A stretch of 64,000 bases of DNA from NCBI RefSeq assembly GCF_029893825.1, contig NZ_JARXXV010000001.1, forward strand, positions 682,001-746,000, in the 5' to 3' direction. Below, piece by piece: positions 1 to 64,000 of the stretch (position 1 is the stretch's first letter; every line of letters starts with the position of its first letter). The notes beneath the pieces were generated by a model. It did not search any database. It was given only the letters and a program-made list of their open reading frames with translations, and had not been told where the DNA came from. The translations under genes were made by a program, and so were the position numbers. Source of the DNA: Aurantimicrobium minutum. GTDB lineage: Bacteria; Actinomycetota; Actinomycetes; Actinomycetales; Microbacteriaceae.

Positions 1-461
1 ACGGAGTGATCAACCGTCACCTGCTGGAAGGTGTCTTCCAACTTCACATACACGCGAGAGTCACCAATGTTGAATACTGCCCACTGCAGTTGTGGGCCTT
101 CTTGCACCAGCGCAACACCGGTGACCGTAGTTCCAGCACCCTGCTGATCTTCGGTGAGTTTGTTGCGCAGATCCACGACCGACATCGCCAAGGCCATCTC
201 GAGGGCATCGAGATCTGCAAAACCAGGCTTTTCTAGGCCTGCAATGCGTTGAACAACACAGTCGCTGGCAATATCTCCAGCACTGTGTCCACCCATGCCG
301 TCTGCAACAGCAAAGACGGGACAGGCAATCGCATAGGAGTCTTCATTGTTGGCACGGTGGTTTCCCACATCAGTGCCAGCAGCCCATGACAGGGTGACGC
401 TCGCACCGGTACTCGTGTCGACAACAGTCGTGCCGGTCGAGTTCTGGCCAAGGGCAGTCAC
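1..461 (-). CDS. PP2C-family Ser/Thr protein phosphatase (partial)
   Basis: Partial gene whose 3' end lies beyond the left edge; 153 codons are visible. Members of the PPM/PP2C family are metal-dependent phosphatases that remove phosphate from Ser/Thr. The family signatures are readable: GTDVGNHRANNEDSYA (about residues 29-44, Arg36 and Glu40-Asp41), VADGMGGHSAGD (53-64, metal ligand Asp54) and IGDSRVY further on. The start is GTG at 461, with GGAG 8 nt upstream. It lies 45 bp downstream of the FHA gene on the same strand, so the pair probably forms a phospho-threonine signalling unit. The matching kinase is not in this window. The first 25 residues (Ser/Thr-rich) do not match the family core. 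Confidence 0.9.
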   Translation of the reverse strand, partial: MTALGQNSTGTTVVDTSTGASVTLSWAAGTDVGNHRANNEDSYAIACPVFAVADGMGGHSAGDIASDCVVQRIAGLEKPGFADLDALEMALAMSVVDLRNKLTEDQQGAGTTVTGVALVQEGPQLQWAVFNIGDSRVYVKLEDTFQQVTVDHS

Positions 462-506
462 AGGAAAATCTCCAAGAAAACGGGGTTACAACCGCGGTGA
501 ATACGG

Positions 507-1184
507 CTAACCAAGAACTTCAAGTCTATTACCGTCACCGAGGTCAATAATCGCGCCCACAGCCAGTGCCATCGAGTCTCCGGGAGCAAGCAAGATTGTG
601 GGCTTACCTGGGATGATCACGCGCGTGCCATTGGTTGAGCGCAGATCTGTCACCACGACCACATCTCCCACTGCCTCAACACGGGCATGCGTGGAAGATA
701 CGACACCTTCTGGCGAAGCCAGAACAACCAGTGAGACTCCCTGTTCTCCACGCAGTGGTGCGGATGGAAGGCGACCCAAAATGACCGGGGTGGTCAGTAA
801 ATACTTGGTTCCGTTAATGTGTCGCAGTCGAAAGCGAGAAACCTGCTCGGGAGCAGGTTCGCCAATACCTGCATCACTGCCCTCAAGATCGTCATCATCG
901 ATTTCTTCAATCAGTGCACGAACGCTCTCGGAAGTGTCCAGCATGGAGCGCAAGATGGTGTTGTATTCATCAGTTGTGCTTTCGGGAACAACCGTGTCAT
1001 CACGGGTGATCACGGTTGAATCATCGGGCACCACGGTGTCGATGACTGTGGTGTCAATCACCTCAACAGAACCCACCACAGTTTCCTCGATGGGAACACG
1101 AATGATGGTGTCATCACTGGCATCAGTGCCGATGACAGTGTCATCGTTGGCGGTGATGCGCGTGTTGTCGTCGGGTGAAGTCAT
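507..1184 (-). CDS. FHA-domain protein with Thr-rich acidic N-terminal tail
   Basis: 225 aa. The C-terminal FHA domain (about residues 130-222) keeps the phospho-Thr binding residues: Gly137-Arg138, Ser164-x-His166 and Asn185-Gly186-Thr187. FHA domains bind phosphothreonine peptides. The first 80 residues are low in complexity and carry a repeated acidic-acidic-Thr-(V/I)-(V/I) motif with Thr at 16, 26, 35, 46, 57 and 64, plus variants at 50 and 76. Its ATG is 11 bp after the smc stop, and the PP2C gene follows, so it is probably co-transcribed with both. It resembles in layout GarA/OdhI-type proteins, where a phosphorylated N-terminal Thr docks on the FHA, but it is not an obvious orthologue. 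The target is unknown. Confidence 0.88.
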   Translation of the reverse strand: MTSPDDNTRITANDDTVIGTDASDDTIIRVPIEETVVGSVEVIDTTVIDTVVPDDSTVITRDDTVVPESTTDEYNTILRSMLDTSESVRALIEEIDDDDLEGSDAGIGEPAPEQVSRFRLRHINGTKYLLTTPVILGRLPSAPLRGEQGVSLVVLASPEGVVSSTHARVEAVGDVVVVTDLRSTNGTRVIIPGKPTILLAPGDSMALAVGAIIDLGDGNRLEVLG

Positions 1185-1195
1185 GATGTGTGTCG

Positions 1196-4100
1196 CTAGG
1201 CAGCTGGCGTGTTCTCCGTTGCCGACACGCGCTGACCCACCACAGCAGAGACACCGTCCTGGCGCATCGAGACACCATAGAGGGCATCTGCGATTTCCAT
1301 CGTGCGCTTTTGGTGAGTGATCACGATGAGCTGACTGGAGTTACGCAGGTCTTCAAAGATCGCCAGCAGACGTCCCAGGTTGGCATCATCAAGAGCTGCC
1401 TCGACCTCGTCCATGATGTAGAACGGCGAAGGGCGAGCCTTGAAAATGGCCACCAGCAGTGCAACAGCTGCAAGCGATCGTTCACCACCAGAGAGCAGAC
1501 TCAGGCGGTCAATCTTCTTACCCGCAGGCTTGACCATGACCTCAATACCGGTGGTGAGCAGGTCATCAGGGTTGGTCAACGCAATGCTTCCTGAACCACC
1601 GGGGAAGAGGATGGGGAATACTTCAGCAAATGCTGCTTGGGTGTCATCGAAGGCAGCCTGGAACACCGACTGCATCGTGGTGTCGACTTCCTCAATGATC
1701 GTCATCAAGTCCTTGCGGGTGTTGGTGAGGTCAGTGAGTTGCTCAGTGAGGAAGGTGTGGCGCTGTTCCAGCGCGGCAAACTCTTCCAGTGCCAACGGGT
1801 TCACACGGCCAAGCTGACCGAGCTTACGCTCTGCTTTCTCCAGGCGGGTCTGCTGTTCGGAACGGTTGTAGGGCTTAGTTTCTGGCTCTGCATCTGCAGG
1901 CGCATCAACCTCTACTGGAATAGCAATGGGAACCTCAGGGCCGTATTCGGCAATGAGGACATCCTCGACAAGTCCTAGTTCATTTCCTGCACGCTCGAGC
2001 AGTGCTGACAGGTGCATCTTCTTTTCATAGATCTGCAGCTCGAGGCCGTGCACGTTCTCGGTAATGGAGTGCAGACGTTCACGAAGTTGTGATTCTTCTT
2101 GGCGCAGCGAAACCAGTTCCTGGTTTTGTGCTGCGCGGTCAGCTTCACGCTGCGCCAGAAGGACGCGAGCCTCGGCAACTGATCGATCTACCGAATCCAA
2201 CACCGCAGGCAGAGCATCAGCAACACCAGCAGCGGCATCAATCTGGCGACGGCGAACAACAGCACGACGTGCTGCTTCTTCTGCCGCAGCACGATCAGCT
2301 TCAAGCTGCTGGCGCAGACCCTCGACACGAAGTTCTTCTGCACGAACACGTTCGCGCGCAGTTTCTAGTTCAAGACGGGCTTGAACTTCTTGCTCTCGAA
2401 CCTGTTCCAACTCAGCAAAGAGTTCATCTCGAGCAGAAACATCCAAGATGGGGCGTGGCCTGGATTCAACAGCTTCCAGTTCGCTTGTGGCACGATGGGC
2501 ATTCTGCTCTGCTTCTTCCACCGAGGAGGCAGCCAAAGCAAGTGACGCACTCAAACGCTCAGATTCTGCAATGGCTGCTTCAACCTGCACGCGAGCACGG
2601 TTGAGTGCTTCAGAGCGGGCTGCCAGCTGTGAATCATATTCACGCAAGGCAGCAAGGGATGCGGTTGAGCGTTCCTTGGCAACCTGGGCAACTCCGCGCT
2701 GGTCTGCCAGTTCTAGTCGTGCCTTATCGATTAGGCCCACAACTTCATCCAGTCGCTTCTGCGCTGCATCACGGTCAGAAACGAGCTCAATACGGCTCTG
2801 CTTAGAACCAGATCCACCACGCAACACAAATCGTGTGAGTACTTCACCAGCTTTGGTGATGATCGTCACATTGGCATCAGCTGAATCAAGGCCTTGCTTC
2901 CACGCTGCCCGGGCAGCATCGAGATCATCAGCAATGACAGTTGCGGCGAGTAATGCCAGTACTCCTTCAGGACCAGTGACGACGTCTGCCGCTGGAACAA
3001 CACCGGCCACAGAAGGTAATGACAGTGACGACTTTCCTGGCTTGGCTGCAACAACAATTTCTACGCGCCCCAGATCATCGCGATCCACGTTGGCCAGCGC
3101 AGAGATGGCGGCATCCATGTCATCGGCCAGTACTGCGTCAGAGAGGGAACCCAAGCCAGCAGCAATAGCGGCTTCGTAACCGGTCTTAACCTGAATGTGT
3201 TCTGCAACAAGTCCACGAATACCGGAGAGTTTGGCTTTCACCAGGGCCGAAGAACCATCTTTTTGATCTAGCGCCATCGAGAGTGCACCAGTGCGAGCTT
3301 GAAGAGCATCGCGCTCACGCTCGAGGGTGTGGAGCTCATCACGCAGGCGATCGATGGTGGCATCTGCTTCCACAACCGCTGCTTGCGCAGCTTCATAAGC
3401 GTCGTTGAGTCCAGTTTCTCCTGCGGTGGTGTCAGCAGAGTCAGATTCAACCTGTGCCAAGTTTTCTTGAGCAGAAACTTTACGCTCGGTTGCCGCATCC
3501 AGTGCGTTCTGCTGACGCAGCACTTCACCACGAACTGCGGCCAAAGCTGAATCTGCAGCTTCTTTCTTTCCACGCAGTGTGGTCAGTTCAAGATCGTGCT
3601 GAGAGACCAGTGCAGACTGTGCTGAGATTTGTTCGTCAATCGAGTCCAGCTTTTCACGGGCCACTACAGTGGCCTGCTGTGATGCTTGCCAGGCGGCTTC
3701 GGCAGCAGTAACGATGCCTCGCATGACCTCAACTTCGGATTCAGCACCCTCGATCATTGCCTGGTTAACACCAGAACCTAAAGGCTGTTGATCGGTGTCA
3801 GCACCAAGCAGAGCCAAGCGCTGATTGGCCAGGTTGTAGAGACCACGCAAACGTTCCTGAATGGACTCCAGCGCAAAGACGGTCTTCCGCGCAGACTCAA
3901 CATCATCAGCACTCTGATCTGCTTCGAGGCGGCGCACGCGCAACATGGTTCGCTCAAGCTGTTCCTGCAACACAATGCGTTCGCTGTGACGCTCAGACTC
4001 GGTCTTGTTGTGAGCATCAAGTGTGGTGCGCAACTGAACAACATCATCAGCCAGGATACGTGCGCGAGCATCGCGCACCTCTGCCTGAATACTCTGTGCT

Positions 4101-4741
4101 TCACGCGCAATCTCGGCCTGGTGTCCCAGTGGCTTGAGCTGGCGACGAACTTCGGTAGCAAGGTCTGTCAATCGGGTGAGGTTTGCTTGCATCGCTTCAA
4201 GCTTGCGCACGGTCTTTTCTTTGCGTCGACGGTGCTTGAGAATTCCGGCAGCTTCTTCGATGAAGCCACGACGATCTTCTGGGCTTGCCTGGAGCACGTT
4301 GTCGAGACGACCCTGACCGACGATGACGTGCATTTCTCGACCTAAACCAGAGTCGGATAGGAGTTCTTGCACATCGAGCAAACGGCAGTTCTCACCATTG
4401 ATGGCATATTCGCTCGAGCCGTTACGGAACAAAGTTCTACTTATGGTGACTTCGGAATATTCGATGGGAAGTGCACCATCTGTGTTGTCGATGGTGAGCA
4501 GAACCTCTGCGCGGCCTAGTGGGCCGCGGGTGGAGGTTCCAGCGAAGATGACGTCTTCCATCTTGCCGCCGCGCAGGGTCTTTGCACCCTGTTCACCCAT
4601 AACCCAGGCGAGGGCATCAACCACGTTGGACTTACCCGAACCGTTCGGTCCCACCACACAGGTGACTCCGGGCTCGAAGGCGAAAGTAGTCGGCTGGGCA
4701 AACGACTTAAAGCCTTTGAGCGTCAGGCTTTTTAGATACAC
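1196..4741 (-). CDS. smc: Chromosome segregation ATPase SMC
   Basis: 1181 aa, the usual length for bacterial SMC. It is the ATPase of the condensin-like SMC-ScpAB complex that organises and segregates the chromosome. The N-terminal half-head has Walker A GPNGSGKS (31-38). Long coiled coils flank a glycine-rich hinge at roughly 500-650, and the C-terminal half-head has the ABC signature LSGGE (1083-1087) and Walker B FYIMDEVEAALD (1107-1118). The start is GTG at 4741 with GGGGAG 9 nt upstream. Actinobacteria commonly keep smc just downstream of rnc-mutM; here an IclR regulator and a D-threonine aldolase-like gene sit between mutM and smc. The partners scpA and scpB are not in the window. Confidence 0.97.
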   Translation of the reverse strand: MYLKSLTLKGFKSFAQPTTFAFEPGVTCVVGPNGSGKSNVVDALAWVMGEQGAKTLRGGKMEDVIFAGTSTRGPLGRAEVLLTIDNTDGALPIEYSEVTISRTLFRNGSSEYAINGENCRLLDVQELLSDSGLGREMHVIVGQGRLDNVLQASPEDRRGFIEEAAGILKHRRRKEKTVRKLEAMQANLTRLTDLATEVRRQLKPLGHQAEIAREAQSIQAEVRDARARILADDVVQLRTTLDAHNKTESERHSERIVLQEQLERTMLRVRRLEADQSADDVESARKTVFALESIQERLRGLYNLANQRLALLGADTDQQPLGSGVNQAMIEGAESEVEVMRGIVTAAEAAWQASQQATVVAREKLDSIDEQISAQSALVSQHDLELTTLRGKKEAADSALAAVRGEVLRQQNALDAATERKVSAQENLAQVESDSADTTAGETGLNDAYEAAQAAVVEADATIDRLRDELHTLERERDALQARTGALSMALDQKDGSSALVKAKLSGIRGLVAEHIQVKTGYEAAIAAGLGSLSDAVLADDMDAAISALANVDRDDLGRVEIVVAAKPGKSSLSLPSVAGVVPAADVVTGPEGVLALLAATVIADDLDAARAAWKQGLDSADANVTIITKAGEVLTRFVLRGGSGSKQSRIELVSDRDAAQKRLDEVVGLIDKARLELADQRGVAQVAKERSTASLAALREYDSQLAARSEALNRARVQVEAAIAESERLSASLALAASSVEEAEQNAHRATSELEAVESRPRPILDVSARDELFAELEQVREQEVQARLELETARERVRAEELRVEGLRQQLEADRAAAEEAARRAVVRRRQIDAAAGVADALPAVLDSVDRSVAEARVLLAQREADRAAQNQELVSLRQEESQLRERLHSITENVHGLELQIYEKKMHLSALLERAGNELGLVEDVLIAEYGPEVPIAIPVEVDAPADAEPETKPYNRSEQQTRLEKAERKLGQLGRVNPLALEEFAALEQRHTFLTEQLTDLTNTRKDLMTIIEEVDTTMQSVFQAAFDDTQAAFAEVFPILFPGGSGSIALTNPDDLLTTGIEVMVKPAGKKIDRLSLLSGGERSLAAVALLVAIFKARPSPFYIMDEVEAALDDANLGRLLAIFEDLRNSSQLIVITHQKRTMEIADALYGVSMRQDGVSAVVGQRVSATENTPAA

Positions 4742-4824
4742 GTCGAATGGCTCCCCGAGTCAGCAGTGCAGAACGCACTAGCTAACAAATTTACTGGATA
4801 TAAAAGCCAGTGAAAACCACAGTT

Positions 4825-5589
4825 TTAGTGGTCGTCTTCGAGTTCCTTACGTATCGAATCTGACGCCTGCTGCAGCACCTCAACTAAACGAGGAATATCC
4901 ATGTGAGTGAGGTGAGCAACGACACCGACTGCAGCAACGCAGCGACCTCCGCGAAGGATGGGTACGGCCACAGATCCATTACCTGCAGTGCTCTCCTGTC
5001 GAGCAATGGCATAGCCGCGGTTCTTAGTTTCCACCAACTCTGTCTTGAGCTTGACCGGATCCACGATCGAGTAGGGGGTGGTGCGCGTCAAGGGACGACT
5101 GAGGTATTTCTCGATAGCCTCGGGGCTTTGCCATGCCAGCAACACCTTACCCACACCGGTGGTGTGGAGGGGAAGGTGTCCACCTGCACGAGAAGCGGTG
5201 TGCACCGAGCGCTCGCCACCGATTCGGTCGACATAGAGTGCCTGTCCGCGGTCGAGCACAGCGAGGGTGATGTTTTCACCTGTCTCTTCATACAGACGAG
5301 CAAGTGTGGGGAGTGCACGGTGGCGCAGCTGGTCGCTCACGGGCGCTAGCTGACCGATAGACCACACACGTGTGCCGATGCGGTAGCGGCGGTCCGATCC
5401 TCGAACGAGGAATCCCCCGGCAACGAGTTCTGCCACGACGCGGTGGGTGCTCGACATGGGAAGCAGTGACTTCTCGGAAAGTTCAGAGAGCGTCAGTGCA
5501 CGACGTCGCTCATTGAAACAGCCAAGAACAGCGATGCCGCGACCGATTGAAGAAATGGGTGCTCCGGCAGTGGTGCGTGCTGGACTCAT
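4825..5589 (-). CDS. IclR-family transcriptional regulator
   Basis: 254 aa. An N-terminal winged helix-turn-helix (about 10-75, including LSELSEKSLLPMSSTHRVV) is followed by the IclR effector-binding domain (about 90-250), with the typical region of hydrophobic contacts and the late GGRCVAAVGV segment. IclR proteins repress or activate small catabolic operons in response to carboxylate-like ligands. The closest neighbour is the D-threonine aldolase-like gene 92 bp upstream on the same strand, a plausible target. The ATG has AAAGGG about 10 nt upstream. The upstream gap holds two inverted repeats that could be autoregulatory operators. The ligand cannot be told from the sequence. Confidence 0.92.
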   Translation of the reverse strand: MSPARTTAGAPISSIGRGIAVLGCFNERRRALTLSELSEKSLLPMSSTHRVVAELVAGGFLVRGSDRRYRIGTRVWSIGQLAPVSDQLRHRALPTLARLYEETGENITLAVLDRGQALYVDRIGGERSVHTASRAGGHLPLHTTGVGKVLLAWQSPEAIEKYLSRPLTRTTPYSIVDPVKLKTELVETKNRGYAIARQESTAGNGSVAVPILRGGRCVAAVGVVAHLTHMDIPRLVEVLQQASDSIRKELEDDH

Positions 5590-5623
5590 GAAATATCTGC
5601 CCTTTCAGGCTTCGAGAATGAAG

Positions 5624-5640
5624 GTTCCAATGACCGGAAC
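5624..5640. promoter_or_regulatory. Inverted repeat upstream of iclR-family gene
   Basis: GTTCC-N7-GGAAC lies 35-51 bp upstream of the IclR start. A second imperfect repeat, CGATAT-N6-ATATCG, lies at 5659-5676. IclR regulators typically bind short palindromes in their own promoter, so either could be an operator. This is inference from position and symmetry only. Confidence 0.3.
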
Positions 5641-5681
5641 ATTACTCCTCATTTATCTCGATATCAAGATATATCGCGAAA

Positions 5682-6761
5682 TTAGGAATTTTTTCCTCGC
5701 GCAGCGACCTTCCAGCGGTCAACGAGAGCACCCCGATCGAAGACAAAAACCTCGTCTGCCAGATTCACGGTGTTACACACATGGTTGGGAATGACAGAAA
5801 GAACATCTCCCACAACAGGGATATTTTTCTCGCCAGCAAACTCGATCGTGGCGTGATGTTCAGACAGGGCCACGATGCGGGCATCGGGGAATCCTTGGAT
5901 GCGGCCGTAGCCCGTGGCATAAGGTGCCTTATCTGCTCCCAGAGCTTTACTCCCCGCATCAACAATGACCCTGTTGCCGCGCACGCTCACAACGGTGCCC
6001 TGAACCGTCAACGCAATGTCATCCCAGCCACATGAACCTAGTTCAAGTTGTTGAGCGTCATTGAACACATACACGCCTGGTCGTTGCTCTGTCACCACAG
6101 AAGCATCAGCTTCTGCCAGGGATGGGGTGGATCCCCCACTGACCATGAGCATGTCGGCTAGACCCAGAAATTCAAGCTGTTGCCGTGCGGTTGCTAATGC
6201 GACCGCTTCATCTCGAGCTGCCGCAGCCCGGCCGTCGAGTGCATAGCTGTGGCCAGGGAAGGTAAAGCAGCCGGCAATCTGGAGTCCCATGTTCAGCAAT
6301 TGTGAAGCGAGTTCCGCCACCGAGTCAGGTGATATTCCGCTTCGGTGATGACCCGAGTCAACCTCAATGACCAGTTCAACGTGAGATGCTCTCCCACCCA
6401 ATAATTCAGAGAGACGCTTTCCTGCTGCCACAGAATCGATTCCCAACCGAATAGTTGAGTGGTCGAGAAGTGCCGCTAATCGTTGAGCTTTCACCGGGGT
6501 CAACCACAGTGGATACGCAATCATCACGTCAGTGAACCCGGAAGCAACAAAAACTTCTGCTTCACCTAGCGTCGCAACCGTAAGACCTAACACTCCAGCT
6601 GCTTCTTGCATGCGCGCAATTTCAATGATCTTGTGCGTCTTCACATGAGGGCGGAGGGCTATTCCTGCAGAACGCGCTGCGTCAGCAGCGCGGGCAATGT
6701 TTGCTTGCAGCGTGCCAAGTTCAATCGCAACGTAGGGAGTCTCTGGCACAGTAAGGGTCAT
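5682..6761 (-). CDS. D-threonine aldolase / D-serine dehydratase-like PLP enzyme
   Basis: 359 aa from the ATG at 6761. The fold-III (alanine racemase-like) N-terminal barrel carries the PLP-lysine segment RPHVKTHK, and the C-terminal domain has the metal-site motif PNHVCNTVN (His and Cys ligands) typical of D-threonine aldolases and eukaryotic-type D-serine dehydratases. Family members cleave or deaminate D-3-hydroxy amino acids using PLP and a divalent metal. The start at 6761 is chosen over an upstream in-frame codon at 6809, which would run into mutM, because a -10-like TAGTCT ends 7 nt before this ATG. The -10 overlaps the mutM stop. The exact substrate is uncertain. The iclR gene downstream may regulate it. 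Confidence 0.82.
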   Translation of the reverse strand: MTLTVPETPYVAIELGTLQANIARAADAARSAGIALRPHVKTHKIIEIARMQEAAGVLGLTVATLGEAEVFVASGFTDVMIAYPLWLTPVKAQRLAALLDHSTIRLGIDSVAAGKRLSELLGGRASHVELVIEVDSGHHRSGISPDSVAELASQLLNMGLQIAGCFTFPGHSYALDGRAAAARDEAVALATARQQLEFLGLADMLMVSGGSTPSLAEADASVVTEQRPGVYVFNDAQQLELGSCGWDDIALTVQGTVVSVRGNRVIVDAGSKALGADKAPYATGYGRIQGFPDARIVALSEHHATIEFAGEKNIPVVGDVLSVIPNHVCNTVNLADEVFVFDRGALVDRWKVAARGKNS

Positions 6762-6768
6762 AGCCTTA

Positions 6769-6774
6769 AGACTA
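6769..6774 (-). promoter_or_regulatory. -10 box, leaderless promoter
   Basis: TAGTCT read on the minus strand, 7 nt before the ATG at 6761 and overlapping the mutM stop codon; no Shine-Dalgarno lies between. It supports independent transcription of the D-threonine aldolase-like gene. Confidence 0.5.
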
Positions 6775-7629
6775 CTTTTTCTGACACTTCGGGCAGAAGT
6801 GCGAACCACGATTCATGAAGGTCACCCGGCGAATAGGAGTCCCGCACCGCGGACACGGTTTCCCCTGCTGACCATAGGCATTGAGGCTGTGCGAGAAGTA
6901 GCCTGATTCTCCATTGACGTTGACGTATTGCTCGTCAAAACTGGTGCCACCCTCAGCCAGAGCTTTATTCAAGATTGCTCGAACAGCGCTCAGAAGCTCT
7001 CTGGCCTTAGCCTTCGATAACGTATCTGAGGGTTTCTCGCCATGAATCTTTGCCGCCCACAACGACTCGTCTGCATAGATGTTTCCCACGCCACTGATCA
7101 ATGTCTGATCCAGCAGTGCCCGCTTCACTCCCGTGCTCTTCTGACGTAAACGAGTAATGAAGGCCTCGTCATCAAAGAACTCATTGAGAGGATCAAGAGC
7201 AATGTGTGCTGCCTGAGAAGGAACGAAACCAGAGGCTTGCTCTACGAGTTCATCAACGGCCATAGATCCAAAGATGCGCTGGTCAACAAAGTTGACCAGA
7301 AGCTCACCGTGTTGAGGGTGAGAGATCTCGTATTGAATCCTCAGGTGGCGGTCTGCAGGAGCATCTAGTTCACGCAGCAGGACCTGGCCACTCATTCCCA
7401 GATGCGTAACCAGTGCATCTCCGGTGTCCAGTGGAAACCACATGAACTTGCCTCTGCGCTGCGCAGATAACACCGTGGCACCTTGCAGCATGCCCACAAA
7501 ATCTCCCCGGCGTGCATCGTGACGTTTGAGGGAGCGCGGATCAAACACGCTCACCGTTTCAATTCGTGCGCCCACGAGTGCTGGCTCTAACCCAGCCCGC
7601 ACCACCTCAACCTCGGGAAGTTCAGGCAT
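6772..7629 (-). CDS. mutM: Formamidopyrimidine-DNA glycosylase
   Basis: 285 aa. This base-excision repair enzyme removes 8-oxoguanine and formamidopyrimidines and nicks the abasic site. The mature N-terminus MPELPEVE supplies the catalytic Pro2 and Glu3, and the conserved lysine is in RRGKFMWF. The C-terminal zinc finger has Cys259, Cys262, Cys279 and Cys282, with the NRGSHFCP loop (Arg274) that contacts DNA. The gene lies 9 bp downstream of rnc in the yceD-rpmF-rnc-mutM operon. The family split between mutM and nei is settled by the MPELPEVE start and the NRGSHFCP zinc-finger loop. Confidence 0.95.
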   Translation of the reverse strand: MPELPEVEVVRAGLEPALVGARIETVSVFDPRSLKRHDARRGDFVGMLQGATVLSAQRRGKFMWFPLDTGDALVTHLGMSGQVLLRELDAPADRHLRIQYEISHPQHGELLVNFVDQRIFGSMAVDELVEQASGFVPSQAAHIALDPLNEFFDDEAFITRLRQKSTGVKRALLDQTLISGVGNIYADESLWAAKIHGEKPSDTLSKAKARELLSAVRAILNKALAEGGTSFDEQYVNVNGESGYFSHSLNAYGQQGKPCPRCGTPIRRVTFMNRGSHFCPKCQKK

Positions 7630-7638
7630 GAGAGAAAC

Positions 7639-8346
7639 TTAGGCGTTCTCGCTGAGGATGGCCCATGCAGACAATGCTGCTGCCATCTCAGCATGTTTCT
7701 TGCTGGTACCACTTCCGGTGGCAGTAACGAACTCTCCAACGACAACGGTGGCTGTGAAGACTCGGGCGTGGTCTGGGCCATCGGCTTCAACCGAATACAC
7801 CGGCACTGCATCGCCGAGTTTGGCAGCTGCTTCTTGCAGGCTGGTCTTGGGATCCATAGCTGCACCGAAACGCTCAGGGTTTTCCAGCAGTGGTTCGATC
7901 AAACGAAGCACGAGATCGTTAGCCACTTGAGGACCAGCAGTGAGATAGGCAGCACCAAACAGTGCCTCCACGGTGTCTGCCAGGATTGAATCCTTGTTGC
8001 GACCTCCAGTGAGTTCTTCACCGTTACCCAAGCGAATGTAATCACCTAGGCCAATACCTCTGGCAACTTCAGCCAAAGCGATAGTGGAGACCAAGGACGC
8101 CCGACGCTTCGCCAAATCCCCTTCATCAAGTTCAGGGTTGTTGGTGTAGAGCATGACGGTCACTGCTTGACCCAGCACCGAATCGCCTAAGAATTCCAGG
8201 CGCTCATTATGAGCAATGCCGCCATGTTCGTAGGCGAAGGAGCGGTGCGTCAAGGCAAGCTGATACAGCTCCCCGTCAAGGGGTATGCCAAGAGAACTCG
8301 AGAGACTCGAGAGATCGGTCTTGAGACCAGAAGCAGGAGAGCTCAT
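7639..8346 (-). CDS. rnc: Ribonuclease III
   Basis: 235 aa from the ATG at 8346; a GTG two codons upstream (8352) is an alternative. This double-strand RNA endonuclease processes rRNA precursors and structured mRNAs. The catalytic signature ERLEFLGDSVLG is near residues 45-56 and the second acidic cluster DTVEALFGAAYL follows. The C-terminal dsRNA-binding domain includes KTSLQEAAAKLG and the GSGTSKKHAEMAAA helix. The ATG has AGG about 9 nt upstream, whereas the GTG has only 3 nt spacing, so the ATG is preferred. It sits 23 bp downstream of rpmF in a conserved operon. Confidence 0.95.
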   Translation of the reverse strand: MSSPASGLKTDLSSLSSSLGIPLDGELYQLALTHRSFAYEHGGIAHNERLEFLGDSVLGQAVTVMLYTNNPELDEGDLAKRRASLVSTIALAEVARGIGLGDYIRLGNGEELTGGRNKDSILADTVEALFGAAYLTAGPQVANDLVLRLIEPLLENPERFGAAMDPKTSLQEAAAKLGDAVPVYSVEADGPDHARVFTATVVVGEFVTATGSGTSKKHAEMAAALSAWAILSENA

Positions 8347-8369
8347 GCTCACTCGCCTAGTAAGTGTGA

Positions 8370-8576
8370 CTAAACGTCAGCTACCTTGCGGCCCTTGTAC
8401 TCCATGAAGAGTGGGGTGCCAGCAGAGTCTTCAACAACCTTTGCGCGGTGAGGCAGGCTGTAGGAAACCTTGCCGTTAGCGTCAACGCTCTTGACGAGGG
8501 TGGCGGCTTCAGCCTTCCACTGTGAACGGCGCATGCGAGTGCTTGCTCGCGACATTTTGCGCTTGGGAACAGCCAT
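8370..8576 (-). CDS. rpmF: 50S ribosomal protein L32
   Basis: 68 aa, with the standard L32 opening [19 protein letters not shown]. It is a component of the large ribosomal subunit near the peptidyl transferase region. The zinc-binding cysteine pairs found in some L32 paralogues are absent, so this is the zinc-independent (C-) form. An AGAAGAG Shine-Dalgarno precedes the ATG. It follows the yceD gene by 21 bp, the usual pairing across bacteria. Confidence 0.96.
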
Positions 8577-8597
8577 GGCTATCTCTTCTCTTCTTGC

Positions 8598-9152
8598 TTA
8601 CTTCTTATTACCGGTGCTTGTGTCACCGTTGTCTTCGGAAGCTCTCAGCTGGCTCAGCGCAGCCCATCTCGGGTCAATCGTCTCATCCAGCGCGGGATCC
8701 AGTGGTTTAGCCAAACGTTCACCAGTCTCAGGATCGAGACCAGCACAATCTGGACGGCATACCGGCTGGAACGGAAGTGCGAGCACTACCGCTTCCCTGA
8801 CTAGAGGTTCAAGATCCACGTGGTCGTCGTGAACCTCATAATCAAATGCTTCGTCTACAGAATACGCGAAAAGTTCTTGAAATTCGACTTCGAGGTCTTG
8901 CTCGATGGGGTCAAGGCATCTTCCGCACTCCCCGACAGCTGTAGTTTCGACCTCTGCAGTGACCAAAATGCCATCTCCGAGGGACTCTAAACGCAGGTCG
9001 AGGTGAATGTTTTCGCCCGCAGGAACAGCAATGATTCCTTCGCCCAACTTTTCTGGCGCAGCAATATCAAGCTCACGCTCCCGGTGTTCACCGGGGCGGT
9101 GCATGAGGTCGAAGACCTCAATAGTGAAAGGAGTTTTGACGAATTTACTCAC
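8598..9152 (-). CDS. YceD/DUF177 family protein
   Basis: 184 aa. DUF177 proteins are co-transcribed with rpmF in most bacteria and are implicated in 23S rRNA or large-subunit biogenesis. The exact role in actinobacteria is not settled. Visible features are the central CGRCLDPIEQDLEVEF and the later CRPDCAGLDPETGERL, two cysteine pairs typical of the family, plus an acidic linker. The start is GTG at 9152. There is no Shine-Dalgarno, but TAGACT ends 6 nt upstream, so the operon probably begins with a leaderless mRNA. It is the first gene of yceD-rpmF-rnc-mutM. Confidence 0.9.
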   Translation of the reverse strand: MSKFVKTPFTIEVFDLMHRPGEHRERELDIAAPEKLGEGIIAVPAGENIHLDLRLESLGDGILVTAEVETTAVGECGRCLDPIEQDLEVEFQELFAYSVDEAFDYEVHDDHVDLEPLVREAVVLALPFQPVCRPDCAGLDPETGERLAKPLDPALDETIDPRWAALSQLRASEDNGDTSTGNKK

Positions 9153-9158
9153 GGGATA

Positions 9159-9164
9159 AGTCTA
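9159..9164 (-). promoter_or_regulatory. -10 box, leaderless promoter of yceD-rpmF-rnc-mutM
   Basis: TAGACT on the minus strand, 6 nt before the GTG at 9152. Transcription would start at or beside the start codon. It fixes the yceD start. Confidence 0.55.
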
Positions 9165-10301
9165 GGGCTCAAGCCGGGAAGCAACTTTTCCTGTCAGACT
9201 TCGCCCAATGCGCTGCACTGGTTTTTCTACCAAAGTTCTCGCAATGAGGGTGAAGAGTATTGACACGATCGTGATGGCCACAGATTCGGTCAAGAAAAAC
9301 ACCACCCATTTGCCGGGAGGATACGGCCCACTTGGTGTTCCCAGCACAATGTTTGTCCACTGAATCAGTGGCTGGTGGAACACATACACACCAAATGAAT
9401 AAGCACCCATAAAGGCCATGACTTTGGCTTTGCGTGTGCCAGGTGTGACTTCAAACTTGGTCAATTGCAAAATCAGGAACGCAAAGATGGGGGCAGCAAA
9501 GTAGGTGATGTTGTAGCGATACGAATCCCAGTGCCACGCATCTTCGATAAAGAACATCGAGACCACGAGCGCAATGGAGAGTGCAAAGAGCCACCAGTTA
9601 CGAAAACGAGCAAGCTGGGGCAGATACTTTCTCAGCAGCAAGCCAATACCAAATCCAAGGAATGCGCGACCAACTGCTTCAAACCCTCGAATAGGTCCGC
9701 TGTATTCGATGAAGGAAGCATCTGAGGTCAAGCCATACCAGAGCATGAAGTAACCGGCAGCGATCGCTGCCAGGATTCCAAGTCCCCACTTAATCGCCGT
9801 CAGCGGTGCATACACAACGTTGGCAATCCACTCAGCAGACAGCGACCACAGCGGAACGTTGATAGCAATGGCGGCCGCGAGAAGCACCTGAAGCAGCAAG
9901 AACGCGATCAGCAAAATATGTGTGCGCTCATCGGCAGGCAGACCCACCAAGCTGCCATAGGGAGGGTTGAACTGGTCGCGACTGACCAATACGTCTCGTT
10001 CCCAATTCAAGGCAATCAATGCGGTAATCAGTGAAGTTACGGCAAGCGGCCAGAAACGGAATACACGCTTGAGAATAAATACTCCTGATGCGCGGCCTAA
10101 CTGTTTTCCTCTGTGGGGCATGCTGGGCCAGAGCACAAAGCCGCTAAGCACGAAGAAAAAATCGACAAACAGGTAGAACGAAGCCAGCTGCTGGAAATCT
10201 TGTGTAGCACTTACGGTGACGTGAAATGCCAGCACACCCAAGGCGGCAACACCGCGCATCCCATCAAGGACAAGGAAGCGAGGCTGGGCTGTTGTGGTCA
10301 C
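9162..10301 (-). CDS. Membrane acyltransferase, OafA/YrhL (acyltransferase 3) family
   Basis: 379 aa with about 10 predicted membrane segments. Family members transfer acetyl or other acyl groups to extracellular sugars, lipids or peptidoglycan. The N-terminal motif RFLVLDGMRGVAALGVLAFH (Arg and the active-site His) and the FFVLSGFVL segment are diagnostic. The start is GTG at 10301 with AGAGGA 9 nt upstream. A longer frame reaching 10373 would end against the tRNA-Leu gene, so it is rejected. There is no periplasmic SGNH domain. The substrate is unknown and no sugar-biosynthesis cluster lies nearby. Confidence 0.85.
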   Translation of the reverse strand: MTTTAQPRFLVLDGMRGVAALGVLAFHVTVSATQDFQQLASFYLFVDFFFVLSGFVLWPSMPHRGKQLGRASGVFILKRVFRFWPLAVTSLITALIALNWERDVLVSRDQFNPPYGSLVGLPADERTHILLIAFLLLQVLLAAAIAINVPLWSLSAEWIANVVYAPLTAIKWGLGILAAIAAGYFMLWYGLTSDASFIEYSGPIRGFEAVGRAFLGFGIGLLLRKYLPQLARFRNWWLFALSIALVVSMFFIEDAWHWDSYRYNITYFAAPIFAFLILQLTKFEVTPGTRKAKVMAFMGAYSFGVYVFHQPLIQWTNIVLGTPSGPYPPGKWVVFFLTESVAITIVSILFTLIARTLVEKPVQRIGRSLTGKVASRLEP

Positions 10302-10352
10302 GAAAGTGAATCCTCTCAGGAGGGAGTGAGCGGAGAGAACCAGAATGACACA

Positions 10353-10358
10353 TAAACT
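10353..10358 (+). promoter_or_regulatory. Putative -10 box for tRNA-Leu
   Basis: TAAACT ends 15 nt before the first base of the tRNA. Position and similarity to the other -10 boxes here are the only support; no clear -35 is seen. Confidence 0.4.
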
Positions 10359-10373
10359 AGACAGGTAACACAC

Positions 10374-10455
10374 GCGGGAGTGGTGAAATTGGTATACACG
10401 CCAGATTTAGGTTCTGGTGCCGAGAGGCGTGAGGGTTCAAGTCCCTTCTCCCGTA
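10374..10455 (+). tRNA. tRNA-Leu, anticodon UAG
   Basis: The 82-nt class II tRNA folds with acceptor GCGGGAG/CTCCCGT (first pair G-U), a D-loop with TGGT and a long variable arm. The anticodon stem reads CCAGA-TTTAGGT-TCTGG (anticodon TAG), and the T-arm is GAGGG-TTCAAGT-CCCTT. The discriminator is A and CCA is not encoded. It decodes CUA and, by wobble, other CUN codons. Confidence 0.95.
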
Positions 10456-10462
10456 CAAATAC

Positions 10463-10496
10463 TTCGTAAGTCAATGAAGTTCGTAAGTCAATGAAG
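10463..10496 (+). repeat. 17-bp perfect tandem duplication
   Basis: TTCGTAAGTCAATGAAG occurs twice in a row (10463-10479 and 10480-10496), between the tRNA-Leu and the first dedA gene. It looks like a slippage or recent duplication in the spacer; no function can be read from it. Confidence 0.85.
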
Positions 10497-10507
10497 AAAG
10501 AGCACAC

Positions 10508-11155
10508 ATGCTTCACGCTTCCGCTTTAGACGGACAGATGGCTGACCTGTTCTCTCAAGTTGGTGTGGTTGTTTTTTACCTCGTGGTGTGGGGACTTGTT
10601 TTCGCGGGGACCGGTCTGTTCGTCGGTGCATTTATCCCCTTCATTACCGGTGACTCTCTCTTGTTTGCCTCTGGCTTGGTCACGGCAGCTACTCCCGAAC
10701 TGAGTATCTGGATCTTGGGCCTTGGTGTGGGTATCGCTGCATTCGTTGGCGATCAAGTCGGCTTTGTGCTGGGTAGACACTTGGGCAGACCCTATTTGGA
10801 TCGCAAGAGTGGACCGCGCATGAAGCGCATCATTGCGCGCGTGGATAAGTTTTATCAGTCCTACGGCTGGTGGTCAGTCGTCATTGCCCGATTCATTCCG
10901 TGGGCTCGTGTTTTCGTTCCCTGGGTTGCCGGCATCGGCAAGATGAACTACTTCAAGTTCCTCACCAGCAACTTCGTAGGTGCTGTTGCTTGGGGTATTG
11001 GTCTGACCTTGGTTGGCTACTACGCAGCGAGTATTCCCGGGGTAAAGGCAGCCGCCTATGTCATTGCTGGTTTCTTCATTACCGCGTCCATCATCTTCAG
11101 CATTCGGACCTGGGTTATTGAACGTCGCGATCGCGCGCAAAACACTGAGAACTAG
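10508..11155 (+). CDS. DedA-family membrane protein (variant lacking the conserved Glu)
   Basis: 215 aa. DedA proteins are inner-membrane transporters or scramblases linked to lipid carriers such as undecaprenyl phosphate and to proton-coupled homeostasis. Visible are the re-entrant segment near residues 32-58, the motif IARFIPWARVFVPWVAGIGKMNY with both conserved arginines, and the C-terminal amphipathic helix. The acidic membrane residue seen as Glu33 in the second copy is Gly34 here, while the GD (48-49) is kept. The start ATG at 10508 has a weak AAAGAG. A second dedA follows 42 bp downstream. Confidence 0.88.
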   Translation: MLHASALDGQMADLFSQVGVVVFYLVVWGLVFAGTGLFVGAFIPFITGDSLLFASGLVTAATPELSIWILGLGVGIAAFVGDQVGFVLGRHLGRPYLDRKSGPRMKRIIARVDKFYQSYGWWSVVIARFIPWARVFVPWVAGIGKMNYFKFLTSNFVGAVAWGIGLTLVGYYAASIPGVKAAAYVIAGFFITASIIFSIRTWVIERRDRAQNTEN

Positions 11156-11197
11156 CTGAAAGCACCCTCCATGCCCTGCCGGTAGGCTGGACGCATT

Positions 11198-11971
11198 ATG
11201 CATACCGCGTTGATTCCTTGGCTTGACCCTGCAAACCTGATCGACGGGTTTGGTCCCTACGCCCTTCTCGGCGTTGCTTTCATCGTCTTCGCAGAGACTG
11301 GCCTCCTGGTTGGTTTCTTACTTCCAGGCGACACCCTGCTCATCTCTGCGGGTGTGCTCACCGTCACCGACACGTTCGGTGCCAACATCTTTGTAGTCTG
11401 TGCCGCCATTACTGCTGGTGCATTTTTCGGTGGTGAAGTCGGGTATCTCATTGGCCATAAATTTGGCCCGAGTGTGTTTGAGAAAAATGAGAGTGGCTTC
11501 TTCAGTAAGAAAAACGTAGAACGCACCAACGGCTTCTTCATTCGATACGGCGGTCTGGCCGTCATCATTGCGCGTTTCGTTCCTGTTGTGCGCACCTTCG
11601 CTCCTGTTGCCGCCGGTGTTGGCCACATGAACTACAAGAAATACACCCTCTATAACTTGATTGGCGCCATCATCTGGGGCTCCGGGTTGACCGCAATTGG
11701 TTATGGCGTGGGACACATTCCCGTCGTTGCTGACTTCGTTCAGAAATACATCGACATTGTGCTCTTGGGCGTTGTCGTGATCGTGCTGATCCCCAGCATC
11801 TATCACTACATCCAGGCCGTCATGAAGGCTCGTCGCGCCAAGAAGGAAGCTGCTTTCAAGCACACTCCCGAAGGTCATGTGGTTACGCATGAGGAAGCAG
11901 AGAAGCTTGTTCTCAAGCAAGATGACTTCCTACAAAAGCCTCACGGCAAGCACGACGCTGCCTCGAACTAG
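11198..11971 (+). CDS. DedA-family membrane protein (canonical)
   Basis: 257 aa and closer to the family consensus than its neighbour: FAETGLLVGFLLPGDTLL (31-48) holds Glu33 and Asp45, and IARFVPVVRTFAPVAAGVGHMNYKKY holds the two arginines shown in E. coli YqjA to be needed for function. The extra C-terminal tail (about 215-257) is charged and cytosolic. A -10-like TAGGCT lies 9 nt before the ATG. The PhzF gene begins 2 bp after its stop, so the two are probably co-transcribed. Candidate functions are lipid-carrier recycling or membrane homeostasis. Confidence 0.93.
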   Translation: MHTALIPWLDPANLIDGFGPYALLGVAFIVFAETGLLVGFLLPGDTLLISAGVLTVTDTFGANIFVVCAAITAGAFFGGEVGYLIGHKFGPSVFEKNESGFFSKKNVERTNGFFIRYGGLAVIIARFVPVVRTFAPVAAGVGHMNYKKYTLYNLIGAIIWGSGLTAIGYGVGHIPVVADFVQKYIDIVLLGVVVIVLIPSIYHYIQAVMKARRAKKEAAFKHTPEGHVVTHEEAEKLVLKQDDFLQKPHGKHDAASN

Positions 11972-11973
11972 TC

Positions 11974-12828
11974 ATGTCTGACACACACGTTCTTCGCCTC
12001 ACGGCCTTTAGTGACGACCCTGAGGGAGGAAATCCGGCAGGGGTTGTTCTTAATGCTTCAGGCTTGAGCGATGCAGAGATGCTCTCCATCGCGCACGAAG
12101 TGGGCTATAGCGAAACGGCATTCCTCACTCCTCACACCGATGTTGAGAACAGCTACCAGATTCGTTACTTCACCCCCGAAGCTGAAGTAGCTTTCTGCGG
12201 TCATGCCACCATCGCTTCCGGTGTGGTTTTGGGCCGTGAATACGGTGACGGCGTCTATGAACTGAGCACCAATGCAGGTCCCGTGGAAGTGGATGTCACC
12301 GTTGCTGGCCAGGATGTGGTGGCAACGCTCACCTCTCCCCCAGCATCTGTTCAACCACTCGAGCATGATCTTCTCTATGACCTGCTCGATGCTCTGGATT
12401 GGGACGAGTCTGTTCTCGACACCCGTTTCACTCCCGCCGTGGGATTTGTGGGCAATGCCCACCCCATCGTGGTCCTGGACAGCCGAGAGACTCTCGCCTC
12501 GATGGACTATGACTTTGATGTCTTAGGCGATCTGATGAAAGAGCATGGCTGGACCACAATCCAGTTGGTGTATCCAGATGAGGGAGACCCCCACGGTCGC
12601 AGATGGCACTCACGCAACCCAGCACCTTCGGTCGGAATATATGAAGACCCTGCCACTGGTTCTGCCGCGGCAGCCTTAGGTGCCTATTTTCGTGACACCG
12701 GCATCTATGGCACGGGAGATCACGTCACCATTTTTCAAGGTGATGACATGGGGCGTCCCAGCTCAATCCTGCTCACTATTGGTGGTTCCAGAATGAAGAT
12801 TTCTGGCACCGCAACAGATCTGAACTAG
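11974..12828 (+). CDS. PhzF-family isomerase/epimerase-like protein
   Basis: 284 aa. The fold is related to diaminopimelate epimerase. Family members include the phenazine enzyme PhzF and many proteins without an assigned reaction. Seen are the N-terminal FSDDPEGGNPAGVVL, the catalytic-acid segment YSETAFL, FCGHATIASG, and EDPATGSAAAALG near the C-terminus, all diagnostic. No phenazine genes are nearby, so that role is unlikely. The gene begins 2 bp after the second dedA and ends overlapping the convergent SDR gene by 4 nt (shared CTAG). Confidence 0.9.
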   Translation: MSDTHVLRLTAFSDDPEGGNPAGVVLNASGLSDAEMLSIAHEVGYSETAFLTPHTDVENSYQIRYFTPEAEVAFCGHATIASGVVLGREYGDGVYELSTNAGPVEVDVTVAGQDVVATLTSPPASVQPLEHDLLYDLLDALDWDESVLDTRFTPAVGFVGNAHPIVVLDSRETLASMDYDFDVLGDLMKEHGWTTIQLVYPDEGDPHGRRWHSRNPAPSVGIYEDPATGSAAAALGAYFRDTGIYGTGDHVTIFQGDDMGRPSSILLTIGGSRMKISGTATDLN

Positions 12829-13517
12829 CTAAACGCTTCTACAGGAACATCCTTGTCATCGTTCACGATGGCAGCAACGATGCGCGCAGCAACAGCATCA
12901 GGATCCAGCCCCTGAGGCATTGCTGGTGCAACGCCAGCGATAGCGCGGGTGGCTAAACCTGTCTCAGTGTGAGGAGGTCTAGTGTCCACGACTCGAATGC
13001 CTTCACGGCGCAGTTCACGTTGCGCGGCAAACACAAACGCCTTGAGTCCCGCCTTGGAAGCACCGTAGGCAGCCATGCCTGCTGTGGGCATATCCGAAAT
13101 CACTCCGGAGATGGTCAGCACGAATGGTTCACTGCCGGCGGCCTTCGCTGCGCCCAGTGCAGGAATGGCTTCTGTGATGAGCTCAATGGGGCTGGTTTGG
13201 TTGATTGCCTGCAGTTGCTGAAGAGTCTGGGCTTCAAGTTCAGAAACAGGACCAAAAGCAACAACGCCATGTGCTGCCACGATGCCATCTAATTGCCCCG
13301 CGGAAGTCACGGTGTGAATCAGTGACGTGGCAGCACCTGGCAAAGACAGATCAAGTGTGAACAACTCTGCAGGAATACCTAGTGCTTGGAGTGCATCAGC
13401 ATTTCTCCCCGTGAGAACCAGGGAAGAACCTGCGTTGTGAAGTTGACGGGCAATGCGAGACCCCAGTGCACCGGTAGCACCGGTGACCAGGATTCTTTTA
13501 CCAGCAACATCTGTCAT
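12825..13517 (-). CDS. Short-chain dehydrogenase/reductase (SDR)
   Basis: 230 aa. The Rossmann motif ILVTGATGALGSRIA near the N-terminus, the AAHGV (NAG-like) strand, and the catalytic Ser (ISGVISDMP) and Tyr-x3-Lys (YGASKAG) identify a classical SDR that uses NAD(P)H. Its start overlaps the rdgB stop by 4 nt, so it is the last gene of the DUF3039-murI-rph-rdgB operon, and its stop interlocks with that of PhzF. The substrate cannot be inferred. Its link to the rest of the operon may simply be gene packing. Confidence 0.9.
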   Translation of the reverse strand: MTDVAGKRILVTGATGALGSRIARQLHNAGSSLVLTGRNADALQALGIPAELFTLDLSLPGAATSLIHTVTSAGQLDGIVAAHGVVAFGPVSELEAQTLQQLQAINQTSPIELITEAIPALGAAKAAGSEPFVLTISGVISDMPTAGMAAYGASKAGLKAFVFAAQRELRREGIRVVDTRPPHTETGLATRAIAGVAPAMPQGLDPDAVAARIVAAIVNDDKDVPVEAFS

Positions 13518-14098
13518 GAACTCAACCTTTCTGCCAGGGCACGAAGCGCTCGAGCACGATGGCTCAGTGCATTCTTTTCTGCCGGGTCCAAGATAGCCGC
13601 AGTGACCTCATAACCTTCAGGAATGAAAATGGGGTCATAACCAAAGCCGTTGACGCCATGAACTTCCTTCGCCAGAGTTCCTGGCCAGTTGCCCACCACA
13701 ACAAACTCTTCACTTGTCTCAGGGTTCACCACGGCAATATGGCAGGTGAAGTGTGCCCCACGATCCCCGTCTCGAACATCACTGAGTTGGTCCAGTAAGA
13801 GTTGGACATTTGCAGCATTGTCCTTCTTCGCTCCTGCCCAGCGGGCAGAGAAAATGCCAGGAGCACCGCCAAGAACTTCAACACACAAACCAGAATCATC
13901 CGAGAGCGAAGGTAGTCCCGTGTGAGCGGCAGCTGCCCGCGCTTTGATCAGCGCGTTCTCTGCAAAGCTCACACCGTCTTCAACAGGTTCTGGCCCGTCG
14001 TAACCAATGACGGTAATTCCTGGTATGAGCTCGCCCAAGATTGCATTGAATTCCTCAATCTTGTGCTGATTGTGGGTGGCGAGCACGAAGGTGTTCAT
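13514..14098 (-). CDS. rdgB: XTP/dITP diphosphatase (RdgB/HAM1)
   Basis: 194 aa. This house-cleaning enzyme hydrolyses dITP, XTP and ITP to monophosphates and keeps deaminated purines out of DNA and RNA. Signature segments are LATHNQHKIEEF at the N-terminus, SLSDDSGLCVEVLGGAPGIFSARWAG in the middle, and GVNGFGYDPIFIPEG. It lies 3 bp downstream of rph, the usual actinobacterial arrangement, and overlaps the SDR start by 4 nt. Confidence 0.95.
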   Translation of the reverse strand: MNTFVLATHNQHKIEEFNAILGELIPGITVIGYDGPEPVEDGVSFAENALIKARAAAAHTGLPSLSDDSGLCVEVLGGAPGIFSARWAGAKKDNAANVQLLLDQLSDVRDGDRGAHFTCHIAVVNPETSEEFVVVGNWPGTLAKEVHGVNGFGYDPIFIPEGYEVTAAILDPAEKNALSHRARALRALAERLSS

Positions 14099-14101
14099 AA
14101 T

Positions 14102-14836
14102 TTAGGCAAGAGCCTGAAGTTGGAAGTTGGTGAGGTCTTCAGCACCGGCAACGGCCAAGTCCAGAAGCGAGTTCAACTCATTGCGGTCGAAAGGTGCGCC
14201 TTCAGCAGTTCCCTGAACTTCAACAAAGAGTCCGCGACCGGTGACCACGACATTCATGTCGGTCTCCGCGCGGACATCTTCGACATAGGCGAGGTCAAGC
14301 ATGGGTGTGCCATCAATAATGCCCACCGATACGGCAGCAACACTGTCGATGAGGGGTTCTGCATTCTTGGCGATGTGTCCGTTTTCCTTGCCCCACGCGA
14401 TTGCTTCGGCGAGCGCGACATAGGCGCCAGTGATTGCTGCGGTTCGAGTGCCACCATCTGCCTGCAATACATCGCAGTCAATCACGATGGTGTTTTCACC
14501 GAGTGCCTTGGTGTTGACCACAGCACGCAGTGAGCGGCCAATCAGTCGCGAAATTTCGTGGGTGCGGCCACCAATCTTTCCCTTAACCGCTTCACGATCC
14601 ATGCGAGAGTTGGTGGAGCGAGGAATCATGGCGTATTCGGCGGTGACCCAGCCTTTACCCTTGCCCGTCATCCATCGGGGAACACCTGGGGTGAAGGATG
14701 CAGTGCACAACACTTTGGTCTTGCCGAAAGAGATCAGCGCAGAACCTTCTGCTTGTTCACTCCAGCCGCGCTCAATAGTGATTTCACGAAGCTGGTTGAC
14801 GTCGCGCCCGTCTGCACGGGTGATGTTCTCAGACAT
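14102..14836 (-). CDS. rph: Ribonuclease PH
   Basis: 244 aa. This phosphate-dependent 3'-5' exoribonuclease trims tRNA 3' ends. Family segments visible are the opening [51 protein letters not shown], and [20 protein letters not shown] with its conserved acidic residues. AAAGGA lies 4 nt before the ATG. It is 8 bp downstream of murI and 3 bp upstream of rdgB in the same operon. Confidence 0.96.
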
Positions 14837-14844
14837 AGGTTCCT

Positions 14845-15684
14845 TTAGTTGTGGGGAAGATTAATAGCGCCGGTGGGGGTGTAATCCACGGTGAAGACAT
14901 GAGGTCCTAGAAAAAGCGAGGATAAACGCAGGAACTCTGCTGTGTTATCTCCGGTTGCTTCATAACGATAGGTGGGAGGAGTGGGGTCTATTCGGTCCAG
15001 CTCACGGTTTACCAGCTCGCGATATACATCTTTCGCCGTCTCGTTATCACTGGAAACCAGTCGCACGTGATCGCCCATGACATAGGAGATAGCTCCACGA
15101 AGGAAGGGGTAGTGCGTGCAGCCGAGCACCAAGGTGTCTACTTCAGCCTTGATGAGCGGCTGGAGGTATTCGCGAGCAACGTGGAGCACGTCTGCTCCAC
15201 TGGTTTGACCAGCTTCAACGAATTCCACGAAGCGTGGGGCTGCCTGGGTGAAGAGTTCTAGCTGCGGAGCTGCAGCAAAGGCATCGTTATAGGCGCGGGA
15301 GTTGATAGTTGCGGTAGTCCCAATCACACCGATGCGGTTGTTGCGTGTGGCAGCTAGCGCTCCGCGCACTGCCGGCTGAATGACTTCCACCACGGGAACG
15401 TCATAGCGTTCGCGAGCATCGCGCAGCATGGCAGCACTGGCGGTGTTGCACGCAATAACGAGCATCTTGACGCCTTGATCCACCAGTTGGTCCATGACGT
15501 TGAGGGAGTAGGTGCGCACATCAGCGATGCTCTTAGTTCCATAAGGCGAGTGTGCGGTGTCACCGATGTAGGTGATGGATTCGTGTGGAAGTGAATCTCG
15601 AATAGCGCGGGCGACAGTCAGGCCTCCCACCCCGGAGTCGAAGACTCCGATTGGGGCGTTGCGGTTGAACTGGCCGCTAGTCAT
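14845..15684 (-). CDS. murI: Glutamate racemase
   Basis: 279 aa from the ATG at 15684. It converts L- to D-glutamate for peptidoglycan. The substrate loop [13 protein letters not shown] and the two catalytic cysteines ([10 protein letters not shown] and LGCTHYPFL) are present. A longer frame would run through the DUF3039 gene, so the ATG at 15684, which overlaps the DUF3039 stop by 8 nt, is the better start. It sits in a five-gene operon with rph and rdgB, an arrangement common in actinobacteria. Confidence 0.95.
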
Positions 15685-15958
15685 TCGCCATCTTTTCGTA
15701 GATCTCTTTACAGGTCTGGCAAATGGGGAACTTCTCCGGGTCGCGTCCGGGCGTCCACTTCTTGCCACACAGTGCCTTCACTGGCTTGCCAGAAAGTGCC
15801 GACTTGAGGATGTCATCCTTTTTCACGTAGTGAGAGAAACGATCGTGGTCGCCGTCTTCTAATTGCTCATTACGTAGCAGTTCTTCGAGCTCACGGTCGA
15901 GCGTTGCCGTGCCGCCACCGGTCTCCAGTGGAGTGCCATCAGGGAATGTCGGGCTCAT
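15677..15958 (-). CDS. DUF3039 family small protein
   Basis: 93 aa, found almost only in actinobacteria and with no known function. The C-terminal half carries ALCGKKW followed by ICQTCKE, three cysteines that with a nearby His could form a zinc site. The N-terminal half is acidic. It is the promoter-proximal gene of the murI-rph-rdgB-SDR operon; TAGAAT lies 6 nt before the ATG with no Shine-Dalgarno, so it probably starts a leaderless mRNA. The function is not inferred. Confidence 0.85.
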
Positions 15959-15964
15959 ATGCCA

Positions 15965-15970
15965 ATTCTA
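15965..15970 (-). promoter_or_regulatory. -10 box, leaderless promoter of DUF3039-murI operon
   Basis: TAGAAT on the minus strand, 6 nt before the ATG at 15958. The divergent nucleotidyltransferase gene lies 210 bp away; the rest of that gap shows no other feature I can support. Confidence 0.5.
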
Positions 15971-16167
15971 TGAGGCGGAAGCCGCCTGAGAGAACCCTGT
16001 GTAAACAGTCACGAAAGGGCAACAAACACCGCAAATGTCTAGATTTTTCAGGTAAACGCGGAGTAAACTGAACATGACATAACGGGGTGTCGTTTCTATC
16101 GACATTTTCTGATGCCCGTTTTGCTTCTTCCCTGGTGCATCGAAGACACCACTCAAGGAGATTTACT

Positions 16168-16860
16168 ATGACTACGCAGGTTGTCATTCTTGCTGCCGGC
16201 ATGGGTAGCCGTCTGGGCCGCTCGCTACCTAAGCCACTGACTGAACTCAGCGACGGCCGCACCATTATGCAGCAGCAGATGGAGAACATTCGCTTTGCTT
16301 TCGGTGCAGACGTGCACATCACCGTTGTTGTCGGCTACAAGCTCGAGCACATCATCGAAGCATTCCCCGATGTGAACTTTGTCTACAACGAACAGTACGA
16401 CACCACCAACACCTCCAAGTCGTTGATGCGTGCACTGCGTGCGTCCAGCACCGGTGGGGTTCTGTGGATGAACGGTGACGTGGTCTTTGACCCAGCAGCA
16501 CTCGTGCGTGCTTCTGAATGGATCGTTCGCGACCAGTCCTTCGTCTCGGTCAACACTTCTTCTGTCTCTGACGAAGAGGTCAAGTACACCACCACTGCCG
16601 AGGGATACATCAAGGAACTCTCCAAGACCGTCAAGGGTGGTCTGGGTGAGGCTGTAGGTATCAACTACATCTCCGCCAAGGACAAGGCAGTGCTGTTGCG
16701 TCAGCTCACCAAGGTGAACGATCAGGACTACTTCGAGCGTGGTCTTGAGCTGGCCATCGAACAGGACGGTGTCCTGGTTGAGCCCGTCGACATCTCAGAC
16801 CTCTACGCAGTCGAAATTGACTTCGCCGAGGACCTTGAGCGCGCCAACCTCTTCGTCTAA
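16168..16860 (+). CDS. NTP transferase, LicC-like phosphocholine/sugar nucleotidyltransferase
   Basis: 230 aa. The opening VVILAAGMGSRLGRSLPKPL is the NTP-binding and signature loop of sugar-phosphate nucleotidyltransferases. The motifs YDTTNTSKSLMRA, LWMNGDVVFD and VEIDFAEDLERA match the LicC branch that makes CDP-choline or similar activated head groups. The start at 16168 is set by AAGGAG 7 nt upstream; a longer in-frame extension from 16087 has no support. It is followed 35 bp later by an ABC polysaccharide-type exporter. The product may be an activated decoration for an exported glycan; the actual substrate is unknown. Confidence 0.85.
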   Translation: MTTQVVILAAGMGSRLGRSLPKPLTELSDGRTIMQQQMENIRFAFGADVHITVVVGYKLEHIIEAFPDVNFVYNEQYDTTNTSKSLMRALRASSTGGVLWMNGDVVFDPAALVRASEWIVRDQSFVSVNTSSVSDEEVKYTTTAEGYIKELSKTVKGGLGEAVGINYISAKDKAVLLRQLTKVNDQDYFERGLELAIEQDGVLVEPVDISDLYAVEIDFAEDLERANLFV

Positions 16861-16882
16861 GCCCAATACAGCTTTCTAGTCG

Positions 16883-16888
16883 TAGGCT
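16883..16888 (+). promoter_or_regulatory. -10 box, leaderless promoter of ABC exporter
   Basis: TAGGCT, 7 nt before the GTG at 16896, in the 35-bp gap after the nucleotidyltransferase. It suggests the exporter pair can be transcribed separately. Confidence 0.5.
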
Positions 16889-16895
16889 CTATTTC

Positions 16896-17696
16896 GTGAG
16901 CGCAGTTATTGAACAGTCGCCGTATCAACGGTCTTCTTTTGCGCGCTATCGTCACGCCCTGTGGCTACTCACCAGACGTGACCTCAAGGTTCGCTACTCC
17001 ACCAGCGCACTGGGCTATCTGTGGTCCATTCTCGATCCACTCATTATGAGCGGGATTTATTGGTTTATTTTCACGCAGGTGTTCCACCGCGCAGCGGGCA
17101 CAGAACCCTATATCGTCTTCCTGCTTGCTGGTTTGCTGCCGTGGATGTGGTTCAACAGCGCGGTCTCTGATTCCACTCGCGCATTCCTCAAGTCAGCAAA
17201 GCTGGTTCGCTCCACCGCAATTCCTCGCAGTATCTGGGTGGCAAGCATCACCCTAGGCAAGGGCATTGAGTTTTTACTTTCCCTGCCCGTACTAGCTATC
17301 TTTGCCATCCTTGCTGGTGCCCAGCTCAGCTGGGAAGTGATCTACTTCCCACTCGCTATTGCCCTCCAGGCCATTCTCACCTTTGGCATCGGCTTGATTG
17401 TTGCCCCACTTGTGGTGTTCTTCCGTGATCTTGAACGCGTGATCAAGCTATTCCTGCGTTTCTTGTTCTATGCCTCGCCTATCATTTATGCCTTCAGTGA
17501 TCTGCCTGCTGCCATCCAGCCGTGGGCAGCCTTCAACCCACTGGCTGGCATCTTTGATCTCTATCGCGCTGCCTTCTTCCCTGAGGAACTGAACTGGGCT
17601 GTGGTGGGCGTTTCCGCCGCCATGTCAGTAGTGATTTTGATTGCAGGACTCTGGGTATTTACACGTGCTGAACGATCTGTATTGAAGGAGATCTAA
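16896..17696 (+). CDS. ABC-2 type glycan/teichoic-acid export permease (TagG/Wzm-like)
   Basis: 266 aa with six predicted membrane segments. The N-terminal amphipathic start LLTRRDLKVRYSTSALGYLWSILDPL is the hallmark of polysaccharide, teichoic-acid and O-antigen export permeases. The later FLRFLFYASPIIYAFSDLP and FNPLAGIFDLYR are also conserved. It pairs with the ATPase whose ATG overlaps its stop by one base. The GTG start lacks a Shine-Dalgarno but has a -10 box immediately upstream. No glycosyltransferase cluster is present, so the exported polymer must be made elsewhere. Confidence 0.88.
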   Translation: MSAVIEQSPYQRSSFARYRHALWLLTRRDLKVRYSTSALGYLWSILDPLIMSGIYWFIFTQVFHRAAGTEPYIVFLLAGLLPWMWFNSAVSDSTRAFLKSAKLVRSTAIPRSIWVASITLGKGIEFLLSLPVLAIFAILAGAQLSWEVIYFPLAIALQAILTFGIGLIVAPLVVFFRDLERVIKLFLRFLFYASPIIYAFSDLPAAIQPWAAFNPLAGIFDLYRAAFFPEELNWAVVGVSAAMSVVILIAGLWVFTRAERSVLKEI

Positions 17697-18439
17697 TGAC
17701 TTCTTCAGCTGTTATTTCTGTCAGCGATGCGGGCATCCGTTTCCGCCGCAACCACAAGGGACGCCGTTCCTTCAAAGACTTGTTCTCCAGTAAGTCCCGC
17801 CGTTCAAAGCCCAACGAATTCTGGGCCTTGCAGCATGTGAGCTTCGAGGTTCACCCCGGTGAAGCTATTGGCGTGGTGGGACGCAACGGTCAGGGTAAAT
17901 CAACCCTGCTCAAGCTCGTTGCGAACGTACTCATCCCCGATGAGGGTCGCGTCAGCGTCAACGCAGGTGTTGCTCCCCTGATTGAAATCACCGGTGGCTT
18001 TGTTGACGACCTCACCGTTCGTGACAATGTGTATCTCACGGCAGGTCTGCACGGCATGACCCGGGAACAAGTTGCTGCCAAATTCGACGACATCATTGAA
18101 TTCGCCGAAATCGAAGACTTCCTCGACACCCCCTACAAGCACCTCTCCAGTGGCATGAAGGTTCGTCTTGCCTTCTCGGTGGTGACCAGCCTGGAAGAAC
18201 CAGTCTTGCTGGTGGATGAAGTGCTGGCCGTGGGAGATAAGTCTTTCCGCAACAAGTGCTACCGCCGCATTGAAGAAATGCTAGGCGAAGGCCGCACGCT
18301 CTTCTTCGTTTCTCACAGCGAAGGCGACCTCAAGCGTTTTTGCACGAGAGGTCTCTATCTCGACAAGGGCTCCCTCAAGCTCGATGGACCCATCGAAGCC
18401 GTGTTGGATGCCTATAACGAAGATTACCCAGGCCTCTAG
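17696..18439 (+). CDS. ABC glycan/teichoic-acid export ATPase (TagH/Wzt-like)
   Basis: 247 aa. Walker A GRNGQGKST, the unusual signature LSSGMKVRLAFSV, and Walker B VLLVDEVLAVGDKSF match the short Wzt/TagH ATPases. The long C-terminal carbohydrate-binding domain found in some homologues is absent. GAAGGAG precedes the ATG, which overlaps the permease stop (TAATG). A 13-bp inverted repeat right at and beyond its stop is the probable terminator shared with the convergent gcdH. Confidence 0.9.
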   Translation: MTSSAVISVSDAGIRFRRNHKGRRSFKDLFSSKSRRSKPNEFWALQHVSFEVHPGEAIGVVGRNGQGKSTLLKLVANVLIPDEGRVSVNAGVAPLIEITGGFVDDLTVRDNVYLTAGLHGMTREQVAAKFDDIIEFAEIEDFLDTPYKHLSSGMKVRLAFSVVTSLEEPVLLVDEVLAVGDKSFRNKCYRRIEEMLGEGRTLFFVSHSEGDLKRFCTRGLYLDKGSLKLDGPIEAVLDAYNEDYPGL

Positions 18440-18450
18440 GCCTGGGTAAT
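18423..18450. terminator. Palindromic terminator between convergent genes
   Basis: A 13-bp inverted repeat with a 2-nt centre spans the ABC ATPase stop codon; its core is ACCCAGGCCT / AGGCCTGGGT. It sits between the convergent ABC and gcdH genes and could end both transcripts. No long U-tract follows, so efficiency is uncertain. Confidence 0.6.
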
Positions 18451-18475
18451 TCCTCTGGTTACTTCTGTTCTTGCG

Positions 18476-19660
18476 TTAGCTAAACGCGTTGAGCCCGGTT
18501 AGAGCCCGGCCCACCACCAGCTGGTGAATCTCGTCAGTGCCCTCATAGGTGCGCACTGATTCCAGGTTGGCCATGTGACGCATCACAGGGAACTCTCCGG
18601 TTATACCGTCACCGCCCAAGATGGTGCGTGCTTCACGAGCAATCTTGAGTGCTTCACGAACACTGTTGAGCTTGCCCACACTAATTTGGGCCAGGTTGAG
18701 TGTTCCCGCATCCTTTTGACGCCCGATGTGAAGGGCGAGCAAAACACCCTTCTCGTATTCGAGCGTCATGTCCGCAAGCTTGGCTTGAGTGAGCTGGAAA
18801 GCACCGATGGGCTGCCCGAATACTTCACGCTGCTTGGAGCGAGTAATCGCTGCGTCCAAGCAGGCACGAGCTGCTCCCATGGCGCCCCAGATGATGCCAT
18901 AGCGTGCCTCGTTGAGGCAGCCGAATGGACCAGAGAGCCCCTTGGCGTTGGGCAAGATGGCATCTGCTGGCAGGCGAACATCCTGGAGGTCAATCTCACA
19001 CTGGATGGAGGCACGCATGGAGAGTTTGCCATCGATTGCGGTTGCAGTGAATCCAGGTGTGTCGGTGGGAACGATGAAGCCGCGCACGCCTTCATCGGTC
19101 ATCGCCCAGATGATAGCGATGTCTGCCAGTGTGGCAAGGCCGATCCAACGCTTGGCACCGTTGATTACCCACTGGTCACCGTCTCGAACTGCCGTGGTCT
19201 TCATGTTTGCAGGGTCTGAACCACCGTGTGGTTCGGTCAGACCGAAGCAGCCAAGTTTTTCACCCTTGGCCATCTGAGGCAGCCAGTGGTTCTTCTGTTC
19301 TTCGGTTCCGTATTTATAAATCGCTGACATGGCAAGTGAGCCCATGACCGAGACGAAGGTGCGCCAACCGCTGTCGACGGCTTCCATTTCAAGGCAGACC
19401 AGGCCGTAGCTCACAGCAGATGCGCCCGCGCAACCGTAGCCCTTGAGGTGCATGCCTAGGAAACCCTGCTCAGCAATGAGGGGAATGAGCTCCTTGCGGA
19501 AGTACTTCTTATCGAAGTCATCCTCAATCACTGGGCGAATGTGGGTCTGGGCAAAGGTGCGTGCCTTCATCGCCCACTCGACTTCTTCCGGCTTCAACAG
19601 GGCGTGGAAGTCAAAGACTTCGTCCATGACAGAAACATCAGGGAATGCGTTCGTGCTCAT
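18476..19660 (-). CDS. gcdH: Acyl-CoA dehydrogenase, glutaryl-CoA dehydrogenase type
   Basis: 394 aa. This FAD enzyme is expected to oxidise and decarboxylate glutaryl-CoA to crotonyl-CoA. Family segments are CFGLTEPHGGSDPANMKT, RWIGLATLADIAIIWA and, near the C-terminus, VRTYEGTDEIHQLVVGRALTG, where the Glu of TYEGTDE is the catalytic base. The overall match is to the GcdH branch, typically paired with a type III CoA-transferase as here (the gene 43 bp upstream). AAGGAA precedes the ATG. Assignment to glutaryl-CoA rather than another acyl-CoA rests on motif and context. Confidence 0.85.
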   Translation of the reverse strand: MSTNAFPDVSVMDEVFDFHALLKPEEVEWAMKARTFAQTHIRPVIEDDFDKKYFRKELIPLIAEQGFLGMHLKGYGCAGASAVSYGLVCLEMEAVDSGWRTFVSVMGSLAMSAIYKYGTEEQKNHWLPQMAKGEKLGCFGLTEPHGGSDPANMKTTAVRDGDQWVINGAKRWIGLATLADIAIIWAMTDEGVRGFIVPTDTPGFTATAIDGKLSMRASIQCEIDLQDVRLPADAILPNAKGLSGPFGCLNEARYGIIWGAMGAARACLDAAITRSKQREVFGQPIGAFQLTQAKLADMTLEYEKGVLLALHIGRQKDAGTLNLAQISVGKLNSVREALKIAREARTILGGDGITGEFPVMRHMANLESVRTYEGTDEIHQLVVGRALTGLNAFS

Positions 19661-19703
19661 TGTTTTCCTTACCTTCAGTCACTGACCCGAAGCAACTTGA
19701 TTG

Positions 19704-20891
19704 TCACTTCTCGAGCCAGCTGACGTCTTCACTATGCTCCCCCAATGAGGGTGGAGCAAGCCTGTAACTGGCACCACGGCCAGGAATATGGATGGGATTG
19801 ACCACTTGCTTGAAGGCATGGTCACCTTCTGCGGTGGGAATCTCCACCACCGCATCCATCTCAAGTGAGTCTGCAAAATCAAAAGCTTCTGGCACGGTGT
19901 TCACCAGACCACTGGGCACACCCTCCGCACTCAACACTGCAACCCAGTGGGCAGCAGGCCGTGTTGTGAGAACTGCTTCCAGCTCAACCCCAAGCTGCTC
20001 TCGATGTGTTGCACGGCTGGGGTTATCACAAAAGCGCGGGTCTGTAGCAAGGTGTTCGATACCTAGTAGTCGCACGAGTGTGTGGAACTGTTTGTCATTA
20101 CCCACGGCAATGAGCAGAGGTCGATCAGACGCTTCATAGAGTTCATAGGGAGAAATACTGGGGTGAGCATTACCGAGTCTCACCGGGGTCACTCCGGCAT
20201 TCAGTGCTGCCGAGGCCTGGTTCGTCATGGCGGCAAGAAGGGTTGTCATCAGGTCAACGTGAATCAGTTGACCTTTCCACTGACCGGGCTGCGTCGAGGC
20301 AAGAGCATCCTCACGCGCCTTGAGAGCGAGCAAGATTCCTTGCACTGCATTCATGCCCGTCATGATGTCAATGAGAGCAACGCCCACCTTGGTGGGACCA
20401 CCATCTTGTGGACCGGTCACACTCATCAGACCGCCCAGTGCCTGCACGAGCAGGTCATAACCGGCCAATGAAGCACCCTTGCCGGAGCCAAACCCGGTAA
20501 TCGAGCAGTAGATGATGCCGGGATTGATTTTCTGCGCTTCCTCAAAGTTGAAACCCAGTTTGGTCATGACACCTGGACGGAAGTTCTCAATCACCACATC
20601 AGCGGTCGCAAGAAGTTCTCGCGCCTTCTGGTTACCTTCCTCAGTGCGCAGGTCAAGAATGACCGAGCGCTTGTTTCTGTTCACGCTGGAGTAGTAGGTG
20701 GAGACGCCCTGGGCATCTACCGGTGGACGCCATCCTCGGGTGTCATCACCATCTGCGCTTTCGATCTTGATCACATCAGCGCCAAAGTCAGCCAAGGTCA
20801 TCGTGGCATAGGGGCCGGCAAGGACTCGGGAGAAATCGAGTACGCGTATACCTGAGAGGATGCCACCATCGGCGTGAGCAGCTACTGCCAT
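19704..20891 (-). CDS. CaiB/BaiF type III CoA-transferase
   Basis: 395 aa. Family members move CoA between carboxylates through an aspartyl-CoA intermediate. Visible are GIRVLDFSRVLAGPYATMTLADFGADVIKIE at the N-terminus and the FRPGVMTKLGF and YCSITGFG segments. The catalytic Asp lies in the conserved GYDLLVQALGGLMSVTG region. With the adjacent gcdH it probably activates glutarate (or a related diacid) using succinyl-CoA. A -10-like TAGGAT lies 6 nt before the ATG, so the pair may be expressed from a leaderless transcript. Confidence 0.88.
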   Translation of the reverse strand: MAVAAHADGGILSGIRVLDFSRVLAGPYATMTLADFGADVIKIESADGDDTRGWRPPVDAQGVSTYYSSVNRNKRSVILDLRTEEGNQKARELLATADVVIENFRPGVMTKLGFNFEEAQKINPGIIYCSITGFGSGKGASLAGYDLLVQALGGLMSVTGPQDGGPTKVGVALIDIMTGMNAVQGILLALKAREDALASTQPGQWKGQLIHVDLMTTLLAAMTNQASAALNAGVTPVRLGNAHPSISPYELYEASDRPLLIAVGNDKQFHTLVRLLGIEHLATDPRFCDNPSRATHREQLGVELEAVLTTRPAAHWVAVLSAEGVPSGLVNTVPEAFDFADSLEMDAVVEIPTAEGDHAFKQVVNPIHIPGRGASYRLAPPSLGEHSEDVSWLEK

Positions 20892-20897
20892 ATCGCC

Positions 20898-20903
20898 ATC
20901 CTA
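20898..20903 (-). promoter_or_regulatory. -10 box, leaderless promoter of CoA-transferase/gcdH
   Basis: TAGGAT on the minus strand, 6 nt before the ATG at 20891; no Shine-Dalgarno is seen. Confidence 0.45.
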
Positions 20904-20974
20904 CGCTGGCTAACAGAGTCGTTCGGGCAAGAAAGACCTCAGTGGAAAACACTCATGCTCCCCAGAGAGGGCTA

Positions 20975-21934
20975 CTACTGGAGCACACCTTCAAACAGTG
21001 CCAGCACGTCCTGCGCACAACCCCAGGAGAGGGTGTAACCAGCACCGCCATGGCCGTAGTTGTGAATGACCACACCGCCATTCATCTGCTCAGTTTCAAG
21101 GCGCACTTCATCACGCGCAGGCCGCAGTCCCACCTTCACATCCAGCACGTTCACGTCAGTAAAAGCAGGAGATAACGCAGCAACCTTGCGCAAGATTTCT
21201 GCGGTGTCTTCCTCATCAACCTCAGTGTTCCAATTATTGGCTTGGGTTGTTCCGCCCAACACAACATCATCAATACGGGGAGCGATGAGAGAAAGACCAG
21301 ATGCAGTTTCTGACACCACGATGTCTGAGAAGGAGTTCAGCGCTGCCCTGACAACCTGCCCCCTCACGGGATACACCCGCGCATCTCCACACAGCTGGCG
21401 AGAGCCAAGTCCGGTGCAATTAATCACCACGGGGTTAGCCACGCAAGCTTCTGAGAATTCACTGACTTCTCTGATGGTGATCACACCGCCGAGTTCAGTG
21501 AAGACATCCACCAACCAGCGCATATAGACCTCACTGTCCATCAGCACCACGTCTGTTTGGTATCCATCCACATAGCCTGGCGGCAGCTCATCAGGTAGCG
21601 CATGACGATATGCATCAACCGCATCTGCCCACCAGGGTTCTCCCACCGGTTCTTCAAAAAGTTCGATGAAGCTGCGCATCATGCAGCCACTTCGTGGATC
21701 AGATAGTGCGAATTCTTTGAGATAGTCGTGCGTGTTTTTGCTCCAGGTAATCGCCTTGTCCCGTGGATTACACAGATAGGGATACCACAGCGCAGCCGCC
21801 ACATCACTGGTGGTGTGAGGAGGGACATCCTTCGCCCAGATCTCCACCGAGTAGCCCTGCTTGAGCAACACAATGCCAACCGAGAGCCCCGAAACCCCTG
21901 CGCCCAAGATGAGTGCATCGAACGATGTCTTCAT
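20975..21934 (-). CDS. D-amino-acid oxidase-like FAD oxidoreductase
   Basis: 319 aa. The FAD-binding opening ALILGAGVSGLSVGIVL, the DVAAALWYPYL segment, VINCTGLGSRQL and the C-terminal HNYGHGGAGYTLSWGCAQDV are the DAAO family marks. The Arg that binds the substrate carboxylate is in VGLRPARDEVRLE. It would oxidise D-amino acids to keto acids, ammonia and peroxide. GGAGG precedes the ATG. It is 83 bp upstream of the CoA-transferase on the same strand and may share its regulation. The preferred substrate cannot be read. Confidence 0.9.
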   Translation of the reverse strand: MKTSFDALILGAGVSGLSVGIVLLKQGYSVEIWAKDVPPHTTSDVAAALWYPYLCNPRDKAITWSKNTHDYLKEFALSDPRSGCMMRSFIELFEEPVGEPWWADAVDAYRHALPDELPPGYVDGYQTDVVLMDSEVYMRWLVDVFTELGGVITIREVSEFSEACVANPVVINCTGLGSRQLCGDARVYPVRGQVVRAALNSFSDIVVSETASGLSLIAPRIDDVVLGGTTQANNWNTEVDEEDTAEILRKVAALSPAFTDVNVLDVKVGLRPARDEVRLETEQMNGGVVIHNYGHGGAGYTLSWGCAQDVLALFEGVLQ

Positions 21935-22079
21935 CTGGCCTCCACAGGTTTTATTCGGTAATTCATTATGGCCATGTGTGGAAGAAGTTACTCTCTGCGC
22001 GAAAGCAGGGTTTGTGAATATCTTCTGCTCAGTTTTTTGTCATAGTGTTGGACTCGTTCGGATTACGAAAGGTCTTCAC

Positions 22080-22304
22080 ATGGAAATTCGCATTGGCATG
22101 ATCAACACTTCACGCGAGATTGGCCTGGAGACTTCACAATCCGCTGAGCAGGTTGAAGCGCTTGTCACCCAGGCACTCACCGGAAGCTCCCCTGTGCTCA
22201 AGCTCACCGACGACAAGGGCAAGGTTTACCTGGTTGCAACCGGAAACATTGCCTTCGTTGAGGTTGGTTCTGACCAGAACCGCCGCATCGGCTTTGTTGG
22301 CTAA
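22080..22304 (+). CDS. DUF3107 family protein
   Basis: 74 aa, a small actinobacterial family without known function. The start is the ATG at 22080 with GAAAGG 8 nt upstream; a TAGTGT about 30 nt further up is a possible -10. The protein is soluble, opening with MEIRIGMINTSREI and closing with the RRIGFVG end typical of the family. It converges with the ferritin-like gene 18 bp away. This family is often found beside a DEAD helicase and the ferritin-like protein, as here. A GTTGGCT-A-AGCCAAC palindrome overlaps the stop codon. Confidence 0.88.
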   Translation: MEIRIGMINTSREIGLETSQSAEQVEALVTQALTGSSPVLKLTDDKGKVYLVATGNIAFVEVGSDQNRRIGFVG

Positions 22305-22322
22305 GCCAACACCACTACTTTT

Positions 22323-23045
22323 CTAGGCAGTAAGGCCTAGTTCATCCATGCGGCGCGAGTGCGCAGCAATGAGATCGGTGAATACCGGCTCAATACGCAG
22401 TTCGTCATCTGCCTTGTTATCGGACATGAGCAAGGCTGAGCGGGCAACGAGCTGAGTGTCACCCACCAGACGACGTCCCCACACAGCTAGACGTGACGAC
22501 AGGGTTGGGTCTTGGTCAATACCTTGCTTGAGCAGTGCCACAATCACTTCAGCTGAGCGGTCAGTCTCCAGCAAGATTTCAACGCGTCCCGCTAGTGCCT
22601 TGGGCAGACCTGGAACCAAACGGACGAAGAAGTCATCGAGGAAACCTGCGGTGAGATAAACACCCAGCAGCATTTCATACCAGTCACGACCACTGGTGAG
22701 CTGTTCAAACTTGTCAATGGCAGGGGCGAAAGGCTCCATCGCCTCGGCAGGATCAACCTTCTTCTTACGAAGTTCGGCAACTAAGCCGTGGTGCTTGGCC
22801 AGAACTTCTCCGGCAGCAGCACTGAGACCTTCCTTGGCTTCAAGCGAAGGAGCAGCGGTCACCGCGCGAGTCAACGACTCGAAGACAGCGAGTTCGAAGT
22901 AGGCAACCTGGCCTAGGTAGGGCACAACATCAGGGGTCATATCCCCCAGGTCAACCTTGTCTTCGCGTTCAACCTTCTCTTGGCGAGGCTTGAGGGTAGG
23001 CGCAACGACGTTGCGCTTACGCATGCCAAACCAAGAAAAGACCAC
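22323..23045 (-). CDS. Ferritin-like fold protein (MiaE-like family)
   Basis: 240 aa, mostly helical. The segment YLGQVAYFELAVFESLTRAV followed by EVLAKHHGLVAELRKK matches the first half of a ferritin-like four-helix bundle (Glu, then Glu-x3-His-type ligands). Actinobacterial members are annotated as ferritin-like fold proteins distantly related to the tRNA hydroxylase MiaE. The second helical pair shows no clear Glu-x2-His, so a complete di-iron site is doubtful. The GTG start at 23045 is supported by TAAGCT 6 nt upstream; the downstream ATG at 23024 is the alternative. It is divergent from the DEAD helicase. Confidence 0.78.
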   Translation of the reverse strand: MVFSWFGMRKRNVVAPTLKPRQEKVEREDKVDLGDMTPDVVPYLGQVAYFELAVFESLTRAVTAAPSLEAKEGLSAAAGEVLAKHHGLVAELRKKKVDPAEAMEPFAPAIDKFEQLTSGRDWYEMLLGVYLTAGFLDDFFVRLVPGLPKALAGRVEILLETDRSAEVIVALLKQGIDQDPTLSSRLAVWGRRLVGDTQLVARSALLMSDNKADDELRIEPVFTDLIAAHSRRMDELGLTA

Positions 23046-23051
23046 GGAACA

Positions 23052-23057
23052 AGCTTA
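23052..23057 (-). promoter_or_regulatory. -10 box, leaderless promoter of ferritin-like gene
   Basis: TAAGCT on the minus strand, 6 nt before the GTG at 23045. It overlaps the first inverted repeat (TATGCC-N6-GGCATA, 23056-23073) in this divergent region. Confidence 0.5.
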
Positions 23058-23087
23058 TGCCTTCTCGGGCATATGAGTAAGGCGAGA

Positions 23088-23093
23088 TAGGCT
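23088..23093 (+). promoter_or_regulatory. Putative -10 box for DEAD-box helicase
   Basis: TAGGCT, identical to the -10 boxes of two other genes here. Transcription from about 23100 would give a leader of roughly 83 nt that begins with a hairpin. Confidence 0.45.
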
Positions 23094-23102
23094 TGTGATG
23101 TC

Positions 23103-23158
23103 GCTACCGGCAACGGATCGGTAGCCCTACGCCTGACGTGACGGATAAAAAGGCGTAG
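23103..23158 (+). promoter_or_regulatory. Two consecutive stem-loops in DEAD-helicase leader
   Basis: Stem 1 is GCTACCG (23103-23109) with CGGTAGC (23119-23125); stem 2 is CTACGCC (23127-23133) with GGCGTAG (23152-23158). Both are perfect 7-bp arms and lie between the putative promoter and the GTG at 23183. Such leaders can sense temperature or the helicase itself; that role is inference. Confidence 0.5.
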
Positions 23159-23182
23159 AACCTTTTATACGACAGGCATTTT

Positions 23183-24619
23183 GTGACTTTTGCAGATTTA
23201 AACATCGACGCTGACATTGTTGAGGCGTTGGCTTCCAAGGGAATTACTGAACCATTCCCTATTCAAGAACAGACCATCCCTCTCGCCCTTGGCGGCCAGG
23301 ACATCATTGGTCAGGCCAAGACTGGTACTGGTAAAACCTTTGGTTTTGGTTTGCCTATCATCCAGCGCCTAGGAACCAACCCTGACCCCGGTGTGAAGGT
23401 GCTGGTTGTTGTTCCCACACGTGAACTGTGTGTTCAGGTTGCCGAAGATATGGAATTGGCCACCTCCAACCGTGAAACCAAGGTTGTGTCCATTTACGGC
23501 GGCAAGTCCTATGAGGGTCAGGTTGAACAGCTTAAGGCTGGTGCCCAGATTGTGGTGGGAACCCCGGGTCGTTTGCTCGACCTCGCAAACCAGCGTTTGC
23601 TGTCGCTGTCCGAAATCGAAGAAATCGTTCTCGATGAGGCAGACAAGATGCTCGATTTGGGCTTCTTGGCTGATATCGAGAAGATCTTCTCGCAGACACC
23701 ACCCAAGCGTCACACCATGCTGTTCTCAGCAACCATGCCTGGTCCTATCGTGGCACTGGCCAGACGCTTCATGAACAACCCCATTCACATTCGTGCCACC
23801 GATCCTGATGAGGGTCTCACTCAAGCCAACATCAAGCACGTGATTTACCGCGCCCACAACATGGACAAGGACGAGGTCATTGCTCGTATTTTGCAGGCAG
23901 AGGGTCGCGGAAAGACTGTCATCTTTACCCGTACCAAGCGTGCCGCTTCACGCCTTGTTGAAGAGCTCACCGACCGCGGCTTCCCTGCCGTTGCCGTCCA
24001 CGGTGATCTCAACCAGGAACAGCGCGAACGCGGCATGGCCCAGTTCAAGTCGGGCAAGAAAGAAATCCTCATTGCAACCGACGTTGCTGCCAGAGGCATT
24101 GACGTTGATGACGTGACCCACGTCATCAACCACACCATTCCTGATGAGGACCAGACCTACTTGCACCGTGCAGGTCGTACGGGTCGTGCCGGCAAGACCG
24201 GTACCGCGGTCACCTTCGTGGACTGGGAAGACCTGCACAAATGGGCCTTGATCAACAAGGCACTTGAATTCGGTCAGCCCGAACCTGTAGAAACCTACTC
24301 TTCGTCCCCACACCTCTACACCGACCTCAACATCCCTGCAGATGCCAAGGGTCGACTGAAGTCCACTCCTCCCACCAAGACCGAGAATGGCCACACGGGT
24401 CGCCAGCGTGAAGGTCAGAAGAGCGCAAGTTCAGGCGATCGTAATCGTCGCCGAGTGAACAATCCATCTAAGCACGTCAGCCCCGAAGGCACCCACGGTG
24501 TTGCCGGTGGCGCTCACGATGGTCGCGGAGAAGAACACCACGACGGGAACAACCCGTCACGCACCCGCACACGTAACCGTCGCCGCGGCCCAGGTCTTAG
24601 CGGAGCACAAGTAAAGTAA
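23183..24619 (+). CDS. DEAD-box ATP-dependent RNA helicase
   Basis: 478 aa. Motifs in order: Q-motif PFPIQEQTIPLA, motif I AKTGTGKT, Ia PTRELCVQV, Ib TPGRLLDL, II DEAD, III SAT, V ATDVAARGIDVDDV, VI HRAGRTGRAG. The C-terminal tail (about 390-478) is basic and rich in Arg and Asn, typical of RNA-binding extensions in CshA/RhlE-type proteins. It unwinds RNA in ribosome assembly or mRNA decay. The start is GTG at 23183; the Shine-Dalgarno is weak (CAGG). The leader holds two hairpins. Confidence 0.95.
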   Translation: MTFADLNIDADIVEALASKGITEPFPIQEQTIPLALGGQDIIGQAKTGTGKTFGFGLPIIQRLGTNPDPGVKVLVVVPTRELCVQVAEDMELATSNRETKVVSIYGGKSYEGQVEQLKAGAQIVVGTPGRLLDLANQRLLSLSEIEEIVLDEADKMLDLGFLADIEKIFSQTPPKRHTMLFSATMPGPIVALARRFMNNPIHIRATDPDEGLTQANIKHVIYRAHNMDKDEVIARILQAEGRGKTVIFTRTKRAASRLVEELTDRGFPAVAVHGDLNQEQRERGMAQFKSGKKEILIATDVAARGIDVDDVTHVINHTIPDEDQTYLHRAGRTGRAGKTGTAVTFVDWEDLHKWALINKALEFGQPEPVETYSSSPHLYTDLNIPADAKGRLKSTPPTKTENGHTGRQREGQKSASSGDRNRRRVNNPSKHVSPEGTHGVAGGAHDGRGEEHHDGNNPSRTRTRNRRRGPGLSGAQVK

Positions 24620-24623
24620 CTCC

Positions 24624-25331
24624 ATGAACATTGGTGCGGCTGAGATAGAGGTGTTGGTGCGGGTCATTCCTCTTGCCATCGGTGCTTCTTTCACTCCGTC
24701 ACTTCTGGGGTTACAGCTGCTCTCCACTAGTTCGCCCAAGTGGATCCGTCGCAGTATTGCCGTTGCCAGCGGTTCAGGAATAGCTTTTCTGCTGGCCTGT
24801 ATTCTGCTGACCGCAGGTTTTGCATCCCTTCCCCACCCCGCACCACACTCTCCCGACATCATCGGCGGCTTCATCTGGAGCCTGGCAGCTGTTGTCTTGG
24901 CAGGTGTCACCGTGTGGTTATTTCTGCCTCACCCAGATCTAGCTAAGAAGGCAGAGCAGGGGCTCACTAAGCGCATTACCCGCGCAAATACGGTCACCTT
25001 CTTTGCTTTCGCCTTTGCGCTGAGTATCAAAGACATCACCAGCTTTGCCATGTTGGTTCCTGCAATCCATGACGTCACTGCTGCACAGATTCCGTGGTGG
25101 CTACAACTGCCCACCATCGTGTTGATTTATGTCATTGCAATGGTGCCTGTGTTGTTGCCACCACTGTGGCGTGCAATTCGCGGAGAAAAAGGTAACGTTC
25201 AGCTCACTCGCTTGTTCCGATACACAATGGATCACCAATTCAAGATCCTGGGTGTGATCTCAGCACTGTTCGCAATCTATTGCTTCATCATTGCCATCGG
25301 CCCCAAAGAGTTCGCCCTGGTGAACTGGTAG
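24624..25331 (+). CDS. GAP-family membrane protein (Sap/LysE-like fold)
   Basis: 235 aa with six predicted membrane segments. The opening LVRVIPLAIGASFTPSLLGLQLL and the mid-region FALSIKDITSFAMLVPA match the GAP family, relatives of the mycobacterial peptidolipid-addressing protein Sap and of LysE-type exporters. It starts 4 bp after the helicase stop and may be co-transcribed with it. Cargo is unknown; export of a lipid or small molecule is inference. Confidence 0.78.
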   Translation: MNIGAAEIEVLVRVIPLAIGASFTPSLLGLQLLSTSSPKWIRRSIAVASGSGIAFLLACILLTAGFASLPHPAPHSPDIIGGFIWSLAAVVLAGVTVWLFLPHPDLAKKAEQGLTKRITRANTVTFFAFAFALSIKDITSFAMLVPAIHDVTAAQIPWWLQLPTIVLIYVIAMVPVLLPPLWRAIRGEKGNVQLTRLFRYTMDHQFKILGVISALFAIYCFIIAIGPKEFALVNW

Positions 25332-25375
25332 TAGTTACGACAAACAGAACAACCCTTAGTTCTTCCCCGAGCAAT

Positions 25376-25381
25376 TACACT
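25376..25381 (+). promoter_or_regulatory. -10 box, leaderless promoter of DUF1622 gene
   Basis: TACACT, 7 nt before the ATG at 25389; no Shine-Dalgarno is visible. Confidence 0.5.
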
Positions 25382-25388
25382 CACATAC

Positions 25389-25784
25389 ATGGACCCCGCA
25401 GGTTTTTTCACACTCGCTGTAGAAATCTTTGATGTACTCGGCGTCGTCGTTATTTGCGTTGGCACGCTGATTGCTGCCGTGTTTGCACTGCGCAAGCTGT
25501 TCTCAGGCGAATCTCATGCAGCTCTACAGGTCTTCCGAGACATGATGGGCGGAGCGATTTTGCTCGGCCTTGAAGTATTCGTTGCTGGTGACCTCATTAA
25601 GACCATCACGCAAACCCCCACAATTGATTCGGTGATCGTCCTCGGCCTCATCGTTCTCGTTCGAACCATCTTGAGCTTCACCATTCAAATCGAAATCGAG
25701 GGAACCCTGCCCTGGCGGCGCGCACTGCTCACCAGTGGTGCCTCCGTTGCTGCACGTGCTGCCCGTGAGTCCACAGGAAAGTAG
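25389..25784 (+). CDS. DUF1622 membrane protein
   Basis: 131 aa with three predicted membrane segments (about 5-38, 55-75, 80-110). The family segment FRDMMGGAILLGLEVFVAGDLIKTI is well conserved in DUF1622, whose function is unknown. The following gene begins 4 bp later, which suggests co-transcription. Confidence 0.85.
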   Translation: MDPAGFFTLAVEIFDVLGVVVICVGTLIAAVFALRKLFSGESHAALQVFRDMMGGAILLGLEVFVAGDLIKTITQTPTIDSVIVLGLIVLVRTILSFTIQIEIEGTLPWRRALLTSGASVAARAARESTGK

Positions 25785-25788
25785 AAAA

Positions 25789-26139
25789 ATGTTTGCTGCA
25801 CAGTTCATTTTCAAGCCCGGCACCTACGACGATGAGTTCTATCAGCTAGATGACGCCATCGAAGAATTCGTACAGGCCATGCCAGGATTTTTGGGCGTGG
25901 AAAAGTGGGTCAGTGCCGATGGCACGACAAAGAACTCCATCTATTACTTCGCCGATAAACAAACCCTCACTGAGTTCTCTCGCTTCCCCCAGCATCTCAC
26001 CGCCAAAGCAGGTGTTCAGCGCTGGTATGACGCATATGAAGTCGTCATTTCAGAAGTAGTTGCCAGCTATGGCGATGGAAAGATTCCCAGCATTGCCTCC
26101 AGCGTCAAAGGCAAGGGAACGTTTTATTCCACGAACTAG
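25789..26139 (+). CDS. ABM-superfamily (ferredoxin-like fold) protein
   Basis: 116 aa from the ATG at 25789, which has AGGAAAG just upstream. The pattern FIFKPGTYDDEFYQLDDAIEEFVQAMPGFLGVEKW, with a central aromatic pair and a later YYF strand, resembles the antibiotic biosynthesis monooxygenase / dimeric alpha-beta barrel superfamily. Members bind or oxidise varied substrates and many have no known role. Its stop codon interlocks with that of the convergent PHP gene (CTAG). Confidence 0.7.
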   Translation: MFAAQFIFKPGTYDDEFYQLDDAIEEFVQAMPGFLGVEKWVSADGTTKNSIYYFADKQTLTEFSRFPQHLTAKAGVQRWYDAYEVVISEVVASYGDGKIPSIASSVKGKGTFYSTN

Positions 26140-27005
26140 GCAGGGTAGGTCGGTGCTGAGCCGGTGCCCTGCTCAATAATCTTGGCGAGCATCTCTGGCT
26201 CTGTCGTGTTTTCACCGGGCTGATTCGGCTTGCCCGTTCCGTGATAGTCACTTGAACCGGTCATGATCAATCCGCGCTCAATACACAGCTCGCGCAGAAT
26301 AGTTTTGCCCGGTTCCATGTTTTCGCGGTGTTCAATTTCATAACCGCCCAAGCCTGCATCAATGAGTCGATCGATGTATTCCATCGGGGCGACTCGTCCC
26401 CTCGTAGTGGGGTGGGCCATCACAGGAACTCCCCCAGCAGCGCGGATCAACTTCACCGCAGAGACGGGATCCAATGCGTATTGGGAGACGTAGTAGGGGC
26501 CATTCTTGGAAAGAATTCCATCAAATGCTTCCCCGCGTTCACTAATAATCCCCTGAGCAACAAGGGCGTCAGCTAGATGCGGACGGCCCAGAGATTTCCC
26601 TGAAGCGGCAACCTGTTCCATCACGTGGTCCCAGGTGATGTCGTAATCTGCGCTGACGTTTTCTGTCATTTGGCGCAGGCGGTTCTCTCGATCATTTTGT
26701 AATTTGTCGAGTTCTTCGGCCAGTGGAGCAAAGTCTGGATCAACGAGATAGGCCAGGATATGGATGCTGCCGTGTTCAATACGAGAACTAAACTCCATGC
26801 CGGGAATAAATGTCATTCCTAATCGCTGGCATTCCTCACGGGCTTCATCCCAGCCATCGGCGGTGTCGTGATCGGTCAACGCCATCGTGCGAATACCCGC
26901 AGCGTGTGCTTCACGCACCACCTCAGCAGGTGAACCAGTGCCATCAGAGACGTTGCTGTGGAGATGAAGGTCAATGGGACCTTGGGCTCGTAAGAATGCT
27001 TCCAC
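26136..27005 (-). CDS. PHP-domain phosphoesterase
   Basis: 289 aa. The metal-binding motifs of the PHP fold are clear: DLHLHSNVSDGTGSP near the N-terminus, LTDHDTADG, PGMEFSSR, VMAHPTTRG and SSDYHGTGKPN. The length and order match the YciV/TrpH-type enzymes, which include 3',5'-nucleoside bisphosphate phosphatases and RNase AM. The GTG start at 27005 is supported by TAGAGT 6 nt upstream. The gene overlaps the ABM gene by 4 nt at its 3' end. The precise substrate is inferred only at family level. Confidence 0.9.
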   Translation of the reverse strand: MEAFLRAQGPIDLHLHSNVSDGTGSPAEVVREAHAAGIRTMALTDHDTADGWDEAREECQRLGMTFIPGMEFSSRIEHGSIHILAYLVDPDFAPLAEELDKLQNDRENRLRQMTENVSADYDITWDHVMEQVAASGKSLGRPHLADALVAQGIISERGEAFDGILSKNGPYYVSQYALDPVSAVKLIRAAGGVPVMAHPTTRGRVAPMEYIDRLIDAGLGGYEIEHRENMEPGKTILRELCIERGLIMTGSSDYHGTGKPNQPGENTTEPEMLAKIIEQGTGSAPTYPA

Positions 27006-27011
27006 CCTTTC

Positions 27012-27017
27012 ACTCTA
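27012..27017 (-). promoter_or_regulatory. -10 box, leaderless promoter of PHP gene
   Basis: TAGAGT on the minus strand, 6 nt before the GTG at 27005. The divergent pepP has a weaker GAGACT at 27062-27067, also 6 nt before its ATG. Confidence 0.45.
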
Positions 27018-27073
27018 TGCCTGTCTGGGGATTACGCAGACCTTTCCCCAGCTGAAGGTGCGAGACTAGAAAC

Positions 27074-28531
27074 ATGAACTCCGAAGCTGCAAAGAACGAG
27101 ACAATCCAGGGCACAGCTAATCGCTCCACCACCCCCGGCTCTGACACGTTCAAGCACTACATCTCAAGCCAGTGGGCTGATCGCCCCGAGGAGATTCCTG
27201 CACCGTGCGAGCAGGCAGCATATGCTGCAGCTCGCCGCGCCAAGCTCAGTGAGATGTATCCGGGTAAGCGAATTGTGATTCCTGCTGGCAGCATGAAGCG
27301 CCGCAGTAATGACACCTTCTATGCCTTCCGTGCTGACTCTGCATTTAGTTGGCTAACCGGGTGGGGTTCTGACTCAGAACCAGACTCTGTTCTGGTGATG
27401 GAACCCACCGCAACTGGCCATGACGCCACCCTGTTTTTCCGCGAGCGCGCAGGGCGCGACTCTGATGAGTTTTATGCCAACAGCGACATTGGTGAGTTCT
27501 GGATTGGTCCACGGCCTTCCCTGGCACAAGTTGCCGGTGACCTTGGCATTGCCACCAAGCACCTGGATGAACTTCCTGCCAAGGATAAAGAAGTCACTGA
27601 ACTTCCTGAAGAACTAGCTCGTGATCTCTCTGAAATGCGCCTGGTCAAAGACGAGTATGAAATCTCCGAAATGCGTGAAGCGGTTGCTTCCAGTATTCGA
27701 GGCTTTGCCGACATCGCCCGCGTGCTTCCAGCCATTGCTGGCAACAAGCGTGGTGAGCGCATGGTGGAGGGTGCTTTTGCTTCGCGTGCTCGCCTCGAAG
27801 GCAATGGTGTGGGTTATGGCACTATCGCTGCCAGCGGAGCCCACGCATGCATCCTGCACTGGGTGACCAACGATGGTGTGGTCAACAACGGGGACCTGAT
27901 TCTCATCGACGCCGGTGTTGAGCGCGACAGCTACTACACCGCCGATGTCACCCGAACCCTGCCGGTTGATGGCACGTTCACCCCGATTCAGCGCAAGGTC
28001 TATGAAGCTGTGCGCGAGGCAGCAGACGCTGCGTTCGCGATTGTGAAGCCCGGCATCACCTTCCGCGATGTTCACAACACTGCAATGGGTGTCATTGCCA
28101 AGAAGACTGCCGAGTGGGGACTCATTCCTGTCACCGCCGAAGAGGCCCTCCTTCCCGAGAATGGTCACCACCGTCGATATATGGTTCATGGCACCAGCCA
28201 CCACTTAGGTATTGACGTGCATGACTGTTCTGAAGCTCGTCGTGAAATGTATATGGACGGGATTGTCAAAGAAGGCATGATCTTCACCATCGAACCTGGT
28301 CTCTATTTCCAGCCAGATGACCTGACCGTGCCTGAGGAATACCGAGGTATTGGCGTGCGCATTGAGGATGACATCCTGGTCACCGCTACCGGTGCCGAGA
28401 ACCTCACTATTGCTCTTCCGCGCACCGCGGATGATGTTGAAGCATGGCTTGCACCTCACGTTGCTGCCGCCAAGGCACACAAAGCAGCACTGGTGAAAGC
28501 GGAAGCTCTCGCGAAGAAGAAGCGCAAATAA
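27074..28531 (+). CDS. pepP: Xaa-Pro aminopeptidase (M24B)
   Basis: 485 aa. It removes N-terminal residues preceding proline from peptides, in the cytoplasm. The C-terminal pita-bread domain has the five dinuclear-metal ligands: Asp in LILIDAGVERD, Asp in YTADVTRT, His in HGTSHHLGIDVHD, Glu in FTIEPGLYF, and Glu in GVRIEDDILV. The N-terminal domain is the usual AMP_N fold. It fits with the peptide importer and the proline catabolic enzyme PutA 1 kb downstream, but no regulatory link can be seen. The stop is 4 bp from the convergent LysR gene. Confidence 0.95.
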   Translation: MNSEAAKNETIQGTANRSTTPGSDTFKHYISSQWADRPEEIPAPCEQAAYAAARRAKLSEMYPGKRIVIPAGSMKRRSNDTFYAFRADSAFSWLTGWGSDSEPDSVLVMEPTATGHDATLFFRERAGRDSDEFYANSDIGEFWIGPRPSLAQVAGDLGIATKHLDELPAKDKEVTELPEELARDLSEMRLVKDEYEISEMREAVASSIRGFADIARVLPAIAGNKRGERMVEGAFASRARLEGNGVGYGTIAASGAHACILHWVTNDGVVNNGDLILIDAGVERDSYYTADVTRTLPVDGTFTPIQRKVYEAVREAADAAFAIVKPGITFRDVHNTAMGVIAKKTAEWGLIPVTAEEALLPENGHHRRYMVHGTSHHLGIDVHDCSEARREMYMDGIVKEGMIFTIEPGLYFQPDDLTVPEEYRGIGVRIEDDILVTATGAENLTIALPRTADDVEAWLAPHVAAAKAHKAALVKAEALAKKKRK

Positions 28532-28535
28532 ACCT

Positions 28536-29441
28536 TTAGTCAGGGTTCACTAACGCTGCCGTGCGTGAGAGTACGTCCCTGCACACCACGATGGCGGGAC
28601 TTTTCGCACTCGCCCGACGTGCAGCGGTAAATACTGTTCGGCGAGGATTGCCCGGTAGTTCAATGAGTTCAACCGTCACAGGTCTTCCCACCCACGCCAA
28701 GCCGGTCAGTAACGCCACGGCATTGCCAGACTCGACTAAACGAATGTGAGCTTGGATATCCGCAGTTTCAAATTGAACATCAGGTTCAAACCCTGCTTGG
28801 CGGCATGCTTGCTCTGCCCAGTGTCGTGAAGCCGTTCCCCTGGGCTCCATCACCCAGGGCAAACCGGCAGTATCAGCAAGGTTCTTGATGTTGTTCTCAC
28901 GAACGAGCTTGGCCGAGACACCCAACCGAATGGGGTCGGTGGTCAGATCTACGCGGTCAAGTTCAGGATGCCGCGGTGCGGCATGGCCAGGATATTGCTC
29001 AGCAATAACCAGGTCGAAATCTCTCGTCCAGGTGGCATGCAGTGCTGCTTCAGGTTCTTGTTGCGTGACCTCGAGGCGCATCTCGGGATATTCCGAGCGA
29101 ACAAGTGTCAAAGCATCTGGCAATAGCGCGAGCGCTGCCGACTGGAATACCGCTAAGCGCACCAAACCGGCAGGACGTTCGAGCGAGGTGGTGACCTCAG
29201 CTTCTGCTTGTTCAAGAACTTCCAGCACCGTGGAGGTGTGTGTAACCAGAATCTCTGCCTGAGGTGTCAATGTGACACGACGACCGCTCTTTCGAAGTAG
29301 GGGGACTCCTACTTCTTTTTCCAACAGCGCAAGCTGCTGGGAAACTGCAGAAGGGCTGTAGTTCAGGGCTTCTGCAACCTCGGCCAGGGTGCCACGAAGC
29401 TTCACTTCACGCAGAAGTCTTAGGCGACGCAGATCAAGCAT
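28536..29441 (-). CDS. LysR-family transcriptional regulator
   Basis: 301 aa. The N-terminal winged HTH (about 1-60, LRGTLAEVAEALNYSPSAVSQQLALLEKEVG) is followed by a periplasmic-binding-like effector domain (about 90-300). AAGGAC precedes the ATG. It is divergent from putA with 101 bp between them, the classic layout of a LysR regulator and its target, so regulation of proline catabolism is likely but unproven. An inverted repeat in the gap is a candidate operator. Confidence 0.92.
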   Translation of the reverse strand: MLDLRRLRLLREVKLRGTLAEVAEALNYSPSAVSQQLALLEKEVGVPLLRKSGRRVTLTPQAEILVTHTSTVLEVLEQAEAEVTTSLERPAGLVRLAVFQSAALALLPDALTLVRSEYPEMRLEVTQQEPEAALHATWTRDFDLVIAEQYPGHAAPRHPELDRVDLTTDPIRLGVSAKLVRENNIKNLADTAGLPWVMEPRGTASRHWAEQACRQAGFEPDVQFETADIQAHIRLVESGNAVALLTGLAWVGRPVTVELIELPGNPRRTVFTAARRASAKSPAIVVCRDVLSRTAALVNPD

Positions 29442-29479
29442 GAGGGTCCTTGAGGTCAGGAGTAATTAGTTAAGTAATT

Positions 29480-29493
29480 CTAATGAGTATTAG
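29480..29493. promoter_or_regulatory. Candidate LysR operator between lysR and putA
   Basis: CTAATGAGTATTAG has perfect 5-bp arms (CTAAT/ATTAG) and contains the LysR-type T-N11-A pattern. It lies in the AT-rich divergent gap. A weak -10-like CAGACT at 29531-29536 ends 6 nt before the putA ATG. Confidence 0.4.
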
Positions 29494-29542
29494 TAACTTT
29501 TGTGCGCTTTATCTTAAGTCTTAGGGACGCCAGACTAGAGCC

Positions 29543-32500
29543 ATGACCGCAGATGCTCTCTCCCCCCAACTTGCTACTGACTCCATCGCCCTCGTGCGCA
29601 AATGGTTGACCGAAGCACAAGACTTCCCTGTTGATTCCAGCGCAGTGATGCTGGCGGGAGTGTTGAAGGATCCCAATGGTCTTGCCTTCACCGTGGGGTT
29701 CGTTGATGGCGTTGTGCGCCCCGAAGACTTGCGCGTTGCCGCCCGCAACCTCAAAGAGCTTGCCCCCAAGGTTCCCGCGTTCTTGCCTTGGTATATGCGC
29801 GCTGCCGTTCGACTCGGTGGAGCATTCGCACCTGTTCTTCCTGGAGTCGTTATTCCCATTGCGCGCAAGGTGTTGCGCAACATGGTGGGACACCTCATCG
29901 TCGATGCCACCGATGCCAAGCTGGGTGGCGCTATTGCCAAGCTTCGTAAGCCAGGGGTTCGCCTCAACGTGAACCTGCTCGGTGAAGCAGTACTCGGCGA
30001 GCGCGAAGCAGCTCGCCGCCTGGAAGGCACTCGTGCACTGCTGGCCCGTGACGATGTGGACTACGTCTCGATCAAGGTCTCTTCCACCGTTGCACCTCAC
30101 TCTGCGTGGGCATTCGAGCAGGATGTTGAGCACGTGGTTGAGCGTCTGCTCCCCCTGTTCCACCTCGCTGCCGAGAGCCCCACTCCCAAGTTCATCAACT
30201 TGGACATGGAAGAGTTCAAGGATCTCGACATCACCATTGCGGTGTTTACCCGCATCTTGGACCGTCCAGAACTGTTGAACCTTGAAGCCGGCATCGTGCT
30301 CCAGGCCTACCTCCCTGATGCTCTTGCTGCCATGATGCAGCTGCAGGAATGGTCTGCAGCTCGTCGTGCTCGCGGCGGCGCAGGCATCAAGGTTCGCGTG
30401 GTCAAGGGGGCGAACCTACCCATGGAGCGCGTGGAAGCTGCACTGCACGACTGGCCTCTGGCGACCTGGCACACCAAGCAGGACAGTGACACAAACTACA
30501 AGCGCGTCATCAACTACGCCCTGCACCCTGACCGCATTGGCAACGTCCGTATTGGTGTTGCCGGTCACAACCTCTTTGACGTTGCCTATGCCTGGCTTCT
30601 TGCAGGCATGCGCGGCGTTCAGTCCGGTATTGAATTCGAGATGCTGCTAGGTATGGCTCAAGGTCAAGCAGAAGCAGTCAAGAAGGACGTTGGCGGACTC
30701 CTGCTCTACACACCTGTAGTTCACCCAGCTGAGTTCGATGTGGCTATTGCCTACCTGATCCGCCGCCTCGAAGAAGGTGCTTCGCAAGACAACTTCATGT
30801 CTGCCGTATTTGAGTTGGCAGCCAACGAAGCCCTGTTCGAACGCGAACAGACCCGTTTCTTGAACTCTCTGGCCGAGCTTGATGACAGTGTTCCTGCTTC
30901 ACACCGCGTGCAAGACCGCACCAAGTCCGCCACACCCATGCCAACTGACCACTTTAAAAACGCGGCAGATACTGACCCTGCCATTGCCGCTAACCGCGCC
31001 TGGGGTGATGCGATCATCTCTCGCATTGCCACCTCACAGCTGGGTAATGACATCGTTGCGGCCAACACCGTCAACACCGAAGCAGAACTCGAGGCAGTCT
31101 TCGCTACCGCAACGGGCTCAGGTGCAAGCTGGCGTCAGAAGTCCGCTGTAGAGCGTGCCGAGATACTCCACCGCGCAGGTGAAGTTCTCGAAGCACGTCG
31201 TGCTGAACTGATGGAGGTTGCCGCGAGCGAAACCGGCAAGACACTCGACCAGTCAGACCCTGAAGTTACCGAAGCAATCGACTTCGCTCACTACTACGCA
31301 GAACAGGCAAAGAAGCTCGAGCGTATCTCTGGTGCTGAGTTTGTTCCTGCAGGCCTGACTGTGGTTACTCCACCCTGGAACTTCCCTGTGGCAATTCCTG
31401 CAGGGTCCACCCTTGCTGCTCTGGCAGCTGGTTCTCCCGTAATTATCAAGCCCGCTGCCCAAGCACGTCGCTGTGGTGCAGTGATGGTTGAAGCTCTCTG
31501 GGAGGCAGGTGTTCCCCGCGATGCTCTCCAGTTGGTCAACATGGGTGACCACGCACTGGGAAGCAAGCTCATCTCTGACCCCCGCGTTGACCGCGTGATC
31601 CTCACCGGTGGGTATGAAACTGCAGAACTCTTCCGTTCCCTGCGACACGATCTGCCACTACTTGCAGAAACCAGCGGTAAGAACGCCATCATCGTGACCC
31701 CCAGTGCAGACCTCGACCTCGCTGCAAAGGACGTGATCTACTCAGCCTTTGGTCACGCCGGCCAGAAGTGTTCCGCTGCTTCACTGGTGATTCTGGTGGG
31801 TTCTGTGGCAACCTCTCAGCGTTTCCGCAACCAGCTCATTGACGGTGTTTCCAGCCTCAAAGTTGGCTACCCTCAGGATGCCACCACCCAGATGGGTCCC
31901 ATCATTGAGCCTGCCAAGGGCAAGCTGCTCTCTGCACTAACCTCTGTGGGCAAGGGCGAGAAGTGGTTGGTTGAGCCCAAGCAGCTCGATGACTCCGGCA
32001 AGCTGTGGTCACCTGGTGTGCGCGACGGAGTCAAGGCAGGCAGTGAATACCACCTGACCGAATACTTCGGTCCAGTCCTCGGCATCATGACCGCGCGCAC
32101 CCTCGACGAAGCCATCACCATGGTCAATGCCATCGACTACGGCCTCACTTCGGGCATCCACTCCCTGGATGCTGACGAAGTGGGCCAGTGGCTCGAGACC
32201 ATCCAGGCCGGAAACCTGTATGTCAACCGTGGCACCACCGGTGCCATCGTTCAGCGCCAGCCCTTCGGCGGATGGAAGAAATCTGCTGTGGGCGCAGGAA
32301 CCAAGGCAGGTGGCCCCAACTACCTCTTTGGTCTCGGCTCATGGAACATTGCTGCTACGGCAGATATTGGCCAGGCACCCGTCTCTACTCACGTCAACAC
32401 CTTGATTGACGCTATTGAGCGTTCAGAAACACTCAATGGTGGCGAACTGGCCTGGATTCGCCAGGCAGCCAGCCTGGACCAGTTCTCCTGGTCCACCGAG

Positions 32501-32977
32501 TTTGGTCAGGCACTGGATGTTTCCCAGCTGGGTGTGGAGCGTAATGTCTTCCGTTACCGCCCCGTCCCCACTCGCATTCGCTTGATGGAGAACGGCAACC
32601 CGGTTGAACTCTTCCGTGTTGTCCTTGCCGCGATGCGTGCTGAATCAGACTTCACCATCTCGGTTCCAGCCAACTTCGGTGAGCGTTACCTCTGGGCACT
32701 ACAGGCAACCGGTATTCGCGTAGATCAGCGCTCTGATGGCGCTTGGCTGACCAGCCTGAACGAGCAAGACCTCACCAATGCACGCATTCGCCTCATTGGC
32801 GGCACGGCTGCACAGGTCACCGCTGCGACCAACGGTCGCCCCGATGTTGCTGTCTATGCAGGTCCTGTTCTTCTGGCAGGACGCGTGGAAATGCTTCCCT
32901 TCCTGCGCGAGCAGGCAGTGAGCATCACTGCACACCGTTTTGGAACACCCAATCACCTCAGTGATGCACTGATCTAA
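29543..32977 (+). CDS. putA: Bifunctional proline dehydrogenase / P5C dehydrogenase
   Basis: 1144 aa. The N-terminal proline dehydrogenase barrel (about 40-440) uses FAD to oxidise proline to P5C. The central aldehyde dehydrogenase (about 480-990) uses NAD to make glutamate; its catalytic Cys is in GHAGQKCSAAS and the Glu in LLAETSGKNA. The C-terminal 150 residues are a further domain common to type B/C PutA proteins; no N-terminal ribbon-helix-helix is present, so this PutA is not an autorepressor. Only a weak -10-like sequence precedes the ATG. It lies opposite a LysR gene. A large hairpin follows the stop. Confidence 0.95.
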   Translation: MTADALSPQLATDSIALVRKWLTEAQDFPVDSSAVMLAGVLKDPNGLAFTVGFVDGVVRPEDLRVAARNLKELAPKVPAFLPWYMRAAVRLGGAFAPVLPGVVIPIARKVLRNMVGHLIVDATDAKLGGAIAKLRKPGVRLNVNLLGEAVLGEREAARRLEGTRALLARDDVDYVSIKVSSTVAPHSAWAFEQDVEHVVERLLPLFHLAAESPTPKFINLDMEEFKDLDITIAVFTRILDRPELLNLEAGIVLQAYLPDALAAMMQLQEWSAARRARGGAGIKVRVVKGANLPMERVEAALHDWPLATWHTKQDSDTNYKRVINYALHPDRIGNVRIGVAGHNLFDVAYAWLLAGMRGVQSGIEFEMLLGMAQGQAEAVKKDVGGLLLYTPVVHPAEFDVAIAYLIRRLEEGASQDNFMSAVFELAANEALFEREQTRFLNSLAELDDSVPASHRVQDRTKSATPMPTDHFKNAADTDPAIAANRAWGDAIISRIATSQLGNDIVAANTVNTEAELEAVFATATGSGASWRQKSAVERAEILHRAGEVLEARRAELMEVAASETGKTLDQSDPEVTEAIDFAHYYAEQAKKLERISGAEFVPAGLTVVTPPWNFPVAIPAGSTLAALAAGSPVIIKPAAQARRCGAVMVEALWEAGVPRDALQLVNMGDHALGSKLISDPRVDRVILTGGYETAELFRSLRHDLPLLAETSGKNAIIVTPSADLDLAAKDVIYSAFGHAGQKCSAASLVILVGSVATSQRFRNQLIDGVSSLKVGYPQDATTQMGPIIEPAKGKLLSALTSVGKGEKWLVEPKQLDDSGKLWSPGVRDGVKAGSEYHLTEYFGPVLGIMTARTLDEAITMVNAIDYGLTSGIHSLDADEVGQWLETIQAGNLYVNRGTTGAIVQRQPFGGWKKSAVGAGTKAGGPNYLFGLGSWNIAATADIGQAPVSTHVNTLIDAIERSETLNGGELAWIRQAASLDQFSWSTEFGQALDVSQLGVERNVFRYRPVPTRIRLMENGNPVELFRVVLAAMRAESDFTISVPANFGERYLWALQATGIRVDQRSDGAWLTSLNEQDLTNARIRLIGGTAAQVTAATNGRPDVAVYAGPVLLAGRVEMLPFLREQAVSITAHRFGTPNHLSDALI

Positions 32978-32991
32978 GACAGATATTCACA

Positions 32992-33027
32992 CATTGTTTG
33001 CGCTCCCTCGAGGGGGCGCAAACAATG
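32992..33027 (+). terminator. Large hairpin between putA and the MgtE_N/CBS gene
   Basis: CATTGTTTGCGC (32992-33003) pairs with GCGCAAACAATG (33016-33027); a T-G wobble and three more GC pairs close a TCGA loop. The 16-bp stem is followed only by CTTAA, so it lacks a good U-tract. It may end putA transcription or protect its 3' end. Confidence 0.6.
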
Positions 33028-33036
33028 CTTAACGGG

Positions 33037-33042
33037 TAGGTT
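33037..33042 (+). promoter_or_regulatory. -10 box, leaderless promoter of PRC/MgtE_N/CBS gene
   Basis: TAGGTT, 6 nt before the GTG at 33049 and 9 nt after the putA hairpin. Confidence 0.5.
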
Positions 33043-33048
33043 AGAGAC

Positions 33049-34386
33049 GTGACAGGAACACGAGTATTTGTTGCGCGCCTAACAGGCAGCGGAGTATTTG
33101 ATCCAGCCGGTGACCGCCTGGGTCGTATTCGTGATGTCCTCGTGGTCTATCGCAAGGACAATGCTCCTCGTGTTGTGGGACTTCTGGCCGAACTTCCCGG
33201 CAAGCGTCGTGTGTTTATTTCCATCGGACGCGTCTCCAGCATTGGTAGCGGCCAGGTCATCACCACGGGCCCGATTTCGGACCGTAAGTTCGAACAGCGC
33301 GGTGGCGAAGTTCGCCTCCTTGCAGAATTTTTAGGCCGTAAGGTCACCTTCAACGACGGTTCCGGCGAAGCCGAAATCGAAGACGCGTCGATTGAAGAGA
33401 CCGGTCCCGGCGAGTGGGCAATCAGCCAGCTGTTTGTGCGCCGTCCACGTCAAAGCGGAGCACCCTTCGCTAAGGGACCCACTGCTCTTGTTCCCTGGTC
33501 CTTGATCACGGAAAAGACCGAAGCCGGCGAACCTCAGTCCGCTGAAGCCCTCATTGCTTCCTACTCAGAACTGCGCCCTGCAGACTTGGCAACCACCTTG
33601 CTGGATCTACCCCAAGAGCGCATGCTCGAGGTTGCCGAAGAGCTGCCCGATGACCGTCTGGCTGACGTTCTCGAGGAGATGGACGAGAGCGACCAGATTG
33701 AGATCATGGCGCAGCTCGACGACGAGCGTGCTGCAGACGTTCTGGACGAGATGGAGCCCGATGACGCGGCCGACCTCATCGCCCAGCTACCTGAAGAACG
33801 TGGTGAACACCTTCTTGACTTGATGGAGCCCGAAGAGGCAGACGACGTTCGTCTGCTGCTGAGCTTCGGAGCAGACACCGCTGGTGGTCTGATGACCCCC
33901 GAGCCCATCATTTTGTCGGCAGAATCAACCGTGGCCGAAGGCTTGGCCATGATTCGTCGCAATGAGACCGCACCTGCCTTAGCAGCGGCGGTCTGCATCA
34001 CACTGCCTCCCTACGAATCTCCCACCGGGCGCTTCTTAGGCATGGTTCACTTCCAGCGCATGCTGCGCTATCCACCACACGAGCGCTTGGGTGCCCTGAT
34101 TGATCCAGGTCTCGAGCCCATCTCGGTGGACACTCCAGCAGCTGAAGTGTCACGTATTTTGGCCAGCTACAACCTGGTTTCTGTCCCCGTCATCGACGAT
34201 GCACACCGACTCGTCGGTGTGGTCACCGTGGATGACGTGCTCGACTATCTCCTCCCCGATGACTGGCGCAGCCATGACGATGAGGACACCCCTGCTTCGG
34301 CAGCGATGAGTAAACGCGCGCCCAAGAAGCGCACCGCAACAAAAACTTCTGCAGTAAAGCCCGCAAGCCGAGGAAGGAGGGGCTGA
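33049..34386 (+). CDS. Soluble PRC-barrel / MgtE N-domain / CBS-pair protein
   Basis: 445 aa without a membrane segment. An N-terminal PRC-barrel-like region (about 1-150) is followed by an MgtE N-terminal superhelical domain (about 170-280, repeats such as LADVLEEMDESDQIEIMAQLDDERAADVLDEM) and a pair of CBS domains (about 285-405). In MgtE the N and CBS domains sense cytosolic magnesium and gate the channel; here the channel is missing, so the protein is a soluble sensor or regulator. The Lys-rich tail may bind RNA or membrane. The next gene is a DUF1003 membrane protein 1 bp away, possibly the partner. Confidence 0.88.
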   Translation: MTGTRVFVARLTGSGVFDPAGDRLGRIRDVLVVYRKDNAPRVVGLLAELPGKRRVFISIGRVSSIGSGQVITTGPISDRKFEQRGGEVRLLAEFLGRKVTFNDGSGEAEIEDASIEETGPGEWAISQLFVRRPRQSGAPFAKGPTALVPWSLITEKTEAGEPQSAEALIASYSELRPADLATTLLDLPQERMLEVAEELPDDRLADVLEEMDESDQIEIMAQLDDERAADVLDEMEPDDAADLIAQLPEERGEHLLDLMEPEEADDVRLLLSFGADTAGGLMTPEPIILSAESTVAEGLAMIRRNETAPALAAAVCITLPPYESPTGRFLGMVHFQRMLRYPPHERLGALIDPGLEPISVDTPAAEVSRILASYNLVSVPVIDDAHRLVGVVTVDDVLDYLLPDDWRSHDDEDTPASAAMSKRAPKKRTATKTSAVKPASRGRRG

Positions 34387-34387
34387 C

Positions 34388-34966
34388 ATGGCACGTTCGA
34401 ACCGTCACGATGAAAGCTTCGACTCCCCCAAAGGCTTCAGCGCACTGAACCCTCGTCCCTCGCGTTCGCGGGACCGTTTTGGCCGTTTCACCGAAACCAT
34501 CGCACGTGCAATGGGTACTCCTTGGTTCCTGCTGGGCCTGACTATCTTTGCTGCCGTGTGGATGTTGTTCAACACCTTTGCTCCCGAGCAGTGGCGTTTT
34601 GACTCCTATGCCATCGGCTTCACGGCGCTGACCTTGATCCTGTCATTGCAGGCATCTTATGCAGCACCGATGATTCTGCTTGCACAAAACCGTCAAGATG
34701 ACCGTGACCGCGTTCAGTTTGAGCAGGATCGCCAGCGTGCTGAGCGCAACCTTGCTGACACCGAATACCTTGCACGTGAGGTTGTTGCACTGCGTTTGGC
34801 CATGAAAGACATGGCCACTAAGGACTTCATTAAGGCAGAACTTCGTGCCCTGCTTGAAGAACTTGAAAAAGACGAAGCACCAGCTAAGCCCGTGGTCAAG
34901 AATCCTGCGGCAAAGGCACCAGCAAAGAAGCCTGCAACGCGTCCAGCCACTCGTTCCGCCAAGTAA
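34388..34966 (+). CDS. DUF1003 membrane protein
   Basis: 192 aa. Two predicted membrane segments (about 43-60 and 72-94) are followed by a charged coiled-coil-like stretch with QNRQDDRDRVQFEQDRQRAERNLADTEYLAREVVALR, the DUF1003 signature. The C-terminal tail is rich in Ala, Lys and Pro. Function is unknown. The start is 1 bp after the MgtE_N/CBS gene stop, and mrp starts 3 bp after its own stop, so the three are co-transcribed. Confidence 0.9.
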   Translation: MARSNRHDESFDSPKGFSALNPRPSRSRDRFGRFTETIARAMGTPWFLLGLTIFAAVWMLFNTFAPEQWRFDSYAIGFTALTLILSLQASYAAPMILLAQNRQDDRDRVQFEQDRQRAERNLADTEYLAREVVALRLAMKDMATKDFIKAELRALLEELEKDEAPAKPVVKNPAAKAPAKKPATRPATRSAK

Positions 34967-34969
34967 CAC

Positions 34970-36103
34970 GTGAGCACTCTGACAGAACACGTGCGCGCAG
35001 CTGCGGGGTCAGTCATTGACCCCGAGCTTCGCCGCAGCTTGGCAGATCTCGGCATGATTGGTGCTGTTTCTGTCGAGGGTAGTTCTGCAACTGTTGAAGT
35101 TCGACTCACCATTGCTGGCTGCCCCGCTGCCCAGAAGATCGAAAGCGATGTTCGGGCAGCAGCAGCCGGCGTGAGTGGCATCGAAGACGTAACAGTGGAT
35201 GTTCAGGTGATGACACCTGAACAACGTGCAGAATTGCTTTCCACGCTCCGCCCTGGCGGTCCCAAGCAAAACCCTTTCGGGCCAGGCACACTCACGCGCG
35301 TCATCGCTGTCACCAGCGGCAAGGGCGGCGTGGGCAAATCAACTATGACGGCAAACCTTGCTGCGGCCCTGGCCACACAAGGATTCCATGTGGGCATCTT
35401 GGATGCCGATGTGTATGGCTTCTCCATCCCGGCGCTGATGGGACTGGCCCCAGGAGGGGTGGCAGTCAAGCCCACCCGTCTTGATGACATGATTGTGCCT
35501 CCAGTAGGTCACGATGTGAAAGTCATCAGCATTGGCATGTTCGTTGAGAATGCTAATGCTGCCGTTGCCTGGCGCGGCCCCATGCTTCAGCGCACCATTA
35601 CCCAGTTCCTCACCGATGTCTACTTTGGTGACCTAGATTTCTTGTTATTAGACCTTCCTCCCGGCACCGGAGACGTGGCCATCACCGTGGGACAACAGCT
35701 TCCAAATGCAGAAGTGCTCGTCGTCACCACAGGACAAACAGCCGCCAGCGAGGTAGCCGTTCGTGGCGGTGTTGTTGCACGCCAGACTGGTCAGCGCATC
35801 CTGGGCGTTGTGGAGAATATGGGACCACTAGTTCTCCCAGATGGCTCAGCACTTGCCCTCTTTGGTGAAGGTGGCGCTGAGAGCGTTGCCAACGAACTGA
35901 GCATTGGTCAAGACAAGCCCGTTGAGGTTCTGGCCAAGATTCCTTTGAGCCTGGGCTTACGCGAAGGCGGCGACGAGGGAACGCCTATTGTCCTCTCACA
36001 CCCGGCTGATCCTGCAGCACAGGCTATTACAGAGCTGGCCCGCGTGATTGCTCACAGCGGGCCCAGCCGTGCAGGAATAAACCTGGGTATTACTCCGGCT
36101 TAG
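34970..36103 (+). CDS. Mrp/NBP35 Fe-S carrier P-loop ATPase
   Basis: 377 aa. An N-terminal MIP18/DUF59 domain (about 1-90) precedes an ATPase with the deviant Walker A TSGKGGVGKST, ILDADVYGFS, and DLPPGTGDVAIT. ApbC/Mrp proteins carry and deliver [4Fe-4S] clusters. The usual C-terminal CxxC that holds the cluster is not evident: the expected Cys pair position (GVVENMGPLVLPDGS) has none, which would make this a variant. The start is GTG at 34970. Its stop overlaps the aldehyde dehydrogenase stop by 4 nt. Confidence 0.9.
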   Translation: MSTLTEHVRAAAGSVIDPELRRSLADLGMIGAVSVEGSSATVEVRLTIAGCPAAQKIESDVRAAAAGVSGIEDVTVDVQVMTPEQRAELLSTLRPGGPKQNPFGPGTLTRVIAVTSGKGGVGKSTMTANLAAALATQGFHVGILDADVYGFSIPALMGLAPGGVAVKPTRLDDMIVPPVGHDVKVISIGMFVENANAAVAWRGPMLQRTITQFLTDVYFGDLDFLLLDLPPGTGDVAITVGQQLPNAEVLVVTTGQTAASEVAVRGGVVARQTGQRILGVVENMGPLVLPDGSALALFGEGGAESVANELSIGQDKPVEVLAKIPLSLGLREGGDEGTPIVLSHPADPAAQAITELARVIAHSGPSRAGINLGITPA

Positions 36104-37536
36104 TTGCCGATGTAACTCATCACGTGCTTGATGCGGGTGTAGTCATCAAAGCCGTATCCAGAGAGGTCTTTGCCGTATCCGGAGTGCTTGAAACCACCGT
36201 GAGGCATCTCAGCAACGATAGGAATGTGAGTGTTGATCCACACACAACCAAAGTCGAGCTTCTTTGCCATGCGCATGGCACGGCCGTGGTTCTGAGTCCA
36301 CACTGACGAAGCCAGGGCGTAGTTCACGTCGTTTGCCCAGGTAAGTGCCTGCGCTTCATCAGTGAACTTCTGCACAGTCATTACTGGGCCGAAGATCTCG
36401 TTCTGGATTACTTCATCTGTTTGCTTGAGACCAGAGATGATGGTTGCTTCGTGGAAGTAACCAGTGCTTCCTTGACGCTGGCCACCGAGTTCAATCACAG
36501 CGTTATCTGGCAGACGCTCAATAAAGCCTTGAACCTGTGCCAGCTGGTTCACATTGTTGACGGGGCCAAACATGGTGTTGGCGTCCAGTGGTGAACCAGT
36601 AATGGCATTGGCGCGTGCGTATTTCACGAGCTCTGCCATGAATTCGTCATAGATACCTTCCTGCACGAGCAAACGGGTTGCTGCGGTGCAGTCTTGACCT
36701 GCGTTGAAGTAACCAGCACCCACGATGCCTTCAACTGCTGAAGGAATGTCTGCGTCATCAAATACGATGACCGGAGCCTTGCCACCGAGTTCGAGGTGGA
36801 CGCGCTTGAGGTCAGTGGCAGCGCTCTTGGCCACCTCCATACCGGCACGAACCGAACCGGTAATGGAAATCATTTGTGGAGTCTTGTTTTCCACCATGGC
36901 CTTGCCGGTGTCACGATTACCCATCACGGCGTTAAACACACCTGCAGGAAGGAACTCAGAAGCCATCTCGGCCAACAGCATGGTGGAGGCAGGAGTGGTG
37001 TCTGAAGGCTTGAGCACAATGGTGTTTCCGGCAGCAATAGCTGGGGCGAACTTCCACACCGCCATGTTGAGGGGGTAGTTCCAGGGGGTGACCTGTCCGA
37101 TCACACCGATGGGCTCGCGGCGAATCATGGAGGTGTGGTCGGCCATGTATTCGCCTGCCGATTTACCTTCCAGGTGTCGTGCTGCGGTGGCAAAGAAACG
37201 AATCTGGTCCACCGAGGGCATGATTTCATATTCCACGAGAGTCTCGAGTGGCTTACCGGTGTCCTTGGATTCAACCTCGGCAAATTCACGTGCACGAGCT
37301 TCCATGGCATCAGCGATGCGGAACAGCGCCAAGGAGCGCTCACTGGGTGTGGTTTCTCCCCAGGCCTCGAACGCGGTTGCCGCTGCGCCATAGGCGTCGG
37401 CAACGTCCTTTTCGCTGGAAACTGGGCTGGTGGCATAGACCTCTTCGGTGGCGGGGTCGATGATGTCCAGGCGCTCATCCGAGGTGGATTCCACAAACTG
37501 ACCGTTGACGAAGTTCTTCAATGCGTGAGTACTCAT
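36100..37536 (-). CDS. Aldehyde dehydrogenase, gamma-aminobutyraldehyde type
   Basis: 478 aa from the ATG at 37536. Catalytic Cys is in GQDCTAATR and the general base Glu in HLELGGKAP; QVTPWNYPLNMAVWK and SITGSVRAGMEVAK are the NAD-binding segments. The overall pattern matches aminobutyraldehyde dehydrogenases that make GABA from 4-aminobutanal, but other amino aldehydes are possible. The start is fixed by TATGCT 6 nt upstream; a much longer frame running toward the Lrp gene is unsupported. The divergent Lrp regulator and the class III aminotransferase beyond it make a putrescine-to-GABA module likely. Confidence 0.88.
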   Translation of the reverse strand: MSTHALKNFVNGQFVESTSDERLDIIDPATEEVYATSPVSSEKDVADAYGAAATAFEAWGETTPSERSLALFRIADAMEARAREFAEVESKDTGKPLETLVEYEIMPSVDQIRFFATAARHLEGKSAGEYMADHTSMIRREPIGVIGQVTPWNYPLNMAVWKFAPAIAAGNTIVLKPSDTTPASTMLLAEMASEFLPAGVFNAVMGNRDTGKAMVENKTPQMISITGSVRAGMEVAKSAATDLKRVHLELGGKAPVIVFDDADIPSAVEGIVGAGYFNAGQDCTAATRLLVQEGIYDEFMAELVKYARANAITGSPLDANTMFGPVNNVNQLAQVQGFIERLPDNAVIELGGQRQGSTGYFHEATIISGLKQTDEVIQNEIFGPVMTVQKFTDEAQALTWANDVNYALASSVWTQNHGRAMRMAKKLDFGCVWINTHIPIVAEMPHGGFKHSGYGKDLSGYGFDDYTRIKHVMSYIGN

Positions 37537-37542
37537 GAATTC

Positions 37543-37548
37543 AGCATA
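37543..37548 (-). promoter_or_regulatory. -10 box, leaderless promoter of aldehyde dehydrogenase
   Basis: TATGCT on the minus strand, 6 nt before the ATG at 37536. Confidence 0.5.
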
Positions 37549-37646
37549 TGACGAAAACCGATAGTAAATGAAGGGGAATTCTGAGGAATTCGTAGTTTTA
37601 TCCACAAATTTCTGCGGTTTCACTTGCTTCGGCTGTTTTTTCCTGC

Positions 37647-37652
37647 CAGAAT
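37647..37652 (+). promoter_or_regulatory. Weak -10 box of Lrp-family gene
   Basis: CAGAAT, 7 nt before the ATG at 37660. It has the A2 and T6 of the consensus but lacks T1. The 123-bp divergent gap is otherwise AT-rich with no clear Lrp operator that I can define. Confidence 0.3.
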
Positions 37653-37659
37653 CAAGCGC

Positions 37660-38127
37660 ATGAACTCTAAGACACGTGCCGCTCAGCTGGATGAGGTTTC
37701 CAAAGCCATCATCGAACAGCTGCAAGAAGACGGCCGCCGCTCCTATGCCGAAATTGGCAAGGCAGTGGGCTTGTCTGAAGCAGCAGTGCGCCAGCGCGTG
37801 CAGAAGCTGACCGAAGCTGGTGTCATGCAGGTGGTCGCTGTGACCGACCCAATGCAACTGGGGTTCTACCGCCAAGCAATGATCGGTTTGCGCTGCTCGG
37901 GTGACACCCGCGCCATTGCCGACAAGCTGGCCGCATTAGAAGCCGTCGACTACGTGGTGCTCACTGCCGGGTCGTTCGACATCATGGCTGAAGTTGTCTG
38001 TGAGTCCGACGAAGATCTCATCAATCTTCTCAACGAACAGATCCGAAAGCTTGAGGGAGTGGTTTCAACCGAAACCTTCGTCTATCTCAAGCTCCACAAA
38101 CAGTTATATAACTGGGGAACGCGATAA
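37660..38127 (+). CDS. Lrp/AsnC-family regulator
   Basis: 155 aa from the ATG at 37660. The N-terminal HTH (about 8-58, LQEDGRRSYAEIGKAVGLSEAAVRQRVQKL) is followed by a RAM effector domain ending in VSTETFVYLKLHKQLYNWGTR. Lrp/AsnC proteins respond to amino acids or their metabolites. The aminotransferase gene begins 3 bp after the stop and the aldehyde dehydrogenase is divergent, so it probably controls both. An upstream in-frame TTG at 37624 is the alternative start. Confidence 0.92.
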   Translation: MNSKTRAAQLDEVSKAIIEQLQEDGRRSYAEIGKAVGLSEAAVRQRVQKLTEAGVMQVVAVTDPMQLGFYRQAMIGLRCSGDTRAIADKLAALEAVDYVVLTAGSFDIMAEVVCESDEDLINLLNEQIRKLEGVVSTETFVYLKLHKQLYNWGTR

Positions 38128-38130
38128 ATC

Positions 38131-39606
38131 ATGCCGTTATTTACCTCTCGGAAGAACAAGAGCGCAGCTCACGCTGCAACCACACCTGCTGCAGCACCTG
38201 CAGCTGCGACCGGGGCAGAGAAGCCCTACTTTGCACCCGTCTATGACAACAAGGACCTTCAAAAGAAGGCAAATGACCACCTCTGGATGCACTTCACCCG
38301 CCAATCGGTCATGCACGAGAATGGTGTACCCATCATCGTCAAGGGTGACGGTCACATGATTACCGACATCCAGGGCAAGAGCTACATCGACGGCCTTTCC
38401 GGTTTGTTCGTAGTTCAGGCAGGTCACGGACGTAAGCGTTTGGCTGAGGCAGCAAAGAAGCAGGCCGAAGAACTCGCATTCTTCCCCATCTGGTCTTACG
38501 CACACCCTTCCGCCATTGAACTGGCTGACCGCCTTGCAGACTATGCACCAGGCGACCTCAACAAGGTGTTCTTCTCCACCGGTGGTGGTGAAGCAGTTGA
38601 AACTGCTTTCAAGCTTGCTAAGCAGTACTGGAAGAAGATGGGTAAGCCCACCAAGCACAAGGTGATCTCCCGCTCCATCGCGTATCACGGAACCCCTCAG
38701 GGTGCTCTGTCCATCACCGGTATCCCCGCGATGAAGGAAATGTTTGAGCCTCTGGTTCCCTCCACCTTCCGTGTTCCTAACACCAACTTCTACCGTGCTG
38801 AACAGCACCAGGATGACCTCTATGCATTCGGTCAGTGGGCAGCAAACCGCATCGAAGAAATGATCGAGTTCGAAGGCCCAGACACTGTTGCAGCTGTCTT
38901 CCTCGAGCCAGTTCAGAACTCTGGTGGCGCGTTCGCACCACCTCCCGGATACATGCAGCGCGTGCGCGAAATCTGCGACAAGTACGACGTGCTCATGGTT
39001 TCCGATGAGGTTATCTGTGCATTCGGTCGTATCGGTGAAATGTTTGCCTGCAACGCTTACGGCTACGTTCCCGACATGATCACCTGCGCCAAGGGTATGA
39101 CCAGTGGTTACTCCCCTATTGGTGCAACCATCATCTCTGACAAGATCTACGAGCCCTTCTCCAAGGGAACCAGCTACTTCCCTCACGGTTACACCTTCGC
39201 CGGTCACCCCGTGTCTGCAGCAGTCGCCCTGGAAAACCTCAACATCTTCGAAGAAGAGAAGCTCAACGAGAACGTGCGTACCAACTCGCCACTGTTCCGT
39301 GCAGAGCTGGAGAAGTTGCTGGACATCCCCATCGTCGGTGACGTGCGTGGTGACGGTTACTTCTTCGCAATCGAACTCGTCAAGGACAAGGCCACCAAGG
39401 AGACCTTCAACGACGACGAGTCCGAGCGCCTGCTTCGTGGCTTCCTCTCCAAGGCTCTCTATGACGCAGGTCTGTTCTGCCGTGCAGATGACCGTGGAGA
39501 CCCTGTAGTTCAGCTTGCTCCACCGCTGACTATTGGACCCAAGGAGTTCGTCGAGATGCGTGAAATTCTTGAGGGTGTCCTCAAGGAAGGTGCACGCATC
39601 GTCTAA
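38131..39606 (+). CDS. Class III PLP aminotransferase (putrescine/omega-amino acid type)
   Basis: 491 aa. The PLP lysine is in ITCAKGMTSGYSPIGA, and the aspartate in MVSDEVICAFGRIG. Class III enzymes transfer terminal amino groups; the match is to putrescine or beta-alanine:pyruvate aminotransferases such as SpuC. The first 30 residues are Ala-rich and probably disordered. GGGGAACG precedes the ATG. With the upstream Lrp gene and the divergent aldehyde dehydrogenase it forms a putrescine-to-4-aminobutanoate-like route. Substrate assignment is inference. Confidence 0.88.
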   Translation: MPLFTSRKNKSAAHAATTPAAAPAAATGAEKPYFAPVYDNKDLQKKANDHLWMHFTRQSVMHENGVPIIVKGDGHMITDIQGKSYIDGLSGLFVVQAGHGRKRLAEAAKKQAEELAFFPIWSYAHPSAIELADRLADYAPGDLNKVFFSTGGGEAVETAFKLAKQYWKKMGKPTKHKVISRSIAYHGTPQGALSITGIPAMKEMFEPLVPSTFRVPNTNFYRAEQHQDDLYAFGQWAANRIEEMIEFEGPDTVAAVFLEPVQNSGGAFAPPPGYMQRVREICDKYDVLMVSDEVICAFGRIGEMFACNAYGYVPDMITCAKGMTSGYSPIGATIISDKIYEPFSKGTSYFPHGYTFAGHPVSAAVALENLNIFEEEKLNENVRTNSPLFRAELEKLLDIPIVGDVRGDGYFFAIELVKDKATKETFNDDESERLLRGFLSKALYDAGLFCRADDRGDPVVQLAPPLTIGPKEFVEMREILEGVLKEGARIV

Positions 39607-39655
39607 CACTCTGGCTCAGTAGGGTTTCGTCCCCACTACTAGATGTCAGTATCCC

Positions 39656-39691
39656 AATGGGGCTGCTACCGCTTGCGGTGGCAGCCCCATT
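39656..39691 (+). terminator. Intrinsic terminator after aminotransferase gene
   Basis: AATGGGGCTGC pairs with GCAGCCCCATT, with a further ACCGC/GCGGT inner stem on a TT loop. TATCTTTA follows. The same TATCTT is the likely -10 of ogt, so the terminator and the next promoter abut. Confidence 0.75.
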
Positions 39692-39696
39692 ATCTT
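39691..39696 (+). promoter_or_regulatory. -10 box, leaderless promoter of ogt-tag
   Basis: TATCTT, 7 nt before the ATG at 39704, directly at the foot of the upstream terminator stem. Confidence 0.5.
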
Positions 39697-39703
39697 TAGA
39701 GCT

Positions 39704-40204
39704 ATGACTTCCACTTTTGCCACCATCGATTCACCCATTGGTCGGATTGAACTCACCAGTGACGGTGAGGCCATCACGTTCTTGAGTATTGAAGGTGTTG
39801 AAGGTTCTCCGCACGGTCGCTTGCAGCATGGTGGCCGCCCGGGTGAGCCAGACACCGTGATCAAGCAGGCAACCACCGAACTGGGTGAATACTTTGCCGG
39901 TAAACGTAAAGACTTTGACGTTCCCGTGAAGCTTGTTGGCACACCATTCCAGCAAGCCATCTGGCATGAGCTGCTTGCCATTCCCTATGGCGGTCACGCC
40001 TCCTATGGCGATCTTGCTACCCGTGCAGGAAACCCCAAGGCAGCGAGGGCTGTGGGAGGAGCAGTGGGTGCAAACCCCGTGCCCATCATTGTTCCTTGCC
40101 ACCGCATTCTTGCTGGCAATAACAAACTCACCGGCTACTCCGGTGGTTCGGGCGTGCCCACCAAGATTCAGCTCTTGGACATTGAAGGCATCGAATACAA
40201 GTAA
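39704..40204 (+). CDS. ogt: Methylated-DNA--protein-cysteine methyltransferase
   Basis: 166 aa. This suicide repair protein moves the O6-alkyl group from guanine to its own cysteine. The active-site motif PIIVPCHRIL and the helix-turn-helix segment (about 85-120) are intact. The stop and the ATG of tag overlap by one base (TAATG), forming a two-gene alkylation-repair operon. It lacks the AdaA domain, so it is not the adaptive-response regulator. Confidence 0.94.
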   Translation: MTSTFATIDSPIGRIELTSDGEAITFLSIEGVEGSPHGRLQHGGRPGEPDTVIKQATTELGEYFAGKRKDFDVPVKLVGTPFQQAIWHELLAIPYGGHASYGDLATRAGNPKAARAVGGAVGANPVPIIVPCHRILAGNNKLTGYSGGSGVPTKIQLLDIEGIEYK

Positions 40205-40791
40205 TGGCATACCCAAACCTTGTGATCGGTGATGACGGCCTAGCCCGGTGTGGCTGGGTCGGCTCAGATGTCGAATACATGCGTTATCACGATGAAGAGT
40301 GGGGTGTTCCCCAACCTGGAGATCAGTTCATGTTTGAAAAGATCGCCCTCGAAGGATTCCAAGCGGGACTGAGCTGGATTACGATCCTTCGACGCAGACC
40401 AGGATTTCGTGATGCCTTTCACAACTTTGATATCGCCAAAGTTGCCAACTACACCGACGCAGATGTTGATCGCCTGATGAATGACGAGCGAATCATTCGC
40501 AACAAAGCCAAGATCAACTCCGTGATCAAGAATGCTCGCATTACTCAGGAACTCATTGCGGACAACCCTGGTGCACTCTATGACCTGGTCTGGTCACATC
40601 AACCTGATGTTCAGAACCCCACACGAAAAGTGATGACAGATATACCTGCGGTGACAGCAGAATCAGAAGCCTTAAGTAAGACACTGCGCAAGCTGGGATT
40701 TAGTTTCGTTGGCCCCACCACGATGTATGCGTTGATGCAATCAGAGGGTCTCGTTGACGACCACCTGGTTGGGTGCCATAAAGCTCAGTAG
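40204..40791 (+). CDS. tag: DNA-3-methyladenine glycosylase I
   Basis: 195 aa. It removes 3-methyladenine from alkylated DNA. Seen are the opening ARCGWVGSDVEYMRYHDEEWGVP (zinc-binding Cys and His), FQAGLSWITILRRRPGFR, IIRNKAKINSVIKNA, and the C-terminal GLVDDHLVGCH with its zinc ligands. It overlaps ogt by one base. Its usual length is 185-200 aa. Confidence 0.95.
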   Translation: MAYPNLVIGDDGLARCGWVGSDVEYMRYHDEEWGVPQPGDQFMFEKIALEGFQAGLSWITILRRRPGFRDAFHNFDIAKVANYTDADVDRLMNDERIIRNKAKINSVIKNARITQELIADNPGALYDLVWSHQPDVQNPTRKVMTDIPAVTAESEALSKTLRKLGFSFVGPTTMYALMQSEGLVDDHLVGCHKAQ

Positions 40792-40871
40792 TCCTCCACA
40801 ACTGGGAAATCCCAGTCATGTGCGAGAGATTCACAACTCGTTGCCTTTTGCACCCCTTCCTCTCCTACCTT

Positions 40872-40890
40872 GAGTGACAAATAGTCACTC
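40872..40890. promoter_or_regulatory. Candidate HigA operator (19-bp inverted repeat)
   Basis: GAGTGACAAATAGTCACTC has perfect 7-bp arms on a 5-nt spacer and lies 19-37 bp upstream of the higB start, next to a TGGTAAT extended -10-like sequence. XRE antitoxins typically repress their operon by binding such repeats. Confidence 0.65.
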
Positions 40891-40908
40891 TGGTAATAGG
40901 GAATTGAA

Positions 40909-41325
40909 TTGTCTGCTTGGAAAGTAGAAATTTACGGCCAATCTTATGCGCGGTTTTACAGGTCATTGTCGAAATACCAACAACTCGTTGTCGACTCAGC
41001 AATAAGGAACGTACTAAGCGTTGAAGGTATTGGGATTTGCTCGGGAGAATGGGGCAAACCTCTCGGCGGAGGATTGTATGAATTTAGAATTCGAAAATCA
41101 CTCCATGCAATTGAGTCACACACCGGCCCGGAAACGAGCACTAAGTATTCGCCAGAATCACAGGTTCAGGTATTAATTCGGATCTTTTGCACATTCCACG
41201 GCGACAAAATCGTTGTGCTCCATCACGGTTATGACAAGAAAAGAGATTCTTCGGAGAAAAAGCAGCAACAAGAGATTCGCACTGCAAGAAAACTGCACCA
41301 AGAATGGAAGCAAGGGTTGAAATAA
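40909..41325 (+). CDS. higB: HigB-like toxin (RelE/Gp49 superfamily)
   Basis: 138 aa, probably a ribosome-dependent mRNA endonuclease. The fold shows in YGQSYARFYRSLSKYQQ and LYEFRIRKSLHAIES, followed by VLIRIFCTFHGDKIVVLHHGYDKKR, where the conserved Arg-x-FCTFHGD and HGYDKK match the Gp49 type. The C-terminal tail is rich in Gln, Lys and Glu. The start is TTG at 40909 with TAGGGA 6 nt upstream. The A+T content is visibly higher than that of its neighbours, which suggests transfer. It precedes its antitoxin, the higBA order. Confidence 0.82.
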   Translation: MSAWKVEIYGQSYARFYRSLSKYQQLVVDSAIRNVLSVEGIGICSGEWGKPLGGGLYEFRIRKSLHAIESHTGPETSTKYSPESQVQVLIRIFCTFHGDKIVVLHHGYDKKRDSSEKKQQQEIRTARKLHQEWKQGLK

Positions 41326-41339
41326 AAAGTGTTTAATCA

Positions 41340-41345
41340 CATAAT
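41340..41345 (+). promoter_or_regulatory. Putative internal -10 of higA
   Basis: CATAAT, 7 nt before the ATG at 41353, in the 27-bp gap between toxin and antitoxin genes. It would allow separate antitoxin expression, as known for some TA pairs. Confidence 0.4.
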
Positions 41346-41352
41346 TTCTAGT

Positions 41353-41685
41353 ATGGGAAAGAAACAGCAAACCATTCCTTACGAAAACTTCATGAAGGAA
41401 ATTCGTGAGTCATGGACCGAGGAAGACTGGAAGATTTACGACGCAGTGTCGGCGGACTTCCAGAAAGAAATGCGCGATCGCGCAGAACTCGGAGCTGCTC
41501 TTCAGTCAGCGCGAAAAGCTCGCTCACTTACCCAGCCCAAACTCTCACTGTTGGCTGATGTTCAACAGGCCGAGATTAGCCGCATTGAACGGGGTGTGGG
41601 TAACCCAACTGCTACAACGTTGTTTCGTCTCACTGATGCGCTCGGCCTCAAACTCGCCCTGATTCCAGTCGAGAAAAAGAACTAA
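41353..41685 (+). CDS. higA: HigA-like XRE-family antitoxin
   Basis: 110 aa from the ATG at 41353; a GTG at 41329 is the alternative. The C-terminal HTH (about 50-105) includes LGAALQSARKARSLTQPKLSLLADVQQAEISRIERG, the XRE fold, and ends in a short Lys-rich tail. The N-terminal half is acidic and likely binds and blocks the toxin. It also represses its own operon through the palindrome upstream of higB. The gene is convergent with tatB. Confidence 0.85.
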   Translation: MGKKQQTIPYENFMKEIRESWTEEDWKIYDAVSADFQKEMRDRAELGAALQSARKARSLTQPKLSLLADVQQAEISRIERGVGNPTATTLFRLTDALGLKLALIPVEKKN

Positions 41686-41698
41686 CCCAGAACGAGGT

Positions 41699-42052
41699 TC
41701 ACGTAGATTCCAGATCGAAAGGTGTTCCGGCGTTCACGTCTCGTACAACAGCCTTCTTCACCACGGGGGCAGCCACCGGAGCTGCCTTTACTGCTGGTTC
41801 ATCATCAAGCAGTGCTTCACGAATAATCCGACGTGGGTCGTATTGGCGAGGGTCGAGTTTCTTCCACTCTTCCTCGTCGAAATCATCGCCAAGTTCTTCC
41901 TTAATGCGATCCTTCGCACCTGCACTCATTTCTTTGAGCTTGCGCACGAACTGACCGAACTTTGCCGAATAGGCAGGCAAGCGTTCAGGACCAATAACGA
42001 AGACAGCAATCACCCCAATGATGAGTAACTTCTCGAAGGTCAAACCAAACAC
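41699..42052 (-). CDS. tatB: Twin-arginine translocase subunit TatB-like
   Basis: 117 aa. A single N-terminal membrane helix (about 4-20) is followed by the VIGPERLP motif and an amphipathic helix, then a charged acidic tail. The length and the EE/EW-rich region fit TatB rather than TatA. TatB with TatC forms the receptor for folded, cofactor-containing exported proteins. The start is GTG at 42052, fixed by TAGTCT 6 nt upstream. tatC and tatA are not in this window. Confidence 0.87.
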   Translation of the reverse strand: MFGLTFEKLLIIGVIAVFVIGPERLPAYSAKFGQFVRKLKEMSAGAKDRIKEELGDDFDEEEWKKLDPRQYDPRRIIREALLDDEPAVKAAPVAAPVVKKAVVRDVNAGTPFDLEST

Positions 42053-42058
42053 ACTACG

Positions 42059-42064
42059 AGACTA
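42059..42064 (-). promoter_or_regulatory. -10 box, leaderless promoter of tatB
   Basis: TAGTCT on the minus strand, 6 nt before the GTG at 42052. Confidence 0.5.
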
Positions 42065-42115
42065 CCGCCCCTAAACACAGGGTTAGCTCTACGCTTATTT
42101 TCAAAGGAGAACCTC

Positions 42116-42745
42116 GTGACACACAACGAACTGACGTGGAAGTTCCTCAACGAATTTGATGTTGAGTCGAGCACCCAGGTAAAAGCCCGCGCTTTATCGC
42201 TAGAGCACGGTGTAAACGTGATTTCTCCTGCGGTGGGCGCCCAGCTCGCATTAGTTGCCGCAGCAACCAATGCAACCAACATCATAGAGATTGGAACAGG
42301 TCTGGGTCTTTCCGGTCTGTGGCTCCTCTCCGGTGCTCCCGAGGCTACATTGACCTCGATTGATTCTGAATTTGAATACCACGAGCAGGCTCGTGAACTT
42401 TTCACTGAGGCCGGCTATCCTGCCAGCCGCGTGCGCTTGATTACGGGCAAGGCTCTCGATGTTCTTCCACGCATGAACGAGAACAGCTACGACATCGTGC
42501 TCGTTGATGGCGACCCTGCCCAGGTTGCACAAAACGTCGAGCACGCACTACGTCTAGTTCGGGTTGGTGGCACCGTATTGCTTCCCCACATTTTGCAAGA
42601 TGGTGACATTGCGAACCCTGCAAAGCGTGCAGGTATTGTCGCTGGCTTCCGCACCGTGCTCACCGAAGCTACCGAGTCAGAGAACATCGTTGTTGCCCTC
42701 TCTCCTGCTGGCGACGGGCTGCTGCAGTTCACCAAGATTTCCTAA
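42116..42745 (+). CDS. SAM-dependent O-methyltransferase (class I)
   Basis: 209 aa. The SAM-binding glycine loop IIEIGTGLGLSGLWLL, the acidic TSIDSE, and the metal or catalytic segment DIVLVDGDPAQV match the catechol/caffeoyl-CoA type methyltransferases. Mycobacterial and other actinobacterial homologues sit near tatB or a sigma-E gene, as here (divergent from tatB). AAAGGAG precedes the GTG start at 42116. The substrate is unknown. Confidence 0.85.
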   Translation: MTHNELTWKFLNEFDVESSTQVKARALSLEHGVNVISPAVGAQLALVAAATNATNIIEIGTGLGLSGLWLLSGAPEATLTSIDSEFEYHEQARELFTEAGYPASRVRLITGKALDVLPRMNENSYDIVLVDGDPAQVAQNVEHALRLVRVGGTVLLPHILQDGDIANPAKRAGIVAGFRTVLTEATESENIVVALSPAGDGLLQFTKIS

Positions 42746-42755
42746 GAAACGACAT

Positions 42756-42790
42756 AAGAAAACCCCCGCTGATTCAGCGGGGGTTTTCTT
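42756..42790. terminator. Intrinsic terminator
   Basis: AAGAAAACCCCCGCTG pairs with CAGCGGGGGTTTTCTT in a perfect 16-bp stem with a 3-nt centre. A T-rich tract closes it on the plus side and an A/T-rich flank on the minus side, so it can serve both the methyltransferase gene and the convergent DUF3117 gene. Confidence 0.9.
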
Positions 42791-42817
42791 ATTCGGATTA
42801 CCCGAAGAAGTTATGTC

Positions 42818-42988
42818 TTAGGCAGGAACAACCTTCGCCAACACGTCGTGAAGCTCCTTCGCTTCAGCATCGTTGACGGAGACGACCAGACGGCCACCAC
42901 CCTCGAGAGGAACGCGCACAATAATCAGGCGACCTTCCTTGACAGCCTCCATGGGACCGTCGCCGGTCCGTGGCTTCATTGCAGCCAT
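42818..42988 (-). CDS. DUF3117 family protein
   Basis: 56 aa. The opening MAAMKPRTGDGPMEAVKEG and the following GRLIIVRVPLEGGGRLVVS are the hallmark of DUF3117, an actinobacteria-wide small protein of unknown function. GAAAGGGG lies upstream of the ATG at 42988. It sits alone, between the methyltransferase and the mannosyltransferase-like gene, and shares a terminator with the former. Confidence 0.9.
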   Translation of the reverse strand: MAAMKPRTGDGPMEAVKEGRLIIVRVPLEGGGRLVVSVNDAEAKELHDVLAKVVPA

Positions 42989-43101
42989 TTAGGCCACCCC
43001 TTTCACTTACTTTGTGTACTTCTATTATCCCGTATTGTTTGGTGCCCAATAACCACTTCAACAGCCCAAACAGCTACGGAATCCGTTGTTCCGGACGGTT
43101 A

Positions 43102-44286
43102 TTAGGGCGGACTCCAGTCGTAACCATCTATTCGCCAGCAGATCAGTAACCAGCCCCACTGAAAAACGATAAAGAGCAACACCATGAAGCCTCGATACAG
43201 CTTTGACCGTGGTGCTGCCACTGCCCCCAACGCGGGAAAAAGTGGGGCAAGTAGGCGGAAGGTGCTGGACTGGGGAAAGAACACTGCCAGGACATAAAGG
43301 GCATAGCTGGCTAGCCAGAAACGCACATCCACACCCAACCTTTTCACTGCAGGGATGAAGAGGAAGACGGCAAAGCCCAGCACCAGGGCACCCAGCAGCA
43401 CATAACCGGCGACTTCCGGATACCCAAAGCTTGTTGTCCACCACTGGGCAGCATGGATCCAGGGGGTGAAAGGGATCAGTTCTTGGTAGCCAATATAGGC
43501 AGAGCGCCAGGCCAGCTCAGTATCTAAATACGCGTTGGGGATGCCGGTGGCCCAGCCAGCAATAAACATCCAGGCAAACCCTGCCCCGGCAGCAATGACT
43601 GCCACCGCGGCAAGTAGGACACGTTCACGAGTGGGGAATCGTGTTCTCTTGCGTTTTACAAAGCGATATATCCAGTGCAGACCAATTGCCAACGCCACAG
43701 CCAATGCCCCTGGCCTGGTCAGCGAAAGCACAAGCACGACGGGGATAACCCATCCATAGAGCCTGAGTTGCATCAGCAGAATCACCAGAGCAATCAGGAA
43801 AAGCTGCATGGACTCGGCATAAGCCAGCTGGAACAGGGGGGAGACGGGGGACAGAGCGAACAAGACGATGGCAAACAGTGCCTGCTGCGCGGGCACATGC
43901 TTGATCAGGATCTTGTAAAACACAAGAGATGCACCCAGTGCACACAGCACCGAGATCAACACACCCGAGATGCTCCATGGCAATCCCGTGATGAGCATCA
44001 GTGCACGGACAATAACCGGATAGGCGGGTAAGAATGCCCAGGCATTCTCAGCAACGTGACCATCCTCGGTGTAGGGAATGTCGTGCGGATAGCCTGTCTC
44101 GGCAATGATGTTGTACCAGCGACCATCCCACATCGTGGAGAAATCCCAGAGTGAGGGTTGGGCGCCAGTCCAGGCATTTTCTGCCTGCTGGCTGGCCAAC
44201 ACCAGCAGCATGACAGTTGACACTGCACGCCCCAGCAGAAATACCAGGGTGACCTGGAGCCACCACGGCAGTCGAGTCTTTGTCAT
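43102..44286 (-). CDS. Membrane mannosyltransferase-like protein (PIG-V-like)
   Basis: 394 aa with about 10 membrane segments. The first extracytoplasmic loop carries SMWDGRWYNIIAETGYP, a motif of PIG-V-type and related lipid-linked sugar-dependent mannosyltransferases, followed by AFLPAYPVIVRALM. Such enzymes add mannose to glycolipids or proteins outside the membrane. It follows dapE by 14 bp on the same strand, with GGGGG before the ATG, so it may share the dapE transcript. The acceptor is not known. Confidence 0.75.
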   Translation of the reverse strand: MTKTRLPWWLQVTLVFLLGRAVSTVMLLVLASQQAENAWTGAQPSLWDFSTMWDGRWYNIIAETGYPHDIPYTEDGHVAENAWAFLPAYPVIVRALMLITGLPWSISGVLISVLCALGASLVFYKILIKHVPAQQALFAIVLFALSPVSPLFQLAYAESMQLFLIALVILLMQLRLYGWVIPVVLVLSLTRPGALAVALAIGLHWIYRFVKRKRTRFPTRERVLLAAVAVIAAGAGFAWMFIAGWATGIPNAYLDTELAWRSAYIGYQELIPFTPWIHAAQWWTTSFGYPEVAGYVLLGALVLGFAVFLFIPAVKRLGVDVRFWLASYALYVLAVFFPQSSTFRLLAPLFPALGAVAAPRSKLYRGFMVLLFIVFQWGWLLICWRIDGYDWSPP

Positions 44287-44300
44287 CCCCCGATAACCAG

Positions 44301-45383
44301 TTACTTGCTCAGCCAGCTACGCAGTGCACGTTCACACTCAAGAATCTGCACGGCGAGTACACGCTCATCATCGGTGTGTGCCAGGGAAGGATCGCCAGGA
44401 CCAAAGTTCACAGCCGGAATACCGAGTGCAGAAAAGCGTGCCACATCAGTCCAGCCATACTTAGGTTGTGGCTCGGCTCCCACCGCTGCAACAAAATCTT
44501 GCGCCATCGAAGCGGTCAAACCTGGCCGTGCACCTTCAGAGCTATCGGTCACAACAACCTCAAACCCGGTAAACACATGTTCCACGTGAGCAAGGGCCTC
44601 GGCGGCGCTCTTATCGGGTGCGAAACGATAGTTGACGGTCAGTACTGCGGCATCAGGAATGACATTGCCAGCGACCCCGCCAGAAATTCCCACAGCGCTG
44701 AGTCCCTCACGGTAGTCGAGGCCATCAACGGTAACGGTGGCAGGGACATAGGCTGCTAATGCATCCAGGGCAGGTGCAAGCTTGTGAATGGCGTTTTCGC
44801 CTTTCCACGCGCGTGCTGAGTGCGCTCGCACACCGTGTGTGCGCACCTCCACGCGCAAAGTGCCATTACAGCCACCTTCCACGGTAGAGTTACTGGGTTC
44901 GCCCAGGATGGCAAAGTCACCGTGCAGAAGTTCTGGAGATTGGCGCGCTAGCCGACCCAACCCGTTGAGCTCAGAAGCTACTTCTTCGTTGTCGTACCAG
45001 ATCCAGGTGATGTCATAGGTGGGCTCGGTCAGCTCTGCAGCGAGTTTGACTGCTACAGCCACACCTGCCTTCATGTCGACGGTTCCGCGACCCCAGAGCC
45101 ATTCAGCTCCCTCTTCTTCGCTATAGCGAACGGGGAGATTGTTATTCACGGGAACGGTGTCCAGGTGGCCGGCAATCACGACGCGTTGCGAGCGTCCCAG
45201 GTTCGTCTTCGCCACCACGGCATTGCCATTTCGGAAGAGTTCGAGATGTGGCATTCCTGACAATGCGGCGTGGATGGAATCTGCCAATAAGGCTTCGTTG
45301 CCCGAGACAGACTCAATGTTGCAAATGTCGGCAGTGAGCTCCACGCTTGAGCGTGTCAGGTCAAGCGCGATGGGTGAGGACAT
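44301..45383 (-). CDS. dapE: Succinyl-diaminopimelate desuccinylase
   Basis: 360 aa. This zinc peptidase (M20) removes succinate to give LL-diaminopimelate. Metal-site motifs are VVIAGHLDTVPVN, GRGTVDMKAGVAVAVKL, the catalytic acid in WYDNEEVASE, GEPSNSTVEGGCNG and the C-terminal NFGPGDPSLAHTDDE. It is divergent from dapD, with only 31 bp between start codons. It probably heads an operon that includes the mannosyltransferase-like gene. Confidence 0.93.
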   Translation of the reverse strand: MSSPIALDLTRSSVELTADICNIESVSGNEALLADSIHAALSGMPHLELFRNGNAVVAKTNLGRSQRVVIAGHLDTVPVNNNLPVRYSEEEGAEWLWGRGTVDMKAGVAVAVKLAAELTEPTYDITWIWYDNEEVASELNGLGRLARQSPELLHGDFAILGEPSNSTVEGGCNGTLRVEVRTHGVRAHSARAWKGENAIHKLAPALDALAAYVPATVTVDGLDYREGLSAVGISGGVAGNVIPDAAVLTVNYRFAPDKSAAEALAHVEHVFTGFEVVVTDSSEGARPGLTASMAQDFVAAVGAEPQPKYGWTDVARFSALGIPAVNFGPGDPSLAHTDDERVLAVQILECERALRSWLSK

Positions 45384-45389
45384 AGCCCA

Positions 45390-45395
45390 AGTTTA
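45390..45395 (-). promoter_or_regulatory. -10 box, leaderless promoter of dapE
   Basis: TAAACT on the minus strand, 6 nt before the dapE ATG at 45383. Confidence 0.55.
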
Positions 45396-45402
45396 TCGCC
45401 GG

Positions 45403-45408
45403 TAATCT
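45403..45408 (+). promoter_or_regulatory. -10 box, leaderless promoter of dapD
   Basis: TAATCT, 6 nt before the dapD ATG at 45415. It lies 7 bp from the dapE -10, so the two divergent -10 boxes share a 19-bp stretch. Confidence 0.55.
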
Positions 45409-45414
45409 AGAGGC

Positions 45415-46362
45415 ATGGTTTCTACGCAGACGAACACGCACGCTTGGGGTTACGGCCTGGCCACAATTGCCAGCGATGGCACCGTTCTCGACACCTGGTA
45501 TCCAGCCCCTGAGCTCGGGCAGATTCCTGCAGGTCGTGACAAGTGGATTGTTCCTGCCGAGATTGAAGACCTGGTTGGTGAAGATGCCCGCCGCAACGTC
45601 TCCCTCGAAGCTGTGACCATTGAGATCACTCTTTCAGAACCAGCGCAGGGCGCATCTGACGCTTACCTGCGCCTCCACCTGCTGTCTCACCTTCTTGTTC
45701 AGCCCAACACCATCAACCTCGACGGCATCTTTGGACAGCTTCCCAACGTGGTCTGGACTAATGCAGGCCCCGTTCACCCAGATGACTTCACAACACTTCG
45801 CCCACGCCTGATGCGTGCAGGAATTCAGGCTCAGGGAATCGATCGATTCCCACGCCTGACCGACTATGTCACTCCTGAGCGCGTGCGAATTGCTGATGCT
45901 TCTCGTGTGCGCCTGGGAGCGCACCTTGCCCCTGGAACTGTGGTGATGCACGAGGGCTTTGTGAACTTCAATGCAGGAACCCTGGGCACCTCGATGGTGG
46001 AGGGTCGTATTTCTCAAGGCGTTGTTGTCGGAGATGGTTCAGACATCGGTGGCGGTGCCTCGATTATGGGAACCCTCTCAGGTGGTGGCACCGAAAAGGT
46101 CAGCATTGGTCAGCGCTCCCTGTTGGGGGCAAACTCAGGAATCGGCATCTCTATCGGAGATGACTGTGTTGTTGAAGCAGGGCTGTATGTCACTGCGGGC
46201 ACCAAAGTGAATGTCATTGATGGCGAGAACACCTCCGTGCTCAAGGCCAAGGAACTCTCCGGCGTGAACAACCTGTTGTTCCGCAGGAACTCTCTCACCG
46301 GTGCTGTTGAGGTCACCTCGCGCACGGGTGTGGGCATCGTGCTGAACTCAGCACTGCACTAA
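45415..46362 (+). CDS. dapD: Tetrahydrodipicolinate N-succinyltransferase
   Basis: 315 aa, close to the usual actinobacterial length. It uses succinyl-CoA to open the DAP/lysine succinylase branch. An N-terminal domain (about 1-130) is followed by left-handed beta-helix hexapeptide repeats (about 150-290), including [28 protein letters not shown] and [17 protein letters not shown]. The ATG is immediately after a -10 box. The gene's last 15 bp overlap the convergent alcohol dehydrogenase. Confidence 0.94.
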
Positions 46363-47424
46363 AGAATTATCCTCATTAGCCTCAGGCCGAATGATGGTGA
46401 CGCCAGGCTCGGTGCCTGTGCTCATCTGAGCAAGTGCCTTGGGCACTTCATCTAGGGAAATTCTGTGCGTAATGAATGTGCCTGGATCTAGAACGCCTGT
46501 GGCAATAGCTGCCAGCATTTCCGGATAGGCAGCGGCGGCCATGCCATGAGAACCAAGCACCTGCAGTTCCTTCGCAATGACGACATGCATGGGCACCGTT
46601 GCCTTATCCCCGATCTTGGCCGGCAGCAACAAACCAATCTGCACGTGACGACCCTGAACACGCAAACTCTCCACCGCTGACTTGGCCGTGGGAATACTGC
46701 CTAGTGCGTCCACAGAAACATCCACGCCCTCAGGAATCACGGCCTTGATTGCAGCGACAACATCGCCGTCTGCAGCGTTGAACACATGCGTTGCACCCAC
46801 CTCAGAAGCAAGGGCCAAAGCCTCAGCGTTCACATCAACAGCAACTACTCTCGCTCCTGATGCGGCGGCAATCATGATGGCAGCTAAACCAATTCCGCCG
46901 CAGCCAAAGACAGCCACGGTTTCTCCTGGCTGAACATCTGCGACTTGAGTGATGGCACGGTAGCTGGTGGCAAAACGACAGCCTAGGCTGGCTGCCACAT
47001 CAAAGGAGACTTCATCAGGCAAGACCACAGCGTTGAAGTCTGCGCGAGGAATAGCAACGAACTCGGCATAGGTGCCCGGGCCACTAAATCCTGGTTGCCA
47101 CTGGTCAGGGCAGACTTGCGCATTGCCACTTTCACACCAGGAGCACTGACCACAACCACAGACAAAGGGGAAGACGACGCGGTCTCCCACCTTGAGCTTT
47201 GTAACTCCTGTCCCAACCTTGTGTACTACTCCAGCAAACTCATGACCTGGAACATGCGGGAACACGGTGATGTCGGGGTCATGGCCCTGCCAAGCATGCC
47301 AGTCGGAGCGGCATAATCCAGCAGCCTTGACCTGAATAACGACGCCGTCAGCAGGTGCAGTTGGAATGTCGAGCTGCGCCACAACTAGTGCTTCACCAAA
47401 CTTCTCAAACTGGACAGCTTTCAT
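46348..47424 (-). CDS. Zinc-dependent alcohol dehydrogenase (MDR)
   Basis: 358 aa. Catalytic zinc ligands are in [12 protein letters not shown] and [11 protein letters not shown], the structural zinc site in [17 protein letters not shown], and the NAD-binding loop in [17 protein letters not shown]. The gene is of the medium-chain type and would oxidise an alcohol or polyol; no substrate is implied by context. TAAGCT ends 6 nt before the ATG. It overlaps dapD at its 3' end by 15 bp. Confidence 0.9.
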
Positions 47425-47430
47425 GTGGTC

Positions 47431-47436
47431 AGCTTA
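47431..47436 (-). promoter_or_regulatory. -10 box, leaderless promoter of alcohol dehydrogenase
   Basis: TAAGCT on the minus strand, 6 nt before the ATG at 47424, within the 35-bp gap after the surface-protein gene. Confidence 0.5.
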
Positions 47437-47459
47437 ACAGCTGACCAGAAGAGAACTAC

Positions 47460-49262
47460 CTAAAAGTCTTCGGATCGAATACGGCGCTTGACGAAGTCCA
47501 ATTCACCTTGTGCATTGCGGGTGAGCGTCATCACGCGCATGAAGTCAGGGTTGATCTCACGAGCGATAAAGAAGGCGGCAAAGCCCATTAGGAGAACAAT
47601 GATCGACAGCGGAATAGCACCTGCCGTGATCATTCCGGTGAAGGCCAGTTCTGCTGGAACATCTGTTGAGGAAGCTAGCAGCGTTCCATCCGCGTTGATC
47701 TTGAAATAGACCTTTTCTTCTAACGCAGTACCGTCAGATCGTGTTGCGCTGAAGGTAATCGAGTGCCAGCCTGCTTCGAGGTTGTCTGGAATCGTGACGG
47801 AGGTATTGAAGGAACTTGACACTGTTCGTCCTTGTGCCAAAACCTGTGGAGTACTGCGAAGCACTACTGAGTAGTCGGTTGACAGTGCCAAATCTGTTGC
47901 CGTGATAGCAATGTCTTCACCAACAATTTTTTGCCCAGGGGCAACCGGGATAGTGAAGCTCACAGGCGAAACAGCTTGTGCAGGGGAAGAACCATTTGCA
48001 CCATCAAATGGTTGAATATTGTTCGACATCCAGCGAGGATTCACACTGTTGTTGAAGAGGGTAGCGAAGTAGTTAAGGTTCCCTGCTTGGCTCACAACGA
48101 AAACGCCAGCTGCCGTATCAATCGAAATCTCAGCTGAAGTGGGCGAAGAGAACTTAATACTGTTCCAATACTGAGTTACACCGTTGTTTGTATAGGTTGA
48201 CTTCAAGCAGGTGACACCACTGTTAGCAGTCTGGGCAACACCACCGATACGGATTGCGGTAATTCCACAGGTTGACGAAGCTGGGTTCCAGCTGACTAAG
48301 TTGTTCCCATTATTGGTTGTTGCACCTGGCACAGTGTAAAAAACATTGCTGTAGGGGTCACCGAGAAGGTAGTTCACCTGGTCAACCGCAGCTCCACCAG
48401 AAAAACCACTGAAAGTCATCGTGAAAGCAGGGACGTTTGCGCCGACAGCAAGTGTGGAGAAAGAAGGTGCATTCCCTCGCGAGAATCCAACCTGCGAAAT
48501 AGTAAATGGTACCGACTGGTTCTGTTGCTGCTGATTACCAGTGGTCCAGGCAGCGGTTAAGACAGTATCCGCTGAAACTGTGTAGGAATTACCTGGCAAC
48601 AAGATGGTGGAAGAAACAGGAATATCTACCCAGCCAGCAAACACCTTGCCACTTGGAGGCGTGAAAGTATTCGCCGGAAGTGTGAACGATGTTCCGTTCG
48701 TCACAATCGCTTGTTGGGTGCCGGAGCCGCCACTTGGATCAAATGTGATGTTGAACTGAGGAGTGGTCGTGGTGAAGGCGACAGTGGCAGTAGTGAATTC
48801 GGATCCGTTGTTGTAGAACCCAAACTTAAAGGTGTAGTTACCTGGTGTTGCAGGAAGAGTAAAGAGACCACCATCGAGTGAAAGAGTCTGTGTGGTGCTG
48901 GTCGCCTGGTACTCGTAGAAACCTGCGTCATCACCATCCTTGGTGCAGCCAACTAAAGGGTTCGATAATACGGTTTTACACGCGCTTTGGCTAACGCCAT
49001 ATCCCATGTTGATCTGCCCGGTTGTGACCAGGTTTGTTCCCGCAGCGTCATAGACAGCAACGTGAACACGGTTAAAGGATTGCCCAGAGGGGTTAAGCGT
49101 GAAGCTCATAGGTGGGGTGTTGGCGCCGGCATAGAAGGTTGGTGCTGAAACAGAGAAGGATGCGCTTGCTGCAGCAACTGCCATGGCAGGAACAACCGAG
49201 AACATGGCGAAAATCGCCAGGACTACAGAGCTCAGGGCAGCACGGAAAGCAAACATCTTCAC
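47460..49262 (-). CDS. Secreted surface protein with InlB-type repeat and C-terminal anchor
   Basis: 600 aa. A signal peptide (about 1-30, ending near VVPAMAVAAASA) leads to beta-rich, Thr/Asn-rich domains. One InlB B-repeat (about 175-240) has the marks FDPSGGSGTQQAIVTNG and FAGWVDIP. Near the C-terminus LAFTG (539-543) resembles a class E sortase signal, followed by a membrane helix (about 549-567), but the cytosolic tail is about 33 aa with internal charge, longer than sortase substrates have. It is therefore probably membrane anchored. The GTG at 49262 is supported by TATCTT 6 nt upstream. An adhesin-like role is inferred. Confidence 0.8.
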   Translation of the reverse strand: MKMFAFRAALSSVVLAIFAMFSVVPAMAVAAASASFSVSAPTFYAGANTPPMSFTLNPSGQSFNRVHVAVYDAAGTNLVTTGQINMGYGVSQSACKTVLSNPLVGCTKDGDDAGFYEYQATSTTQTLSLDGGLFTLPATPGNYTFKFGFYNNGSEFTTATVAFTTTTPQFNITFDPSGGSGTQQAIVTNGTSFTLPANTFTPPSGKVFAGWVDIPVSSTILLPGNSYTVSADTVLTAAWTTGNQQQQNQSVPFTISQVGFSRGNAPSFSTLAVGANVPAFTMTFSGFSGGAAVDQVNYLLGDPYSNVFYTVPGATTNNGNNLVSWNPASSTCGITAIRIGGVAQTANSGVTCLKSTYTNNGVTQYWNSIKFSSPTSAEISIDTAAGVFVVSQAGNLNYFATLFNNSVNPRWMSNNIQPFDGANGSSPAQAVSPVSFTIPVAPGQKIVGEDIAITATDLALSTDYSVVLRSTPQVLAQGRTVSSSFNTSVTIPDNLEAGWHSITFSATRSDGTALEEKVYFKINADGTLLASSTDVPAELAFTGMITAGAIPLSIIVLLMGFAAFFIAREINPDFMRVMTLTRNAQGELDFVKRRIRSEDF

Positions 49263-49268
49263 CCCATA

Positions 49269-49274
49269 AAGATA
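49269..49274 (-). promoter_or_regulatory. -10 box, leaderless promoter of surface protein
   Basis: TATCTT on the minus strand, 6 nt before the GTG at 49262. A second -10-like sequence (TATACT) lies further upstream in the gap after gltA. Confidence 0.45.
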
Positions 49275-49342
49275 CCGGAGTATAGGGATTTGGTTTAACT
49301 CAGGAACCGCTCAGGTTCGGGGAAAACCCCCTATGAGAAGAC

Positions 49343-50650
49343 CTAGTTGAAACCAGGAAGGTTACGCTGCTGCTCGCCAATGTAGAGCTGCTGTGGGCGA
49401 CCAATCTTGGTCTGTGGGTCGAGGTTCATTTCACGCCAGTGCGCAATCCAACCAGGCAGACGTCCTAGCGCAAAGAGCACGGTGAACATACGAGTGGGGA
49501 ATCCCATTGCCTTGTAGATCACGCCGGTATAGAAGTCGACGTTGGGGTAAAGCTTGCGCTCCTTGAAGTAGTCATCCTCAAGAGCAATACCTTCAAGTTC
49601 CTTGGCGATGCCCAGCAGTGGGTCATTCACTCCGAGAGCAGCAAGAACTTCATCAGCGGTGTCCTTGACCAGACGTGCGCGAGGATCGTAGTTCTTGTAA
49701 ACGCGGTGTCCGAAGCCCATCAGGCGAACGCCGTCTTCCTTGTTCTTGACGCGCTCAACATACTTCGCAACAGATTCACCCGAAGCCTGGATTTCACCAA
49801 GCATGGTGAGAACAGCCTCGTTTGCACCACCGTGAAGTGGGCCAAAGAGTGCGTTGATACCTGCAGAAACGGAAGCAAACATGTTTGCATCTGTCGAACC
49901 CACCAGACGAACGGTGGAAGTTGACGCATTCTGCTCGTGGTCTGCGTGCAGGATAAGCAGGCGCTCAAGTGCGTTGACCACGACAGGGTTTTGAACGTAT
50001 GGCTCAGCCTTGTTACCGAAGGTCAGGCGCAGGAAGTTCTCAACATAGGACAGTGAGTTATCTGGATAGAGACGAGCCTGACCAATGCTCTTCTTGTGAG
50101 CGTAGGCAGCCATCACAGGAAGCTTGGCCAACAGGCGGTAGGTCGAAGTCTCAACCTGCTCTGCATTGTTGGGGTCTAGAGAGTCTTCGTAGTAGGTCGA
50201 CAGTGCAGAAACACCAGCTGAAAGAACAGGCATGGGGTGTGCACGACGTGGGAAACCGGAGAAGAAGTCCTTGAGATCTTCGTGCAGCAGGGTGTGCATA
50301 CGAATCTTCTCTTCGAAGTTTTCGCTCTCAACCTGGGTGGGAACTTCACCGTGGATGAGGAGGTAAGCAGTCTGCAGGAAGGAGAGGTTTTCAGCGACCT
50401 GGTCGATGGGATAACCGCGATAACGCAGAATTCCCTGCTCACCGTCGATGTAGGTGATTTTCGACTTGGTGGAAGCGGTGTTCACAAAGCCATAGTCCAG
50501 CGCGGTCAAGCCAGTCTGCTTGGTCAGCGACGACAAATCGATAGAGGGAACACCCTCAGTTCCATGCAAGACCGGAAGTTCAACGGTCTTACCGCCATAG
50601 GTAAGCGAAACGACGTCGCCGGTGGGCACTGAATTAGTGGCTTCAGTCAC
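49343..50650 (-). CDS. gltA: Citrate synthase
   Basis: 435 aa from the GTG at 50650, which has AAGGAG 6 nt upstream. It condenses oxaloacetate and acetyl-CoA. Catalytic His are in HADHEQNAST and GFGHRVYKNYDPRA, and the Asp in the following segment; LHGGANEAV is also typical. The N-terminal domain of about 50 residues (SLTYGGKTVELPVLHG) is the extension of the bacterial type II, NADH-sensitive family. A frame extending upstream to 50740 is not supported. Its leader has a CTGGGT-N8-ACCCAG repeat (50673-50692). Confidence 0.95.
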   Translation of the reverse strand: MTEATNSVPTGDVVSLTYGGKTVELPVLHGTEGVPSIDLSSLTKQTGLTALDYGFVNTASTKSKITYIDGEQGILRYRGYPIDQVAENLSFLQTAYLLIHGEVPTQVESENFEEKIRMHTLLHEDLKDFFSGFPRRAHPMPVLSAGVSALSTYYEDSLDPNNAEQVETSTYRLLAKLPVMAAYAHKKSIGQARLYPDNSLSYVENFLRLTFGNKAEPYVQNPVVVNALERLLILHADHEQNASTSTVRLVGSTDANMFASVSAGINALFGPLHGGANEAVLTMLGEIQASGESVAKYVERVKNKEDGVRLMGFGHRVYKNYDPRARLVKDTADEVLAALGVNDPLLGIAKELEGIALEDDYFKERKLYPNVDFYTGVIYKAMGFPTRMFTVLFALGRLPGWIAHWREMNLDPQTKIGRPQQLYIGEQQRNLPGFN

Positions 50651-50752
50651 GAAGACTCCTTGTGGATACTGTCTGGGTGAGCGGGTACCCAGGTGGTCCG
50701 TTGTGACGAAATTCCCTGAGTTATCCAAGCCTATTGGCAAAAAGTGTTGTTA

Positions 50753-51856
50753 TTACACACTCATTAAGCGACGAGCAGCTTCAGCAATGCGCTCATCGGT
50801 TTCTGTCAGAGACAGTCGCACATGGTTGGGATAGAAATCGCCATAAAAAACACCCGGTCCGGCAATGATACCCAGACCCGCGAGCTTGTCTATGGATGCC
50901 CACGCATCCACACCTTCTGTGACCCAGAGGTAAAGTCCCGCTTCACTATGGTCAATGCGGTATCCAGCAGAGTTCAGGGCAGGAATAAGCAGTTCACGGC
51001 GAGCGCGGTAGAGCTCTTTCTGGGCAGCGACGTGTGCATCGTCTGCGAGCGCTGCAACCATGGCTGCTTGCACTGGCCCTGGCTGCATCATTCCTGCGTG
51101 TTTACGAATATTGGTGAGCTGAGCAATGAGTGCGGCATCTCCGGCGACAAAGGCGGCACGGTAGCCGGCAAGGTTGGACTGTTTACTCAGTGAGTAGGCG
51201 GTAAGGATTCCGGTGAGGTCTCCCCCGGTTACCTCGGGATCGAGCAGGGAGGGAATGGGTTCACTTTCCCAGGGACCTGACCAGCCCAGCTCGGCATAGC
51301 ATTCATCGCCCACGATGTAGGCACCGAGTTCTCGTGCTCGCTTCACTCGTGCAGTGAGCTGTGCCTTATCGAGTACTCGTCCATCTGGGTTCCCTGGGCT
51401 GTTGAGCCACACCAGTTTGGTGTTCTCAGGCCACTGGGCAGGATCATCTGACGGGAAAGGCGTGGCCTCAGCCATTCGGGCACCAATGTCATAGGTGGGG
51501 TAGGCAGCCGTGGGGTGCACCACGACATCACCAGGACCCAGGCGCAGCATGAAGGGCAACCATGCAACGAATTCTTTGGAGCCAATGGTGGGAAGAACGT
51601 TCTCAACACCTAGTCCGGTTACCCCGCGTCGACGGGCAAACCACTCAACGATGGCTTCTCGCAGTGCTGGCGTTCCAATGGTGGTCGGATAGGCATGTGA
51701 ATCAGTGGCCTTGGCCAACGCTTCGCGGATGACGTCAGGTGTGGGGTCTACCGGTGAACCGATGGAGAGGTCAATGGCACCGCCGGGGTGAGCTTTCGCC
51801 TTCGCCACGTAGGGCGCCATGGCATCCCACGGGTATTCAGGCAGCTCAGTGAGCAT
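50753..51856 (-). CDS. dapC: Succinyldiaminopimelate aminotransferase
   Basis: 367 aa. Class I PLP aminotransferase; PLP lysine in AYSLSKQSNLAGYR, substrate segment LSIGSPVDPTPD near the N-terminus, and the aspartate in YIVGDECYAELGW. It gives N-succinyl-LL-DAP in the same pathway as dapD and dapE. Actinobacterial dapC typically follows fdxA, as here with 5 bp between. The gene lies about 100 bp from gltA. Confidence 0.92.
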   Translation of the reverse strand: MLTELPEYPWDAMAPYVAKAKAHPGGAIDLSIGSPVDPTPDVIREALAKATDSHAYPTTIGTPALREAIVEWFARRRGVTGLGVENVLPTIGSKEFVAWLPFMLRLGPGDVVVHPTAAYPTYDIGARMAEATPFPSDDPAQWPENTKLVWLNSPGNPDGRVLDKAQLTARVKRARELGAYIVGDECYAELGWSGPWESEPIPSLLDPEVTGGDLTGILTAYSLSKQSNLAGYRAAFVAGDAALIAQLTNIRKHAGMMQPGPVQAAMVAALADDAHVAAQKELYRARRELLIPALNSAGYRIDHSEAGLYLWVTEGVDAWASIDKLAGLGIIAGPGVFYGDFYPNHVRLSLTETDERIAEAARRLMSV

Positions 51857-51861
51857 GAAAC

Positions 51862-52179
51862 TTAGGCCTGGGGTGGAAGTGCAGTAATGACAGCGTGGTC
51901 GCCTTTAATGACGCCAACCTTGGCAGCACCGCCGGGGGAACCAATTTCTTGGAAGAACTCAACGTTGGCCTTGTAGTAGTCAGCCCACTGCTCAGGAAGA
52001 TCATCTTCGTAGTAGATGGCTTCAACAGGGCAGACCGGTTCACATGCGCCACAGTCAACACACTCGTCGGGGTGGATGTAGAGCATGCGGTCACCCTCGT
52101 AGATGCAGTCCACGGGGCATTCATCGATACAGGCACGGTCCTTCACGTCGACACATGGCAGGGCGATGACGTAGGTCAC
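51862..52179 (-). CDS. fdxA: 7Fe ferredoxin
   Basis: 105 aa. Two iron-sulfur binding blocks, CVDVKDRACIDECPVDC and CVDCGACEPVCPVE, give one [3Fe-4S] and one [4Fe-4S] cluster. Such ferredoxins pass electrons to dehydrogenases or P450s. AAGGAG lies 8 nt before the GTG at 52179, and a TAAACT at 52217-52222 is a likely -10. dapC follows 5 bp downstream. Confidence 0.95.
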   Translation of the reverse strand: MTYVIALPCVDVKDRACIDECPVDCIYEGDRMLYIHPDECVDCGACEPVCPVEAIYYEDDLPEQWADYYKANVEFFQEIGSPGGAAKVGVIKGDHAVITALPPQA

Positions 52180-52216
52180 GTGGGTACTCCTTCAACGAAC
52201 GGGTGTTACGAGTTCA

Positions 52217-52222
52217 AGTTTA
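52217..52222 (-). promoter_or_regulatory. Putative -10 box of fdxA-dapC
   Basis: TAAACT on the minus strand, about 38 nt before the GTG at 52179 and overlapping the stop of the DUF6113 gene. It would give a short leader containing the AAGGAG. Confidence 0.4.
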
Positions 52223-52642
52223 CGCGTTTACTGTTGTGCTCTTGTCCGCGCCACGGTGTCGCTGCGGCAAGCGTGGCCAGGCAACCACAATGGTGGCAAT
52301 CAGGGTGGGCACCACTGCCCAGATGGTGCCCCACAGGTTATTGGGCACAAGCACCGATCCCCCGGTGCTTTGCTGGCTCAAGAGAAAAACCATTCCCACG
52401 ATGCCCAGTGCTGCACTGAGCACAACGAGTCGATCCTCAACAACGATGCGCAGACCCACCAAGAATCCGATCAGCACGATGACACTAAGGATTAATCCCC
52501 ACGGGATATCAATGTTCGCCACCGTGATCACACTCTGGTGAACAACCGTGGTGATGGATCCAACCAATAAGCCCATGCCCAGTGCTCCAGCACACAGCAA
52601 CAGTCGAGTGGAGACAGGGTGCTTCACGGCAGTTTCAGGCAT
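52220..52642 (-). CDS. DUF6113-like membrane protein
   Basis: 140 aa with four predicted membrane helices (about 13-35, 45-63, 70-85, 100-120). Proteins of this size and position beside fdxA-dapC are common in Microbacteriaceae. Function is unknown. The ATG at 52642 has TACACT 7 nt upstream, so its transcript is probably leaderless. Confidence 0.75.
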   Translation of the reverse strand: MPETAVKHPVSTRLLLCAGALGMGLLVGSITTVVHQSVITVANIDIPWGLILSVIVLIGFLVGLRIVVEDRLVVLSAALGIVGMVFLLSQQSTGGSVLVPNNLWGTIWAVVPTLIATIVVAWPRLPQRHRGADKSTTVNA

Positions 52643-52649
52643 GTTGTTA

Positions 52650-52655
52650 AGTGTA
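52650..52655 (-). promoter_or_regulatory. -10 box, leaderless promoter of DUF6113 gene
   Basis: TACACT on the minus strand, 7 nt before the ATG at 52642. Confidence 0.5.
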
Positions 52656-52721
52656 TCTAGCTATAAATCGTTCGCATCCGTATGATTATTTCCATGCAAT
52701 GGCAATATCGCGTTGACGAGG

Positions 52722-52765
52722 TTAGGTAATCCTTACTAAGGTTAACCTTACTTAGGTAAACCTAA
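52722..52765 (+). promoter_or_regulatory. Three tandem DtxR/IdeR-type iron boxes
   Basis: TTAGGTAATCCTTA (52722-52735), TAAGGTTAACCTTA (52737-52750, a perfect palindrome) and TTAGGTAAACCTAA (52752-52765) begin every 15 bp. They match the inner core of the actinobacterial iron-box consensus TTAGGTTAGGCTAACCTAA. The last one ends 31 nt before the efeU start, so it would cover the -35 region. Confidence 0.85.
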
Positions 52766-52796
52766 CTGCTTTCCCTCCCCACAGATTGTTCAGTTC

Positions 52797-53612
52797 ATGC
52801 TCGCAAACCTCTTGATCGGCCTCCGCGAAGGACTCGAAGCTGCACTGATCATTGGCATCCTGGCTGCATATCTGATCAAGATTGATCGCCGCGATGCACT
52901 TCCCAAGATGTGGCTGGGTGTGGGGATTGCCGCATTGATCTCCGCCATCGTGGGCATCATGCTCGGCACAGGTGTTGCGCAACTAGAAGGACCACCCGAG
53001 GAAATCCTTGCCGGAACCCTGTCCTTCCTGGCCGTTGCTCTGGTCACCTGGATGGTGTTCTGGATGGCCAAGACCGCCCGCAACCTCAAAGGCCACCTCG
53101 AATCTGACATTGATAAGAATCTTGCCGGAAACGGCTGGGGACTGATGTTCGTGGCATTCCTCGCCGTGGGCCGTGAAGGAATCGAAACTGCACTGTTTAT
53201 CTGGGCCGCTGCAACCGCAACCGGTGAAAAGATTCTTCCCACCATCGGCGCCATCGTTGGCCTCGGCGTTGCTGCCCTGTTGGGCTGGCTCATCTTCAAG
53301 GGCATGGTTCGTTTGAACCTGAGCAAGTTCTTCACCTGGTCTGGTGCCTTCTTGATCATCGTTGCTGCCGGTGTGCTCAGCTATGGCATCCACGAATGGC
53401 AGGAAGCAGGCCTGCTTCCAGGAGATGCCGACAAGGCATTCAACGTCTCTGGGGCGATTCCACCAGATAGCTGGTATGGCGTTCTGCTTCGCGGCACCAT
53501 CGGCTTCACGCCCGAGATGTCGTGGCTTCAGGTCATCGGCTGGATCGGATTCGCAGCGATCATGCTGACCCTGTTCTTGCGCCAAATGAAAGCGAAAACC
53601 CCCGCCAAGTAA
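52797..53612 (+). CDS. efeU: EfeU/FTR1-type iron permease
   Basis: 271 aa with seven predicted membrane segments. The two iron-binding motifs are intact: REGLE at 10-14 and REGIE at 126-130. It takes up iron across the membrane; in other bacteria it works with EfeO and EfeB, which are not adjacent here. A weak -10-like GATTGT precedes the ATG, with no Shine-Dalgarno. The iron boxes directly upstream point to repression by a DtxR-family protein under iron sufficiency. Its stop lies inside the terminator hairpin. Confidence 0.93.
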   Translation: MLANLLIGLREGLEAALIIGILAAYLIKIDRRDALPKMWLGVGIAALISAIVGIMLGTGVAQLEGPPEEILAGTLSFLAVALVTWMVFWMAKTARNLKGHLESDIDKNLAGNGWGLMFVAFLAVGREGIETALFIWAAATATGEKILPTIGAIVGLGVAALLGWLIFKGMVRLNLSKFFTWSGAFLIIVAAGVLSYGIHEWQEAGLLPGDADKAFNVSGAIPPDSWYGVLLRGTIGFTPEMSWLQVIGWIGFAAIMLTLFLRQMKAKTPAK

Positions 53613-53625
53613 GGCGAGGGTTTTC
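53594..53625. terminator. Terminator overlapping the efeU stop
   Basis: GAAAACCCCCGCC pairs with GGCGAGGGTTTTC with one mismatch, then TTCTG. It ends efeU and lies between the convergent efeU and typA. Confidence 0.7.
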
Positions 53626-53654
53626 TTCTGAGTTCTGTAGTCAGACTTTGAGTA

Positions 53655-55562
53655 TTACTCGTTCTGCTTCTTGAGGCGGCTGGTGTTACGAGCACGTGCC
53701 TGAGCATCGAGCTCCACCTTGCGAATGCGCACAGTCTCAGGAGTAACCTCAACACACTCATCTTCACGAGCAAACTCGAGGCACTCTTCCAGAGAAAGAA
53801 TGCGTGACGGAGTCATGGATTCGAAGCTGTCTGCGGTCGATGAACGCATGTTGGTGAGCTTCTTTTCCTTGGTGATGTTCACATCCATGTCATCGGCACG
53901 AGAGTTCTCACCGATCACCATGCCTTCGTAAACCTCTTCAGTGGGCTGAACGAAGAAGCTCATGCGTTCCTGCAGACCAATGATGGCAAACGGGGTAACA
54001 ACACCTGCGCGGTCAGCAACAATCGAACCGTTCACACGGGTCACAATCTGACCAGCCCACTCTTCGTAGCCGTGAGCAATCGCGTTAGCAATACCAGTAC
54101 CACGAGTTGCGGTGAGGAATTCGGTGCGGAAACCAATCAGACCACGCGAAGGAACAATGAATTCCATGCGAACCCAGCCGGTGCCGTGGTTGACCATGGA
54201 CTCCATGCGGCCCTTACGTGCTGCGAGAAGCTGCGTAACAGCACCAAGGTATTCCTCAGGAACATCGATGGTGAGGTGTTCGTATGGCTCGTGAGTCTTG
54301 CCATCAACCTTCTTGGTCACTACCTGTGGCTTACCCACGGTGAGCTCGAAGCCCTCGCGGCGCATGTTTTCAACCAGAATGGCCAGAGCGAGCTCACCAC
54401 GACCTTGAACTTCCCAGGTGTCTGGGCGTCCAATGTCAACAACCTTGAGCGACACGTTACCGATGAGCTCACGGTCCAGGCGGTCCTTCACCATACGAGC
54501 AGTGAGCTTGTGACCCTTGACCTTGCCCACCAGAGGCGAGGTGTTGGTTCCAATGGTCATCGAGATTGCAGGGTCATCCACAGTAATTGCAGGCAGTGGA
54601 CGAACGTCATCGGGATCAGCCAAAGTTTCGCCGATGGTGATGTCTTCAATACCTGCCACCGCAACGATGTCACCGGGAGCTGCACTCTCAGCAGGGAAAC
54701 GCTCGAGAGCCTTGGTCTTGAGCAGTTCGGTAATACGAACGTTGGCCACGGTGCCGTCGTGCTTGACCCAAGCAACGGTCTGACCCTTACGGATGGTTCC
54801 GTTGAACACACGAATCAGAGCCAGACGACCCAAGAATGGGGAAGCATCCAAGTTGGTGACGTGTGCCTGAAGAGGCGCTTCGTCATCGTAGGAAGGCGCA
54901 GGAATGTGCTGCAGGATTGCTTCGAACAGTGGCTCGAGGTCATCGTTATCGGGCAGCGTGCCATCAGCAGGCTTGTTGTGGCTGGCAGCACCGGCACGGC
55001 CGGATGCGTAGACAACAGGAACATCCAGGATGGAGTCCAAGTCAAGATCGGGCACGTCATCTGCCATGTCAGAAGCAAGACCAAGAAGTAGGTCCTGGCT
55101 CTCGCCCACAACCTCGTCAATACGAGCATCGGGACGGTCGGTCTTGTTGACCAGAAGAATGACGGGAAGCTTTGCTTCCAGTGCCTTACGCAGCACGAAA
55201 CGAGTCTGAGGAAGAGGACCTTCCGATGCGTCAACGAGCAGAACGACGCCATCAACCATGGACAAACCACGCTCAACCTCGCCACCGAAGTCAGCGTGAC
55301 CTGGGGTGTCAATCACGTTGATGGTGATGGGGCCGTTGGTGGCGTGCTTACCCTCATAGGACACTGCAGTGTTCTTGGCGAGGATGGTGATGCCCTTTTC
55401 GCGCTCGAGGTCGTTCGAGTCCATCATGCGGTCATCAGCAGAGAAGTGTGCGTCGAAAGAGTTGGTCTGCTTGAGCATTGCATCAACCAGGGTGGTCTTT
55501 CCGTGGTCAACGTGGGCAACGATTGCAACGTTGCGCAGGTCTGAGCGGAGGGCGTGCGCCAT
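53655..55562 (-). CDS. typA: Ribosome-associated GTPase TypA/BipA
   Basis: 635 aa from the ATG at 55562, which has GAGAGGA 6 nt upstream. G-domain motifs are AHVDHGKTTL, NDLEREKGITI, DTPGHADFGG and NKTDRPDA, followed by translation-factor domains and the TypA-specific C-terminal region. It binds the 70S ribosome and aids large-subunit assembly at low temperature and under stress. An in-frame extension to 55652 is not needed. The upstream gap of about 165 bp to the peptide transporter shows no other feature. Confidence 0.95.
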   Translation of the reverse strand: MAHALRSDLRNVAIVAHVDHGKTTLVDAMLKQTNSFDAHFSADDRMMDSNDLEREKGITILAKNTAVSYEGKHATNGPITINVIDTPGHADFGGEVERGLSMVDGVVLLVDASEGPLPQTRFVLRKALEAKLPVILLVNKTDRPDARIDEVVGESQDLLLGLASDMADDVPDLDLDSILDVPVVYASGRAGAASHNKPADGTLPDNDDLEPLFEAILQHIPAPSYDDEAPLQAHVTNLDASPFLGRLALIRVFNGTIRKGQTVAWVKHDGTVANVRITELLKTKALERFPAESAAPGDIVAVAGIEDITIGETLADPDDVRPLPAITVDDPAISMTIGTNTSPLVGKVKGHKLTARMVKDRLDRELIGNVSLKVVDIGRPDTWEVQGRGELALAILVENMRREGFELTVGKPQVVTKKVDGKTHEPYEHLTIDVPEEYLGAVTQLLAARKGRMESMVNHGTGWVRMEFIVPSRGLIGFRTEFLTATRGTGIANAIAHGYEEWAGQIVTRVNGSIVADRAGVVTPFAIIGLQERMSFFVQPTEEVYEGMVIGENSRADDMDVNITKEKKLTNMRSSTADSFESMTPSRILSLEECLEFAREDECVEVTPETVRIRKVELDAQARARNTSRLKKQNE

Positions 55563-55728
55563 GAGAAATCCTCTCGATGACCCATACCTGGTCATCGTTG
55601 GTGAAAAGTGACTGCCCGACAAAATAAAACCAGCGGCACCACAGGTGTGCAATGCCGGGTAAATCGAGCACTACCAGCATACCGCAGGGGGTTCTGTTTC
55701 CCCGCCCGGACGGTGTTTATAACTTCAA

Positions 55729-57435
55729 CTAGCTCTTGTTGCCCAACTTGATGTTCGCACCAGGAATCGCTTCCAGAAGCTTCTTGGTGTATTCCTCACG
55801 GGGGTTATCAAACACTTCTTGAGTTGAGGCAGCCTCCACGATCTCACCCTTGCTCATCACGCAGACATTGTCCGCAATGACGCGAACGACAGCGAGGTCG
55901 TGGGTAATGAAGAGATAGGTCAGGCCAAGTTCTTGCTGCAGTTCGTGCAGCAGAGCAAGAATTTGCGCCTGCACCAACACATCAAGGGCAGAAACAGCCT
56001 CATCGAGGATCACAATGTCGGGCTTGAGTGCCAGAGCACGAGCAATAGCCACGCGCTGACGCTGACCACCGGAGAGCTCATTGGGATAGCGGGTTGCAAT
56101 AGTTCTGGGCAGAGAGACCTGATCAAGCAGTTCCATCACGCGATCACGTCGCTGGGCTCTGCTGCCCACCTTATGGGTCACCAGTGGCTCAGCAATGGTG
56201 TTGAAAATGTTGACCAGAGGATCCAAGGAGCCGAAAGGATCTTGGAACACGGGTTGCATCCGACGACGCAGGCCAAAAAGATCCTTGGCGGAGAGGTCTG
56301 CTACACGCAGGCCATCAATCACGATGTCACCAGAGGTGGGTTTTTCCAGACCCAACAACATCTTGGCCACAGTGGACTTACCCGAACCCGACTCCCCCAC
56401 CAACGCCATGGTGGTGCCTCGAGCAATAGAGAACGACACATTCTTCACAGCGGAGAATGAACTCTTCTTTAGGCCTGACCCACCACGGATGGTGTAGTCC
56501 TTACACAGGTTAGTGACCTGAATAACGGTCTCTTTGGCTGCAACGGCAGCAGTGCGCTGCGCTGCAACGGCAGAGAGATCAAACTCAGCTACTGAAGAGT
56601 CTTTCTTGACCGAGCTCAGTCTGCGTGAAGCCAGGCTTGGCGCCGCTGCTACGAGTCGTTGAGTGTAGGGGTGGAGGGGGTTCTCCAGAATTTCGCGGCT
56701 GGGACCAGCCTCGACAATCTTTCCTCGATACATCACAACCAGTTGCTCAGCGCGTTCAGCTGCAAGGCCTAGGTCGTGGGTAATCAAAATCACCGCGGTG
56801 TTCTTTTCCTTGGTGAGCTCATCCAGGTGATCAAGGATGGTGCGCTGAACAGTCACGTCCAAAGCTGAGGTGGGCTCGTCAGCGATGAGCAGCTGTGGAT
56901 TGGCAGAAAGACCAATACCGATGAGCACGCGCTGGCGCATACCACCAGAGAATTGGTGCGGGAACTGCTTCAGGCGCTTCTCTGCATCTGCTAGACCTGC
57001 TTGTTTGAGTACCTCAATGGCCTTGGCGCGGATCTCTTTCTTGCCTGAGGCAACACCGTTGGCCTTGATGGTTTCTTCGACCTGGAATCCCACGCTCCAG
57101 ACAGGGTTCAAGTTCGACATGGGGTCTTGTGGCACAAAACCAATCTGACGGCCACGAACCTTCTCGAGCTCAGATTCGCTGAGCGCAGTGAGCTCTTGGC
57201 CGTTGAACTTAATGGAGCCCTCGGTGATCTTTCCTGTGCCAGGCAGCAGGTTGATAATCGCGTGAGCAGTAGTGGATTTACCCGAACCAGACTCCCCCAC
57301 AATTGCGAGGGTTTGCCCTGGCATCAGGGTGAGATCAACACCATTGACTGCTGTGACGTCACCATTTTGGGTGGAGAATCCAACCTTGAGGCCACGGATC
57401 TCCAGAAGTGGTTCCACTGTATTCTTCTCGCTCAT
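55729..57435 (-). CDS. Peptide ABC transporter, fused two-domain ATPase
   Basis: 568 aa. Two nucleotide-binding domains are fused in one chain. NBD1 (about 1-260) has GESGSGKST, FSGGMRQRV and LLIADEPTSALD; NBD2 (about 310-560) has GESGSGKSTV, LSGGQRQRVAIARAL and IVILDEAVSALD. It equals DppD plus DppF. It drives the permeases upstream on the same strand, overlapping the DppC-like gene by 4 nt (ATGA). The import cargo is probably oligopeptides. Confidence 0.92.
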   Translation of the reverse strand: MSEKNTVEPLLEIRGLKVGFSTQNGDVTAVNGVDLTLMPGQTLAIVGESGSGKSTTAHAIINLLPGTGKITEGSIKFNGQELTALSESELEKVRGRQIGFVPQDPMSNLNPVWSVGFQVEETIKANGVASGKKEIRAKAIEVLKQAGLADAEKRLKQFPHQFSGGMRQRVLIGIGLSANPQLLIADEPTSALDVTVQRTILDHLDELTKEKNTAVILITHDLGLAAERAEQLVVMYRGKIVEAGPSREILENPLHPYTQRLVAAAPSLASRRLSSVKKDSSVAEFDLSAVAAQRTAAVAAKETVIQVTNLCKDYTIRGGSGLKKSSFSAVKNVSFSIARGTTMALVGESGSGKSTVAKMLLGLEKPTSGDIVIDGLRVADLSAKDLFGLRRRMQPVFQDPFGSLDPLVNIFNTIAEPLVTHKVGSRAQRRDRVMELLDQVSLPRTIATRYPNELSGGQRQRVAIARALALKPDIVILDEAVSALDVLVQAQILALLHELQQELGLTYLFITHDLAVVRVIADNVCVMSKGEIVEAASTQEVFDNPREEYTKKLLEAIPGANIKLGNKS

Positions 57436-58373
57436 CGCAGTGCCCTCGCCTTGGGGTCGAGTGCATCTCGGACAACTTCACCCATCATGATGAAGGCCAA
57501 GACAGTGATGGACAGGGCCAACGATGGCCAAATCAGGGTTTGTGGTGCGGTGCGCAAATCACCTTGTGCTTGGGAAATGTCATTTCCCCAGGACATAAAC
57601 GTGGGTGGAAGCCCCACACCTAAGAAGGACAGGGTTGCCTCCGCAACGATCGCTGCTGCCAGAGAGATGGTGGTGACAGCAATCACGGGCGCAATCGAGT
57701 TGGGAAGAACGTGACGCCACAGAATGCGGAACCGGCTCACCCCGATTGCAGTCGAGGCCATTACGAAGTCCGAGTTCTTCACACGCAAAATCTCAGCACG
57801 CAACACACGGGCTGTGGAAGGCCACGCGAAGATGCCAATCGCCAGCGAGATGACGATCACGTCACGGTTCTTAGAGAACACAGACATGATGACCACGGCA
57901 GCAAGGATGTAGGGGATAGAGAAGAAGATATCTCCGGCACGGGAAAGCAGGGAGTCGAGCCAGCCACCATAGAACCCGGCAAATGCTCCAAACAAAATAC
58001 CCAGCACCGCAGTCATGACGGTCACCACGATGCCCACAGACAGGGAGGTAGAGGTGCCATGAATAATTCGGCTGTAAACATCACAGCCCTGCTTAGTAAA
58101 GCCCAGAGGGTGTCCTGCGGTGGGACCTGCATTGCTGTTGGCAAGCAGACAGTTGGTATCTGGTGAGACGTTGGTAAACCACCCAGGGAATAAAGCAACC
58201 AGAGTCACCAAAATGATGAGAACACCCGAAATGTAAAACATGGGGCGCTTGCGCATATCGCGCCAAGCATCAATCCAGAGGTTGCTGGGCTTTTCGGCAA
58301 CCGAGACAGAGTCGACGGCTGCAATTGGCGTCTCGTCTAATGGGGCGACGTAGTGCGTGTCCTTATTTGCCAT
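57432..58373 (-). CDS. Peptide ABC transporter permease (DppC-like)
   Basis: 313 aa from the ATG at 58373. The permease has about six membrane segments and the EAA motif region RAEILRVKNSDFVMASTAIGVSRFRILWRHVLPN that contacts the ATPase. An N-terminal region of about 50 residues with DETPIAAVD is unusually long and acidic. It overlaps the DppB-like gene by 11 nt and the fused ATPase by 4 nt. The ATG is preferred over an upstream ATG at 58400, which would lie within the DppB-like gene. Confidence 0.9.
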   Translation of the reverse strand: MANKDTHYVAPLDETPIAAVDSVSVAEKPSNLWIDAWRDMRKRPMFYISGVLIILVTLVALFPGWFTNVSPDTNCLLANSNAGPTAGHPLGFTKQGCDVYSRIIHGTSTSLSVGIVVTVMTAVLGILFGAFAGFYGGWLDSLLSRAGDIFFSIPYILAAVVIMSVFSKNRDVIVISLAIGIFAWPSTARVLRAEILRVKNSDFVMASTAIGVSRFRILWRHVLPNSIAPVIAVTTISLAAAIVAEATLSFLGVGLPPTFMSWGNDISQAQGDLRTAPQTLIWPSLALSITVLAFIMMGEVVRDALDPKARALR

Positions 58374-59292
58374 AACGAATCCTTGGATCCAGTGCTGCAT
58401 AGAGCAAATCTGTGAGGAGGTTGACGACCAGATAGATCAACACCATGACGGTCACGAAAGACACCACAGTGGGGCCCTCGCCACGAATAATGGCTTGATA
58501 CAGGGTGCGCCCCACACCGGGAACGTTGAAGATGCCCTCAGTCACGGTTGCACCCACCAGCAGAACACCAAAGTCCACGGCAAGGAAGGTGACAACCGGA
58601 ATCAGAGAGTTACGCAGGATGTGCACACCGACTACACGGCGACGGCTGAGGCCTTTGCCAAAGGCGGTGCGGACAAAGTCCATACCCTCAGTCTCAATGA
58701 CGGAGTTGCGAGTCAAACGAATGATGTAAGCGATGCTGACGGTGGCCAAGACTGCCGCAGGAAGAATCAGTTCACTCCAGTCAGCTGCTGCCGAAACGGT
58801 GGGGCGTGCCCAACCCAGATTCAGCGCAAAGACGAGTTGCATCACGAAGGCAACAACGAAGATAGGCAGCGAGATCAAGATCAGGCTGGCGACCAACGCA
58901 GAAGAGTCAAAGAGTTTGCCCTTGCGAAGACCGGAGAACAGGCCGACTCCGATACCCACCACCATTTCAAAGAACAGGGCGATGGATGCCAACCGCAAGG
59001 TGACCGGGAATGTGGCGGCAAGAATGTCAGCTACAGGCTGACCAGAGAACGATGTTCCAAAGTCCCCTTGGAAGATGCCACCGATGTAAATCAAGTATTG
59101 AACAATGAAAGGTTGATCGAGGTGGTAGCGCTCACGCAGTTGCTGAGCTACGGCCTCGTTGACGCCATGATCGCCGAACAGGGCCACGATGGGATCCCCG
59201 GGCATGGCAAAGACCATGAAATAAATCAGCAGCGTTGTGCCGAAGAAAACTGGAATCGCCTGCAGGATGCGGCGGAGGATGTAACCAATCAT
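58363..59292 (-). CDS. Peptide ABC transporter permease (DppB-like)
   Basis: 309 aa from the ATG at 59292. The opening MIGYILRRILQAIPVFFGTTLLIYFMV and the EAA segment TRNSVIETEGMDFVRTAFGKGLSRRRVVGVHILRNSLIP are typical. The start is supported by TAAGCT 7 nt upstream with no Shine-Dalgarno; a longer frame to 59337 would cross a hairpin. It is therefore probably transcribed from its own promoter as well as by readthrough from the binding-protein gene. Confidence 0.9.
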   Translation of the reverse strand: MIGYILRRILQAIPVFFGTTLLIYFMVFAMPGDPIVALFGDHGVNEAVAQQLRERYHLDQPFIVQYLIYIGGIFQGDFGTSFSGQPVADILAATFPVTLRLASIALFFEMVVGIGVGLFSGLRKGKLFDSSALVASLILISLPIFVVAFVMQLVFALNLGWARPTVSAAADWSELILPAAVLATVSIAYIIRLTRNSVIETEGMDFVRTAFGKGLSRRRVVGVHILRNSLIPVVTFLAVDFGVLLVGATVTEGIFNVPGVGRTLYQAIIRGEGPTVVSFVTVMVLIYLVVNLLTDLLYAALDPRIRYGK

Positions 59293-59299
59293 TATGAAC

Positions 59300-59305
59300 A
59301 GCTTA
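59300..59305 (-). promoter_or_regulatory. -10 box, leaderless promoter of DppB-like gene
   Basis: TAAGCT on the minus strand, 7 nt before the ATG at 59292; its -35 region falls in the hairpin next to it. Confidence 0.45.
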
Positions 59306-59312
59306 GGAGTGT

Positions 59313-59340
59313 GGGGTGGTGGCGCTTGCGCCACCACCCC
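59313..59340 (-). terminator. Intercistronic hairpin after the binding-protein gene
   Basis: GGGGTGGTGGCGC (59313-59325) and GCGCCACCACCCC (59328-59340) form a perfect 13-bp stem with a TT centre. No U-tract follows on the minus strand. It may attenuate transcription or protect the binding-protein mRNA, giving more of that protein than of the permeases. Confidence 0.6.
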
Positions 59341-59364
59341 AGCTCTCTTCTATAGAGTCAGGCT

Positions 59365-60966
59365 CTACTTCTTAGTGATCTGGTAGTACAGAGGAACAGA
59401 GTTCCATCCGAAGACCACGTTCTTGACGAGGGTTGAGTAACCACCGTTGACGTTGCTGTACCACAGAGGTACTGCAGGGAGATCCTGAAGCAGGATGACC
59501 TGTGCGTCTTGGAAGTACTTGTTTGCCTCTTCAAGCGAACCAGCTTCGTTACCCTTTGCGAAGAGTGCGTCTACTTGTTCGTTGGAGTAGTCACCATCGT
59601 TTGCGCCAGCGTCAGTCTGGTACAGAGGCTCGAGGAAGTTCGCGAGCGCTGGGTAGTCAGCCTGCCATCCGGTGCGGAAAGCGGTGGTGATGGTGCGGTC
59701 GGTGACTGCAGTGCGCAGTTCAGCGAAGGTGGGGTATGGAGCGCCAGAAGCGTCAATACCGAGGGTGTTCTTGATGCTGTTGGTCACAGCGTCAACCCAT
59801 GCCTGGTGGCCACCATCGCCGTTGTAAGCAATCTGGAAGGTTCCAGACCAAGGCGAGATCTTGTCTGCCTGTGCCCAGAGTTCCTGTGCCTTCTTAGCGT
59901 TGAAGTCAAGAACATCGGAACCCTTGAGATCCTTCGACCATCCGTCAATTACGGGTGAGGTGAAGTCACGTGCAGGGGTACGAGTGTTGTCGAAGATCAC
60001 CGAGGTGATTTCGTCACGGTTGATAGCCATCGAGATGGCCTGACGACGCAGCTGGCCTTCTTGACCAGAGAAGTGCGCGAGGCTCTCTGGAATGGTGAAG
60101 GACTGGAAGATTGCTGCAGGCTGGTTGACCGCACGATCACCGAGGTCGGTGGTGTAGGTCTTCATTGCGCTGTCAGGAATACCATCCAGAACATCGAGGT
60201 TGTCGCTTAGCAGGTCTGCATATGCTGCATCCTGGGTTGCGTAGAACACGATGTCCAGTCCGCCGTTCATTGGCTTACGGCCACCCTTGTAGTCAGGGTT
60301 TGCAACAAGGTTGATGTCAACGTTGTGCTTCCATGCACCCTTTTCAGCAACCATGTAGGGACCGTTACCAATGGGGTTCTCCCCGAATGCTTCCATGTCG
60401 TCATATGCGACTGAAGGCAGTGGGAAGAATGCCGAGTATCCCAAACGCAGTGGGAAGTCAGACTGTGGGCTGGAGAGGGTGACAGTGAAGGTCAGGTCAT
60501 CAACAATCTGAAGACCGGTCAGGTCAGTGTCTTCCTCGTAGCTGAAGCCTTCGATTGCATCGAAGAAGTAGCTGTTGAGCTGAGCGTTAGAGAACAGTGC
60601 GCCATACTTCCATGCGTCAACGAATGACTTGGAGGTGACCTTTTCACCGTTGGTGAAGGTCCATCCATCGTTGAGGGTAATGGTGTAGGTCTGGTTGTCC
60701 TTGGTCTCAATCGACTTGGCAACTTCGTTAACCGGAGCACCCTTCGCGTCGTAATAGACCAGACCAGCGAAGATCGAGTCAACGATCTTTCCACCACCGG
60801 TTTCGTTGGTGTTGGTCGGGATCAACGGGTTCTGTGGTTCAGAACCGTTTGTGGAGATGATGTTGGAGTTTCCACCACTTGCTCCGCCTGCTGAACAGCC
60901 GGTTAATACCAAGGCTGTTGCGGCTACGAGTGCTACTGCACCCACGCCAATTTTCGATAAACGCAC
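59365..60966 (-). CDS. Peptide-binding lipoprotein of ABC transporter (SBP family 5)
   Basis: 533 aa. The lipobox LTGC (about residues 21-24) follows a short hydrophobic signal, so the protein is a lipoprotein. The family 5 fold is indicated by IPTNTNETGGGKIVDSIFAGLVYYD near the N-terminus and YTITLNDGWTFTNGEKVTSKSFVDAW. It captures peptides outside the cell and hands them to the permeases. The GTG start at 60966 has AGGAGG 5 nt upstream. A GCTCGTC-N7-GACGAGC hairpin lies 24 nt upstream of the gene. Confidence 0.93.
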   Translation of the reverse strand: MRLSKIGVGAVALVAATALVLTGCSAGGASGGNSNIISTNGSEPQNPLIPTNTNETGGGKIVDSIFAGLVYYDAKGAPVNEVAKSIETKDNQTYTITLNDGWTFTNGEKVTSKSFVDAWKYGALFSNAQLNSYFFDAIEGFSYEEDTDLTGLQIVDDLTFTVTLSSPQSDFPLRLGYSAFFPLPSVAYDDMEAFGENPIGNGPYMVAEKGAWKHNVDINLVANPDYKGGRKPMNGGLDIVFYATQDAAYADLLSDNLDVLDGIPDSAMKTYTTDLGDRAVNQPAAIFQSFTIPESLAHFSGQEGQLRRQAISMAINRDEITSVIFDNTRTPARDFTSPVIDGWSKDLKGSDVLDFNAKKAQELWAQADKISPWSGTFQIAYNGDGGHQAWVDAVTNSIKNTLGIDASGAPYPTFAELRTAVTDRTITTAFRTGWQADYPALANFLEPLYQTDAGANDGDYSNEQVDALFAKGNEAGSLEEANKYFQDAQVILLQDLPAVPLWYSNVNGGYSTLVKNVVFGWNSVPLYYQITKK

Positions 60967-60990
60967 TGTTCCTCCTGGTGAGATGTTGAA

Positions 60991-61011
60991 GCTCGTCGAG
61001 ACGTGACGAGC
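60991..61011 (-). promoter_or_regulatory. Leader hairpin upstream of binding-protein gene
   Basis: GCTCGTC-N7-GACGAGC, perfect 7-bp arms, begins 25 nt before the GTG. The rest of the 224-bp divergent gap to the CPBP gene has a TATAGG-like sequence but no other site I can support. Confidence 0.35.
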
Positions 61012-61177
61012 CTGTGCTGTGATTTCAAACTACGCCTTTCGGCATATTTCGACACAAGAAGGGGACGATTCGTTACAAAGTCGTCACATATGCAGCGCAT
61101 TTCGTTGTGAGAACCCTATAAAACCGATGATGTATTGCATCCTGTGCACAATTCACGCATCTGACGTTTCGCAGAAC

Positions 61178-61183
61178 TAGGCT
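61178..61183 (+). promoter_or_regulatory. -10 box, leaderless promoter of CPBP gene
   Basis: TAGGCT, 7 nt before the GTG at 61191; no Shine-Dalgarno is present. Confidence 0.5.
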
Positions 61184-61190
61184 TATCCGC

Positions 61191-61967
61191 GTGAGCGAAT
61201 GGACCAGTAAACAACTCCGGGCACGCACCTGGCTAGAGATTGCCATTGTGCTGGGTCTTTCTCTGGGATCCTCAGCTGTCTACTCCATCGTTTCGCTGAT
61301 TCGGAAGTTGTCTCAGTCCGAGGCGTTGAACACCCAGAAGGCCGTGATTAACCAGCCACTTGCGGACCAACCAGTGTTTGATTTGATCTATCAACTGCTG
61401 GGCATCTTTTTCGGACTCGTGCCCGTGGTGCTGGTTTTCTGGCTACTAGCCAAACCTGGCCTCAGTACATTTAGCCAACTGGGATTCAACTTCAAGGAAC
61501 CCGGCAAAGACCTCCTGCGTGGGTTTGGCCTGGCAGCAATTATTGGTATTCCTGGGCTTGGGCTCTATTTAGTTGGCAATGCCTTAGGTATCACCACCAC
61601 GATTGTGCCCACAGCATTAGACACCTACTGGTGGACCATTCCCGTACTTGTCTTGGCTGCCCTCCGTGCGGCACTGGTGGAAGAACTGATCGTGGTGGGC
61701 TATCTCTTCACCAAGCTGAGAGAGTTTGGCTGGAAAACTTGGCACATCATCCTCACCTCAGCCGCTTTGCGCGGAAGCTATCACCTCTACCAAGGGTTCG
61801 GCCCCTTCGTGGGGAACTTCGTCATGGGTGTGGTCTTTGGTCTGGCCTATCAGCGATGGGGTCGAACCATGCCGCTGGTCATTGCGCACTGGATCTTGGA
61901 TATTGTCTCGTTCACCGGTTTTGCCCTCGTCAAAGCGCTAGCTCCGGGCTTTCTGCCAGGAACATAA
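61191..61967 (+). CDS. CPBP-family intramembrane protease-like protein
   Basis: 258 aa with about seven membrane segments. The CPBP core (about 155-250) reads VEELIVVGYLF, then RGSYHLYQGF, and later IAHWILD with its conserved His. The Glu-Glu pair and both His residues of the family are kept, but the Arg usually found after the Glu pair (EExxxR) is Val. An Arg in RGSYH may compensate. Members cleave CaaX-like proteins or act in bacteriocin immunity; the function here is unknown. Confidence 0.82.
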   Translation: MSEWTSKQLRARTWLEIAIVLGLSLGSSAVYSIVSLIRKLSQSEALNTQKAVINQPLADQPVFDLIYQLLGIFFGLVPVVLVFWLLAKPGLSTFSQLGFNFKEPGKDLLRGFGLAAIIGIPGLGLYLVGNALGITTTIVPTALDTYWWTIPVLVLAALRAALVEELIVVGYLFTKLREFGWKTWHIILTSAALRGSYHLYQGFGPFVGNFVMGVVFGLAYQRWGRTMPLVIAHWILDIVSFTGFALVKALAPGFLPGT

Positions 61968-61979
61968 GGCTTGTCGCCA

Positions 61980-61985
61980 TAAGCT
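61980..61985 (+). promoter_or_regulatory. -10 box, leaderless promoter of lipoprotein gene
   Basis: TAAGCT, 7 nt before the ATG at 61993. It favours this ATG over the GTG at 61987. Confidence 0.5.
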
Positions 61986-61992
61986 TGTGAGC

Positions 61993-62550
61993 ATGTTCAA
62001 ACGCTTTGCCCTTCTTCTTGTTCTGACTCTCACCGCAAGCTTTGCCCTGAGTGCATGTAGTGCAACAGATAACAAGCATCTCTCTGGTCAGGCAGCTCAA
62101 GATGCCCTTCATGCAGTAGTAGAAAACTCGGTGAAGAAGCTCAAGGCAGAAGGTGGCTCAGAAACTCTCGCTGTCGGCCAAACCCAATACGTTGTTATTT
62201 ACGATCCCTCAGCTGCCGAAGGCAAGCAGGTAGTTACAGCAAACCTGACCAACAACAGTGCTGCAACCTTCGACAAAATCTCTTCAGTTTCGCTTCTTGC
62301 CTTAGCTGATCTCATCGCGACGGACACAGTCAAGAAGGCCGATGTTTCCCTGACTAAGAATGTCTTCACCGTCCAAGGAAAAGACTTCCTTTTTGAAATT
62401 TTTGTAACCGACGATTTGGTATATAAATCCAACATCTGGAGCTCACAATCTGGCAGCCAAGATGCCCAAATTGTTGTGATTACCTATGGCATCAACGCCG
62501 ACACCCAGAAGCTGTTTGACTCAGCTGTTGAGCCTGCTCCAGCCCAGTAA
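61993..62550 (+). CDS. Putative lipoprotein of unknown function
   Basis: 185 aa. The signal peptide MFKRFALLLVLTLTASFALS ends in the lipobox LSAC, giving a lipid-modified Cys near residue 21. The mature part has no domain I recognise; it contains VYLTN/AATF-like stretches and one acidic core. It lies 25 bp after the CPBP gene and 51 bp before the TetR gene; co-regulation is possible but unproven. Confidence 0.7.
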   Translation: MFKRFALLLVLTLTASFALSACSATDNKHLSGQAAQDALHAVVENSVKKLKAEGGSETLAVGQTQYVVIYDPSAAEGKQVVTANLTNNSAATFDKISSVSLLALADLIATDTVKKADVSLTKNVFTVQGKDFLFEIFVTDDLVYKSNIWSSQSGSQDAQIVVITYGINADTQKLFDSAVEPAPAQ

Positions 62551-62601
62551 AGACAGACTTTTTGTCCAATTCGCCTCTGTTTTTAGAGGATAGAATTAAG
62601 C

Positions 62602-63204
62602 ATGCCAAAAACCTCTCACCCCACTCGTGACCGTCTCATTGAGACGATGGTTGAGTTGTTGGATGGTTCTGACCCAGAACACATCACCGCTGATCAAGTA
62701 CTGACAGCTTCTGGGGTGTCTAAGGGTTCTTTGTATCACCACTTTGAAGACTTCGAAGATCTGCTTGAAGCTGCTCTCATTGCTCGATTTAGTGTGAACG
62801 TGGATGCCACCATAGAGGCACTGGCAAAGATTCTTGTCACGGTGAACTCCCGCGAAGATCTCATTGCAGCGCTGCGAGAAATTAACGGGTATAACCAAGC
62901 ACAATCACGCTCGAGCTATCGCCTAGAACGCGCCCGTGCAGCAGGGCTTACCTATAGCAGCCCACGATTCCACGACGCTCTCGGTGCTGAACAAAAGCGC
63001 CTCACGGAAGCCTTTGTTGACCTTTTCAAAGAAGCACAAAATAAGCAGTGGATGTCTACCTCAGTAGATGCTCATGCAGCAGCGGTCTTTGTCCAGGCCT
63101 ACACCGTTGGCCGCGTTGTCGATGACATTGCACCAGACAAGGTTGACCCAGATGCCTGGATCGACCTCATCATGACTGTGATCGAGAAAGCGATTCTGGC
63201 CTAA
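62602..63204 (+). CDS. TetR-family transcriptional regulator
   Basis: 200 aa. The N-terminal HTH (about 8-55) includes ITADQVLTASGVSKGSLYHHFEDFEDLLEAAL, the TetR signature. The effector domain (about 70-200) is not assigned. The start ATG has a TAGAAT 5 nt upstream and an AGAGGA further up. The stop codon interlocks with that of the convergent cysteine hydrolase, which may be its target or just a neighbour. Confidence 0.92.
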   Translation: MPKTSHPTRDRLIETMVELLDGSDPEHITADQVLTASGVSKGSLYHHFEDFEDLLEAALIARFSVNVDATIEALAKILVTVNSREDLIAALREINGYNQAQSRSSYRLERARAAGLTYSSPRFHDALGAEQKRLTEAFVDLFKEAQNKQWMSTSVDAHAAAVFVQAYTVGRVVDDIAPDKVDPDAWIDLIMTVIEKAILA

Positions 63205-63746
63205 CCAGCCAACACATCTGCGGTGGAGCGGACCGTGGCGAATTCTCCATGCAGGTTCGCTGCTGTCATGCGCGCAACTTCTTCCGCTGGGATGACATTG
63301 CCTTCCAGATCCTTCTTGTCGAAGGTGTGGGTTGCATCCAGCACAAAGGTGACGTCATAGCCGAGGTTGCCACCCATTCGAGCAGTGGTTTCACAGCAGA
63401 AGTTCGTCATGATGCCACACACCGTAATCGCGTTGATGTCTTCATTTTTCAACCAGGCATCTAGATCTGGTGTGCCATAGAAAGCCGAGTTGACGGTCTT
63501 TGTCACGAAGAGATCGTGCGGGCCATCGATGCCAGGTTTGAGGTCATTTCCGGACTGGCCAGGAGCAAGAGGTGAGCCCTGCTTCTTTGAATCGTGCCTC
63601 ACCAACACCACGGGCTGACCTGTTGAACGCCAGTGTTCAAGAAGTGAAATCACATTGGTTTCGCAGTTGGGGTTATTGCGCGGTCCGTTTCGTGGATCGT
63701 CAAAACCGTTTTGAACATCTATAACTACAAGTGCGTTCTTCGTCAT
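63201..63746 (-). CDS. Cysteine hydrolase, isochorismatase/nicotinamidase-like family
   Basis: 181 aa. Catalytic Asp is in ALVVIDVQNGFDD, Lys in FVTKTVNSAF, and Cys in VCGIMTNFCCETTARMGG. The family includes isochorismatases, nicotinamidases and other amidohydrolases; the residue set (Asp-Lys-Cys) supports an active enzyme, but not its substrate. TAGCCT lies 6 nt before the ATG at 63746. The gene overlaps the TetR gene by 4 nt at its 3' end. Confidence 0.88.
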   Translation of the reverse strand: MTKNALVVIDVQNGFDDPRNGPRNNPNCETNVISLLEHWRSTGQPVVLVRHDSKKQGSPLAPGQSGNDLKPGIDGPHDLFVTKTVNSAFYGTPDLDAWLKNEDINAITVCGIMTNFCCETTARMGGNLGYDVTFVLDATHTFDKKDLEGNVIPAEEVARMTAANLHGEFATVRSTADVLAG

Positions 63747-63752
63747 GGCTTC

Positions 63753-63758
63753 AGGCTA
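63753..63758 (-). promoter_or_regulatory. -10 box, leaderless promoter of cysteine hydrolase
   Basis: TAGCCT on the minus strand, 6 nt before the ATG at 63746. Confidence 0.5.
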
Positions 63759-63778
63759 CTCTTGCGCCGGCAAAGACA

Positions 63779-63802
63779 GAACCCCCGCACAGGCGGGGGT
63801 TC
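63779..63802 (-). terminator. Terminator after gcvP
   Basis: GAACCCCCGC pairs with GCGGGGGTTC around a 4-nt loop. It begins 9 bp past the gcvP stop on the minus strand, with only a short T-rich tail. Confidence 0.7.
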
Positions 63803-63811
63803 ACGTCGTTT

Positions 63812-64000
63812 TTAGTTTTCAAATGCCTCAGGCGGTGGGCATGAGCACACCAGGTTGCGGTCACCATAGGCGTTATCAATGCGACGCACTGGAGCCCAGT
63901 ACTTGCTGCGCACGCGCATGGTGCGGGTTGCTGCGTCGAGGCCTTCAGCGAATGGATATACAGCCTTCTCGCGAGAGTAGGGGTGGTTCCACTCGCCAGC
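63812..64000 (-). CDS. gcvP: Glycine dehydrogenase, P-protein C-terminus (partial)
   Basis: Only the last 62 codons are in the window; the gene continues beyond the right edge. The visible end reads [16 protein letters not shown], then [35 protein letters not shown], the conserved C-terminus of the PLP-dependent decarboxylase of the glycine cleavage system. The rest of the operon (gcvT, gcvH) is not visible. Confidence 0.93.

Follow-up and report, generated by a model that had tools for sequence, protein, structure and literature searches.

A LicC-fold nucleotidyltransferase linked to a TagGH-type exporter as a candidate CDP-glycerol synthase of a teichoic-acid-type pathway in Aurantimicrobium

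In Aurantimicrobium, one operon on the + strand (16168-18439 of the window, the whole 64-kb stretch of DNA analysed here) comprises three genes, which encode a nucleotidyltransferase (NT), a permease of TagG/Wzm type, and an ATPase of TagH/Wzt type. TagD is the known CDP-glycerol synthase of the teichoic acid pathway, and the trio probably represents the activation-and-export half of a pathway of this type, with NT, which is not homologous to TagD, making CDP-glycerol in the place of TagD. With slightly less confidence, we propose that NT is a second, non-homologous CDP-glycerol synthase of LicC fold (COG1213 class), and that actinobacteria have swapped it with TagD on more than one occasion. 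As judged from sequence, membership of the trio in a teichoic-acid-type pathway is well supported; we infer glycerol as the substrate of NT, and another polyol or glycerate is possible. A literature search of top-ranked results, with most subscription literature outside its reach, found neither a LicC-fold CDP-glycerol synthase nor the seven-gene locus described below.

The operon and its conservation in relatives

NT (16168-16860, + strand, 230 aa) starts at an ATG preceded seven bases upstream by AAGGAG, read as a Shine-Dalgarno-like motif (16155-16160, +); a longer GTG open reading frame from 16087 is a less likely start. The ABC-2 permease (16896-17696, +, 266 aa) follows after 35 bases with a GTG start codon, and its stop shares one base with the ATG of the ABC ATPase (17696-18439, +, 247 aa), which has a second Shine-Dalgarno-like AAGGAG within the permease gene (17685-17690, +). 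The three proteins match NTP_transf_3 (PF12804, 2e-16), ABC2_membrane (PF01061, 1.4e-17), and ABC_tran (PF00005, 2.4e-20), respectively. The nearest solved chains are Wzm-type 6oih/6m96 and TarG 6jbh for the permease, and TagH 7dd0, Wzt-type 6amx, and TarH 6jbh for the ATPase, so that domains and chains together give the TagGH-type ABC exporter of a teichoic-acid-type pathway. The pairing of a LicC-fold nucleotidyltransferase with a TagGH/Wzm-Wzt-type exporter, as originally predicted, is thus present. It is worth mentioning that the exporter pair reached no curated NCBIfam cut-off: TagH scored 159 bits (cut-off 320), and the galactan exporter models Wzm and Wzt (NF050109, NF050108) scored 65.9 bits (cut-off 380) and 164.9 bits (cut-off 400), respectively.

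An NT orthologue (E<1e-80) was found in 32 of 60 relatives; 26 of these 32 genomes have the permease and ATPase orthologues 3' of NT on the same strand, which argues that the trio is not a chance arrangement. The linkage that the original prediction proposed to look for is therefore a conserved same-strand unit in these 26 genomes; the exporter genes are divergent from NT in two others and non-adjacent in four. We also examined 80 named loci, ranking best among at least 553 and biased toward near relatives; 67 of the 80 span 20 kb or more. A simple composition script served to call genes outside the window. In these 67 long loci we counted NT in 67, the permease and the ATPase in 65 each, a TagF-like transferase in 43, the glycosyltransferases GT2b and GT2a in 48 and 53, and a CDP-alcohol phosphotransferase (CDP-OH) in 48. 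The recurring order in many related Microbacteriaceae is NT+ permease+ ATPase+ TagF- GT2b- CDP-OH- GT2a-, in which the trio converges on its partners, and about two-thirds of the long loci (from the best 80 of at least 553) have the four partner genes in linkage with the trio. The TagF-like gene is not nearby in 8 of 10 Leifsonia loci, and all four partners are absent within 10 kb in Agreia, Herbiconiux, and four Agromyces loci.

Partner enzymes and their association with NT

In Aurantimicrobium, the four partner genes lie about 630 kb from the trio (G000:C1:64868-68842, in the window's genome), and the trio looks like half of a gene cluster for a cell-wall polymer, divided in this organism. 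A system of just three genes, as first suggested, is not supported in view of these four partners and their linkage to the trio in relatives. The proposal that the trio serves a polymer made elsewhere fared better, the partner enzymes being probably encoded at the distant locus, and the accompanying suggestion that a small head group is exported found no support. A teichoic-acid cluster elsewhere in the genome, which the original prediction had named as grounds for rejecting it, largely supplies the functions, as judged from the partner genes, their linkage, and one gene fusion described below. Near the trio, tblastn with the four partner proteins (E<=0.01) found no homologue in the 64-kb window. 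Pfam was run on 15 window proteins, and no Pfam family matched a membrane protein of 394 aa (43105-44286). The claim that no glycosyltransferase lies near the trio holds as far as these searches extend, and with 15 proteins run through Pfam the 64 kb might still contain one.

The window's genome has one PF04464 match (22.9 bits against a cut-off of 22.1), and so contains the TagB/TagF-type transferase of a teichoic-acid-type pathway. The domain of this TagF-like protein is divergent (24.3 bits in the protein search, cut-off 22.1) and retains H140, H250, D304, and S306; TagF is the best structural match of its model (Z 22.2, 318 aligned), with other GT-B enzymes about one Z unit behind. The partner CDP-alcohol phosphotransferase matches PF01066 with 26.9 bits (cut-off 22). 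The signature of this family is Dx2DGx2ARx8Gx3Dx3D, and it is present save for the last D, which is H117 and near-invariant among 59 sequences.

A PF04464 or TagF-like enzyme occurs in 32 of 32 NT genomes versus 9 of 28 genomes without NT among the 60 relatives, and in an order-wide sample of 248 genomes a TagF-type transferase is present in all 52 with NT. The two samples overlap in at least 14 matched genomes, and the Fisher tests carry no kinship correction except in a version with one entry a genus. In genome G051, a TagF-like domain and NT are fused into one 672-aa protein; PF04464 enzymes adjoin NT in G017, G043, and G050, and TagF-like enzymes do so in G239 and G206, with a glycerophosphodiester phosphodiesterase gene 3' of NT in G206 and G051. 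More generally, families outside Microbacteriaceae have NT fused to, or next to, TagF/TarF-type transferases. Only the G051 fusion was accepted: two further open frames, of 963 aa in G043 and 721 aa in G169, look like artefacts of high G+C content, as NT in G043 overlaps the 3' end of a separate PF04464 gene and the upstream frame in G169 makes no sense of its own.

We infer the roles of the individual transferases, the polymer structure, and the wall attachment as follows. NT would couple CTP and glycerol phosphate to CDP-glycerol, taking the role of TagD although the two folds are unrelated, and GT2a and GT2b would contribute to the assembly of a lipid-linked saccharide. The TagF-like transferase, perhaps together with the CDP-alcohol phosphotransferase, would add glycerol phosphate from CDP-glycerol, and the permease/ATPase pair would translocate the lipid-linked chain across the membrane, with attachment to the wall afterwards.

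NT, TagD, and the activated alcohol

The structure model of NT (pLDDT 92.7) has the fold of LicC-like nucleotidyltransferases. Its nearest fold is PntC (Z 28.4, rmsd 1.9, 222 aligned); LicC follows (Z 25.8, rmsd 2.3, 217 aligned), tied with GlmU and UDP-glucose pyrophosphorylases, and an assignment to GlmU or another sugar nucleotidyltransferase was rejected with scores far below the curated cut-offs. NT retains Asn-Gly-Asp at 102-104, and Asn102 is invariant where PntC has Glu. It does not belong to the TagD family, as it matches NTP_transf_3 and TIGR01518 is absent from its NCBIfam matches, and TIGR01518 has no match in the window's genome at E<=0.001.

TagD (at least 100 bits) and NT were never found together, either among the 60 relatives (32 with NT, 7 with TagD) or among the 248 order-wide genomes (52 and 49). 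The limit of 100 bits is our own choice; the curated cut-off of 165.4 is passed by 4 of the 60 relatives and 25 of the 248 order-wide genomes, all without NT. G403 was counted as TagD-less despite 87.4 bits, and G536 was used as a TagD locus though it has no PF04464 match, like G041, G377, and G475. A weaker TagD-like paralogue (about 55-78 bits) occurs in 8 of 32 NT genomes of the first sample and 24 of 52 of the order sample, and could make CDP-glycerol in the genomes holding it. As a general supplier it was rejected, being absent from the remaining 24 of 32 and 28 of 52 NT genomes and from the window's genome, and being accompanied by a strong TagD in G021 and G055. Of 137 PF04464 genomes, 40 carry neither NT nor TagD, so either a third supplier exists or CDP-glycerol is not the universal donor.

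The two suppliers appear to have been exchanged next to the same partners. TagD adjoins TagF-like, CDP-OH, and GT2b genes in G042, and NT stands with the same partners in G454; in G053, the TagF-like enzyme, GT2a, permease, and ATPase are kept with TagD, and NT is absent. Closely related TagF-like enzymes are shared by G021 (TagD) and NT-bearing Microbacteriaceae, and by G044 (TagD) and G398 (NT), which belong to one genus; we claim these as two clear cases of probable exchange. In the TagF-like tree of 56 rows, which includes two copies from some genomes, the TagD label needs 6 changes (5 forced by starred branches), and with one copy per genome (49 rows, 5 with TagD) the minimum is 4, each forced by such a branch. 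Shuffling the labels gives similar numbers (6.7 and 4.9, respectively), so the label is spread over the tree without clustering. A count of at least five exchanges was dropped, given several long branches and the possibility that some copies are paralogues.

It is possible, though rather unlikely, that NT serves the same pathway with another product, such as CDP-ribitol, -arabinitol, or -mannitol, or CDP-glycerate as made by CpgD, with NT and TagD marking two alternative polymer chemistries. Such chemistries would likewise yield the exclusion of NT and TagD. COG1213 enzymes are described as acting on phosphosugars, phosphocholine, phosphoglutamine, and phosphoglycerate (PMC12275187), and Asn-Gly-Asp 102-104 of NT resembles the Asn110-Gly111-Asp112 of CpgD, whose Asn110 contacts glycerate (PMC13228409). 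However, the TagF-like, CDP-OH, and GT2b enzymes are common to TagD and NT clusters, close TagF-like relatives pair with either supplier, and the phosphodiesterase gene after NT in G206 and G051 also speaks for glycerol.

An exporter that moves an unrelated glycan of galactan or O-antigen type, with NT a mere neighbour, is improbable. Galactan Wzm is the top NCBIfam model for the permease, yet far below its cut-off, and the separation of exporter and NT in 4 of 32 relatives weighs against a shared pathway; by contrast, the two are neighbours in 65 of the 67 long loci (best 80 of at least 553), and they adjoin each other in divergent orientation in G040 and G058, which belong to another family. 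G053 retains the orthologous exporter together with GT2a and the TagF-like enzyme. Least probable of all is that NT activates phosphocholine or aminoethylphosphonate for polymer decoration, even though PntC and LicC are among its nearest folds and NT in G169 lies within a LicD/phosphonate-type cluster, next to PEP mutase and a LicD protein. With PF04991 (LicD), the window's genome gives 0 matches, which disfavours the phosphocholine-type function first assigned to NT; the invariant Asn102 differs from the Glu of PntC, and the partners of NT in most families are of TagF/TarF type, not LicD.

Implications and known systems

If NT makes CDP-glycerol, a gene has been replaced within a textbook pathway, and a supplier is identified for many actinobacterial TagF-like enzymes without TagD. 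TagD serves as a marker of teichoic acid; in that case, Microbacteriaceae lacking TagD would produce glycerol teichoic acids that surveys with this marker overlook. In the genome of Pontimonas salivibrio (Microbacteriaceae), teichoic acid was inferred to be absent, partly for missing TagB and TagD, in a paper that notes that Microbacteriaceae usually seem to use teichoic acid (PMC6106888); such conclusions would need re-examination.

LicC (1jyk) and PntC (6pd1/6pd2) resemble NT in fold, PntC being the closest solved structure in both the sequence-profile and the structural comparison; in contrast to them, NT has neither the LicD partner of LicC in its genome nor the Glu of PntC, and lacks an aminotransferase fusion. 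TarIJ is a supplier of CDP-ribitol type. The actinobacterial teichoic acid locus of Streptomyces griseus has TagF and is described with TarIJ rather than an NT-family enzyme as supplier (PMC13274773), and the bifidobacterial tag cluster includes an ispD-like gene (PMC12286996), possibly a further supplier type. CpgD, the CTP:phosphoglycerate cytidylyltransferase of Caulobacter, was compared by description: it shares with NT the LicC-like fold class, conserved Arg/Lys/Asp, and Asn-Gly-Asp, but acts in sphingolipid synthesis with CDP-glycerate as product, and the parts of the sources consulted describe no TagF partner (PMC12275187, PMC13228409). Compared with the wall teichoic acid pathway of Bacillus and Staphylococcus (TagD/TarD, TagB/TagF, TagGH), the supplier here has a LicC-like instead of a TagD fold, the TagF-like enzyme is short and divergent, the locus includes a CDP-alcohol phosphotransferase and two GT2 enzymes, and the genes are split in Aurantimicrobium, while both systems combine a CDP-alcohol supplier, a PF04464 transferase, and a TagGH-type exporter.

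Operon of the nucleotidyltransferase and its partner genes

The LicC/PntC-fold nucleotidyltransferase (NT; 16168-16860; Pfam NTP_transf_3), a permease (16896-17696; Pfam ABC2_membrane; nearest chains of TarG and Wzm type) and an ATPase (17696-18439; Pfam ABC_tran; nearest chains of TagH/TarH and Wzt type) form a tight + strand operon at 16168-18439 of the window (positions 682001-746000 of contig C1 in a 1.67-Mb assembly), which confirms the original prediction of a nucleotidyltransferase side by side with a two-subunit exporter. The flanking genes, DUF3039/murI on one side and an acyl-CoA dehydrogenase gene on the other, are both on the - strand. Elsewhere in the window, a membrane-type protein of 394 aa, unmatched in Pfam (43105-44286, - strand), could be a GT-C-type glycosyltransferase.

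The proposal that the three genes make up a self-contained system was not supported, as they read as half of a larger locus with four partners: GT2a (C1:64868-65884), a CDP-alcohol phosphotransferase (CDP-OH; C1:65891-66685), GT2b (C1:66738-67571) and a TagF-like gene (C1:67616-68842). The sole PF04464 (TagF-type) match of this genome in a genome-wide profile search is at C1:68066-68578. The TagF-like gene is at most 10 kb from the NT in 13 of 60 relatives (G008, G009, G010, G011, G013, G016, G024, G026, G028, G030, G031, G032 and G036), 62 kb away in G018, 600-640 kb away in six genomes of the window's genus, and on a different contig in two genomes of that genus (G001 and G006). The two halves converge in named loci, taken as the best 80 of at least 553 matches; among the 67 of these that are at least 20 kb long, the permease was found in 65, the ATPase in 65, GT2a in 53, GT2b in 48, CDP-OH in 48 and the TagF-like gene in 43. 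Among the same best 80, the TagF-like gene was not nearby in eight of ten Leifsonia loci, and none of the four partners was nearby in all four Agreia loci, the one Herbiconiux locus and four Agromyces loci. We read the "orphan" trio as the outcome of a locus split in this lineage, and a teichoic-acid-type pathway is very probably encoded at two places.

The NT was matched at E≤0.001 in 44 of the 60 relatives, with an orthologue (E<1e-80) in 32, and is 68-83% identical to the window NT among those other genera of the family that are in the alignment. Orthologues of the permease and ATPase follow it on the same strand in 26 of the 32; they are divergent in two genomes of another family (G040 and G058) and not adjacent in four (G017, G043, G050 and G051). 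Many Microbacteriaceae carry two genes between DUF3039 and the NT, as at L036 8721-11524: one is ABC ATPase-like (23-29% to the window ATPase), the other encodes about 520 aa; the window's genus is without them, and DUF3039 adjoins the NT there. In the loci of Cryobacterium levicorallinum (L123) and C. flavum (L134), the NT is at its usual place, and the permease, ATPase and four partner genes are absent from the 10 kb after 10684.

Distribution of NT and TagD

TagD, the known CDP-glycerol synthase, had no match at E≤0.001 in the window's genome. Counting TagD at 100 bits or more, the 41 of 60 relatives with a PF04464 or TagF-like enzyme comprise 32 with NT only, six with TagD only, none with both and three with neither (G023, G046 and G057). 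In G046, an NT-like gene that is divergent (34% identical over 117 aa) lies 1.5 kb from the PF04464 match. TagD also occurs in a seventh genome, G041, which is without PF04464. The transferase is present in all 32 NT genomes versus 9 of the 28 others. In the second sample, 248 genomes from across the order, NT was found in 52, all with PF04464, TagD in 49, 45 of them with PF04464, and the two together in none; leaving out matched genomes common to the first sample, the counts are 46, 43 and 0. Within transferase-bearing genomes, and ignoring deeper kinship, Fisher p values are 1.9e-5 for the first sample (7.6e-5 by genus) and 9e-13 for the order sample. We infer that the NT is probably a CDP-glycerol synthase replacing TagD. 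Among the papers listed by our literature searches, none described this NT family or its locus.

Other suppliers may exist. Neither NT nor TagD was found in 40 of the 137 PF04464 genomes of the order sample, many of them in family f20, and these may use another CDP-alcohol supplier. In 46 of the 248 genomes, 24 of them with NT, the only TagD-like matches are weak (E≤1e-12, mostly 53-78 bits); the first sample has such weak matches in 8 of its 32 NT genomes. Weak genes of this kind coexist with a strong TagD in G021 and G055, which suggests that they may have another function. Weak TagD-like cytidylyltransferase genes (about 61-73 bits) lie near CDP-alcohol phosphotransferase-like genes at G043:C3:408603-409627, G011:C2:214869-217035 and G055:C14:401-4710, possibly a separate CDP-alcohol pathway.

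Gene neighbourhoods and proposed exchange of the supplier

In other families, TagF-type enzymes lie next to the NT. A 672-aa protein of G051 joins a TagF-like domain (33% identity over 368 aa to that of the window's genome) with NT; a PF04464 enzyme (E 3e-85 to 6e-94) adjoins NT in G017, G043 and G050, TarF being the nearest NCBIfam model at about half its cut-off in the two scanned, G017 and G050; and a TagF-like gene (36%) adjoins NT in G239 and G206. A glycerophosphodiester phosphodiesterase gene lies downstream in G206 and G051. In G058, the neighbours of NT are Stealth and TagF/TarS proteins, and those of the exporter are two CDP-alcohol transferases and a GT2b relative; G040, compared without Stealth, is laid out alike, PF04464 included. 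The NT orthologue of G169 belongs to a cluster (L151 3469-16516) that also encodes a GT2-LicD protein, an ABC exporter and a fusion of a PEP mutase to a cytidylyltransferase; judged by eye, it includes more genes that resemble LicD, phosphonopyruvate decarboxylase and alcohol dehydrogenase. The cluster may serve a hydroxyethylphosphonate-bearing glycan, so the NT family can occur with other chemistries.

Similar clusters carry either supplier. The G042 cluster has TagF-like, TagD, epimerase, CDP-OH (54%) and GT2b (51%) genes, and that of G454 has NT, TagF-like, CDP-OH (47%) and GT2b (53%) genes. G053, with no NT, has TagD about 8 kb from the TagF-like gene, followed by GT2a, ATPase (56%) and permease (45%). 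G536 and G547, of one family, share a UDP-galactopyranose mutase gene at 80% identity, which adjoins TagD in G536 and is one gene from NT in G547; this pair is weaker as a swap, since PF04464 is unmatched in G536. The supplier label is scattered over the TagF-like trees, with six changes (five forced by starred branches) over 56 rows and four (all forced) over 49 rows with one copy per genome. Two cases are clear: G021 (TagD, no NT) is nested within the clade of NT-bearing Microbacteriaceae, and the TagF-like genes of G398 (NT) and G044 (TagD), two genomes of one genus, are sisters (99*). Other joins are unsure because of long branches.

Structural models and known systems

The TagF-like model (pLDDT 91.6) matches TagF (Z 22.2, 318 aligned, 13% identity), a capsule polymerase (Z 21.8) and other GT-B enzymes (about 21); across 24 sequences H140, H250 and S306 are fully conserved, and D304 is almost invariant. 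The NT model (pLDDT 92.7) is close to PntC (Z 28.4, rmsd 1.9, 222 aligned), UDP-glucose pyrophosphorylase (Z 26.5), GlmU (26.3), LicC (25.8) and inositol-1-P cytidylyltransferase (24.7), so its substrate cannot be read off the fold.

Passages of two papers (PMC12275187, PMC13228409) describe CDP-glycerol as made by TagD/TarD (COG0615), which is non-homologous to COG1213, whose substrates are phosphosugars, phosphocholine, phosphoglutamine and phosphoglycerate. In the Pontimonas paper (PMC6106888), the absence of TagB and TagD was read as pointing to a lack of teichoic acid, whose use the paper describes as seemingly usual in Microbacteriaceae, and Streptomyces griseus is described, in an excerpt, with TarIJ and TagF (PMC13274773). 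Matched by motif, not by alignment, R15, K22 and D104 of the NT, invariant in 25 aligned sequences, seem to be the counterparts of R16, K26 and D112 of CpgD, as given in part of PMC12275187. The NT has an invariant N102-G103-D104 where PntC has Glu-Ser-Asp, and in CpgD, according to a passage of PMC13228409, the Asn110 ahead of Gly111-Asp112 contacts glycerate.
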